DNA from: Mesonia profundi
Lineage (GTDB): Bacteria; Bacteroidota; Bacteroidia; Flavobacteriales; Flavobacteriaceae
Assembly (NCBI RefSeq): GCF_031085155.1
Contig: NZ_JAVHUL010000031.1
Coordinates: forward strand, 1-38,222
DNA length: 38,222 bases
Reading direction: 5' to 3'
Part shown: positions 1-38,222 of the stretch, piece by piece
Numbering within the stretch: position 1 is the first letter of the stretch
Layout of the letters: each line of letters begins with the position of its first letter
Notes under the pieces: model-generated
Seen by the model: the letters and a program-made list of their open reading frames with translations, nothing else
Told to the model about the DNA's origin: nothing
The model's database searches: none
Made by a program: the position numbers and the translations under genes

Positions 1-112
1 TGGAACTAAAATTAAAAGGATTTTTTAACAAAGCGGCCTAATAAAATTAGTCACAAAATTACTAGGAAGTCCAGTCTGTACGGTAAAGATAAACAGACCG
101 GAACAAGTTTGG

Positions 113-637
113 GTGAGCGATATTACCTATGTTGGGAAACGCACCAATCCAAGTTATCTAGTATTGATAACAGATGCCTATTCTAAGAAAATCGTAGGTT
201 TTAATGTATCTAATAGTCTGAGCGTGGAAGGTTCTTTGCAAGCCGTAAGTATGGCTTTAAAAAATAGAAGTTATCAAAATGAGTCTCTAATCCATCATTC
301 AGACAGAGGCTTACAATATTGTTCAAATGATTATCAAGCATTATTGAGCAAAAATGGCATTGAGACAAGTATGACAGAAAAATATGACCCTTATGAAAAT
401 GCAGTGGCAGAGCGCATAAATGGAATTTTAAAACAAGAATTTGACATAGCAAAATACGATTTGAATATAAAGGATAAGCTAAGACTAATCCAAGAAGCTA
501 TAATGATATACAACAATGAAAGACCACATCTATCCAATTATATGCTTACACCAGAAATGATGCACAAGCAAAATAATATAGAAATGAAAACTTATAAATC
601 AAAAAAGCTGAACAATGAAGTCATTGTTCAGCTTTAA
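113..637 (+). CDS. IS3-family transposase OrfB, catalytic (rve) domain, N-terminus missing
   Basis: This is the integrase-like catalytic core of an IS3-family transposase, which cuts and joins element ends during transposition. The DDE triad is intact: counting from the GTG at 113, D3 (in SDITYV), D64 (in HHSDRG) and E100 (in AVAERING), with 35 residues between the second and third and a lysine seven residues after the glutamate. The reading frame continues upstream without a stop to position 29, and the residues before the GTG (NRPEQVW) are typical of the family. The GTG is therefore an internal codon rather than the true start. An in-frame TAA at 26-28 and an alternative frame ending near 41 suggest a frameshift or decay upstream. 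The helix-turn-helix N-terminal part is not seen. Confidence 0.88.
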   Translation: MSDITYVGKRTNPSYLVLITDAYSKKIVGFNVSNSLSVEGSLQAVSMALKNRSYQNESLIHHSDRGLQYCSNDYQALLSKNGIETSMTEKYDPYENAVAERINGILKQEFDIAKYDLNIKDKLRLIQEAIMIYNNERPHLSNYMLTPEMMHKQNNIEMKTYKSKKLNNEVIVQL

Positions 638-662
638 ATATTAAATTTAATCCTTTATTAAT

Positions 663-688
663 CTGTATCGATTATTTAGGACTAGACA
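663..688 (+). repeat. Right terminal inverted repeat of the IS3-family element
   Basis: The sequence ending GGACTAGACA follows the transposase stop codon by about 25 bases. Read on the other strand it begins TGTCTAGTCC, the kind of TG-starting terminus expected for IS3-family ends. The matching left repeat is outside the window, so pairing could not be confirmed. Confidence 0.55.
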
Positions 689-698
689 TAATTTGATA

Positions 699-1139
699 CT
701 ATATCCAAATTGACCAAGGAATCATATACAATATCGCTGCAAGAGCCAAGGTATAATAAATAGCCAAGGTTTTAAATTTTGGAGCAGAAGACAATTTCTT
801 CTTATGTTTAGAGTAACCCATAGTAATCAAAATCACTGCGATAATCATCAATAAAGGATGCTCTACATTGTACAGTCGCATCATCTTATTCTTCATCACC
901 AATGACATATCTACATTTTCTGAAAACCAAACTATTTTATCAGATACAAAAAACAAGACAAGTCCAATTAGCAATTGAAGGTGTGTACAAATCAAAGCAA
1001 ATAAGGAAATTCTAAAATCTTTTGCCCCATAAGGCTTCTTGGTAAAGACCCCAATAAGTGCATTTATGGTAGCCAAAAACACTATTAAAACTACTAAATA
1101 TGCCCAATACGAATGTAAAAAAAGAACTGCTCTATTCAT
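699..1139 (-). CDS. Small four-helix membrane protein (cytochrome b-like, flavobacterial)
   Basis: A 146-residue integral membrane protein with four hydrophobic helices, at roughly residues 13-32, 45-65, 93-110 and 124-144. Single histidines sit in or near the helices (H9 near the start, one in THLQLL, one in VEHPLL, one in SKHKKK). Similar flavobacterial proteins are often labelled 'cytochrome B'; this is recalled from family knowledge, and haem binding is not proven by the sequence. The IS3 element ends 11 bases beyond its stop codon, so the IS sits immediately downstream without truncating it. The start ATG at 1139 leaves an 86-base gap to the next gene, which contains that gene's terminator, so this gene is probably transcribed on its own. 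Confidence 0.7.
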   Translation of the reverse strand: MNRAVLFLHSYWAYLVVLIVFLATINALIGVFTKKPYGAKDFRISLFALICTHLQLLIGLVLFFVSDKIVWFSENVDMSLVMKNKMMRLYNVEHPLLMIIAVILITMGYSKHKKKLSSAPKFKTLAIYYTLALAAILYMIPWSIWI

Positions 1140-1180
1140 TTTAAATATTTTTTAAGTGGTAAAGATAATTATTTGTATAA

Positions 1181-1209
1181 AAAAACCGCTACTTAACGTA
1201 GCGGTTTTT
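1181..1209 (-). terminator. Rho-independent terminator after the choice-of-anchor-J lipoprotein gene
   Basis: A perfect 12-bp stem (AAAAACCGCTAC / GTAGCGGTTTTT) closes a five-base loop, with A and T tracts on the two sides. It lies 17 bases after the stop codon of the gene ending at 1226 and just upstream of the next minus-strand gene. It therefore probably ends the TonB receptor-lipoprotein operon. Confidence 0.85.
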
Positions 1210-1225
1210 CAAGGTGATTATTTTA

Positions 1226-2869
1226 TTACTCTTGTAGTACCCAAATGCCACCTTGCTTGATTACATATTGAGTTTCGGTACCGCTGCTGCCATCATAAAT
1301 ATCGTAAGTTACCGCATACTTTTGCCCTTCTTCTGCATTAGGATCCATATTGTCTAAGACTATATTTATTCCTTCTACAATCATTTCTACACTCCAGTAT
1401 TTATTATTTCCTTCTCTTCTATCAAAGTTGGCGTAGTTACCCGCACTGTAAGCAGGATCTGGATAAGCATCCTCTAATCCAGCAGCTAGCAATGCAAAAT
1501 CTGCAGGGGTTAAGGTATAGGCAATCGTGTTATCTGGAACCCAGATTTCTCCGTTATGACCAAACTGAAGTGAAGTTTCCATTACTTTTTTGTGTCCTAT
1601 CCATGCTCCATCAGTATAGGTATAAGAATTACCGCTTAACACTGTTTCTTCTCCATTGTAGTAATTGTAGATCACAAACATTTGATCTTCTTCCTGCGCA
1701 TAAGGATAGGTGTTCCCTAAGAAAGTTGGAATGTAGTTATTTGGATCTATAGAGCTACTAAAGTTATCATATTGTCCTGGTGCTCCCATCGCATCATAAT
1801 CTAAAGGGCTTAAGAAATAAGCGTTATCTGCTAACTCCCAGTTACCTTCTGTATACATGAAGTACTTGGTTTCTGCATTGCTAGCTCCTGTAATTCCTAC
1901 GGTTTTAACAAAAACATCTTCCACTCTCCATCTTCCAGCGTCAGTATCAGTAGAATTGTATTCTAAAGCTAAATGAATAGTCTCCCCTTCATAAGCCGTA
2001 AAATCATACTCTTCAGAAAGAATAAAGTCATTACTATCTCCCGCCGGAGTTGTTGTTAAACTAATTTCATCCCAAGTGGTAGAAGTTACATCTCCAGTAT
2101 AATTTGTAGAAGCATAAATCTTCATAAAAGATACATCATTTGCATAATTGATCGCTTGGCTAATTTGGAATTTCAAATCGGTTTCATTGGTCAAGTCAAT
2201 TTCTGGAGAAACTACCCAATCTTCATTTTCAACCTGTCCGTTATCAAAACCACTCGCTTGAATGTAATCGGTTTGAGCTTCCCATTCTTGAGCTCCTGTA
2301 ACACTTACAGACGTCCAACCTTCAAAGCTATCTTGAAAATTATACTCTACCAAGCTAGCATAGCCTACTGTTGGCTCTTCTGTATATTGCTTGTATTTTG
2401 TTAATACGATTTGTCCTTCAGAAGGATTGCTAAAATTAGCTTCTAATACCGCTACTAAGTCGCTTTCTACATTAGTGTTTGGATAAAAACCATTTGCGTT
2501 ATTTCCTAAACTTACATAGTCATCGTTGCTCAACTGATATTGTTCACTTTCTGCAAAATCACTCACTCCTTCAGCTTCACCTACATATAAGTTATATCCT
2601 ACTAATGCGGTTGAACCTTTTCCCCAATAAGGAAATTTCTCAGCTAAAAATCCAGGAAGTAATTCTTTTGCTTCCTCTTCAGAGTTAAAGCTTCCAAAGC
2701 CTAAATCTAAAGCTTCGTAATCCTCATCTGTCAATACAAAATCTGCAGTTCCTGCAATATCAGAAGACTCCGCATTTGCGTCTAACTCCTCATATACATC
2801 ATCCATAGGCTCACAACTAAAGAATGTGAATCCTAACAATAGCGTTAATAAATAAAATGTATTTTTCAT
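1226..2869 (-). CDS. Surface lipoprotein with choice-of-anchor J domain and repeated flanking modules
   Basis: A 547-residue exported lipoprotein. The signal peptide ends in a lipobox (FFSC, Cys19). A central region (about residues 170-325) has the jelly-roll 'choice-of-anchor J' pattern (FEGWTSVSV... DWVVSPEIDL... WRVEDV). On both sides are four diverged copies of a 60-100 residue module, each starting L(S/T)xxDY/F followed by an FPYW/YPY-like aromatic motif: near 45, 112, 352 and 455. It follows the TonB receptor gene by only 12 bases and ends at a strong terminator, so the two form an operon. The pairing suggests a SusD-like accessory role in surface binding of a ligand, but no SusD fold is seen and the ligand is unknown. 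Confidence 0.75.
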   Translation of the reverse strand: MKNTFYLLTLLLGFTFFSCEPMDDVYEELDANAESSDIAGTADFVLTDEDYEALDLGFGSFNSEEEAKELLPGFLAEKFPYWGKGSTALVGYNLYVGEAEGVSDFAESEQYQLSNDDYVSLGNNANGFYPNTNVESDLVAVLEANFSNPSEGQIVLTKYKQYTEEPTVGYASLVEYNFQDSFEGWTSVSVTGAQEWEAQTDYIQASGFDNGQVENEDWVVSPEIDLTNETDLKFQISQAINYANDVSFMKIYASTNYTGDVTSTTWDEISLTTTPAGDSNDFILSEEYDFTAYEGETIHLALEYNSTDTDAGRWRVEDVFVKTVGITGASNAETKYFMYTEGNWELADNAYFLSPLDYDAMGAPGQYDNFSSSIDPNNYIPTFLGNTYPYAQEEDQMFVIYNYYNGEETVLSGNSYTYTDGAWIGHKKVMETSLQFGHNGEIWVPDNTIAYTLTPADFALLAAGLEDAYPDPAYSAGNYANFDRREGNNKYWSVEMIVEGINIVLDNMDPNAEEGQKYAVTYDIYDGSSGTETQYVIKQGGIWVLQE

Positions 2870-2881
2870 TTTTCTGATTTT

Positions 2882-5419
2882 TTAAAATTTGATTTTTGCT
2901 CCTATTGTATACGTTCTTCCGAAACCATACCAAACTGAGGCATCCCCTGCAGAAGATAATGCTCCATCTCTAGCATCAGCAATGTACTCTGTATCTAATA
3001 TATTGTTGATGTTTCCAATAATCGTAGCATCCAAAGCTCCTAATTTAAAGCCGTGTGTTAATCCTAAGTCAAGTAACCCATAAGCAGGAGTTTCCCATGC
3101 TTGCAAACTATTAGCAGAGGTTCTACTGTTAGGCTCAAAATCTGCGTAAAATTTATCGTAATAATTATAATCTAGTCTTAACGTAGTTCTTTCTAAAACG
3201 CTATAATCCAACCCTAAACCAAAGGTAGTTTGTGCAGCATCACCTACTTTTAAATCTTCAATATAGATATCAATCGTATTGACCAATTGTTGTTCGTCAT
3301 CAAAAACCTGAACTCCCGTCACATCATCTTGCCAAGTCCAGTCTCCAATAGAAATCATTCCACGAAGCTTTAACTTATCAAATGGTTTGTAATCTACATC
3401 TAACTCTACACCTTGGTGAAGTGCATTAATCCCTAAGATGTTTGCACTACCAAAAGTACCATCTGGATTTTGAAAACTTCTGGTTAAGGTTCTATCTTTC
3501 CAGCTCGTTCTATATACGTTAAAGTTAACGCGTAAGTTTTCAGATCTAAATCCGTATCCTAATTCTGCACTAAATATTTTCTGATTTTCTGCCTCATCAT
3601 TCACATCATTCTGATAGTTTAAGAAAATGGCGTTAAAGAAAGGAGCTCTTTCAAAATACCCCACATTAGCAAAAACATTATGATTATTATCAATATTGTA
3701 GTTGGCACCTCCTTTTGCACTGTACCCAAAGAACTTCACGAAATCTGTTTCTCTTTCTGAATCGCTATCTAGGTAGTTAAAGTAATCAATTCTTTTATAA
3801 GAAGTGTTTGAAGCTGCAACCGATATAAAAGCCGATAAATCGTCTTTAGAATATTCTACTTGAGCAAAGCCTCCGCCTCTCAATACAATACCATCGTTAT
3901 AGAAACTCACATTATCTCCTACCTGCGCATTATTTACAGGATTGTTTATATTACTGTCGTCATTATAAAACTGACCTCCCAATAAATCTTTAACCTCTCT
4001 ATAATGCTCTCCCTTATAATACCTTAAATCTATTCCTGCAAGTAAATCAATGTCTGAAGTAAGCTCTGTAGTTATAGTAGACAATGCACCATACCAGTTA
4101 TGATTATTGATGTCTTCTGTAATTACACTTTCAGACCCTAAAGCCCCAAGTGCTTTGTTCTCCTCTACAATCTTATCAAAGTTAATAGGCTGAAACTCTC
4201 CACTACGATAGTCTGTACCTAATCCAAATTTGTTCACTCCAGAAGATCTACTTCCCGCACCTCTTCCAAAAGAAGCATAAACTGCGGTAGAAAGACTAGT
4301 TTTATCACTAATATTCCAATAATGGTTTAATGACATTTGTGGTTTATGGTAACGGTTTTCGTTGATGTTATACTCTTGTCCGTTTTTATAACCCCAATCG
4401 CGGTTGAATTTAGTTTCACGATCGTTACGACGAAAGTCTTCAATACTTTCTCTGTTTCTACGCTGACTGTGTACTTGTGGTGCTCCAAAAGCAGAAAAAG
4501 AAAGTTGGTGATCATCTCCAAAATCTTTAGATACATTTAAAAAGTAAGAATAACCTTCAAATGAGGTAGCATCAATAAAACCTCTTCCTGTTGTTTTTGA
4601 ACCAGAAGCGGTAATTGCAAATCCGTTTTCTAATTTTCCTGTAGAAACGGTAGCTCCAAATTTCTGGTACCCGTCATTACCTGTAGTCGCGAAGAAGCTT
4701 CCTCCTTCTTTAGCATCTGTAGTTTTAGTAACAATGTTTACAGTACCTCCAATAGAAGGAACGGCAACTTTAGAAGCTCCTAAACCCCTTTGTACCTGCA
4801 TCGTTCTGGTTACATCTGAAAGACCTGCCCAGTTACTCCAGTATACACGACCATTTTCCATACCGTTTACGGGTACTCCATTGATCATTACGGCAATGTT
4901 TTCTGAATTAAAACCACGAAGACGAAGTTCTGCATCTCCAAATCCACCTCCCTTTTTGGTAGCATAAACTCCCGGAGTAGATTTTAAGATTTCAGGAAAT
5001 TCCTGGTTTCCTAATCTGTTTTCGATGTCTTTTGCTTTAATAGTAGAAACCGCAACTGGTGTTTTACGGTCTATCGCTAAAGAGAAACTGGTAATCACAA
5101 TTTCGTCTAGCGCACTATCGTCTGCTTCTAAGACAATTTCTCCTAAGTTGACTGTTTTACCGTTAGCAACAGTAAATTCAATCTCTTTTTTAAGAAATCC
5201 AACATAAGAAATTACGATTTTACCCGAAGCATCTGCTACGTTTAAGGAAAAGTTTCCATCAAAATCTGTTGTTGTTCCATTACTAGTTCCAGCAACCATT
5301 ACGTTAGCTCCTGGTAAAGGCGTTTTCATTTCAGAATCAGTAATCGTACCTTTTACAATACCCTGAGCGAAAAGAAAAGACGTTGAAAGCAACATCAAAA
5401 CTAAAAATACATTTTTCAT
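2882..5419 (-). CDS. TonB-dependent outer-membrane receptor with carboxypeptidase-regulatory N-terminal domain
   Basis: An energy-dependent outer-membrane importer. The start is placed at the ATG at 5419 because MKNVFLVLML begins a normal signal peptide ending SFLFAQ; the 15 codons further upstream lack a signal and run into the promoter. Order of parts in the 845-residue protein: signal peptide, CarboxypepD_reg-like domain (about 20-105: GTITD... LPGANV... TTDFDGNFSL... ISYVGF), plug domain (about 120-235, with LRGFNSENIAVMINGVPVN and GGTVNIVTK), then a 22-strand-type barrel ending in an aromatic residue (KIKF). It is co-transcribed with the choice-of-anchor-J lipoprotein. The substrate cannot be deduced; no siderophore, vitamin or polysaccharide gene lies next to it. 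Confidence 0.9.
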   Translation of the reverse strand: MKNVFLVLMLLSTSFLFAQGIVKGTITDSEMKTPLPGANVMVAGTSNGTTTDFDGNFSLNVADASGKIVISYVGFLKKEIEFTVANGKTVNLGEIVLEADDSALDEIVITSFSLAIDRKTPVAVSTIKAKDIENRLGNQEFPEILKSTPGVYATKKGGGFGDAELRLRGFNSENIAVMINGVPVNGMENGRVYWSNWAGLSDVTRTMQVQRGLGASKVAVPSIGGTVNIVTKTTDAKEGGSFFATTGNDGYQKFGATVSTGKLENGFAITASGSKTTGRGFIDATSFEGYSYFLNVSKDFGDDHQLSFSAFGAPQVHSQRRNRESIEDFRRNDRETKFNRDWGYKNGQEYNINENRYHKPQMSLNHYWNISDKTSLSTAVYASFGRGAGSRSSGVNKFGLGTDYRSGEFQPINFDKIVEENKALGALGSESVITEDINNHNWYGALSTITTELTSDIDLLAGIDLRYYKGEHYREVKDLLGGQFYNDDSNINNPVNNAQVGDNVSFYNDGIVLRGGGFAQVEYSKDDLSAFISVAASNTSYKRIDYFNYLDSDSERETDFVKFFGYSAKGGANYNIDNNHNVFANVGYFERAPFFNAIFLNYQNDVNDEAENQKIFSAELGYGFRSENLRVNFNVYRTSWKDRTLTRSFQNPDGTFGSANILGINALHQGVELDVDYKPFDKLKLRGMISIGDWTWQDDVTGVQVFDDEQQLVNTIDIYIEDLKVGDAAQTTFGLGLDYSVLERTTLRLDYNYYDKFYADFEPNSRTSANSLQAWETPAYGLLDLGLTHGFKLGALDATIIGNINNILDTEYIADARDGALSSAGDASVWYGFGRTYTIGAKIKF

Positions 5420-5452
5420 TTCTAAGACTTTTATTTGTTTTTTTTGTCGGGG

Positions 5453-5460
5453 CAAAATTA
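5453..5460 (-). promoter_or_regulatory. Bacteroidota -7 promoter element for the TonB receptor operon
   Basis: On the minus strand this reads TAATTTTG, a full match to the Bacteroidota -7 consensus TAnnTTTG, 33 bases before the start codon at 5419. I do not see a convincing TTG -33 element at the usual spacing, so the promoter may be regulated or weak. Confidence 0.5.
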
Positions 5461-5545
5461 ACAATAAAAAGTTTCTTTCATTAGGAAATACTTAACATTT
5501 ATATTATTAAAATGTTAAGAAGTATTTTTGGAGCGGCACCACAAT

Positions 5546-6784
5546 TTAGATGTTCTTAAACTTTACGTTATCTAACTCTGATTTTAGCGAGTCCATCTTT
5601 GCAAAATACATAGGCTTTAACGATTGTTCTAGCGGCTCTGAGCTTGGTAGGTTTTGTTTATAAGGATCTTCTTGCTTTCCATATACCCAAAAACGATAAC
5701 ATACATGCGGACCTGTTGCCAAACCAGTGCTACCCACAAAACCAATGACATCTCCCTGCTTTACACGCTGTCCTACTTTTGCATTTCGCTTAGACATATG
5801 TAAATATTGAGTGGTGTATTTATCGTTGTGACGCACTTTTACGTAATTACCATTTCCACGGGTGTAGCTAGATTTAATCACGACTCCATCTGCTGTAGAC
5901 CAGATGGGAGTTCCTGTTGGAGCAGCATAATCTGTTCCTTTATGCGCTTTCCATCTTTTTTGAACGGGATGAAACCTTCTTTTGGTGTATCGAGATGAAA
6001 TTCTCGAAAATTTTAAAGGAGCTTTTAAAAAGAAACTTTGTAGCATATTCGCTTTCTCATCGTAGAATTTAGGAAATCCGCTAAGGGAGTCTTTTCCATA
6101 TTCAAAAGCATAATAAGGATTGTTGTAATGTGTTAATACCGCAGCTTCAATATTATCTAATCCTGCGTAAACGGTATCATTAATGTATTTTTCGTTGTAA
6201 ATAATTTTAAACTGATCTCCTTTTTGAATCTTAAAAAAATCTATTTTCCACTGGTAAATATCAGCTAGTTTATCGGCTAATAAAATGCTTAGGCCTTCAT
6301 TATCCATCGCTGCAGAGAGCGAAGAGGTAATCACCCCCGAGGCTATCTTTTTCTTAATCGTTACAGGCTTCTCATTCTTGATTATAGAAATACTGTCCTT
6401 AAAATTGACTACCGTATAATTAATACGGCTTTCTTCGTAGATAAAAGCTTGTACTTGCGCCAAAGAATCTTTCGACTTTAAAATGGTATACGATTTTCCT
6501 ACATTGATTCTTGCAGGATCAAATTTAGCTTTCACCTTTTCTGCAATCTCAAAAACCTTTCCCCTACTTACACCGTGGGCATCCATAATGGCACCAAAAC
6601 TATCTCCAGACCTCACCGTATCCCTATAGACTTCATAATCGTTTAGCGTAAAACCATACTCTTTAATGATTGGCTCAGGCCTAGGTTCTACTTCTTTTAG
6701 ATCTTCTTTTGGAGTTTCATCTTGTTCACATCCAAAGCTTAAAAGCAATATAAGGAATAGAGATAGGTAAGGTAATTTTTTCAA
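5546..6784 (-). CDS. M23-family (LytM) peptidoglycan endopeptidase, lipoprotein
   Basis: A 412-residue envelope-anchored peptidase that should cut peptide cross-links in peptidoglycan. The signal peptide has a lipobox (LLSFGC, Cys19). Residues 52-103 look like a LysM/OapA-type binding module (VRSGDSFGAIMDAHGVSRG). The C-terminal M23 domain (about 262-370) has every zinc and catalytic residue: H281 and D285 in HKGTDYAAPTG, H329 in QYLHMS and H360 in GPHVCYRF, so it should be active. It is transcribed alone from a good promoter at 6816-6846. Flavobacterial genomes normally carry several such enzymes; which bond this one cuts is not known. Confidence 0.9.
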   Translation of the reverse strand: MKKLPYLSLFLILLLSFGCEQDETPKEDLKEVEPRPEPIIKEYGFTLNDYEVYRDTVRSGDSFGAIMDAHGVSRGKVFEIAEKVKAKFDPARINVGKSYTILKSKDSLAQVQAFIYEESRINYTVVNFKDSISIIKNEKPVTIKKKIASGVITSSLSAAMDNEGLSILLADKLADIYQWKIDFFKIQKGDQFKIIYNEKYINDTVYAGLDNIEAAVLTHYNNPYYAFEYGKDSLSGFPKFYDEKANMLQSFFLKAPLKFSRISSRYTKRRFHPVQKRWKAHKGTDYAAPTGTPIWSTADGVVIKSSYTRGNGNYVKVRHNDKYTTQYLHMSKRNAKVGQRVKQGDVIGFVGSTGLATGPHVCYRFWVYGKQEDPYKQNLPSSEPLEQSLKPMYFAKMDSLKSELDNVKFKNI

Positions 6785-6815
6785 GGGTGGGCGTTTATCG
6801 TTGTCAATATTTTAT

Positions 6816-6846
6816 CAAAAATATTTAATGCTAATCTTTTACGCAA
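6816..6846 (-). promoter_or_regulatory. Bacteroidota promoter for the M23 peptidase gene
   Basis: On the minus strand: TTG (6844-6846), a 20-base spacer, then TATTTTTG (6816-6823), matching the TTG-N~19-TAnnTTTG pattern. It sits 31 bases before the start codon at 6784. Confidence 0.55.
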
Positions 6847-6909
6847 CTATTAAACGCCTTTATTTATGACGAATGTTCGGCTAAGCCGTTTTAAATCTTT
6901 AAATCAAGT

Positions 6910-7686
6910 TTATTGCATGATAATTTGAAAAGGATTTTTTAATCCCTTGTACGCATCCAAGTCAGCTTCTAGTGCACCTATCGCAAGTTCCGCTTTAATT
7001 TTAACAGGTATTTTATTGTCGTCATCACTTACCCAAAGAGTAAGACTCTCTTCTTTCTTAAAAACCCTATCTGCTTGTACATAAGGTCTAAATTTTAGAC
7101 AACGTACTTTCCCAAATTTAGTTTTCAACACTTCTCTTTTTAAGAATACCGTTTTAAATCGGTAATTTTCATCATCAAAAAATAAATCAAGAACAATCTC
7201 GTCTCCTTCTTTTATATTTTTACGGTCTATTTTATTCCTTAAGTAATAAAATACAGACAACATATCATGTACATTATTCTTGGTAGTAAAATCCTTTACC
7301 GTCTGGTGTTTATTATCGGTTACTTTGGCCGTATTGTTTTCTTGATCAAAAAGGATTTCTTTATCCTTGGTGTGTCCCCCTTCATTAATCTTTCTCACAA
7401 ACTTTAAAGGCTGCCCAGTTTTTTTATTAATATAGGTTTGGTAATCGTCATCTACTTCAAAAAACAAATGCAATAATCCCGTAGACTTCCCTCTCCCCAA
7501 CACATGATCTACCTCTTTATTATTTAAGATTTCATCCTTCACTTCTAAGGTTGCAAAGCTGGCATTAAACCAACCGTAATGAATTCTAAATTTAAACCAT
7601 TCTCCAGCGTCATAGGCTTTTTTTGATTGCGCAAAAGCGGAAACACTAAACAAACAAATGACTATAAGTATAACAGATTTCTTCAT
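6910..7686 (-). CDS. Exported DUF3108-like protein
   Basis: A secreted or periplasmic protein of about 258 residues resembling the DUF3108 family (GEWFKFRIHYGWFNASFATLEV near the mature N-terminus; FGKVRCLKFRP and LWVSDDDNKIPVKI near the C-terminus). Members are predicted to be beta-rich envelope proteins; no activity is established. I chose the ATG at 7686 rather than the longer 7755 frame because MKKSVILIVICLFSVSAFAQ is a clean signal peptide and a strong promoter overlaps the extra codons. It lies upstream of, and in the same direction as, the M23 gene, but that gene has its own promoter 125 bases away. Confidence 0.75.
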   Translation of the reverse strand: MKKSVILIVICLFSVSAFAQSKKAYDAGEWFKFRIHYGWFNASFATLEVKDEILNNKEVDHVLGRGKSTGLLHLFFEVDDDYQTYINKKTGQPLKFVRKINEGGHTKDKEILFDQENNTAKVTDNKHQTVKDFTTKNNVHDMLSVFYYLRNKIDRKNIKEGDEIVLDLFFDDENYRFKTVFLKREVLKTKFGKVRCLKFRPYVQADRVFKKEESLTLWVSDDDNKIPVKIKAELAIGALEADLDAYKGLKNPFQIIMQ

Positions 7687-7738
7687 AGGACATAACTTAA
7701 ATGATTTCATAGCAACTAACCATTTACAATTTCTGTTC

Positions 7739-7769
7739 CAAAAGTAAGAAAACAAAAAGCCCCATCAAA
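7739..7769 (-). promoter_or_regulatory. Bacteroidota promoter for the DUF3108-like gene
   Basis: On the minus strand: TTTG (7766-7769), a 19-base spacer, then TACTTTTG (7739-7746), an excellent match to the consensus. The -33 box lies inside the left arm of the hairpin at 7757-7785, so termination of upstream transcription and initiation here use the same DNA. Confidence 0.6.
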
Positions 7770-7785
7770 CTTAATGATGGGGCTT
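7757..7785. terminator. Hairpin, probable rho-independent terminator
   Basis: An 11-bp perfect stem (AAGCCCCATCA / TGATGGGGCTT) with a seven-base loop, followed on the minus strand by TTTTTGTTTT. It is orientated to end transcripts coming from hppD, although it lies 200 bases after the hppD stop codon. Confidence 0.65.
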
Positions 7786-7816
7786 AGTGCTTATTAACCA
7801 ACTAAAACTTAAATTT

Positions 7817-7897
7817 ATGAAAAAAAATTTCCAAATTTACATCTCTAGTAACCACTCCAAAAATGCTGTGCAAAAGTACAGCAACTTGCAAGAGTAG
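7817..7897 (+). other. Short 26-codon frame with a gene-start-like leader, probable remnant
   Basis: In the 200-base gap between the hairpin at 7757-7785 and hppD, the plus strand reads AACCAACTAAAACTTAAATTT followed by ATG and a lysine-rich start (MKKNFQIYIS), then a stop after 26 codons. The A-rich leader resembles the 5' ends of flavobacterial outer-membrane receptor genes, so this may be a stranded gene start. It could equally be chance. I see no other gene in this gap. Confidence 0.2.
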
Positions 7898-7984
7898 ACA
7901 CCTAAAAATTAAACTTTAACTCTTTACGCTGTAAATTGCAACATAAAAATTTGTTTTAGTGACCATATTCTCTTTATTTAAGAA

Positions 7985-9151
7985 CTAGTTCAAGGTTCCT
8001 CGCAATTCTTGCTCTCTTTCAATCGACTGAAATAGAGCCTTAAAGTTCCCTGCACCAAAACCTTTTGCTCCCATTCGCTGGATAATCTCAAAAAACAAGG
8101 TTGGCCTGTCTTGTAATGGCTTGGTAAAAATTTGTAATAGGTAACCTTCTTCATCGGCATCTACCATAATTCCCAAACTCTTTAATTTTTCCAAATCTTC
8201 ATTGAGTTCGTGACTAAATTCCTCTAATCTTCCTGGGATGGCGGTATAATATTCTTCTGGCGGGGTAGATAAAAATTCTACTCCTCTAGATCTTAAGTCT
8301 GACACCGTTTTAAGGATATCATCTGTAGCTACAGCAACGTGTTGCACTCCAGGCCCTTCATAAAAATCTAAATACTCTTCAATCTGTGATTTTTTTGCTC
8401 CTTCTGCAGGTTCATTAATAGGAAACTTAATTCTTCCGTTTCCATTACTCATCACCTTACTCATTAAAGCAGAATATTCGGTATGAATTTGCTTGTCATC
8501 AAAAGAAAGGAAGTTGACAAAGCCCATTACGTCTTCGTACCATTTTACCCAAATGTCCATTTCATTCCAGCCTACATTTCCTACCATATGATCAATAAAC
8601 TTTAGACCTACTGACTCTGGATTATAATCTGACTCCCATTTCACATAACCTGGCAAAAATGTTCCATTAAAGTTTTTACGCTCAATAAACATATGCACGG
8701 TTTCCCCGTAGGTATAAATACCCGCTTTTACAATCTCTCCATTCTCATCCTTGTCTACTGTTGGCTCTAAATAAGATTTAGCACCACGCTTAGTCGTTTC
8801 CTCATAAGCAGATCTAGCATCATCTACCCAAAGTGCTACCACTTTAACTCCGTCCCCATGCTTTACAATATGCTCATTAATTTTTTCTTTAGAATTTAAA
8901 GGAGAAGTAAGTACCAATCTAATCTTATCTTGCTGTAACACATAAGAAACGGTATCTCTACTTCCTGTCTCTAGTCCTTTATAAGCCATCGACTTAAACC
9001 CGAAAGCTGTTTTGTAAAAATGCGCTGCTTGTTTGGCATTCCCAACATACAACTCTATATAATCTGTTCCTAGAAGTGGCAAGAAATCTTGCGCGCCTTC
9101 AAATATTTTTTCTAATCCGTAATTTACTGATTCTACCTTCTTCTTACTCAT
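7985..9151 (-). CDS. hppD: 4-hydroxyphenylpyruvate dioxygenase
   Basis: A non-haem Fe(II) enzyme converting 4-hydroxyphenylpyruvate to homogentisate in tyrosine breakdown. The 388-residue protein has the two vicinal-oxygen-chelate domains of the family. The iron ligands are visible: H188 (KFIDHMVGNV), H271 (GPGVQHVAVATDD) and E355 (TLFFEIIQRMG), and the C-terminal GFGAGNFKALFQSIE segment is a family hallmark. It lies 108 bases downstream of hmgA on the same strand with no terminator seen between them, so the two consecutive steps of the pathway are probably co-transcribed. Confidence 0.97.
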   Translation of the reverse strand: MSKKKVESVNYGLEKIFEGAQDFLPLLGTDYIELYVGNAKQAAHFYKTAFGFKSMAYKGLETGSRDTVSYVLQQDKIRLVLTSPLNSKEKINEHIVKHGDGVKVVALWVDDARSAYEETTKRGAKSYLEPTVDKDENGEIVKAGIYTYGETVHMFIERKNFNGTFLPGYVKWESDYNPESVGLKFIDHMVGNVGWNEMDIWVKWYEDVMGFVNFLSFDDKQIHTEYSALMSKVMSNGNGRIKFPINEPAEGAKKSQIEEYLDFYEGPGVQHVAVATDDILKTVSDLRSRGVEFLSTPPEEYYTAIPGRLEEFSHELNEDLEKLKSLGIMVDADEEGYLLQIFTKPLQDRPTLFFEIIQRMGAKGFGAGNFKALFQSIEREQELRGTLN

Positions 9152-9259
9152 TATTTTTATTTTTTAATTCGATTTATTTTTCCCTTCTAAGTATCCATTC
9201 CACACCTAATTTACCACATCGCTCTCGCTTGCGCGGAAGTGTATAGTTGTAACATTTCG

Positions 9260-10429
9260 TTATTCATGATTTTCGTCTAACCAAGATTTATGATAGGTAT
9301 CATCCGCAATTTTCATTCCTTCTTCGGTTACTTGTAAAGGCTTAAACGTATCTACCATCACTGCAAGTTCTTCTGTTTCGGTTTGCCCGATGCTTCTCTC
9401 TACGGCTCCTGGATGCGGACCGTGAGGAATTCCTGCAGGATGTAAAGAAATATGTCCTGCCTCAATATCGTTTCTACTCATAAAGTCGCCATCTACATAA
9501 TACAATACCTCATCGCTATCTATATTGCTGTGATTATAGGGCGCAGGAATAGATTCGGGGTGATAATCATATAATCTAGGACAGAAACTACACACTACAA
9601 ACGTATCGGTTTCAAAAGTTTGGTGTACCGGTGGCGGTTGGTGAATTCTTCCCGTAATAGGTTCAAAATCGTGGATAGAAAAAGCATAAGGATAATTGTA
9701 TCCATCATAACCTACCACATCAAAAGGATGCGTGGCGTAGGTCACTTCAAAGATTTCTCCTTGCTTTTTAATTTTCATTAAAAATTCTCCTTTTTCATCG
9801 TGAGCCTCCAACTCGTAAGGTCTTCTAAGGTCGCGTTCACAAAACGGAGAACTCTCCAGCAACTGTCCAAACCAGTTTCTATATCTTTTAGGCGTATAAA
9901 TGGGACTCTTAGATTCTACGATAAAAAGCCGGTTGTTTTCATCATCAAATTCTATTTTATAAATCGTCCCTCTTGGGATGACAATATAATCCCCATATTT
10001 AAAATCTAAATTCCCGAATTGAGTTCTTAACTTCCCCGTACCTTTATGTATAAAAAGAAGTTCGTCTTCATCGGCATTCTTATAAAAGTAATCTTCCATA
10101 GATTCTTGCGGAGCCGCAAGCGCAATGGAACAATCAGAATTCATTAAGACTACCTTTCTACTTTCTAAATAATCTGGTGCAGGAACGGTTTGAAATCCGC
10201 GAAAGCGATACGACTTTATATTATTTTCTACGGCAATCTTTGGCTTGATGCTATAGGGCTCTTTTACGCTTTTTATTTGCGTGGGCCTATGCTCGTGGTA
10301 CAGGTTGGTAGACATCCCATCAAAACCTACGGTTCCAAAAAGTTGCTCATAATATAAGTCTCCATTCTGTTTTTTAAAAATCGTATGGCGCTTGGGCGGT
10401 ATTTTTCCTAATTTGTGATAAAATGGCAT
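9260..10429 (-). CDS. hmgA: Homogentisate 1,2-dioxygenase
   Basis: Opens the ring of homogentisate, the product of the neighbouring hppD, to maleylacetoacetate. The start is taken as the ATG at 10429 (MPFYHKLGKIPPKRH), giving 389 residues; six codons upstream (from 10447) have no family support. Family signs: the N-terminal LYHEHRPTQ, the cupin-like core, PAPYNHSNIDSDEVLYY and HPAGIPHGPHPG, which should carry the His and Glu iron ligands. A GATATTTG sequence at 10448-10455 (minus strand) is one mismatch from the -7 consensus and could be its promoter. The next enzyme (maleylacetoacetate isomerase or fumarylacetoacetase) is not in the window. Confidence 0.95.
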   Translation of the reverse strand: MPFYHKLGKIPPKRHTIFKKQNGDLYYEQLFGTVGFDGMSTNLYHEHRPTQIKSVKEPYSIKPKIAVENNIKSYRFRGFQTVPAPDYLESRKVVLMNSDCSIALAAPQESMEDYFYKNADEDELLFIHKGTGKLRTQFGNLDFKYGDYIVIPRGTIYKIEFDDENNRLFIVESKSPIYTPKRYRNWFGQLLESSPFCERDLRRPYELEAHDEKGEFLMKIKKQGEIFEVTYATHPFDVVGYDGYNYPYAFSIHDFEPITGRIHQPPPVHQTFETDTFVVCSFCPRLYDYHPESIPAPYNHSNIDSDEVLYYVDGDFMSRNDIEAGHISLHPAGIPHGPHPGAVERSIGQTETEELAVMVDTFKPLQVTEEGMKIADDTYHKSWLDENHE

Positions 10430-10516
10430 AACACATGTGCTTTTCACAAATATCGGAAATTTTTCTGTCCTATTGATTTTTGTAGGCTGGGTTTTTAGAA
10501 AATAAGGTTTTTAGCT

Positions 10517-10603
10517 GAAAAAAATGAATTTGAAGTTGAAATCGAAGGTAAAGTTGAAAAAGAAAATGAACGTGAAGTGGAAGTGGAAGGCGAAATTGAA
10601 GAC
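10517..10603 (+). repeat. Degenerate hexamer tract (GAANNN)n in an intergenic region
   Basis: For about 87 bases nearly every sixth base begins a GAA triplet (GAAGTTGAAATCGAAGG... GAAGTGGAAGTGGAAGG), so one frame reads as alternating Glu and another residue. No start codon precedes it and the frame closes soon after, so it is not a gene. A similar short stretch (ACTGATATTGAAATTGAG) reappears at about 10761-10778, on the far side of the dispersed repeat. The 352 bases between hmgA and the SBBP gene hold this tract, the dispersed repeat and a G19 run, and nothing else that I recognise. Confidence 0.55.
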
Positions 10604-10604
10604 T

Positions 10605-10707
10605 CTTTACACACTCCCTGCCCGAATGAATTCGTTCAGGCGGGCTAACCTCTTACTTCGGCTACGCTCAGCATATGCTTTTTTTAGAGGGGGGGGGGGG
10701 GGGGGGG
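10605..10707 (+). repeat. Dispersed repeat, copy A, ending in a run of 19 G
   Basis: This stretch is nearly identical to 12744-12833 in the same orientation. Both share CCGAATGAATTCGTTCAGGC, GGGCTAAC, CTTCGGCTACGCT and an ending TTAGAGGGG. The left part can fold (GCCCG / CGGGC around GAATGAATTC). Copy A ends in 19 consecutive G (10689-10707), copy B in four. Confidence 0.8.
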
Positions 10708-10781
10708 AAATTATGGTAAACTTAAAATGCTTCTGATAGAATTAAGAGCGTGGGCAGAAACTGATATTGAAATTGAGAAAA

Positions 10782-12542
10782 CTATTCTATCACCACTTTT
10801 ATGGTTTTAAGCTCACCTTCTTTATTACCTACCACGGCAAAATAAATACCTGCAGAAAGATGCCTTGCATCGACACGTAACTCATTATCGCCTGGCTGCG
10901 AAACAACTTCATGAACTAGCTGCCCATGCAAATTGTATAATTTTAAATTAGCTTCTTGCACAGCACCAATGGTGAACTCTCCATCATTGGGATTAGGGTA
11001 AAGAAGTACTTGCGTATCTTTAAACGAATCTAGACCTAGGCTAGGTTCAAATTTTACTAGATAGGCGTTAAACACATTATAGTCTGTGTTAAAATTTCTT
11101 TCTAAGCTGGGCTGGTAAGCATTGTTTGTAGCGATACCGTTAGAACTTCCCGTTGTCCCATAAATATAAAATGCATCGTCCCCAATGGGAAGCACCCCAC
11201 TTGCGCTTTCAATTTTATCTCCCCCATAATAGGTCCCCCATACACGTTCGCCTTGCTTGGTAAATTTAGCAATAAAATTATCCGTAAAACCATTAGCATT
11301 ATAGGTTTCCTTAAAAGCACCAGCAGTAGCAATGCCCGTGGTACTCTGGGTAGAGGAAGTAAAATAAATATGATTGTCTAGGAAAGATACCATCTTACCA
11401 GAATAAGCAAAAATATTGTCAAAATCTATATCTTCTCCGCCATAGTAAGTGCCCCATTCTCGCTGACCGTAGATATCAAATTTTGCTAAAAAGGTATCAA
11501 TACTACCTGCCAAAATGGTTTGGTGAGCCCCCGAAGAAGCAATATTATCTGTGCTGCTGGTAATACCGCCTAAATAGATTTCATTTTTATACACTTGTAA
11601 ATCATAAATAACAGTCGATTCCTGAGCAGTATTGGGATTGCCATAATAAGTACTCCAAACCCTATTACCAATATCATTAAATTTAGTTAAGAAGCCACTA
11701 CCTTGTTGTGATTGATGGGAATTGGGAGTGGCAAAGAACCCAGTACCTTCTTCCGTAGCTTGACCCGCCATATATACGCTCCCAAATTCATCTACTCCTA
11801 CACCAATAGTGCCCGCAAAACCGTAATAGGTGCCCCATTCTCGATTTCCATGAGTATCAAATTTATTTAAATATCCATTGCCAACAAGTCCTCCATTCTC
11901 TTCCTCTGGAATAAGATAATCGGTTTGAAAAGTTCCCGAAGTGCTTATTCCAGTCGTACGAAAGGTTTTACCTGCAACATATATATTACCTTGTGCATCT
12001 GCAGTAATTGCAAATATTGAATTTGGAAAATATGTACCCCACTGCAACACCCCATTGGCATTAAATTTAGCTATAAACCCATTAGGATAATTTTCTCCGT
12101 TCTCGTTGGTAACGATAGTGGGTTGGAAAGCACCCGGCGTAGCGATACCCGTAGTACTACCAGTAAAGCCAGCCAAATAAATATTATTATTTGCGTCAAT
12201 ACTTATACCATTCGTTCTTACGCCTTGACCTCCATAAAATGTGGACCAAACCACCTCGCCATCTGGATCAAACTTGGTTAACATACAAATGGTAGAACCA
12301 TCAATGCACTCTGTTTGATGCGCCCCAGAGGTCACAAAAGTATCTGAATAAGGAGATTCTGTATCCTGCACGGTGGTCGCTAAATAGACATTGCCTTCAC
12401 TATCTTTTACCGCTCCCTCAGAAAAGGTGTAGTTACCTCCGTAATAAGTAGCCCAAGTTCGCTGTGTATTAAATTGTGCTTGGGTACCAAAAGAACAGAT
12501 AAGAAATCCTAAGAGTATTCATAAAAAAGTAAATTTTTTCAT
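10782..12542 (-). pseudogene. SBBP-repeat beta-propeller protein with T9SS sorting domain; stop codon in the signal peptide
   Basis: Encodes a secreted protein of about 586 residues built from SBBP-type repeats (GAFQT... FIAKFNANG..WGTYYGG... GNIYVAG.T.STTGIAT, about six copies) and ending in a type IX secretion sorting domain (LLYPNPNDGEFTI... LHGQLVHEV... LSAGIYFAVV). An ATG at 12542 starts a textbook signal peptide ending GTQAQ, but its eighth codon is TGA (12519-12521), between MKKFTFL and ILLGFLICSFG. The rest of the frame is open to the end. As written, only an internal start such as the GTG at 12371 could be used, and that would remove the export signal. So it is either a recent nonsense pseudogene or a sequencing error. 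It is flanked by the two direct dispersed repeats. Confidence 0.85.
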
Positions 12543-12743
12543 GGGAGTGAGATTTTAATGAAAAGAGAAAACCAGTATTATGTCAGATTTACAGACACTT
12601 AAACACGATTATCATCCTAAAATTACGCTTTTTAAGCCACATTAACAAAATATTCTCAAATTAAAACTGCTTGGAACATTTGAAATTTCGTTTTTAAAAA
12701 ATTTTTAAGTATTTATCCTGAAACTTTAAAGGAATCGAGAAAA

Positions 12744-12833
12744 CTTTTTACACCCCCCCCTGGCCGAATGAATTCGTTCAGGCGGGCTAACCCTTTACTT
12801 CGGCTACGCTTAGCACAGGCTTTATTAGAGGGG
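12744..12833 (+). repeat. Dispersed repeat, copy B, with a C8 run at its left end
   Basis: Same orientation and nearly the same sequence as copy A (10605-10707), 2.1 kb away. Copy B begins with eight C (12753-12760) and ends with four G (12830-12833), so the element appears bounded by C and G homopolymers whose lengths differ between copies. The 353-base gap between the SBBP gene and the patatin gene holds this copy and otherwise plain AT-rich DNA. Confidence 0.8.
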
Positions 12834-12895
12834 AAAATTCATAGTGACTTTATAAAACAATTTAAACGTACTGCAAATTTGCAAAGCAATGCTTT

Positions 12896-15139
12896 TTAGA
12901 AATAATAACCTAAACTAAAAAACCATTCGCTTTCACCGCGTTCTGGGGAGTAGGTATATTTTAATTCTATGGGTCCCAAGATGGTCTCTAAGCCATAACC
13001 AAGAGCCAGTCCCGTAAAATCTGGTGTAGAAAGCAAATTACCGGTTTCGTATAAATCGTCTCCTACATTCGCTATGTTATAACTAGCAATGATGTGGTTT
13101 TTTTTTAAAAACTCATAATCTATATCAATTAATCCCTTTACATAACTGTCTCCAGCAATGCTTAGAAAATCGTACCCGTAGAAAGGAATCGTATTGTTGG
13201 TTTGCTGATTTCCATATCCGCCAAGAGAAAAATTAAGAAAAGTCATGTCATTATTTCCTATTCTATGCCCTGTTTCGGTTTGAAGCCTGACACTTATTTG
13301 GGATAACGGGCTAAATGCATAACCAATGCTACCTTTTGCAATAGAAAATTCTGAAAAATCAAAAGTAGATTTAGAATCGAATACATACAGGTGGAAGTCT
13401 CCTTTAAAGTAAACCCCCGAACTAGGAAAATAAGAGTTATCATACGTATCATAAGCGATGTATCCAAACGCGCTAAACAAGTTGCTTTGCTCCAAAATGG
13501 TAAACGGCAATTGCTCATCGGTGTCATTATCGATAATGGTTTCGGTCTCGATTCTAGAATATTTATGCTCTGCTCCCAACCCAAATTTGAAAAATTTCAA
13601 GAAAAAGGTTTCGGCATAAATCTGATTGGTAAAATCAAAGGTTTCTAACTCTACCTTATTTACATTATATTCCCCAATGTTAGCGTTTTGCTTTAAAAAA
13701 TCAAAGTCTACATCTTTGTTGTATTGGTTGATTTGTGAATTCACTCCAATGCTCCAGTAATTTCCTTTGTCAATATAATATTGAAAGTCGTACCTAAAAT
13801 TATCTCCCGCAATAAAATCTAAAGAAATAATATCATTGGTTAAGAACAAACTTTTCTTGGTGAGATTCACCAAAGCCGCACTTCTATACAACTCATCATA
13901 ATGTAAGCCCAAGCGTAAAAAAGTATTGTTTTTATTTTCTGAAACCTTTAATTTTAAGTTATAGGTATTTTTAGAATTAGGCACCAAAGTATACTCAACA
14001 CGCTTAAAATTTCCTGTAGCCGAAAGGGTGTTCACTCCCGTACTTAAATCTTCATAAGAGGTCTTGGCTTCGGTTTCTAATTTTAGTTTCCCCCGAATGT
14101 AATTTCTAGGGTAATCGTGATTCCCCGTAATTTCTATTTGATGAATGTAAACAGAATCCTGAAGCTTTACGGGTTCTCTTTCTTTAAAATGATTGGGACG
14201 TTGTCGTTTTGCCACAGCTTTTAATTCTTCAAATTTTAAATGGGCTGCCTGTTCCCCATTCTCTATGATTTTTTTTCCTTTCTCAAAAGAAAGCACCGAA
14301 AAGTTTACGATATCTGGCTTGATATACAAATCTGTTTTCTCCCGCTTCTCTTTCATATCGCCAATCGTTCTAAAATTATTAACCTGCGTCATAATTTCAA
14401 AAACAGATTGTAAATTCTCTCTTCCTACCAAGCTGTCTTGCACATCTACGCCAATAATAAAATCTGCGCCCCTGGCTTTTAATTCGTCAATGGGGTAATT
14501 ATTGGCAATTCCACCATCACTCACCAACCTACCATCAATCTCTACCGGACTAAATAAAGTAGGAATGGCTCCACTTGCCGAAACGGCTTGCGCCAACGAG
14601 CCGCTTTCCAAAATAATAGCTTCTCCGGTTTCAATATTGGTTCCAATACAGAAAAAAGGAATGGGTAAGTTTTTAAAATTATGAATGTCGTTGACATGAA
14701 CCGTAAGCTGAGAAATGAGGTTGTATAAATTTTGCCCCTTAGATAATCCTGAAGGAAAAGACAACTTAAAATTATCAAAAGGTAAGGTTAACGTATACCG
14801 CTCTGAATCTTTCCGCTCATAAAAAGTCTTCACATTTCTTGGAAGATCATCTTGTATTAAGGTATTAAAATTGGTTTCTCTAAAGATAGAATCCAATTGA
14901 TGTGGCGTATATCCAGCAGCGTAAAGAGACCCTACAATCGCTCCCATACTGGTTCCTGCAATATAATCTACCCGAATTCCCGCTTTATCAATTTTTTTTA
15001 AGGCTCCAATATGTGCCAAACCTTTGGCTCCTCCTCCGCTTAAAACCAGGCCTACTTTTAAATCTTTTTGGGGTAGAGAATCTTGCTGCGCAAAAGCACT
15101 TCCTGCCATCAATAAGCATATATAAAACAGGATTCTCAT
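12896..15139 (-). CDS. Patatin-like phospholipase fused to POTRA and outer-membrane beta-barrel (PlpD-type)
   Basis: A 747-residue protein that should be a type Vd-like autotransported lipase. Order: signal peptide ending GSAFAQ; patatin domain (about 28-310) with the oxyanion loop GGGAKG (35-40), nucleophile S64 in GTSMG, and aspartate D208 in VSDGGIANNYP, completing the Ser-Asp dyad; a POTRA-like segment (about 330-410: YIHQIEITGNHDYPRNYIRG); and a BamA/surface-antigen barrel to the C-terminus ending in an aromatic residue (LGYYF). All catalytic residues are present. Its ATG overlaps the uvrC stop by four bases, so translation is coupled to uvrC, although the functions are unrelated. Substrate lipids are unknown. 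Confidence 0.9.
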   Translation of the reverse strand: MRILFYICLLMAGSAFAQQDSLPQKDLKVGLVLSGGGAKGLAHIGALKKIDKAGIRVDYIAGTSMGAIVGSLYAAGYTPHQLDSIFRETNFNTLIQDDLPRNVKTFYERKDSERYTLTLPFDNFKLSFPSGLSKGQNLYNLISQLTVHVNDIHNFKNLPIPFFCIGTNIETGEAIILESGSLAQAVSASGAIPTLFSPVEIDGRLVSDGGIANNYPIDELKARGADFIIGVDVQDSLVGRENLQSVFEIMTQVNNFRTIGDMKEKREKTDLYIKPDIVNFSVLSFEKGKKIIENGEQAAHLKFEELKAVAKRQRPNHFKEREPVKLQDSVYIHQIEITGNHDYPRNYIRGKLKLETEAKTSYEDLSTGVNTLSATGNFKRVEYTLVPNSKNTYNLKLKVSENKNNTFLRLGLHYDELYRSAALVNLTKKSLFLTNDIISLDFIAGDNFRYDFQYYIDKGNYWSIGVNSQINQYNKDVDFDFLKQNANIGEYNVNKVELETFDFTNQIYAETFFLKFFKFGLGAEHKYSRIETETIIDNDTDEQLPFTILEQSNLFSAFGYIAYDTYDNSYFPSSGVYFKGDFHLYVFDSKSTFDFSEFSIAKGSIGYAFSPLSQISVRLQTETGHRIGNNDMTFLNFSLGGYGNQQTNNTIPFYGYDFLSIAGDSYVKGLIDIDYEFLKKNHIIASYNIANVGDDLYETGNLLSTPDFTGLALGYGLETILGPIELKYTYSPERGESEWFFSLGYYF

Positions 15140-16941
15140 TCGTTTTCCTTTTTTTTCTGATAATACTGAAACACCAAATTCCCTTTAGAAACTCCTACAA
15201 TATCCACCAATTCTTTTTTACTGGCTTCGGTTATTCTTTTAATAGATCTAAACTGCTTCAATAATTCTACGGCTGTTTTTTCTCCAATGCCTGTAATAGA
15301 TTCCAATTCAGTTCCTAAAGCGGCATTGCTTCGTTTATTTCTATGAAAGGTAATCCCAAAACGGTGCGCTTCATTCCTTAATTGCTGAATGATCTTTAAA
15401 GTTTCAGATTTTTTATCTAAATATAAAGGATATTGGTCTCCCGGATAGAATAATTCTTCCAAACGTTTGGCAATTCCTATAATGGCTATTTTTCCGCGTA
15501 AGCCTAAATCGTCTAATGCTTTTAAAGCCGATGATAATTGTCCTTTTCCGCCATCAATAATAATCAATTGCGGTAAAGGCTCTTCTTCGTTGAGCAATCT
15601 TTTATACCTTCTAAACACCACTTCTTCCATCGAGGCATAATCATCTGCACCCACTACGGTTTTAATGTTGAATTTACGATAATCGCGCTTGCTTGGTTTT
15701 CCGTTTTTAAACACCACACAAGCCGCAACAGGGTTACTTCCTTGAATGTTGGAGTTGTCAAAACATTCAATATGTCTAGGCTCCTCTTGTAATCGCAAAT
15801 CTTTTTTCATCTGCGCCATCAATCGGTTGACGTGGCGGTCTGGATCTATAATTTTCATTTGCTTAAAACGATCTTGACGGAAGTATTTCGCGTTCCGTAA
15901 AGAAAGATCTACAATCGCTTTTTTATCTCCTAGCTTGGGTACGGTCACCTTAATATCTCCACCCAAATTAACAGGAAAGGGTACATAAATTTCTTTAGAC
16001 TGCGAATTGAAGCGTTGTCGCATTTCAATAACCCCTAGCGCCAATAACACTTCATCGCTTTCATCCAACTTTTTCTTCATCTCAATGGTATGCGACCTGA
16101 TGATGGAACCGTGAGAAAGCTGTAAAAAGTTAACGTAACCGTAGCCTTCATCGCTGGTCACCGAAAATACATCTACATTATTAATTTTTGGATTGACCAC
16201 CGTAGATTTGGATTGGTATTTTTCTAAAACGTCTATTTTATCCTTTATTCGCTGTGCTTCTTCAAACTCCATCGCTTCGGCGTGCGTTTTCATTTGTTCT
16301 TTAAATTTCAGTAGCGAATCTTTAAAATCTCCCTTTACAATTTGCCGAATATGCTCGATGTTCTTCGTGTATTCTACTTCGTTTTGATAACCTTCACAAG
16401 GACCTTTGCAATTTCCTAAATGGTATTCTAAGCAGACTTTATATTTTCCTTGTTGTATTTTCTCTTCGGCGAGGTCATAATTGCACGTTCTTAATTGATA
16501 TAAGCCTTTTATAAGCTCTAATAAGGTGTTGACGGTTTTAAAACTGGTGTAAGGACCGTAATATTCGCTCCCATCTTTAATTACTCTTCGGGTGGGAAAA
16601 ACACGAGGAAAGCGTTCGTTCTTAATGCAAATCCAAGGATAGGTTTTGTCATCTTTAAGCAGCACGTTAAAACGAGGCTGGTATTTTTTAATCAGGTTGT
16701 TTTCTAAGAGTAAAGCATCGGTTTCAGAGTTAACTACAATGTGTTTTATATCGCGTATCTTCTTCACCATAACCCCAATACGGTGGCTATCGTGCTTTTT
16801 ATTAAAGTAAGAAGTCACTCTCTTTTTAAGGTTCTTGGCTTTCCCTACATATAAAATTTTTCCGTTTTTATCGTAATATTGATACACCCCCGGACTCGAA
16901 GGAAGCGTTTTTAATTGTACCTCTAAAGATGCCTGCTCCAT
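15136..16941 (-). CDS. uvrC: Excinuclease ABC subunit C
   Basis: The endonuclease subunit of nucleotide excision repair; it makes the 3' and then the 5' incision around a lesion bound by UvrA/UvrB. The 601-residue protein has the GIY-YIG nuclease at the N-terminus (PGVYQYYDKNGKILYVGKAKNLKKR), a Cys cluster (CNYD... CLEYHLGNCKGPCEGY), the UVR coiled region that binds UvrB (about 205-240), the RNase H-like domain (about 380-500: CFDNSNIQGSNPVAACVVF... IIDGGKGQL) and two helix-hairpin-helix motifs at the end. The length is normal for the family. A TATCTTTG box ends only six bases before the ATG, which would give a leaderless message if it is the promoter. Confidence 0.97.
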   Translation of the reverse strand: MEQASLEVQLKTLPSSPGVYQYYDKNGKILYVGKAKNLKKRVTSYFNKKHDSHRIGVMVKKIRDIKHIVVNSETDALLLENNLIKKYQPRFNVLLKDDKTYPWICIKNERFPRVFPTRRVIKDGSEYYGPYTSFKTVNTLLELIKGLYQLRTCNYDLAEEKIQQGKYKVCLEYHLGNCKGPCEGYQNEVEYTKNIEHIRQIVKGDFKDSLLKFKEQMKTHAEAMEFEEAQRIKDKIDVLEKYQSKSTVVNPKINNVDVFSVTSDEGYGYVNFLQLSHGSIIRSHTIEMKKKLDESDEVLLALGVIEMRQRFNSQSKEIYVPFPVNLGGDIKVTVPKLGDKKAIVDLSLRNAKYFRQDRFKQMKIIDPDRHVNRLMAQMKKDLRLQEEPRHIECFDNSNIQGSNPVAACVVFKNGKPSKRDYRKFNIKTVVGADDYASMEEVVFRRYKRLLNEEEPLPQLIIIDGGKGQLSSALKALDDLGLRGKIAIIGIAKRLEELFYPGDQYPLYLDKKSETLKIIQQLRNEAHRFGITFHRNKRSNAALGTELESITGIGEKTAVELLKQFRSIKRITEASKKELVDIVGVSKGNLVFQYYQKKKENE

Positions 16942-16946
16942 ACCTT

Positions 16947-16954
16947 CAAAGATA
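16947..16954 (-). promoter_or_regulatory. Possible -7 element for uvrC, very close to the start codon
   Basis: On the minus strand this reads TATCTTTG, matching TAnnTTTG, but it lies only six bases before the ATG. If used, transcription would start at or near the first codon. No TTG is seen at the -33 spacing. The 235-base divergent gap also holds a weak hairpin (17042-17072) and is otherwise AT-rich. Confidence 0.3.
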
Positions 16955-17176
16955 AAGTATGTTTTATACTTTTAAAAGAAACTACGACTATCCTTAAAAA
17001 CTATTTTTTATTAAACATTTTAGTTTATTTTTGGAGCCTTATTTCTTCAGATTTTTTTCATTTTTGAAGAAAACTTACGCTAGGCTTTTTGCTTTATAGA
17101 TTTTTAATTAAATTAAATGATTATTAGCTTGCTAAAAATTTTATTATCCTAACCTCTATAGTGTTACATTTACCCC

Positions 17177-17611
17177 ATGTATAAGAAAGAAAAAAAGATA
17201 ATTGGCCGAAGTGATATCGTCAATTTTCCCGAATTACAACTCGAGGAAATCGCGATTAAAATTGATACCGGTGCCTATACGTCTTCTATTCACTGTAAAG
17301 ACATTGTAGAAGAAAAAGGAATTCTTACATGTACTTTTCTAGACGAAGACCATCCGCAATACAACTCGATGGAGTTTACGTTTAAAGACTATAAAAAAAT
17401 AACGGTAAGAAGCAGTAATGGCTTAGCCCAAAAACGCTACGAAGTAAAATCTACTATTCAACTATTTGGTAAGACCTATAAGATTTCACTCTCGTTAAAC
17501 GACCGACAGGAGATGAGATTCCCTGTCCTTATCGGAAGAAAATTTCTAAATAATAAATTTATTGTAGATACCCAATTAAAAGACATATCCTTTCAACAAC
17601 AAGATCAATAA
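17177..17611 (+). CDS. Retropepsin-like aspartic protease, RimB family
   Basis: A 144-residue protein of the family formerly called 'ATP-dependent zinc protease' and now regarded as retropepsin-like (PF05618). The active-site motif [10 protein letters not shown] is at residues 28-37, and a second conserved segment ([10 protein letters not shown]) follows near 118. It lies seven bases before rimK and is the first gene of a tight rimB-like/rimK/M14 cluster. In pseudomonads RimB works with RimK on glutamylated ribosomal protein S6, which suggests the same partnership here by inference. The start ATG follows a long AT-rich divergent region with no clear -7 box. Confidence 0.85.
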
Positions 17612-17618
17612 CACAATT

Positions 17619-18491
17619 ATGAACATTAAAATACTATCCAGAAATACCAACCTATATTCTACCCGGCGTTTAGTAGAAGCGGCGAAAAGTAGAAAACACG
17701 ACGTAGAGGTTATTGATCCACTTAAGTGCGATATCGTGATTGAAAAAAGAAATCCTAATATCTATTATAAAGGTGCATACATAGAAAATGTAGACGCCAT
17801 TATTCCAAGAATTGGATCATCGGTGACGTTTTATGGTACGGCTGTAGTACGCCAATTTGAAATGATGGGCGCTTTTACTACTACCGAGTCTGAAGCTTTG
17901 GTAAGAAGTAGAGACAAATTAAGAAGTTTACAAGTATTGTCTCGTGCAAAAATAGGTTTACCCAAAACGGTTTTCACCAACTACTCTAGAGATGTAGAAG
18001 GGGTCATCAACCAAGTAGGAGGTACGCCCCTAGTCATCAAACTTTTAGAAGGAACACAAGGGGTTGGTGTGGTATTGGCCGAAACTAAGAACGCAGCAGA
18101 ATCTGTAATTGAAGCTTTTAACGGCTTACAAGCCCGTGTAATCGTCCAAGAGTTTATCAAAGAAGCTAAAGGAGCCGACATTAGAGCTTTTGTAGTTGAC
18201 GGTCACGTCGTAGGTGCGATGAAAAGACAAGGAAAAGAAGGAGAGTTTAGATCTAACTTGCACCGTGGTGGATCTGCGGAAGTGATTCAGCTCACCGATG
18301 AAGAAGAAATTGCAGCTGTAAAAGCTTGTAAAGCCATGGGATTAGGGGTTGCCGGAGTAGACTTGTTACAAAGTACACGCGGACCTTTAATTCTTGAGGT
18401 GAATTCTTCTCCGGGATTAGAAGGTATCGAAAAAGCTACTGGAAAAGACATCGCCAAAACCATTATTAGATACATCGAAAAAAACATTTAA
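17619..18491 (+). CDS. rimK: ATP-grasp ligase RimK (alpha-L-glutamate ligase)
   Basis: Adds glutamate residues to the C-terminus of ribosomal protein S6 in E. coli; the enzyme can also make short poly-alpha-glutamate. The 290-residue protein matches the RimK length and shows the ATP-grasp core: [13 protein letters not shown] (lysine and glycine-rich loop), [36 protein letters not shown] and the metal-binding [15 protein letters not shown]. Start and stop sit seven and five bases from the flanking genes, so the cluster is one operon. Whether S6 is the substrate here depends on the S6 tail, which is not in the window. Confidence 0.93.
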
Positions 18492-18496
18492 ACTGT

Positions 18497-19468
18497 ATGG
18501 CTTACATCGATAAAAAGAATGTTCTTACTATTTTAGAACAGCGGGTTAAGCCAGGCGAAAGCGCTCGAATCAATTTTAATACCGCAAAACTTTTCACCAC
18601 TAGTCCGGTAGAAGTGCCTATTATCATAGAGCGTTCAAAAAACCCAGGCCCCATTGTCTTACTTACCGCAGGAATTCACGGGGATGAAATCAATGGGATT
18701 GAAGTGGTGCGCCAAATTATTTCTAAAAAAATAAATAAAACCAAGAAGGGAACGGTAATCTGTATTCCTGTAGTGAACATCTTTGGGTTTCTCAATTTAA
18801 AACGAGAATTCCCCGATGGTCGCGATCTTAACAGAATGTTCCCAGGATCTCAAAAAGGAGCTTTGGCCAGCCGATTTGCGTATCAATTTGTACAAGAAAT
18901 TTTACCGGTGGCAGATGTATGTTTAGATTTTCATACCGGCGGAGCTAGTCGTTTTAACGCTCCTCAAATTCGCGTTAGAAAAAATGATGAGGAGCTCATG
19001 AAATACGCTCAAATTTTTAACGCTCCGTTTACGGTGTACTCTGCGAACATCTCTAAATCCTTTAGAGATGCCTGCGCTAAAATGGGAAAACCTATTTTGT
19101 TATTTGAAGGAGGGAAGTCGCTCGACAGTAATGTAGACATTGCTAAAGAAGGCGTAAATGGCGTTATTCGCATCTTAGATCATCTAGAAATGCTTCAAGA
19201 CCATATAGAAGTTCCTAAAAAAGAAAACAAGACTATTTTAATTGAACAGAGTAGCTGGGTGAGAGCCAAATACAGCGGACTCCTACATATTAAAGTGCCT
19301 ATTGGGAAAGCGGTAGAAAAAGGAGAATACATTGCCATTATCACCGATCCCTATGGCGAGTTTAGACATAAAGTAAAATCTAACACTACAGGTTACATCA
19401 TCAATGCCAATCAAGCGCCTATCGTATATCAAGGAGACGCCATTTTTCATATTTCCAAACATTCTTAA
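18497..19468 (+). CDS. M14-family zinc deacylase/carboxypeptidase (succinylglutamate desuccinylase/aspartoacylase type)
   Basis: A 323-residue zinc hydrolase of the AstE/AspA group. Zinc ligands H61 and E64 are in GIHGDEINGIE and H146 is in CLDFHTGG; the substrate-binding DGRDLNRMFPG is at 107-117. A beta-rich C-terminal part (HIKVPIGKAVEKGEYIAII) is usual for the group. It is five bases from rimK. Together with the retropepsin it may trim glutamyl tails laid down by RimK; that role is an inference from neighbourhood. The family name does not prove succinylglutamate as substrate, and no arginine-catabolic genes are nearby. Confidence 0.85.
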   Translation: MAYIDKKNVLTILEQRVKPGESARINFNTAKLFTTSPVEVPIIIERSKNPGPIVLLTAGIHGDEINGIEVVRQIISKKINKTKKGTVICIPVVNIFGFLNLKREFPDGRDLNRMFPGSQKGALASRFAYQFVQEILPVADVCLDFHTGGASRFNAPQIRVRKNDEELMKYAQIFNAPFTVYSANISKSFRDACAKMGKPILLFEGGKSLDSNVDIAKEGVNGVIRILDHLEMLQDHIEVPKKENKTILIEQSSWVRAKYSGLLHIKVPIGKAVEKGEYIAIITDPYGEFRHKVKSNTTGYIINANQAPIVYQGDAIFHISKHS

Positions 19469-19469
19469 G

Positions 19470-20033
19470 TTGACCAAAAATCAAATCCGTAAAGTGTATA
19501 AAGCCAAAAGAGCCGCATTATCTTCTCAAGAGGTAGAAGAAAAAAGCATGGCAATTGCCAATCAGCTCTTATCTTTATCCGTTTGGGATTATCAATTTTA
19601 TCATCTTTTTTTAAGTATTGCTTCCCACAAAGAGGTAGATACCGAGTTTATTCTTCACATCCTTAGCGGAAAAGATAAAAACATCGTCGTTTCTAAAAGT
19701 GATTTTAAAACCTTAGAAATGCAGCATTTTTTATTGACCGATTCCACACCCATAAAAGTAAATGACTGGGGGATTCCCGAGCCTCAAAACGGCATCGAAA
19801 TTCAAGCTCAGCAATTAGAAATCGTGTTTATACCGCTTCTTGCATTTGACCTTAACGGAAATAGAATTGGCTACGGAAAAGGTTTTTACGATCGCTTTTT
19901 AGAAAACTGCTCCCCGAATGTCATCAAGATTGGACTTTCTTTCTTTGAAGCTGAAACACAAGCGATTCAAGCTTCTCCTCTAGATGTTCCTTTGGATTAT
20001 TGCGTTACACCAGAGAAGGTGCATAAGTTTTAA
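19470..20033 (+). CDS. 5-formyltetrahydrofolate cyclo-ligase
   Basis: Converts 5-formyl-THF to 5,10-methenyl-THF with ATP, recycling folate. The key motif GNRIGYGKGFYDRFL is present near residue 130, with the substrate-binding arginine and glycines. The start is placed at the TTG at 19470 (TKNQIRKVYKAKRAAL), one base after the stop of the M14 gene. The longer frame from 19404 would overlap that gene by 65 bases and adds residues not seen in the family. This gives 187 residues, a normal length. The TTG start and one-base gap suggest coupling to the gene before it. Confidence 0.92.
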   Translation: MTKNQIRKVYKAKRAALSSQEVEEKSMAIANQLLSLSVWDYQFYHLFLSIASHKEVDTEFILHILSGKDKNIVVSKSDFKTLEMQHFLLTDSTPIKVNDWGIPEPQNGIEIQAQQLEIVFIPLLAFDLNGNRIGYGKGFYDRFLENCSPNVIKIGLSFFEAETQAIQASPLDVPLDYCVTPEKVHKF

Positions 20034-20037
20034 TAAT

Positions 20038-20113
20038 AAGACCTAAGATAATAGACCTGCCCGTATCGAGACAATACGTTCGGGCGGGCCGCTGCGCTAT
20101 TAGACCTAAGATT
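20038..20113. repeat. Palindromic GC-rich repeat flanked by short direct repeats, between convergent genes
   Basis: A hairpin-forming core (CGTAT / ATACG inside CCTGCCCG... CGGGCGGGCC, about 20056-20090) is flanked by copies of AGACCTAAGAT at about 20039 and 20102. The core resembles the first part of the dispersed repeats at 10605 and 12744 (CTGCCCG... CGTTCAGGCGGGC). It lies between the convergent cyclo-ligase and lspA genes, where it could also act as a two-way terminator. Confidence 0.55.
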
Positions 20114-20141
20114 AAATTAGTTCTGAGCGAGTTAATAATCC

Positions 20142-20744
20142 CTATTCTTCTTTAGGAAATGCTCTCTTATTGAAGATAATTAATAAAATAACGCCAATAG
20201 TAATGGCCGAATCTGCGATATTAAAAACAGGCTCAAAAAAGCTAAAGTACTCCCCACCCCAAAACGGAATCCATTCGGGTAAGATGCCACTCCATAAGGG
20301 GAAGTAAAGCATATCGACCACTTTCCCGTGAAATAAGGTTCCATAACCACCATCGGCTGGCATAAAAGTCGCGAGTTGGTTAACGCTGTCGTTAAATATA
20401 AGTCCGTAAAATACCGAGTCGATAATATTTCCTAAAGCTCCCGCAAAGATTAAGGAGATAGAACTGATTAAAATTCTGGAAGCATTTTTTTGTACCGAAT
20501 CCCACAACCAATAGCCTATCCCTACAATGGCTACCAATCTAAATAAGGTTAGCGCTAGTTTGCCATATTCTCCAGGAATTTGCGCTCCCCAGGCCATCCC
20601 ATTATTTTCTACAAAAAGAATCTTAAACCAATCGAAGACGTGAACATCTTCTCCCAATACAAAATTGGTTTTGATGTAAAATTTAGAAATTTGATCTATC
20701 AATAAGATCAAGAGGATAAAGAGTGTCGCTTTCTTAATGGACAT
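20142..20744 (-). CDS. lspA: Lipoprotein signal peptidase (signal peptidase II)
   Basis: An inner-membrane aspartic protease that removes signal peptides from lipoproteins after diacylglyceryl transfer. The 200-residue protein has four hydrophobic helices and the catalytic aspartates D109 (GNIIDSVFYG) and D178 (FNIADSAITIG), plus the conserved VENNGMAWG. A loop between helices 3 and 4 is longer than in E. coli, as is usual for Bacteroidota. It is the last gene of the run ileS, dksA-like, secreted protein, lspA. Its products would include the lipoproteins found elsewhere in this window. Confidence 0.96.
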   Translation of the reverse strand: MSIKKATLFILLILLIDQISKFYIKTNFVLGEDVHVFDWFKILFVENNGMAWGAQIPGEYGKLALTLFRLVAIVGIGYWLWDSVQKNASRILISSISLIFAGALGNIIDSVFYGLIFNDSVNQLATFMPADGGYGTLFHGKVVDMLYFPLWSGILPEWIPFWGGEYFSFFEPVFNIADSAITIGVILLIIFNKRAFPKEE

Positions 20745-20779
20745 GAATTTGGCATTTTAAGGCGGTAAAAATACATTTT

Positions 20780-21403
20780 TTATTCTTCATGCTTCACATT
20801 TATATCACCATCTATACTTTTTAAAGAAATTTGATCTCCTTTTTTAAAATAAGAATCTAGGTTTACCTCTCCGTGATTAGAAACTGCTTTCACATTTCTT
20901 TCTGACGTATGCAACTCAATATCTCCTTTAAAGGTATGTATAATCGCTTTCCCAGAAAACTGAGACAACTCACATCTTCCTGAAGTTAATTCTGCTTCAA
21001 AAAATTCATAATTTCCATTTCCGTAAACGGAAGCCAAATCAGATTGGATGACTACCGTTTTATCTTCAGGGATTTCAATTTCCAAACGCACCGAAAACAC
21101 TTTATGCGCACTTAGCTTATCGTAACCGCTACTCAAATCTTCAGGAAAAACAGCCTGAATCTTCATTTCCTTATTTTCTTCCGTAAAGTGAATCCCTATA
21201 TTTTGCGCATATTCCCCTTCAGAAAAAGACTTTATTTTTAAGTATTTCGTATTCGGATTGGTTGAAATAGAAAAACTAAATACCTCATCCACCTTAAAAT
21301 GAAATTCTTGTAGATGACTCACTTCCATCATCTTCTCTACTACAGATTGTGCTTTCGCCGAAAAAGCGAGTGCAAAAATAAGGATAGAATACAGGTGTCT
21401 CAT
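20780..21403 (-). CDS. Secreted hypothetical protein with DUF4097-like beta repeats
   Basis: A 207-residue exported protein: a signal peptide (LIFALAFSAKAQ) followed by a beta-rich region with short strands alternating with turns (SDLASVYGNG.. ELTSGRCELSQFSG.. HTFKGDIELHTSERNVKAVSNHGEVNL), resembling the 'putative adhesin' DUF4097 pattern. No catalytic motif is seen. It sits between the dksA-like gene (63 bases, with a terminator) and lspA (35 bases), so it may share a transcript with lspA. Function is unknown. Confidence 0.65.
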   Translation of the reverse strand: MRHLYSILIFALAFSAKAQSVVEKMMEVSHLQEFHFKVDEVFSFSISTNPNTKYLKIKSFSEGEYAQNIGIHFTEENKEMKIQAVFPEDLSSGYDKLSAHKVFSVRLEIEIPEDKTVVIQSDLASVYGNGNYEFFEAELTSGRCELSQFSGKAIIHTFKGDIELHTSERNVKAVSNHGEVNLDSYFKKGDQISLKSIDGDINVKHEE

Positions 21404-21419
21404 AACTAAATAGTATCAA

Positions 21420-21445
21420 AAAACGCTCCTAAAAAGGAGCGTTTT
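21420..21445 (-). terminator. Rho-independent terminator after the dksA-like gene
   Basis: An 11-bp perfect stem (AAAACGCTCCT / AGGAGCGTTTT) with a four-base loop, 21 bases after the stop codon of the gene ending at 21467. It would separate ileS-dksA from the genes further downstream. Confidence 0.8.
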
Positions 21446-21466
21446 AAAGATAAATTTTGACTATTA

Positions 21467-21847
21467 CTATTGAAGGTTTTTCGCTTCGATGCTTAAAGTG
21501 GCATGAGGAACCAATAACAATCTTTCTTTCTGAATGAGTTTACCCGTTACACGACAGATACCGTAAGATTTGTTTTCTATACGGATGAGCGCATTTTTAA
21601 GATCTCTAATAAATTTCTCTTGACGAATAGCCAATTGTGAATTAGCTTCTTTACTCATCACCTCACTACCTTCATCAAAGGCTTTAAAGGTAGGAGAAGT
21701 ATCATCTGTACCATTAGAACTATCGTTCATATAGGCACTTTGATACATTTCTAATTGGGTATTTGCTTTAGCGATTTTGCCTAAAATTAAGTCTTTAAAC
21801 TCGGCTAAATCCGCATCACTATATCTTTCTACTTTATTCGTACTCAT
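21467..21847 (-). CDS. DksA/TraR-like protein with a degenerate zinc finger
   Basis: A 126-residue protein with the coiled-coil plus C-terminal finger layout of DksA/TraR proteins, which bind in the RNA polymerase secondary channel and tune initiation. The finger reads YGICRVTGKLIQKERLLLVPHATLSIEAK: one Cys remains of the usual four, with Thr, His and Ser in the other positions, so zinc binding by the classic four cysteines is not possible. This form is familiar from Bacteroidota. It begins four bases after ileS and is followed by a terminator, so the two genes form an operon. Confidence 0.82.
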   Translation of the reverse strand: MSTNKVERYSDADLAEFKDLILGKIAKANTQLEMYQSAYMNDSSNGTDDTSPTFKAFDEGSEVMSKEANSQLAIRQEKFIRDLKNALIRIENKSYGICRVTGKLIQKERLLLVPHATLSIEAKNLQ

Positions 21848-21851
21848 AATA

Positions 21852-24800
21852 TTATTGTTTTTCTATGGCCAGTATGGTATTTACATCATCAAAGGCAACT
21901 TCCATACCCTTTTCCATATTATCTGCTAGTTCGAGCTTTGCAGTAAGGGTTTCACTTTTTATATACTCTTCATTATCCAAGACTGCTTGCTCGACCACGC
22001 CGTCTTTTTTTATGGTAACGAAAATTTTATCGGTAACTTCAAAACCAGAATCTTTTCTTAAGTTCTGAATTCTATTCACTAACTCCCGAGCAACTCCTTC
22101 TTTTCTAAGGTCTTCACTAATCGTAGCGTCTAAAGCAACTGTTATTCCTCTATTACTTGCAACCAACCAACCTTCTATGTCTTGAGAAGAAATTTCTACA
22201 TCTGCGAGCTGCAAAGTAGTCATTTTTCCGTTAATCTCTAAAGAAATTTCGCCCTTCGTTTCTATGTTAGATATGTCGCTAGCTTCCAGCTTGTTTATCG
22301 CTGCAACCACCAGTTTCATGTCTTTTCCAAAACGCGGACCTAAGGTCTTAAAGTTAGGTTTTATATTCTTCACCAAGATCCCAGAAGTATCATCGATTAA
22401 CTCAATTTCCTTTACGTTAACTTCAGACATAATTAAGTCTTTTACCGCTAGAATCTCTTCCCTCACTTGGTCATCCAAGACAGGAATCATAACTCGTTGT
22501 AAAGGTTGGCGCACTTTAATCATTTCTTTTTTACGCAACGACAACACCAAAGAAGAAATAATTTGAGCTTTTTCCATCTTACGTTCTAAAGCCTTATCGA
22601 TAAAGCTTTTGTCTTGCTCTGGGAAAGCAGCTAAATGCACGCTTTCAAAACTTTCTTTTTGCGTCGTATGGGTCAAATCCTTGTATAACCTGTCCATATA
22701 AAACGGAGCGATGGGCGCACTTAATTTTGCTATCGTTTCCAAACAAGTGTATAAAGTTTGGTAAGCCGAAATTTTATCTTGCTGGTAATCGCCTTTCCAG
22801 AATCTTCTTCTGCTTAAGCGTACAAACCAGTTGCTTAAATTCTCTTGAACAAACTCAGAAATGGCTCTCGCCGCACGAGTTGATTCATATTCTTCATAAA
22901 ATTTATCTACTCTCCCAATAAGGGTGTGTAATTCAGATAAAATCCAACGGTCTATTTCTGGTCTTTTTTCTAGCGCAATATCTTCTTCTTGATACGTGAA
23001 CTCGTCGATATTAGCATATAAGATAAAGAAAGAGTAGGTATTATACAAGGTTCCAAAGAACTTTCTTCTTACTTCTGCGATTCCTTCAATATCAAATTTT
23101 AGATTATCCCAAGGGTTGGCATTAGAAATCATATACCAACGTGTCGCATCTGGACCAAAAGCGGCCAAGGTCTCAAAAGGATCTGCGGCATTCCCTAAAC
23201 GCTTAGACATTTTTTGTCCATGTTTGTCGAGCACCAATCCGTTGGAAACAACATTCTTATACGCCACATCATCAAAAATCATGGTCGCAATCGCGTGTAG
23301 GGTATAAAACCAACCACGAGTTTGATCGACCCCTTCAGCAATAAAATCGGCTTTTCTATCTCCGTTTTCTACTTGTTCTTTATTTTCAAAAGGATAATGC
23401 CATTGTGCATAAGGCATAGAACCAGAGTCGAACCATACATCAATAAGATCTGCTTCTCTTTTCATCGGCTTCCTGGAAGGAGAAACGAGAACAATTTTAT
23501 CAACCACATTTTTATGTAAATCTACTTTTTCGTAATTCTTATCGGTCATATTACCGTTTTCAAATTCCGCGAAAGCGTCCTTCTCCATAAAACCAGCTTC
23601 CACCGATTTCTGCATTTCTTGTTTTAATTCGGCTATAGAACCTACAAGAATTTCTTCTTTCCCGTCTTCGGTACGCCATATAGGTAAAGGGATTCCCCAA
23701 TAACGAGAGCGTGAAAGGTTCCAATCGTTAGCATTTGCCAACCAGTTTCCAAAACGGCCTTCTCCGGTAGATTTTGGTTTCCAGTTAATGCCTTTGTTAA
23801 GTTCGTGCATACGATCTTTCACCTCGGTTACTTTAATGAACCAAGAGTCTAGCGGATAGTATAAAATAGGTTTATCTGTACGCCAGCAGTTAGGGTAACT
23901 GTGCACATATTTCTCTACTTTAAAAGCTTTATTTTCTTCTTTTAATTGAATGGCAATTTCTACATCAACCGATTTTTCTGGTACATCTTCCTCGTCATAA
24001 TATTCATTCTTGACATATTTGCCAGCATATTCAGCCATTTCTGGTCTAAATCTACCTTGTAAATCTACTAAAGGAACCAGATTGTCGTTATCGTCTTTCA
24101 CCAACATAGGCGGAATCTCTGGTTGGGCTTGTTTGGCTACCAAGGCATCGTCTGCTCCAAAGGTAGGGGCAGTATGTACGATTCCTGTACCGTCCTCAGT
24201 AGTCACAAAGTCTCCAGCAATAATTCTAAACGCATTTTCTGGATTTTCGTAAGGTAATGCAAACGGCAATAATTGCTCATATTTTATACCCACCAAATCT
24301 TTCCCCTTAAACGTATCGAGTACCATGTAAGGAATTTTCTTATCTCCCTGTTTGTAGGCATCGATGAGCTCTTCGTTTTCAGTTTCAGCGAATTTTTTAT
24401 CAAATTGTTTGCTCACTAAATTCTTAGCAACCAAAATTTGTACTGGCTCAAACGTATATTGGTTATAGGTTTTTACGAGCGCATATTCAATCTTTGGCCC
24501 TACCGTTAAGGCAGTGTTACTCGGCAACGTCCAAGGAGTGGTCGTCCAAGCGATAAAATGTATGTCCCCATATTCTGCCAAGGCATCTGGCAAGGTATGA
24601 GAAACCGCTTTAAATTGTGCGGTCACCGTAGTATCGGTCACATCTTGATACGTTCCGGGTTGGTTCAACTCGTGAGAGCTTAAGCCTGTTCCTGCTTTTG
24701 GCGAATAAGGCTGTATGGTATAGCCTTTATAAATAAGTCCTTTTTTATAAATTTCTGAAAGCAACCACCAAACCGTTTCCATGTATTTGGACTTGTAGGT

Positions 24801-25253
24801 AACATAAGGATCTTCCATATTTACCCAATAGCCCATTTCTTCGGTAAGGTTTTTCCAAACGTCGGTATAGCGCATCACGGCATTTTTACACGCTATGTTA
24901 TATTCTTCAACACTTATTTTTTTACCGATATCTTCTTTGGTAATCCCCAATTCTTTTTCTACCCCCAATTCTACCGGAAGACCGTGGGTATCCCATCCTG
25001 CTTTACGCTTCACCAAATATCCTTTTTGAGTTTTATACCTACAAAAAATATCTTTAATGCTACGCGCCATCACGTGGTGAATCCCAGGAAGACCGTTCGC
25101 TGATGGAGGTCCTTCAAAAAAGACAAAAGGCTCTTGACCTTCTCTGGTGCTTACACTTTTATCAAATATCTTCTCTTCCTTCCAAAAGGCTAAGATTTCC
25201 TTAGCTACTACAGGAAGGTTAAGTTCTTTATATTCAGGGAATTTTGTACTCAT
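21852..25253 (-). CDS. ileS: Isoleucyl-tRNA synthetase
   Basis: Charges tRNA-Ile with isoleucine. The 1133-residue protein has the class I signature as GLPGIHHVMARS (HIGH-type, near residue 53) and KMSKRLGN, the CP1 editing domain between them (TTTPWTLPSNTAL), WFDSGSMPYAQWHYPF, and a long C-terminal anticodon-binding part. The length and the motifs resemble the eukaryote-like form of IleRS; forms of that class are known to be less sensitive to mupirocin, so resistance is a plausible inference. The -7 box at 25279-25286 is 25 bases before the start. Confidence 0.97.
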   Translation of the reverse strand: MSTKFPEYKELNLPVVAKEILAFWKEEKIFDKSVSTREGQEPFVFFEGPPSANGLPGIHHVMARSIKDIFCRYKTQKGYLVKRKAGWDTHGLPVELGVEKELGITKEDIGKKISVEEYNIACKNAVMRYTDVWKNLTEEMGYWVNMEDPYVTYKSKYMETVWWLLSEIYKKGLIYKGYTIQPYSPKAGTGLSSHELNQPGTYQDVTDTTVTAQFKAVSHTLPDALAEYGDIHFIAWTTTPWTLPSNTALTVGPKIEYALVKTYNQYTFEPVQILVAKNLVSKQFDKKFAETENEELIDAYKQGDKKIPYMVLDTFKGKDLVGIKYEQLLPFALPYENPENAFRIIAGDFVTTEDGTGIVHTAPTFGADDALVAKQAQPEIPPMLVKDDNDNLVPLVDLQGRFRPEMAEYAGKYVKNEYYDEEDVPEKSVDVEIAIQLKEENKAFKVEKYVHSYPNCWRTDKPILYYPLDSWFIKVTEVKDRMHELNKGINWKPKSTGEGRFGNWLANANDWNLSRSRYWGIPLPIWRTEDGKEEILVGSIAELKQEMQKSVEAGFMEKDAFAEFENGNMTDKNYEKVDLHKNVVDKIVLVSPSRKPMKREADLIDVWFDSGSMPYAQWHYPFENKEQVENGDRKADFIAEGVDQTRGWFYTLHAIATMIFDDVAYKNVVSNGLVLDKHGQKMSKRLGNAADPFETLAAFGPDATRWYMISNANPWDNLKFDIEGIAEVRRKFFGTLYNTYSFFILYANIDEFTYQEEDIALEKRPEIDRWILSELHTLIGRVDKFYEEYESTRAARAISEFVQENLSNWFVRLSRRRFWKGDYQQDKISAYQTLYTCLETIAKLSAPIAPFYMDRLYKDLTHTTQKESFESVHLAAFPEQDKSFIDKALERKMEKAQIISSLVLSLRKKEMIKVRQPLQRVMIPVLDDQVREEILAVKDLIMSEVNVKEIELIDDTSGILVKNIKPNFKTLGPRFGKDMKLVVAAINKLEASDISNIETKGEISLEINGKMTTLQLADVEISSQDIEGWLVASNRGITVALDATISEDLRKEGVARELVNRIQNLRKDSGFEVTDKIFVTIKKDGVVEQAVLDNEEYIKSETLTAKLELADNMEKGMEVAFDDVNTILAIEKQ

Positions 25254-25278
25254 GAGTATGCGCTTTCATAATGATTTG

Positions 25279-25286
25279 CAAAATTA
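25279..25286 (-). promoter_or_regulatory. -7 promoter element for ileS
   Basis: On the minus strand this reads TAATTTTG, a full match to TAnnTTTG, 25 bases before the ileS ATG. A TTG is present further upstream, but at too short a spacing (12 bases). Confidence 0.5.
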
Positions 25287-25625
25287 AGGTTTTTTGCTCA
25301 ACAGAAGTAACTGAAACTAAAAAAACTAAAACGGATTTGCATCTTACGCCAGTTTAATGATGAAATGTCATACAGAGAACGAAGTTAGTTTTTTGTTCTA
25401 TGCTGCTGCGATGGATTTGCATAGCCACTCGTGCTTAGCAAAGTCGAAGTATAGCTACGGAAATTGTGTACAACTCACCCGACCTGAGCAAGCAGGAAAA
25501 ATAGAGCGGAAAGTGAACGAGTTTGAATACCACATGTAATTGTTAGCTTGGTATTATTTAGCAATCCTATATTTTTTCCGCGAAAGCGAAATATTATCAC
25601 AAAATATTAAAGCTTAGTATAACAC
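25287..25625. other. Intergenic region between ileS and the TerB-like gene
   Basis: About 340 bases with no convincing gene; a 60-codon plus-strand frame at 25357-25539 lacks a ribosome-binding context and any recognisable product. It contains a segment (25431-25449) whose reverse complement resembles the CTTCGGCTACGCTTAGCAC part of the dispersed repeats at 10605 and 12744, and one perfect copy of TTCCGCGAAAGCG at 25576-25588. Confidence 0.5.
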
Positions 25626-25633
25626 GTTTTAAG

Positions 25634-25641
25634 TATATTTG
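25634..25641 (+). promoter_or_regulatory. -7 promoter element for the TerB-like gene
   Basis: TATATTTG, a full match to TAnnTTTG, 22 bases before the start codon at 25664. No TTG is found at -33. Confidence 0.5.
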
Positions 25642-25663
25642 TTTTTTAATAAAACAAGAAATT

Positions 25664-26089
25664 ATGTCATTTTCAGATTTATTTGGAACAGGGGAACATA
25701 CCCGTAATCTAGGCCACTTTGCTTCTATTGTAACTTTAGCATCCGTAGATGGAGAGATTAATCCCGAAGAGGAAAAAGTATTACAACGTCTAGCTAGAAA
25801 GCTAGATATTAACGAAGAAGATTACGCCAAGATACTTAAAAATCCTGCTGGTTTTCCTATGAACCCTCCCAACACGAGAGAAAAAATGTTGGAACGTTTG
25901 TATGATCTACTTACGGTAATTTATGCGGACCACGTGATGGACGAGCAAGAAGCTTTCTTATTAAAGAGGTTTGCAATAGGCTTAGGATTCTCTACGGAAG
26001 ACTCGGACAAAATCATTAAAAGATCGAATCAGATTTTAGGAGGCATTCTTCCTTTTGATGATTACATCTATCTTTTAAACAGAAAATAA
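25664..26089 (+). CDS. TerB-like protein
   Basis: A 141-residue all-helical cytoplasmic protein of the TerB/DjlA-N superfamily, seen from the repeated acidic helical hairpins: VTLASVDGEINPEEEKVLQRLARKL and TVIYADHVMDEQEAFLLKRFA. These D-G/E-x-E segments are the family's metal-binding type motifs. Despite the name, single TerB proteins outside ter operons are not shown to confer tellurite resistance, and no other ter gene is near. It stands alone between ileS and fbp with its own -7 box. Confidence 0.8.
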   Translation: MSFSDLFGTGEHTRNLGHFASIVTLASVDGEINPEEEKVLQRLARKLDINEEDYAKILKNPAGFPMNPPNTREKMLERLYDLLTVIYADHVMDEQEAFLLKRFAIGLGFSTEDSDKIIKRSNQILGGILPFDDYIYLLNRK

Positions 26090-26157
26090 AAAGCCTTTTT
26101 TATAATATATTATTCCATATACATTCAGTGTCCAGCGTAATCAAATAATAGTTTTAA

Positions 26158-26218
26158 TGTCGCATCGAGCGGAGTCGAGATGTTTTTGTTTAACCTTTCG
26201 ACTCCGCTCAAGGTGACA
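26158..26218. repeat. REP-like inverted repeat
   Basis: Two arms, TGTCGCATCGAGCGGAGTCG (start of the left arm, 26158) and its near-complement around TTTCGACTCCGCTCAAGGTG (26196-26218), are separated by about 13 bases. Elements with the core GAGCGGAGTCGA are scattered between genes of many flavobacteria. It sits between the convergent TerB-like and fbp genes. Confidence 0.7.
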
Positions 26219-26253
26219 AAAACTAGTTTTAGGAATGAAAGCGGATATACAAA

Positions 26254-26296
26254 TAGCTTTCTCGAAAAACACTACAAGGTTTTTTCGAGAAGGCTA
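26254..26296 (-). terminator. Terminator after fbp
   Basis: A long hairpin (TAGCTTTCTCGAAAAA with TTTTTTCGAGAAGGCTA, one mismatch) with a ten-base loop, starting three bases after the fbp stop codon. Confidence 0.7.
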
Positions 26297-26299
26297 TTT

Positions 26300-27298
26300 T
26301 TATTTCATAAATTCTTCTGCTTTCTCTACCATATTTTTACTTCCGCAGAAAAATGGCACTCTTTGGTGCAGCTCCGTAGGTTTAAGGTCCATAATTCTTT
26401 GGTGCCCATCACTTGCCTTACCTCCAGCTTGCTCGACTATAAATGCCATGGGGTTACATTCATACAGCAACCTCAATTTTCCGTTAGAAGACGTAGAGCT
26501 TTTAGGATAAATATAAATTCCTCCTTTAATCATATTTCTATGAATGTCTGATACCAAACTTCCTATATATCGAGCCGTATAAGGACGACCGTCTTCTTGA
26601 TTTTGACAGTATTTGATATAATCTTTTACGCCTTGCGGAAAATGATTATAATTACCTTCATTGATGGAGTAAATATTTCCATCTTCAGGAAATTGCATAT
26701 TAGGGTGCGATAGGTAATAGGTTCCTATAGCAGGATTTAACGTAAATCCGTTTACTCCGTGTCCCGTGGTATAGACCAACATCGTAGAAGTCCCATAAAC
26801 AACATATCCCGCAGCTACCTGCTGATTTCCTTCTTGAAGAAAATCATCTATAGTTACTGGGCTACCCATAGGCGTTACTCTTCGATATATGGAGAAAATA
26901 GTTCCTACAGAAACGTTCACATCTATGTTTGAACTTCCGTCAAGCGGATCAATTAACACCACATATTTATTATTATGATCTTCTTTTTGACCACAAATAG
27001 TAATAAAATCATCATTCTCTTCTGAGGCTATTCCGCAGACAATTTCTCTATTGGTAAGCGTCTGTATAAACTTGTCATTGGCGTAAACATCTAATTTTTG
27101 CTGGTCTTCACCTTGAATGTTCACTTCTCCCGCAGCTCCTGTAATATCTACTAATCCTGCCTTATTTACTTCGTGGTTCACCACTTTTGCAGCTAAACGA
27201 ATAGAGTTGATTAATCTAGATAACTCTCCCGAAGAATATTGAAAGTCTGCTTGGTTCTCAATGATAAATTCTCCTAAAGTTTGATTCTTTTTTGCCAT
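26300..27298 (-). CDS. fbp: Fructose-1,6-bisphosphatase, class I
   Basis: Hydrolyses fructose-1,6-bisphosphate in gluconeogenesis. The 332-residue protein has the class I signatures: [22 protein letters not shown] (metal-binding Glu), [26 protein letters not shown] (metal and phosphate binding) and the substrate-site segment [13 protein letters not shown], with [21 protein letters not shown] near the end. All key residues are present. It is transcribed divergently from the GNAT-aspartokinase genes out of a 75-base gap in which the two promoters overlap, so expression of the two sides is probably mutually exclusive or jointly controlled. Confidence 0.97.
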
Positions 27299-27318
27299 TT
27301 CATAGTTGGTTTATGTCA

Positions 27319-27326
27319 CAAAAATA
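27319..27326 (-). promoter_or_regulatory. -7 promoter element for fbp
   Basis: On the minus strand TATTTTTG (TAnnTTTG), 20 bases before the fbp start. Its -33 region would fall on top of the -7 box of the opposite promoter at 27349-27356. Confidence 0.5.
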
Positions 27327-27348
27327 GGCAAAAAGACATTCTAATCAC

Positions 27349-27356
27349 TATTTTTG
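27349..27356 (+). promoter_or_regulatory. -7 promoter element for the GNAT-aspartokinase operon
   Basis: TATTTTTG on the plus strand, 17 bases before the ATG at 27374. It is the mirror image of the fbp box, with shared flanking sequence (TGTCACAAAAATAG and CTATTTTTGTCACA form an inverted pair). Confidence 0.5.
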
Positions 27357-27373
27357 TCACAAAGCATTATACT

Positions 27374-27850
27374 ATGAAGATAAATGTAAGGGAATCCCAA
27401 CAAGAAGATATGCCGCAAGTGCTAGAACTCATCAAGGAACTGGCCTTATTTGAAAAAGAACCCGAAGCTGTAGTTATAGATGCGCAACAATTACAAAAAG
27501 ACGGTTTCGGCGAACAGCCCCTTTTTAAATGTTTTGTAGCCGAAATAGAAGGCAATATAGAAGGAATGGCCTTAGTGTACTTTAGATATTCTACGTGGAA
27601 AGGAAAAACGGTTCACTTAGAAGATTTAGTAGTTAGGGAACGCTTTCGCGGAAAAGGACTCGGAATCGCTTTATACAAAAAAGTGATGGGGTATGCCTTA
27701 GAGCAAAACGTAAAACGTGTAGAATGGGTCGTTCTCGATTGGAATGAGGGTGCAGTGGAGTTTTACAAAAAAAGCGGAGCAGATGTGATGCAAGAATGGA
27801 ACACGGTACAATTTGACGAAGTTTCCATCAAAAATTTTCTAGATTCATGA
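27374..27850 (+). CDS. GNAT-family N-acetyltransferase
   Basis: A 158-residue acetyl-CoA-dependent acyltransferase of the diamine acetyltransferase-like group. The ATG at 27374 (MKINVRESQQED) is chosen over the longer frame from 27281 because the extra codons cover the promoter. The acetyl-CoA binding motif is LEDLVVRERFRGKGLGIALYKK, followed by a VEWVVLDWNEGAVEFYKKSGA segment that is characteristic of spermidine/spermine-type acetyltransferases. Its stop overlaps the aspartokinase start by four bases. The substrate is not determined. The RERFRGK codons contain one copy of the CGCTTTCGCGGAA repeat. Confidence 0.88.
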   Translation: MKINVRESQQEDMPQVLELIKELALFEKEPEAVVIDAQQLQKDGFGEQPLFKCFVAEIEGNIEGMALVYFRYSTWKGKTVHLEDLVVRERFRGKGLGIALYKKVMGYALEQNVKRVEWVVLDWNEGAVEFYKKSGADVMQEWNTVQFDEVSIKNFLDS

Positions 27851-29091
27851 GAGTTTTCAAATTTGGAGGCGCCTCCATCAAAGATGCAGAAGGCGTAAGA
27901 AATCTAGCTTCTGTCTTACAAAAAACGGGGATCAAAGATAAGGTAGTCGTAATCTCGGCGATGGGAAAAATCACCAACGCCATAGAAAAAGTAATTGAAA
28001 TCTATTTTGAAGAAGACAAAATTGATCTCGATTACCTAAAATCCTATCATATAGCTATTTTAAAAGATTTGTTTGAGTCTAGTTCTCATCGTATTTACCC
28101 GCAGGTAAATCAGTTTTTTGAAGAGTTAGCATCTTTTTTAAGACGTAATAAATCTCCCAACTACGATTATGTTTATGATCAAGTGATTTCCTTTGGAGAA
28201 TTGATAAGCACAAGTATTGTAAGTGTCTATTTAGAAGATCATCATATTAGAAATAAGTGGTTAGATGCTAGAAACCTGATTAAGACAAATCAAGTCTATC
28301 GAGATGCTAAAGTAAACTGGGATGCCACTTGCGAGAAGATTAATAGCGCCATAGAACAGGACAAATTATACATTACCCAAGGCTTTATCGCTTCAGATGC
28401 TCATAACTTCACCACCACTCTTGGCAGGGAAGGAAGTGATTATACTGCGGCCATTTTTGCGTATTGCCTCAAAGCGGAAGATGTTACCATTTGGAAAGAT
28501 GTAGATGGTGTTTTTAATGGCGACCCTAGAGTGTTTGAAAATACCACACTTTTAAATGAAGTCTCTTATACCGAGGCCATAGAACTTGCTTTTTATGGAG
28601 CTTCCATTATACATCCTAAAACCTTGCAACCGCTACAAAAAAGAGAGATCCCCCTATTGGTAAAGTCCTTTTATTATCCCGAAAAAGCAGGAACCCTTGT
28701 TTCTAATGGAAACAAAATCAATCCACTTATTCCCTGTTTTATCGTCAAGAAAAACTTGGTATTGATTTCACTTTCTGCCTTAGACTTTTCTTTTTTTGTA
28801 GAAGAAAACATCAGTGAGGTATTTGCTCTTTTACATCAGTATCAAGTCAAAGTAGATTTGATACAAAACTCTGCCATTAGTTTTTCTGTAGTGGTAGATA
28901 ATCGGTTTAACCAGGTAGATGAGCTTATCAATCATTTAAAAGGCAAGTATAGAGTTTCTTTCAATAAAAGTGTTTCTCTTTATACGATTCGGCACTTCAC
29001 CGAAGGTGCTATCAATCAAATAGAAAAAGACAAAGAAGTTTTATTAAAGCAGCTTACTCGAGAGACTGTTCAACTAGTTACTAAAGAATAA
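27847..29091 (+). CDS. Aspartate kinase (monofunctional)
   Basis: Phosphorylates aspartate, the first step toward lysine, threonine and methionine. The 414-residue protein begins with the kinase motif KFGGASIKD (usually KFGGTSV) and carries GREGSDYTAAIFA and WKDVDGVFNGDPR, then an ACT-type regulatory part after about residue 300 with weaker conservation. The length is normal for a stand-alone enzyme and no homoserine dehydrogenase domain follows. It is translationally coupled to the GNAT gene (ATGA overlap). Which end product controls it cannot be told from the sequence. Confidence 0.93.
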   Translation: MRVFKFGGASIKDAEGVRNLASVLQKTGIKDKVVVISAMGKITNAIEKVIEIYFEEDKIDLDYLKSYHIAILKDLFESSSHRIYPQVNQFFEELASFLRRNKSPNYDYVYDQVISFGELISTSIVSVYLEDHHIRNKWLDARNLIKTNQVYRDAKVNWDATCEKINSAIEQDKLYITQGFIASDAHNFTTTLGREGSDYTAAIFAYCLKAEDVTIWKDVDGVFNGDPRVFENTTLLNEVSYTEAIELAFYGASIIHPKTLQPLQKREIPLLVKSFYYPEKAGTLVSNGNKINPLIPCFIVKKNLVLISLSALDFSFFVEENISEVFALLHQYQVKVDLIQNSAISFSVVVDNRFNQVDELINHLKGKYRVSFNKSVSLYTIRHFTEGAINQIEKDKEVLLKQLTRETVQLVTKE

Positions 29092-29094
29092 AAA

Positions 29095-29123
29095 TTTGTA
29101 AAAGTCTTATTTTACTATATTTG
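29095..29123 (+). promoter_or_regulatory. Bacteroidota promoter for the OlsF-like gene
   Basis: TTTG (29095-29098), a 17-base spacer and TATATTTG (29116-29123), 19 bases before the ATG at 29143. The -33 box starts just after the aspartokinase stop codon. This is one of the best promoters in the window. Confidence 0.6.
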
Positions 29124-29142
29124 TAGACAAACAAATCTATAA

Positions 29143-30951
29143 ATGGGAATCGTAACTGCGAAAGAAGTTGCTAAAGGACTTAACTTAAACAAGTTTGGTT
29201 TATTAGGCACCACTTTAAGTGCTGCTTTAATGAGGGTAACCAAAATAAATGCACTCAATAAGATCTATGATGACCGTAAACATCTTTCGGGCCCAGAATT
29301 TTTGGACTCTTGTTTAAAGCATTTAGAGGTCGATTACGAAATCCCCGAGAAGGATTTAAAAAGAATACCTAAAACAGGTCCTTTTATTAGCATTTCTAAT
29401 CATCCCCTAGGAGGAATTGATGGCATGATTCTCATGCAAACCCTCATTAAACAGCGAGATGATTATAAAATAATCGCTAATTTTTTATTGCATCGTCTAG
29501 AGCCTTTAAAACCTTACATCATGCCAGTTAATCCTTTTGAAGATAGAAAGGAAGTAAAATCGAGTATGTTAGGAATTAAGGAAGCCATACAACATTTAAA
29601 AGACGGTCACCCTTTAGGGATTTTCCCTGCGGGCGAAGTCTCTACAGATAAAGTAGATAAAACCATTGTGGATAGACCTTGGCTGCAAGAAGCGATGAAG
29701 TTGATACAAAAATCAAATGTTCCCGTAGTTCCTATTTATTTTCACGCTAAAAACAGTAGTTCTTTTTACCGGCTGGCGAAACTCAACGATACGTTTAGAA
29801 CCGCCAAGTTACCGGGAGAAATGTTAACCCAGAAGCACCGAAAGATAAAAGTAAGAATTGGAAACCCCATTTCTGTAGAAGACCAAAACCAACACGAAAG
29901 CTTAGAAGAGTATACCCTTTTCTTGAGAAAGAAAACCTATATGCTTTCTAGCGGATTTGATGATAAAAAGAGCTTGCTTAAAAACATCCCCACACACATC
30001 AAATTTCCTAGCAAACCAAAGCAGATTGTAAAAGAAACCTCTGAGTTTCTAATGCAGAAGGAAATTGACTTTTGTAGAGAAAACGAAAAACGACTTTTAG
30101 TAAGTAAAAATTATGAAGTCTTCTTAGCCGAAAGAAAAGAAATCCCTAATATCGTAAAAGAGATTGGCCGGCTGCGCGAAATTACCTTTAGAGCCATTGG
30201 AGAAGGCACCAATAAGCCTACAGATTTAGATGAATTTGATGATTTTTACCATCACCTATTTCTTTATGACGCTAACGCGGATAAGATTGTAGGTTCTTAC
30301 CGTATGGGATTTGGATTAAAGATTTTTCCTAAATATGGAATTGATGGTTTCTACCTACAACAACTCTTTAGGTTTGAACCTGAATTGTATAAACTCATGA
30401 GCGAATCTATAGAGATGGGGCGGGCATTTATCGTGAAAGAATACCAACAAAAACCTATGCCTCTTTTTCTGCTCTGGAAAGGAATTGTGCATTGTACCTT
30501 ACGCTTTCCCGAGCATAAATACCTTATTGGCGGAGTGAGCATTAGCAATAAATTTTCTGAGTTTTCCAAATCCATGATGATTGAATTTATGAAATCTCAT
30601 TATTATGACCCTTATGTGGCGCAATACGTAAGGCCTAAAAAAGAATACAAGGTAAAGCTAAAAGACGCCGACAAAGATTTTGTATTTGATGAAACTGAAG
30701 CCGATCTTAACAAATTTGATAAGCTTATCGATGAGCTGGAGCCAGATAATATTAGAATGCCAGTTTTATTAAAGAAGTATATCAAGCAAAATGCGAAGGT
30801 GATTGCCTTTAATGTGGACCCCCTTTTTAACAACTCTGTAGATGGCCTCATGTACATAAGAATAGCCGATTTACCCGAAAGCACTGTAAAACCCGTGATG
30901 GAAGAGTTTCAGGAAGAATTGGAACGAAAAATAAGTCAGCAAGATGACTAA
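29143..30951 (+). CDS. Bifunctional acyltransferase, PlsC domain plus OlsB-type GNAT domain (OlsF-like)
   Basis: A 602-residue fusion. Residues 1-280 form a glycerolipid-type acyltransferase (SNHPLGGIDGM as the H-x4-D motif, FPAGEVSTD as the second motif). Residues 310-560 form a GNAT-like acyl-ACP N-acyltransferase (LREITFRAIGEGT... FDDFYHHLFLYDANADKIVGSYRMGFG... ELSRFI-like SIEMGRAFIVKEY). This order matches OlsF, the bifunctional ornithine-lipid synthase described from Serratia and Flavobacterium. An amino-acid lipid made by N- then O-acylation is therefore likely, but whether it is ornithine or glycine lipid cannot be read from the sequence. Its stop overlaps the next gene by eight bases. 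Confidence 0.82.
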   Translation: MGIVTAKEVAKGLNLNKFGLLGTTLSAALMRVTKINALNKIYDDRKHLSGPEFLDSCLKHLEVDYEIPEKDLKRIPKTGPFISISNHPLGGIDGMILMQTLIKQRDDYKIIANFLLHRLEPLKPYIMPVNPFEDRKEVKSSMLGIKEAIQHLKDGHPLGIFPAGEVSTDKVDKTIVDRPWLQEAMKLIQKSNVPVVPIYFHAKNSSSFYRLAKLNDTFRTAKLPGEMLTQKHRKIKVRIGNPISVEDQNQHESLEEYTLFLRKKTYMLSSGFDDKKSLLKNIPTHIKFPSKPKQIVKETSEFLMQKEIDFCRENEKRLLVSKNYEVFLAERKEIPNIVKEIGRLREITFRAIGEGTNKPTDLDEFDDFYHHLFLYDANADKIVGSYRMGFGLKIFPKYGIDGFYLQQLFRFEPELYKLMSESIEMGRAFIVKEYQQKPMPLFLLWKGIVHCTLRFPEHKYLIGGVSISNKFSEFSKSMMIEFMKSHYYDPYVAQYVRPKKEYKVKLKDADKDFVFDETEADLNKFDKLIDELEPDNIRMPVLLKKYIKQNAKVIAFNVDPLFNNSVDGLMYIRIADLPESTVKPVMEEFQEELERKISQQDD

Positions 30952-31993
30952 AAGAATCGTCTTCTTCCTTATTTGTTTCCAGAGCCTTGCAGGTTTAGCC
31001 CAACATAGCATTAAAGGAGTTGTTATAGACGAATCGCAACAACCTATTGAAAGTGCTAATATCTACTTTGACGGTACTACTTTTGGCACGGTCACCAACA
31101 CCAAAGGCGAGTTTACACTACAAATAGATCAAACTACACAAGCCTCACTCCTCATTAGTTCGTTAGGTTATACCTCAGAGACGAGAACTATTTCTTTTAA
31201 AATCTCTAGTATAGATTTGGGAGTTATTGTTTTAAAAAAAGGTGTAAGCGATTTAGAAGAAGTTTATATAGAGAACGACCCTTGGCCAAGAGAAAGAAAG
31301 TTAGCTTATTTTAGAAAGTGGTTTCTGGGAGAAGATTACAAAGATAAAAAGACCAAAATTTTAAACGAAGAGGAGGTTCAACTTAGGTTTATTTCATCTT
31401 CCAACACATTGGTAGCCTCTAGTAAGGTTCCATTAAAAGTTCAAAACAAATACCTAAGTTATTTGATCGAATATGATCTTATGGCATTTGAGCTCTTTTT
31501 TAAAAAAGTGAATTTCACAAAAGATGAGAAAAAACAAACTTACTATAACGAACATTCGTCATATTATGCGGGAACTTCTTTTTTTAAAGAATTAAAAGAT
31601 AAAACCAGAACAAAATTCTTAGAGCGAAGAGAGAAAACTTATAAAGGTTCTATTCTGCATTTTATGCGGAGCCTTGCATCTAAAGAATTAGAGGAAAACA
31701 AGTTCAAAACTATACACAAGAAAAATGAAGTGCCTCCTTATCAATGTTTTGATATCATAAAAACGAATAATCTCACTTCCGTAGAAATTTTAGTACAAAA
31801 GCTTATCCTTTTATACGATGGTTTTGAGCAATCGTTTATTCAGGTAGACGAAAATTCTACTACAATATATATTGATGCTTACGGAAACTTCTCTCCGATC
31901 AATTCTTTGTATTTTGGTGGAGATATGGGAAAACAAAAGATGTCTTCTTTACTTCCTTTAAATTATAAAATTAATCCACCTAAAGATGAATAA
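30944..31993 (+). CDS. Exported CarboxypepD_reg-domain protein, first of a tandem pair
   Basis: A 349-residue exported protein. After the signal peptide (LICFQSLAGLAQ) comes a CarboxypepD_reg-like beta-sandwich (IKGVVIDESQQPIESANIYF... GTVTNTKGEFTL, about 22-105), followed by about 240 residues with no family I can name. It shares with its neighbour the segments GSILHFMRSL, ELEENKF and a conserved C-terminal stretch (YGNFSPINSLYFGGDMG), so the two are paralogues. It overlaps the OlsF-like gene by eight bases and the next gene by eight bases, so all three are translated together. Function unknown; an outer-membrane-linked role is suggested by the domain. Confidence 0.75.
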   Translation: MTKRIVFFLICFQSLAGLAQHSIKGVVIDESQQPIESANIYFDGTTFGTVTNTKGEFTLQIDQTTQASLLISSLGYTSETRTISFKISSIDLGVIVLKKGVSDLEEVYIENDPWPRERKLAYFRKWFLGEDYKDKKTKILNEEEVQLRFISSSNTLVASSKVPLKVQNKYLSYLIEYDLMAFELFFKKVNFTKDEKKQTYYNEHSSYYAGTSFFKELKDKTRTKFLERREKTYKGSILHFMRSLASKELEENKFKTIHKKNEVPPYQCFDIIKTNNLTSVEILVQKLILLYDGFEQSFIQVDENSTTIYIDAYGNFSPINSLYFGGDMGKQKMSSLLPLNYKINPPKDE

Positions 31994-33089
31994 AGCTCTT
32001 TTATTACTCTTAATGACATGCTTCTTAATGCTGAGCGGGAATAGCTTCGCGCAACAAATTGTAAGAGGTTTTGTAGTTGATTCAGTCACACAGAAACCTA
32101 TTGAGGGAGCTGCCGTTTTTTTTGATAAAACCACCTATGGAACCATAACTAACAAAAACGGTTTTTTTGTTTTAAAAAGCAGAGAAAAAACCAAAAGTCC
32201 TTTAGTTATTAAATATTTAGGTTATAGAATGGAAAAAATGATCAATCCACCCCAAAATAAAAATGTAAAATTTATACTTGTTAAACAAGAAGAAGACTTG
32301 AATGCGGTGGTTATTTATTTAGATAAAAAAAGAAAAAAAAATACCCTACAACAAAAAAAATCTGAACTTGAAATAGATCAACATTTACACCTATTCAAAC
32401 ATTATTTCTTAGGAAAAGGCGCTTATAAAAACAAAGTAGAAATATTAAATCCTGAGGTAGTAAAATTAGTTTCTTCAAAAGACGGTTTAAAATTCACTTA
32501 TACTACTGAAAAACCTCTTATTATAAAAAATAATTATTTAGATTATGAAATAACCTATTATTTAGAGAAGTTAGTTTTATACCAAAAAGCGAATGAACTA
32601 ATCCCTCACCCTGTGATGGATCATTATGAATATTACGGAACTGCCTTATTTAAAGACCTGCAAAAACCTGACAAAATTCGAAATAAATTCAAGAAAAGAA
32701 GAAATGAATTTTATTATGGATCCATTTTGCATTTTATGCGTGCTCTTTCTAAGAATGAATTAGAGGAAAATGGTTTTTCGACATTTGATATGAATTCTAA
32801 TTGGATCACTATAAAATCTACACCAAAGTTTAATTTTATGGAAGTTATGCCGCCAAATAAATTTCTAGTTTTTTATAGGAAAGTGGCATTAAGAGTTCTG
32901 CCAAGTACCATAAGTGACTTTGAAACCAAAGGTTTTCCTCATGATGCATCGCTTATTATTGCAAGGAATAATTTTGGGATTGACGAGATGGGTAACTTCT
33001 TTCCATGGAATGCGCTCATTTTTGATGGTAAGTTTGGGAGAGAAGGTATGGATAAATCTTTGCCTTTAGACTTTCAACCTTATCCCTAA
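31986..33089 (+). CDS. Exported CarboxypepD_reg-domain protein, second of a tandem pair
   Basis: A 367-residue paralogue of the preceding protein, with signal peptide (CFLMLSGNSFAQ), the same CarboxypepD_reg sandwich (VRGFVVDSVTQKPIEGAAVF... GTITNKNGFFVL) and the shared motifs GSILHFMRAL, ELEENGF and MGNFFPWNALIFDGKFG. It is more A-rich than its twin and has diverged along its whole length, so the duplication is not recent. The start overlaps the upstream stop as ATGAATAA, the same arrangement as at the previous junction. No terminator is obvious before the convergent small gene. Confidence 0.75.
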   Translation: MNKALLLLLMTCFLMLSGNSFAQQIVRGFVVDSVTQKPIEGAAVFFDKTTYGTITNKNGFFVLKSREKTKSPLVIKYLGYRMEKMINPPQNKNVKFILVKQEEDLNAVVIYLDKKRKKNTLQQKKSELEIDQHLHLFKHYFLGKGAYKNKVEILNPEVVKLVSSKDGLKFTYTTEKPLIIKNNYLDYEITYYLEKLVLYQKANELIPHPVMDHYEYYGTALFKDLQKPDKIRNKFKKRRNEFYYGSILHFMRALSKNELEENGFSTFDMNSNWITIKSTPKFNFMEVMPPNKFLVFYRKVALRVLPSTISDFETKGFPHDASLIIARNNFGIDEMGNFFPWNALIFDGKFGREGMDKSLPLDFQPYP

Positions 33090-33097
33090 ATTGGTTA

Positions 33098-33391
33098 TTA
33101 CATCATTGCCCAAAACTGCAGGAACAATAATACAGTAGATAATAGTATTAGTAAAAAGCTTAGAATTTTATACTTCGGAAGTGTTTTTGCCAAAAAAAGA
33201 ACAGCCAATACAAGTAAAATATTATTTAACCAGTTGCTTTGTAAAAAAGAAGGATAAGTAGTTACAAATCTACTTTTTGCTTCTGTAAAAGAGTTACTAT
33301 TATTGAAAAGCAAGATCCAATACACCCATTTTACTAAAGGAATTACCAATAAGATGATTCCAAGAATTAATTTTTTTGGTAAGGTTTTCAT
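33098..33391 (-). CDS. Small hydrophobic membrane protein
   Basis: A 97-residue protein with three predicted membrane helices (about 9-28, 52-70 and 74-94) and a charged loop (NSFTEAKSRF). I do not recognise a family. It is convergent with the CarboxypepD_reg gene and divergent from the SDR gene, each separated by few bases or a plain AT-rich gap. Confidence 0.55.
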   Translation of the reverse strand: MKTLPKKLILGIILLVIPLVKWVYWILLFNNSNSFTEAKSRFVTTYPSFLQSNWLNNILLVLAVLFLAKTLPKYKILSFLLILLSTVLLFLQFWAMM

Positions 33392-33526
33392 TAATTTCCA
33401 CTTGTTTAATGAATGAAGTTAGTAAACATCTTCTTAAAGCTAACTCGTTTCCGTTAAGTCTTTGTTATTTAAGGATTTCTTAATACCCAGTCGCAGCTAC
33501 TTATCCTATCTTTAAAATAAAAAATT

Positions 33527-34174
33527 ATGGAAAAAGTATTGATAGCAGGCGCCAACGGAACCACAGGAAGAGAAATTGTTAAAAATTTACAAGATCACTC
33601 CAGCTATGAGCCTATAGCGATGATAAGAAAAGAAGAGCAACAAGCTACTTTTGATAATATGAATGTGAAAAGTGTGATGGGGGACTTAGAAGGAGATCTT
33701 GCTCCAGCCGTTAAAGGTATAGATCGCGTTATTTTTGCAGCAGGATCTGGAGGAAAAAACGTGGAAGGCGTAGATCGCGATGGCGCCATTAATCTAATTG
33801 ATCAGGCAAAGGCGGCGGGCGTTAGAAAATTTGTGATGTTGAGTTCTATGGGAGCGGACGACCCTTCTCAAAATGAAGATCTAAAGTCTTACTTAGAAGC
33901 CAAAAAAACTGCGGATGAACATTTAAGAACAAGTTTTTTAGAACATAGTATTGTACGTTCCGGTGCACTAACCAATAATGCAAAGACCAATAAAATTAAA
34001 GCCGCAGAAAAGTTAGGGGAATACGGTGAAATCCCAAGACAAGATGTAGCACAAGTTTTAATTGACTGCCTAGAACCTAATCTACTTAAAAATAGAACCT
34101 TTGAGATATTGAGTGGGGATAAAGCTACTCCAATTGCTTTAAAAGAAATTGATCAAATTTCTTTTAAAGAATAG
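33527..34174 (+). CDS. Atypical short-chain dehydrogenase/reductase (NAD(P)-binding, NmrA-like)
   Basis: A 215-residue Rossmann-fold protein of the atypical SDR type: nucleotide-binding GANGTTGREIV at residues 7-17, acidic GDLEGDL, DRVIFAAGSGG, and MLSSMGADDPSQ. The short length and the SSMGAD motif suit the YwnB/'SDR a5' group, whose substrates are mostly unknown. It stands alone with a perfect terminator after it. A TATCTTTA at 33508-33515 is one base from the -7 consensus and ends 11 bases before the ATG. Confidence 0.85.
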   Translation: MEKVLIAGANGTTGREIVKNLQDHSSYEPIAMIRKEEQQATFDNMNVKSVMGDLEGDLAPAVKGIDRVIFAAGSGGKNVEGVDRDGAINLIDQAKAAGVRKFVMLSSMGADDPSQNEDLKSYLEAKKTADEHLRTSFLEHSIVRSGALTNNAKTNKIKAAEKLGEYGEIPRQDVAQVLIDCLEPNLLKNRTFEILSGDKATPIALKEIDQISFKE

Positions 34175-34189
34175 ATAAACACTTTAAAC

Positions 34190-34223
34190 AAAATAGCCTT
34201 GTAGAATTCTACAAGGCTATTTT
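34190..34223. terminator. Terminator after the SDR gene
   Basis: A perfect palindrome (arms AAAATAGCCTTGTAGAA and its complement) with a following T run on the plus strand, 16 bases after the stop codon. Confidence 0.85.
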
Positions 34224-34399
34224 TTTATGCTTTACATACGTTATCATTAGGCTTCCTGAAGCTACTCTTTTTCTATTACATTACATTAAATTATTATTTC
34301 GCTTCCACGGAAATGTTACGTTTAAAAATTAAGCCTCTCGGTGCAAAACTAAAGAAAGGCTACGACCAAGTAAGGCTTTAGCAAACGACTAGTTTAAAG

Positions 34400-34453
34400 T
34401 CAATACTTCCGCTTAATTTTATCTACAATCGTTTGTGCTAATTTCTCTTTGTT
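34400..34453 (-). pseudogene. 3'-terminal fragment of a D-2-hydroxyacid dehydrogenase gene (tail 1)
   Basis: The minus strand reads NKEKLAQTIVDKIKRKY followed by a stop, matching the end of the longer dehydrogenase fragment at 37054-37251 (KEKLAQTIVDKIKQKF). At the DNA level about 43 of 46 bases agree (34411-34456 against 37065-37110). Only 17 codons remain; the sequence to the right is unrelated. It therefore marks a breakpoint where the body of the gene has been replaced by other DNA. Confidence 0.8.
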
Positions 34454-34718
34454 TTTTAATCGGCATCCAGAGCTTTCTCAAACAGGAAAGGCCGGGTTCC
34501 GATATTCCAAATAAAACTGGAGATTGGATGGTAACCGCCACCGCCGCTAGCACTCAATTGTTGCGAGTGCTATGCATAGCCCTGCAAAGCATATTTTCTA
34601 TTATCATAAATCTATGTTTTTCATAAATTCATAAAAATTTTTATTATAAAATAAACACTCACAGTGCGCATTCTTCATAGATGAACGCTAGCGGGAAACA
34701 ACTAATAATTTTGTAATA
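34454..34718. other. Gene-free stretch between the dehydrogenase tail and the partner gene
   Basis: About 265 bases without a supportable gene. The first 130 are richer in G and C than the surroundings and include a small hairpin (GCACTC / GAGTGC, 34550-34570) overlapping the palindrome GCTATGCATAGC (34569-34580). The remainder is very AT-rich. The bases between the SDR terminator and the tail (34224-34399) also hold no gene, only a diverged copy of the CGCTTTCGCGGAA repeat near 34309. Confidence 0.5.
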
Positions 34719-35222
34719 TCATTGCACTTCTATTCTGCTTTTCAACAATGACATCTCATAGCAGGGAACAAAAGTTTTATCTAAGTCTGATTTGTAAACT
34801 ATAAAAATGTTATAGCGTTTAAAGGTCTTTTTTCTACTCTTTTCTAGATATTCATAATAGTAAGAATAATGTTTACTAAAAAATTGTCCTAGTTCTTTAA
34901 TATTAAAATCGTTGAGTTTTGCCATAAAAAGTTGAATGTCTTCAAGATTTCCTTTTCTTTTTAATTCTATAATCATTTCTTTAGGTAATAAATACTTGTA
35001 ATTATTATAAACACTATTTGGAATATGATTATGATAAAAACTCAAGTTCCAATTCATTTTTTCATTACTATTATTATAACGAAAATTTTTCGTCGTTTTC
35101 CCCTTTAAAAAAACAGTATCGTTCTCTCTATCTACTACTAAAAAAAGACTATTGGATACAGATTGTGCAAAAGTACATTTTACAAATAGTATGAATATAA
35201 TAATACTTATACAGTTTTTCAT
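34719..35222 (-). CDS. Small exported partner protein of the metallopeptidase (candidate inhibitor/immunity protein)
   Basis: A 167-residue exported protein. The start is taken as the ATG at 35222 (MKNCISIIIFILFVKCTFAQ), which gives a good signal peptide and lies five bases after the stop of the metallopeptidase gene; the ATG at 35240 overlaps that gene. The mature protein is Lys- and Tyr-rich (HYSYYYEYLEKSRKKTFKRYN) with no family I recognise. Tight coupling to the upstream peptidase-like gene and the similar position of a different small exported protein in the second module suggest an inhibitor or immunity role. That role is inference from layout. Confidence 0.6.
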   Translation of the reverse strand: MKNCISIIIFILFVKCTFAQSVSNSLFLVVDRENDTVFLKGKTTKNFRYNNSNEKMNWNLSFYHNHIPNSVYNNYKYLLPKEMIIELKRKGNLEDIQLFMAKLNDFNIKELGQFFSKHYSYYYEYLEKSRKKTFKRYNIFIVYKSDLDKTFVPCYEMSLLKSRIEVQ

Positions 35223-35227
35223 AGTAA

Positions 35228-36917
35228 TTAGTTTGGACAATTATGAGTGGTAGCAAAAATATATTGTTGATAGGCTTGATCTATTTCGTCTTTTTGATTT
35301 TGAGGCATATTTTGCCAAGCTTCTACATTATGGTTCTTTAAACCTTGCCAAGCTAAAGCTTCATAAAAATTATCAAGGTCAAGCTGGCCATTATTTGATA
35401 GGTAATTATAATCGCCCGTCATAACAGTCATATGGTAACTTTTTAATGCTTCTTTCATCGAATTAACATAGAGAGAAGCCATGGTCTCATGTGCTGGAGT
35501 TGGTTCAAAATTGTTATCTTCAAAACTATTATAAGTATTTCTGAAAATTAAATCATCATTTGAAGGTGGTTGAGTATTTAATTTCCTAAAAATATCGGCG
35601 TGAATATACTCGTGCAATAAAGTCCCTACCACTTGTAGAGCCCTTCTATTATTTGCTTTTGATGTACTTATCTCTATCTCAATTATATTATTAGTAGGGG
35701 TAAATTTAGTTTTTCCACTAACCTCCAAAGTATTACCATTTTCATCTGTATAGAAGACTTGGTCTTTTGATTTAATGTTTATACCAAATTCGGAATCATC
35801 TCCTTCAAAATTGGCTAATAAATCTTGTACAAAATTGTTACCTGACTCTTTTAAATGTTCATCTAAACATTTTTCTTTACCTACTAACTCATTTATAATC
35901 CTATCCTCAAATTCCACTTCTGCATCACTATTTTCACACTTAGCTTTTATAGCCTCTTTCCCAAAAGCTTCTTGCTCTGGTGTTGGGTTTTCTCCCAAAA
36001 ACATGTCTAACGGGATCGTCATATTGGCATTACTGGACAAGCATTGTTTTATATGATCTTCTTCTGCTTCATCTTCATAAGGTGCCAACTTTCTTATTAC
36101 GCTTTTCATGGGTAGATACATTGGTGAGGTTGCCTCGGTTCCTGGAGATGGGTTGCCTCCGCCACCTGTTCCAGTACCACCACCATTAAATGGAGATGGG
36201 TTAAAAGGGACATAAGGGCCAGTTGCCCCACCACTAGGACCTCCGCTAGAACTTATAGAACAATCTAAATAAGAAGAATGAGCTTCATGTGCTGGACAAG
36301 GACTGCCATCAGGATAGTAGCCTCCATTATGATTGCCTTCACCGCACTGCGTCATGATTTGCATTATACAATCAACGGAATTGGTTTTTGCTTCTTCATT
36401 TAGTGGGTAATAGGTGATATGTTCTCCCTTAAAATCAAAAGGTCCAGTTAATCCAAAACTATTAATCATTTTTTCTTCGGTATAGGGATATTCCAATAAA
36501 TAAATCCTATAAGATTTACCTCCATCTGAAGAGGCATATAAAATGTTTTCTAGTCCTACACCATCTGGCGTATTAGAAACGTGAAAGGTATAAGATTGGT
36601 AACTACCATCTTCAGTACTAATGTATTTGGCTATTTGGGTATGTAGGGTTAACTCTGTACGCCCCCCTTTACCCATTAAATTTTCTGGGGTGGTTAAAAG
36701 CTTAGAAAGCTGTTTTGCTAAATTAGCATTTTTTGAGAGGACTGAGCTTTCTACATATTCTATGTTAAAGCCACTTTCTATGGCATTTACTTGCGGGTCT
36801 CCTGCTTGTTCTTTAAAAGAGTCATCTTTCTCACAACCTGTCAAGCTTAAAATCAAGACCAGAAATAGCGATGTAGCGATGTAGCGATGTAGCGATGTAG
36901 CGATGTAATTTCCTCAT
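35228..36917 (-). CDS. Secreted lipoprotein with C-terminal HExxH metallopeptidase-like domain, phase-variable start
   Basis: A protein of about 560 residues in modules: signal peptide with lipobox LTGC, an N-terminal domain (to about residue 155, counted from the TTG at 36856), a Cys-bearing segment, a Gly/Ser/Pro-rich linker (about 203-240) and a C-terminal domain with HEYIH (415-419) and a candidate third zinc ligand H456. No peptidase family is named with confidence. The only suitable ATG (36917) is separated from the lipobox by five TAGCGATG repeats, which place it one base out of frame, so as written it would end after 20-odd codons. Three or six repeats give MRKLHRYIATSL...SLTGC, a normal lipoprotein signal. 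The TTG at 36856 is in frame but leaves only seven residues before the Cys. Confidence 0.78.
36866..36905. repeat. Five tandem copies of the octamer TAGCGATG, probable phase-variation tract
   Basis: Exactly 40 bases, five perfect copies (CATCGCTA on the coding strand), placed within the signal-peptide codons of the metallopeptidase-like lipoprotein. Eight is not a multiple of three, so every gain or loss of one copy changes the reading frame. Perfect identity between copies implies recent slippage. Confidence 0.95.
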
Positions 36918-36947
36918 AAATAATTGGATTTTATAATTATATCAGCA

Positions 36948-36977
36948 CTAAGTTAACATAATTTTTATAAAGATCAA
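36948..36977 (-). promoter_or_regulatory. Possible promoter for the phase-variable lipoprotein gene
   Basis: On the minus strand TTG (36975-36977), a 19-base spacer and TAACTTAG (36948-36955), one mismatch from TAnnTTTG, 30 bases before the ATG at 36917. Its position supports 36917 as the true start. Confidence 0.4.
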
Positions 36978-37053
36978 CTTTCAAGCTTGTTTTTATTCTC
37001 TTGAGCGATTTACTGATACCTTTATCAGACACTTGAGTTGAAAAATAATTACC

Positions 37054-37251
37054 CTAAAACTTCTGCTTAATTTTATCTACAATCGTCTGTGCTAATTTTT
37101 CTTTGCTTTCTATCGTCCAGCCTGCAATATGCGGACTTAGCAACACATGATCTGCTTCAATAAGATATTGAAAGGCTTTTGGAAGTTGATGCTGGTCACT
37201 AAAAAGATGCTCGAAGGAAGATTTTTCATATTCTAAGAAATCCAAACAGGC
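37054..37251 (-). pseudogene. 3'-terminal fragment of a D-2-hydroxyacid dehydrogenase gene (tail 2)
   Basis: The last 66 or so codons of a D-2-hydroxyacid dehydrogenase (SerA-like family, usually about 310-330 residues). Visible are ACLDFLEYEKSSF and LLSPHIAGWTIESKEKLAQT, which includes the family's catalytic histidine (SPHIAGWT). No start codon exists; upstream in frame there is a stop at 37258-37260. The break falls at the conserved A-C-L-D motif, where the sequence changes into the 3' end of the partner gene at 37233-37799. Hydroxyacid dehydrogenase function is lost in this copy. An 18-codon copy of the same end lies at 34400-34453. Confidence 0.85.
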
Positions 37252-37799
37252 AGTCTTTCATAATGCTCCCATTGTCCATTTATTTTTTTAAAAATAACAA
37301 CAGAGCCTTGACCACATTCAGAGCCACAAAAGTAATCTGTATAAATAAAAAAATAATTATTCCCGACAAACAAAGGCATTGATAAGTTGTTCTGTTTATG
37401 TTTTGGAATTGAGTTTTTTATATTTTTTTTTAAAAATCTATAAGGAAATCTAAATTGTGAAGAATCCCACCTTTGAGCTTTGTCTATTTTCTCAGTGGCA
37501 ACTGTATTTAAATCTATCTCTTTTATCAAATTGCTTATCTTGCCTGAGTCAACGCCTAAAACTCCACCATTCCCATAGACTTCTTTTAAATAAGTTTTTG
37601 TGAAAAAATTCTTGTCTAACATTGTATTAATTGGAATGGGCTTCTCAAACAAATAAATTTCAACACCTTTTTTAGTTTTAGTAATCTCATAAATAGTTTC
37701 ATTTATAGCATTATAGCTTTCTTTATCTTTTTTTGAAATATAAATTGGTTTACATCCAAATAAAAACAAACTTATTATGATTTTAAAATAGTAATTCAT
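37233..37799 (-). CDS. Small lipoprotein partner of the orphan C-terminal module (candidate immunity/inhibitor)
   Basis: A 188-residue lipoprotein: signal peptide with lipobox LFGC (Cys16), then a Lys-rich mature part with a CGSEC motif (YTDYFCGSECGQGSVVIF) near the C-terminus. I do not recognise the family. It lies nine bases after the orphan metallopeptidase-like C-terminal fragment, the same position held by the other small exported protein in the first module, yet the two partner proteins are not similar in sequence. Its last six codons or so (PVWIS) overlap dehydrogenase tail 2 in another frame, so its original end may have been lost or replaced at the junction. Confidence 0.6.
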   Translation of the reverse strand: MNYYFKIIISLFLFGCKPIYISKKDKESYNAINETIYEITKTKKGVEIYLFEKPIPINTMLDKNFFTKTYLKEVYGNGGVLGVDSGKISNLIKEIDLNTVATEKIDKAQRWDSSQFRFPYRFLKKNIKNSIPKHKQNNLSMPLFVGNNYFFIYTDYFCGSECGQGSVVIFKKINGQWEHYERLPVWIS

Positions 37800-37808
37800 A
37801 TCATATAT

Positions 37809-38162
37809 TTACGGACATGCTTGTGCTCCCTCTGGTTGTATACCATCAACTGATTGATTATTTTTTTCTGCATTTAATCTATTAATTATTCTTTGTTGAT
37901 CTGAATTGTTAGGAACAACTTGATTAAAAGCAGGTTTAATTATATAATTACCCGAACCAGAAGGTTGCTCGATATGAGTTAGATCAACCCAGGCCATATC
38001 TTGATAATATTGTGGACTTAGATTATATCCATTATTTTCACCATATTCTTTTAGTCCCTCAGCTATTTCAGAAATAACATTCTCTTGTATAAAAATTCCG
38101 TGATGAGTGTCATTAGCATTTGTTGAATTGTCTAAAGCATACTTATATAACCCGTTGTGCAT
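37809..38162 (-). pseudogene. Orphan C-terminal fragment of a metallopeptidase-like secreted protein
   Basis: A 117-codon frame resembling the last 90 residues of the lipoprotein at 35228-36917: H-x-x-x-x-x-x-x-V-x-x-x-x-E-x-LK-x-Y, then FYEALAW against YYQDMAW, and a shared ending with a Cys-Pro (HNCPN against QACP). It begins close to the counterpart of H456 and lacks the HExxH part. A stop codon stands in frame three codons before its ATG, and the 60 bases further upstream show no HExxH in any frame. It has no signal peptide. It is best read as a displaced C-terminal tip travelling with its partner gene. Confidence 0.65.
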
Positions 38163-38191
38163 TATGATTTAAAAGAAAAAAGTTGTTCATC

Positions 38192-38208
38192 TTACTGATA
38201 ATCAGTAA
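38192..38208. repeat. Perfect 17-base palindrome upstream of the orphan C-terminal fragment
   Basis: TTACTGATAATCAGTAA is symmetrical around its central A. A related but looser hairpin (CTGATA / TATCAG) lies at about 37013-37029, just upstream of the other metallopeptidase-like gene. It may be an operator, a hairpin or a recombination site. Confidence 0.5.
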
Positions 38209-38222
38209 CTTGTTTTAGCTAT

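What the first reader, a model, noticed from the sequence alone, without database searches (positions are those of the whole stretch)
36866..36905. Octamer repeat in the signal-peptide codons makes a secreted lipoprotein phase-variable; current state appears OFF
Five perfect TAGCGATG copies lie between the only good ATG (36917) and the lipobox codons. I read every codon: from the ATG the frame meets TGA shortly after the repeat, while the lipobox frame is offset by one base and has no ATG, only a stop at 36914-36916. Removing two or adding one copy gives a continuous frame with a textbook lipoprotein signal peptide. An eight-base unit with perfect copies at this position is the classic layout for slipped-strand ON/OFF switching. 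Tetramer and longer repeat switches of this kind are well known in Proteobacteria; Bacteroidota are better known for promoter inversions.
Basis: seen in the sequence. Interest (0 to 1): 0.88.

Follow-up and report, generated by a model that had tools for sequence, protein, structure and literature searches.

The report
Repeat-switched toxin-like lipoprotein, silent here
A short DNA repeat inside the export signal of a predicted bacterial weapon protein appears to switch the protein on and off by changing length; a number of its relatives carry different repeats at the same spot, and nearly all of those, like this one, read as switched off.

Summary
In detail: five perfect octamers (5.2 units, 36866-36907) separate the only good ATG from the lipobox frame, and the ATG frame stops early. 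The phase-variable-lipoprotein reading is well supported and grows. Two paralogues in the genome carry octamer arrays at the same position, one with a changed unit; all three are out of frame. Window and C39 copies differ there by exactly one octamer. A sister species has 8.1 copies at the same locus. The protein belongs to an unnamed lipoprotein family of Flavobacteriales with a shared N-domain, differing C-terminal payloads (here zincin-like; a minority match known toxin or peptidoglycan-enzyme families), and a small downstream ORF in 87 of 96 testable loci: a polymorphic-toxin layout. In 18 of 111 members a 4-14 bp repeat in the signal-peptide codons can set the frame; 17 of these are OFF. 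In the 80 loci first scanned, 0 of 19 arrays there have a triplet period, against 29 of 44 elsewhere in the same loci (one period-12 array appeared in later loci). I conclude: a toxin-like lipoprotein family with repeatedly evolved slippage switches, mostly found OFF. Switching, toxicity and immunity were not measured.

The parts
36866..36907 (-). octamer array TACATCGC (gene strand), 5.2 perfect copies, in the signal-peptide codons
36915..36917 (-). ATG start; its frame stops after 28 codons in the present copy number
36831..36917 (-). short reading frame from the ATG in the present (OFF) state, stop included
35228..36913 (-). lipobox frame, 561 open codons after the TGA that overlaps the ATG; no ATG in range before the lipobox
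36833..36835 (-). lipobox cysteine (L-T-G-C)
   Evidence: sequence; by eye, no signal-peptide predictor
36167..36835 (-). conserved N-terminal family domain (mature residues 1 to about 223)
   Evidence: profile match; alignment; no PDB sequence match
35231..35980 (-). payload domain, zincin-like metallopeptidase fold with HExxH and a further His
34719..35222 (-). downstream 167-aa ORF whose start looks like a signal peptide; putative immunity partner
   Evidence: no Pfam match
37054..37245 (-). tail of a D-2-hydroxyacid dehydrogenase gene, presumably carried along by the duplication; the full gene lies before the C39 copy

Best explanation
The window gene encodes a lipoprotein of a polymorphic-toxin-like family (shared lipoprotein N-domain, exchangeable C-terminal payload, small partner gene behind it). 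Its expression is switched by slipped-strand gain or loss of octamer units between the start codon and the hydrophobic part of the signal peptide. In two of three copy-number classes translation stops early and no lipoprotein is made. In one class an ordinary lipoprotein signal peptide is formed and the protein can be exported and lipidated. The sequenced state is OFF. Shown from sequence: the repeat, the frames, unit-wise copy-number differences between paralogues and between species at the same locus, purifying selection on the N-domain, other non-triplet repeats at the same place in relatives, and different payloads behind one N-domain. Inferred: slippage as the mutation mechanism, reversible switching in a culture, toxicity to other bacteria, and that the downstream gene gives immunity and stays translated in OFF cells because the switch acts on translation only.
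For: Same-genome paralogues on C39 (4.2 copies, same octamer) and C26 (4.2 copies of TCACTACC) have arrays at the same place, and all three are out of frame. In own-genome searches the first octamer (three copies) is found only at C25 and C39, the second (two copies) only at C26. Window and C39 copies: one octamer is the only internal gap in about 390 aligned nt; 184 of 200 nt before the ATG and 224 of 230 nt after the array are identical. Two paralogues of G319 differ by two pentamers; they are identical after the array and for the last 18 nt before it, and diverge further upstream. A sister species has 8.1 copies behind the same dehydrogenase gene, also out of frame. Of 80 members scanned, 18 have a tandem repeat of 4-24 bp in the 130 nt before the Cys: 19 arrays, 0 with period divisible by 3, 1.83 per kb; elsewhere in the same loci 44 arrays, 29 divisible by 3, 0.126 per kb (Fisher 5e-7). 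Controls: SusD-like, 30 of 30 with in-frame ATG, 2 repeats (periods 6, 9); CarbopepD_reg_2 proteins of the 16 repeat-bearing genomes, 29 usable of 30, 27 with in-frame ATG, 1 repeat (period 6). N-domain dN/dS 0.24, 0.31 and 0.40 between the three OFF paralogues. Window and C39 share the N-domain (74-78% identical) but not the C-terminus, while an orphan tip behind the C39 gene matches the window payload.
Against: No read-level or isolate-level copy-number data and no expression data; one genome per species is held. The window payload itself is below Pfam's cut-off (SprT-like, 17.1 bits against 25.6), and most of the 78 members scanned match no Pfam family. The C26 paralogue is also broken inside its payload, so some copies are decaying. 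74 of 111 members have no such repeat and are simply in frame; in the sister family f5, 20 of 23 loci are in frame and no switchable repeat was found, so the switch belongs to some lineages only. Outside the first 80 loci one array has a triplet period (L228, 12 bp). OFF bias: p = 0.007 by gene, but 0.054 by genus.
Confidence: 0.82

Rival explanations
1. Decay: these are pseudogenes. A repeat without function expanded in a dead gene, so the frame is simply broken.
For: 17 of 18 genes with a switchable repeat are out of frame; 15 further members are out of frame (2 with other repeats, 3 beside homopolymers, 10 otherwise, two of which have a TTG at normal distance). The C26 copy has a second break in its payload.
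Against: 12 of the 17 repeat-OFF genes keep at least 490 open codons after the Cys and 2 more run to a contig end; the other three have 252, 343 and 462. dN/dS is 0.24-0.40 between the OFF paralogues and 0.24 between the OFF genes L124 and L126. In one search the arrays before the Cys avoid triplet periods and are about 14 times denser than elsewhere.
Confidence: 0.1
2. Alternative start: the protein is always made from a non-ATG codon in the lipobox frame, and the repeat is a harmless ornament.
For: TTG occurs 7 codons before the Cys. Two relatives (L136, L137) have only a TTG at a normal distance, and two control genes have no in-frame ATG.
Against: 7 residues cannot hold a lipoprotein signal peptide (general knowledge), and 74 in-frame relatives place the ATG 16-27 codons ahead. 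Among the 16 repeat-OFF genes for which one search lists starts, only L112 has a GTG in that range; for the 17th, L227, only ATG was tested.
Confidence: 0.05
3. Assembly miscount: the true copy number is in frame and the assembler changed the repeat.
For: Draft genome in 76 contigs; similar arrays occur at two loci of the genome.
Against: A 42-bp array is shorter than common read lengths (general knowledge). Copy numbers 4, 5 and 8 are found at distinct loci and species, and OFF states recur in other assemblies, including G319, held as one contig. No reads could be examined.
Confidence: 0.03

Closest known systems
Simple-sequence contingency loci (slipped-strand phase variation, as in Haemophilus and Neisseria; class recalled, and described in passages of PMC3711429)
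   Same: Non-triplet repeat early in the reading frame; copy number sets the frame; surface or secreted product.
   Different: Here in Flavobacteriales, with units of 4-14 bp that differ between species at one position of one family, and a toxin-like payload. The 2025 review PMC11868660 (passages seen by term search) has 0 occurrences of 'toxin' or 'flavobact'; its Bacteroides passages that I saw mostly concern inversions.
SitA lipoprotein polymorphic toxins of myxobacteria (PMC5562445, PMC8546572, abstract starts and passages seen)
   Same: Lipoprotein anchor and polymorphic payloads.
   Different: Different phylum; no sequence link was tested; 'phase variation' occurs 0 times in the main text of PMC5562445 and once, in a reference title, in PMC8546572.
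MafB/MafI and other polymorphic toxin systems (PMC4287609, PMC3482391, passages seen)
   Same: Constant N-terminus, swappable C-terminus, gene for an immunity protein behind, orphan tips.
   Different: A different N-domain without a Pfam match above cut-off in the 20 members shown one by one; the switch sits in the signal peptide. 'Phase variation' occurs 0 times in the held text of PMC3482391 and twice in PMC4287609, of which I saw one, a reference title.
Putatively phase-variable FSD genes of Ornithobacterium hominis (PMC13183296, passages seen)
   Same: Multi-gene family of a Flavobacteriales bacterium with a putative phase-variation mechanism.
   Different: Described as adhesins, many with fibronectin-binding domains; the mechanism was not stated in the passages seen.

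Membership tests
Slipped-strand phase-variable locus | tandem repeat of non-triplet unit between start and mature protein, changing the frame | tested here: met
Slipped-strand phase-variable locus | copy number changes by whole units in otherwise conserved DNA | tested here: met
   paralogues and a sister species only, no isolates
Slipped-strand phase-variable locus | both expression states seen in one strain, reversibly | not testable with these tools
   no reads or cultures
Polymorphic toxin system | constant N-terminus with unrelated C-termini | tested here: met
Polymorphic toxin system | C-terminal domain of known toxin type | tested here: inconclusive
   window: zincin-like fold and weak SprT-like match; relatives above Pfam cut-off: L092 Tox-MPTase3, L127 Tae4; most members match nothing
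Polymorphic toxin system | immunity gene directly behind | tested here: inconclusive
   small same-strand ORF in 87 of 96 loci with enough flank; opposite strand, 700 nt on, 4 of 96; shuffled 12 of 1920; immunity itself not testable
Polymorphic toxin system | orphan tips near the full gene | tested here: met
   L006:6666-7484, 88% identical to the window payload
Lipoprotein | signal peptide with lipobox Cys | tested here: inconclusive
   seen by eye in the lipobox frame; no predictor was run, and in the present copy number no ATG leads into it
SitA toxins | transfer by outer membrane exchange and homology to SitA | not tested
   no SitA or TraA search was made
T6SS effector | T6SS present in the same genomes | tested here: inconclusive
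   VipB PF05943 found in 0 of 20 genomes; the model may miss Bacteroidota variants
SprT-like / zincin peptidase | HExxH in a zincin fold | tested here: inconclusive

The most novel reading that the evidence does not exclude
Some Flavobacteriales keep an arsenal of lipoprotein-anchored interbacterial toxins silent in almost all cells, by slippage switches that evolved many times at the same spot, the signal-peptide codons. Since only translation of the toxin is broken, the partner immunity gene can stay on, so OFF kin tolerate rare ON cells. A different payload behind a conserved switch region (as in the sister species) would make the switch itself a reusable module.
Probability: 0.42. Interest if true: 0.9.

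Novelty: new variant of a known kind. Interest (0 to 1): 0.8.

Why it matters
Phase variation is mostly studied as host-immune evasion in pathogens, and in Bacteroidota as DNA inversion. A repeat-switched family of toxin-like lipoproteins in Flavobacteriales would tie slippage switching to competition between bacteria, explain why such genes look broken in assemblies, and give a natural series of switches at one site, with different units, for testing how repeat unit and copy number set switching rates.

Tried and rejected
Single-protein scan of genome contigs with the window N-domain: no relative. Pattern scans with alignments A1 and A3 could not be made because no stretch was conserved enough. 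The N-domain model was poor (pLDDT 60) and no solved structure matched it with E <= 0.001. PDB sequence search with the N-domain: none up to E 1. T6SS delivery: VipB in 0 of 20 genomes, inconclusive. The octamer outside the family: 19 stretches in genome contigs, of which I looked at 11; apart from the Mesonia locus they lie in other bacteria, one of them (L273, Acidithiobacillus) also near the start of a long frame. In 397 family genomes the two octamer types (three copies) occur only in G000 and in one intergenic satellite of G307. So the octamer is not specific to the family. The Peptidase_M91 match (E 0.076) was not relied on. KN_motif (5 of 78 members; 24.8 bits against a cut-off of 26 at residues 60-83 of L092) falls in the N-domain and was judged too weak. 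Rows from metallopeptidases of pathogens reflect the common zincin fold and were not followed. Dropped before counting: five partial matches (G238 C73 and C116, G162 C36, G130 C27, G213 C21); 4 members without a Cys in frame were set aside, 3 of them; one control locus (L237).

Full report
What is there. On the minus strand an ATG at 36915-36917 is followed by 5.2 perfect copies of an octamer (36866-36907). Chance does not give this: two adjacent copies are expected 0 times in shuffled windows and seen 4 times. From the ATG the frame stops after 28 codons. The frame that holds the hydrophobic stretch and lipobox LTGC begins after the TGA overlapping the ATG and is open for 561 codons. The TTG at 36856 lies 7 codons before the Cys, outside the 16-27 codons of 74 in-frame relatives without such a repeat.

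Same genome. The genome (G000, 76 contigs, 3.08 Mb) has two paralogues of the N-domain, on C39 and C26. C39 has 4.2 copies of the same octamer. C26 has 4.2 copies of TCACTACC, a two-base variant of the unit shared by its four complete units. All three are out of frame. Window and C39 differ at the array by exactly one octamer, the only internal gap in about 390 aligned nt; 184 of 200 nt before the ATG and 224 of 230 nt after the array are identical. The window copy carries the last part of a D-2-hydroxyacid dehydrogenase gene that is complete before the C39 copy, so it looks like a duplicated cassette. dN/dS of the first 190 codons is 0.24, 0.31 and 0.40 for the three pairs: these do not look like long-dead genes.

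Same place, other species. A scan for three octamers in genome contigs found an uncultured Mesonia sp. contig (L267). Behind the same dehydrogenase gene it has a like start, 8.1 copies of the octamer, and a different lipoprotein of 170 residues from the Cys on, without a Pfam match. Its ATG too is out of frame with the lipobox. The genus search holds the same sequence as G014, so the window's genus is probably Mesonia in the sense of that record. Of 16 genomes of the genus, 2 have the octamer gene at this spot and 14 do not. The switch region thus occurs with two payloads.

The family. A profile of 18 N-domains (A1) finds relatives in 54 of 397 genomes of the family and in 27 of 395 of the order, own genome included and sets overlapping. 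I read 111 members: 83 of the 88 matches and 28 new ones. One search sorts them: 74 in frame without repeat, 1 in frame with repeat, 17 out of frame with a repeat placed so that unit number decides the frame, 2 out of frame with other repeats, 3 out of frame beside a homopolymer, 10 out of frame otherwise (two of these have a TTG at a normal distance), 4 without a Cys in frame. The 18 switchable genes lie in 16 genomes of 12 genera (labels). Units are 4, 5, 7, 8 and 14 bp long and differ even between species of one genus (L124 and L126; L118 and L086). In one search (80 loci) 18 genes have 19 arrays before the Cys, none with a period divisible by three, against 29 of 44 arrays elsewhere in the same loci; density is 1.83 against 0.126 per kb. 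These 18 genes are not quite the 18: L122 (22 bp, no ATG found) is in the first set only, L227 in the second only. Among the 28 later loci L228 has an array of period 12, against the rule. Controls: SusD-like lipoproteins, 30 loci, all with in-frame ATG, two repeats of triplet period; CarbopepD_reg_2 proteins from the 16 repeat-bearing genomes, 29 usable of 30 loci, 27 with in-frame ATG, one repeat of period 6. Non-triplet repeats: 18 of 80 against 0 of 59, p = 4e-5. In the sister family f5, 20 of 23 loci are in frame and none has a switchable repeat.

OFF bias. 17 of 18 are OFF where one third ON is expected for free drift: p = 0.007 by gene, 0.014 by genome, 0.054 by genus. This is suggestive, not proof. 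It fits a costly product selected OFF in stocks, or a rule that only rare cells express it.

How it works, and how sure. Slippage changes unit number, hence frame, hence whether a lipoprotein signal peptide is made. Shown by sequence: frames, unit-wise differences, recurrence at one position. Inferred: mechanism of mutation, rate, reversibility, toxicity, immunity. A translation-level switch would leave the transcript and the partner gene readable, so OFF cells could stay immune.

Literature. Ten searches of the held library gave no listed paper that by title or start of abstract describes repeat-switched polymorphic toxins in Bacteroidota; lists show 12 of 15, 12 of 100 and 12 of 18 papers. 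I saw passages of PMC3482391, PMC5562445, PMC8546572, PMC4287609, PMC3848433, PMC6211672, PMC3711429, PMC13183296 and PMC11868660, no whole paper. Most subscription papers are not held.

Changes on checking. The count for family f5 was corrected to 20 of 23, the period-12 array and KN_motif were added, the flank identities were measured, and my confidence was lowered by 0.01 for the omitted array.

Noticed in passing
L011:5698-6471 (G000 C26): The C26 paralogue's payload lies in a different frame from its N-domain, so this copy is broken in the payload as well as OFF at the repeat.
   Followed up: no
L282 / L267:4797-5415: In a sister species a like start and the same octamer array precede an unrelated 170-aa lipoprotein with a thioredoxin-like gene behind it: the switch region seems separable from its payload.
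   Followed up: partly
L273 (Acidithiobacillus ferrianus), 6922-6957: The same octamer, 4.5 copies, lies near the start of an 820-codon frame, in what looks like the signal-peptide region and in frame with a Met: possibly an independent use of such a repeat in another phylum.
   Followed up: no
window 37233-38162: Two further small ORFs at the contig edge, one lipoprotein-like (188 aa), may be partner genes of another payload cut off by the contig end.
   Followed up: no
G307 C1:107640-107784: A degenerate CACTACCT satellite lies between two long frames that do not look like this family.
   Followed up: no
L263, L276, L277 (MAG M1805): The same octamer occurs in arrays of about 7 to 12 copies on several contigs of one MAG titled only 'bacterium'.
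   Followed up: no
L066, L072, L225: Three members are out of frame beside poly-T or poly-A tracts of 7 to 9 bases before the Cys, a possible homopolymer version of the switch.
   Followed up: partly
window 10521-10600: Imperfect 42-bp tandem repeat, 1.9 copies, triplet period.
   Followed up: no
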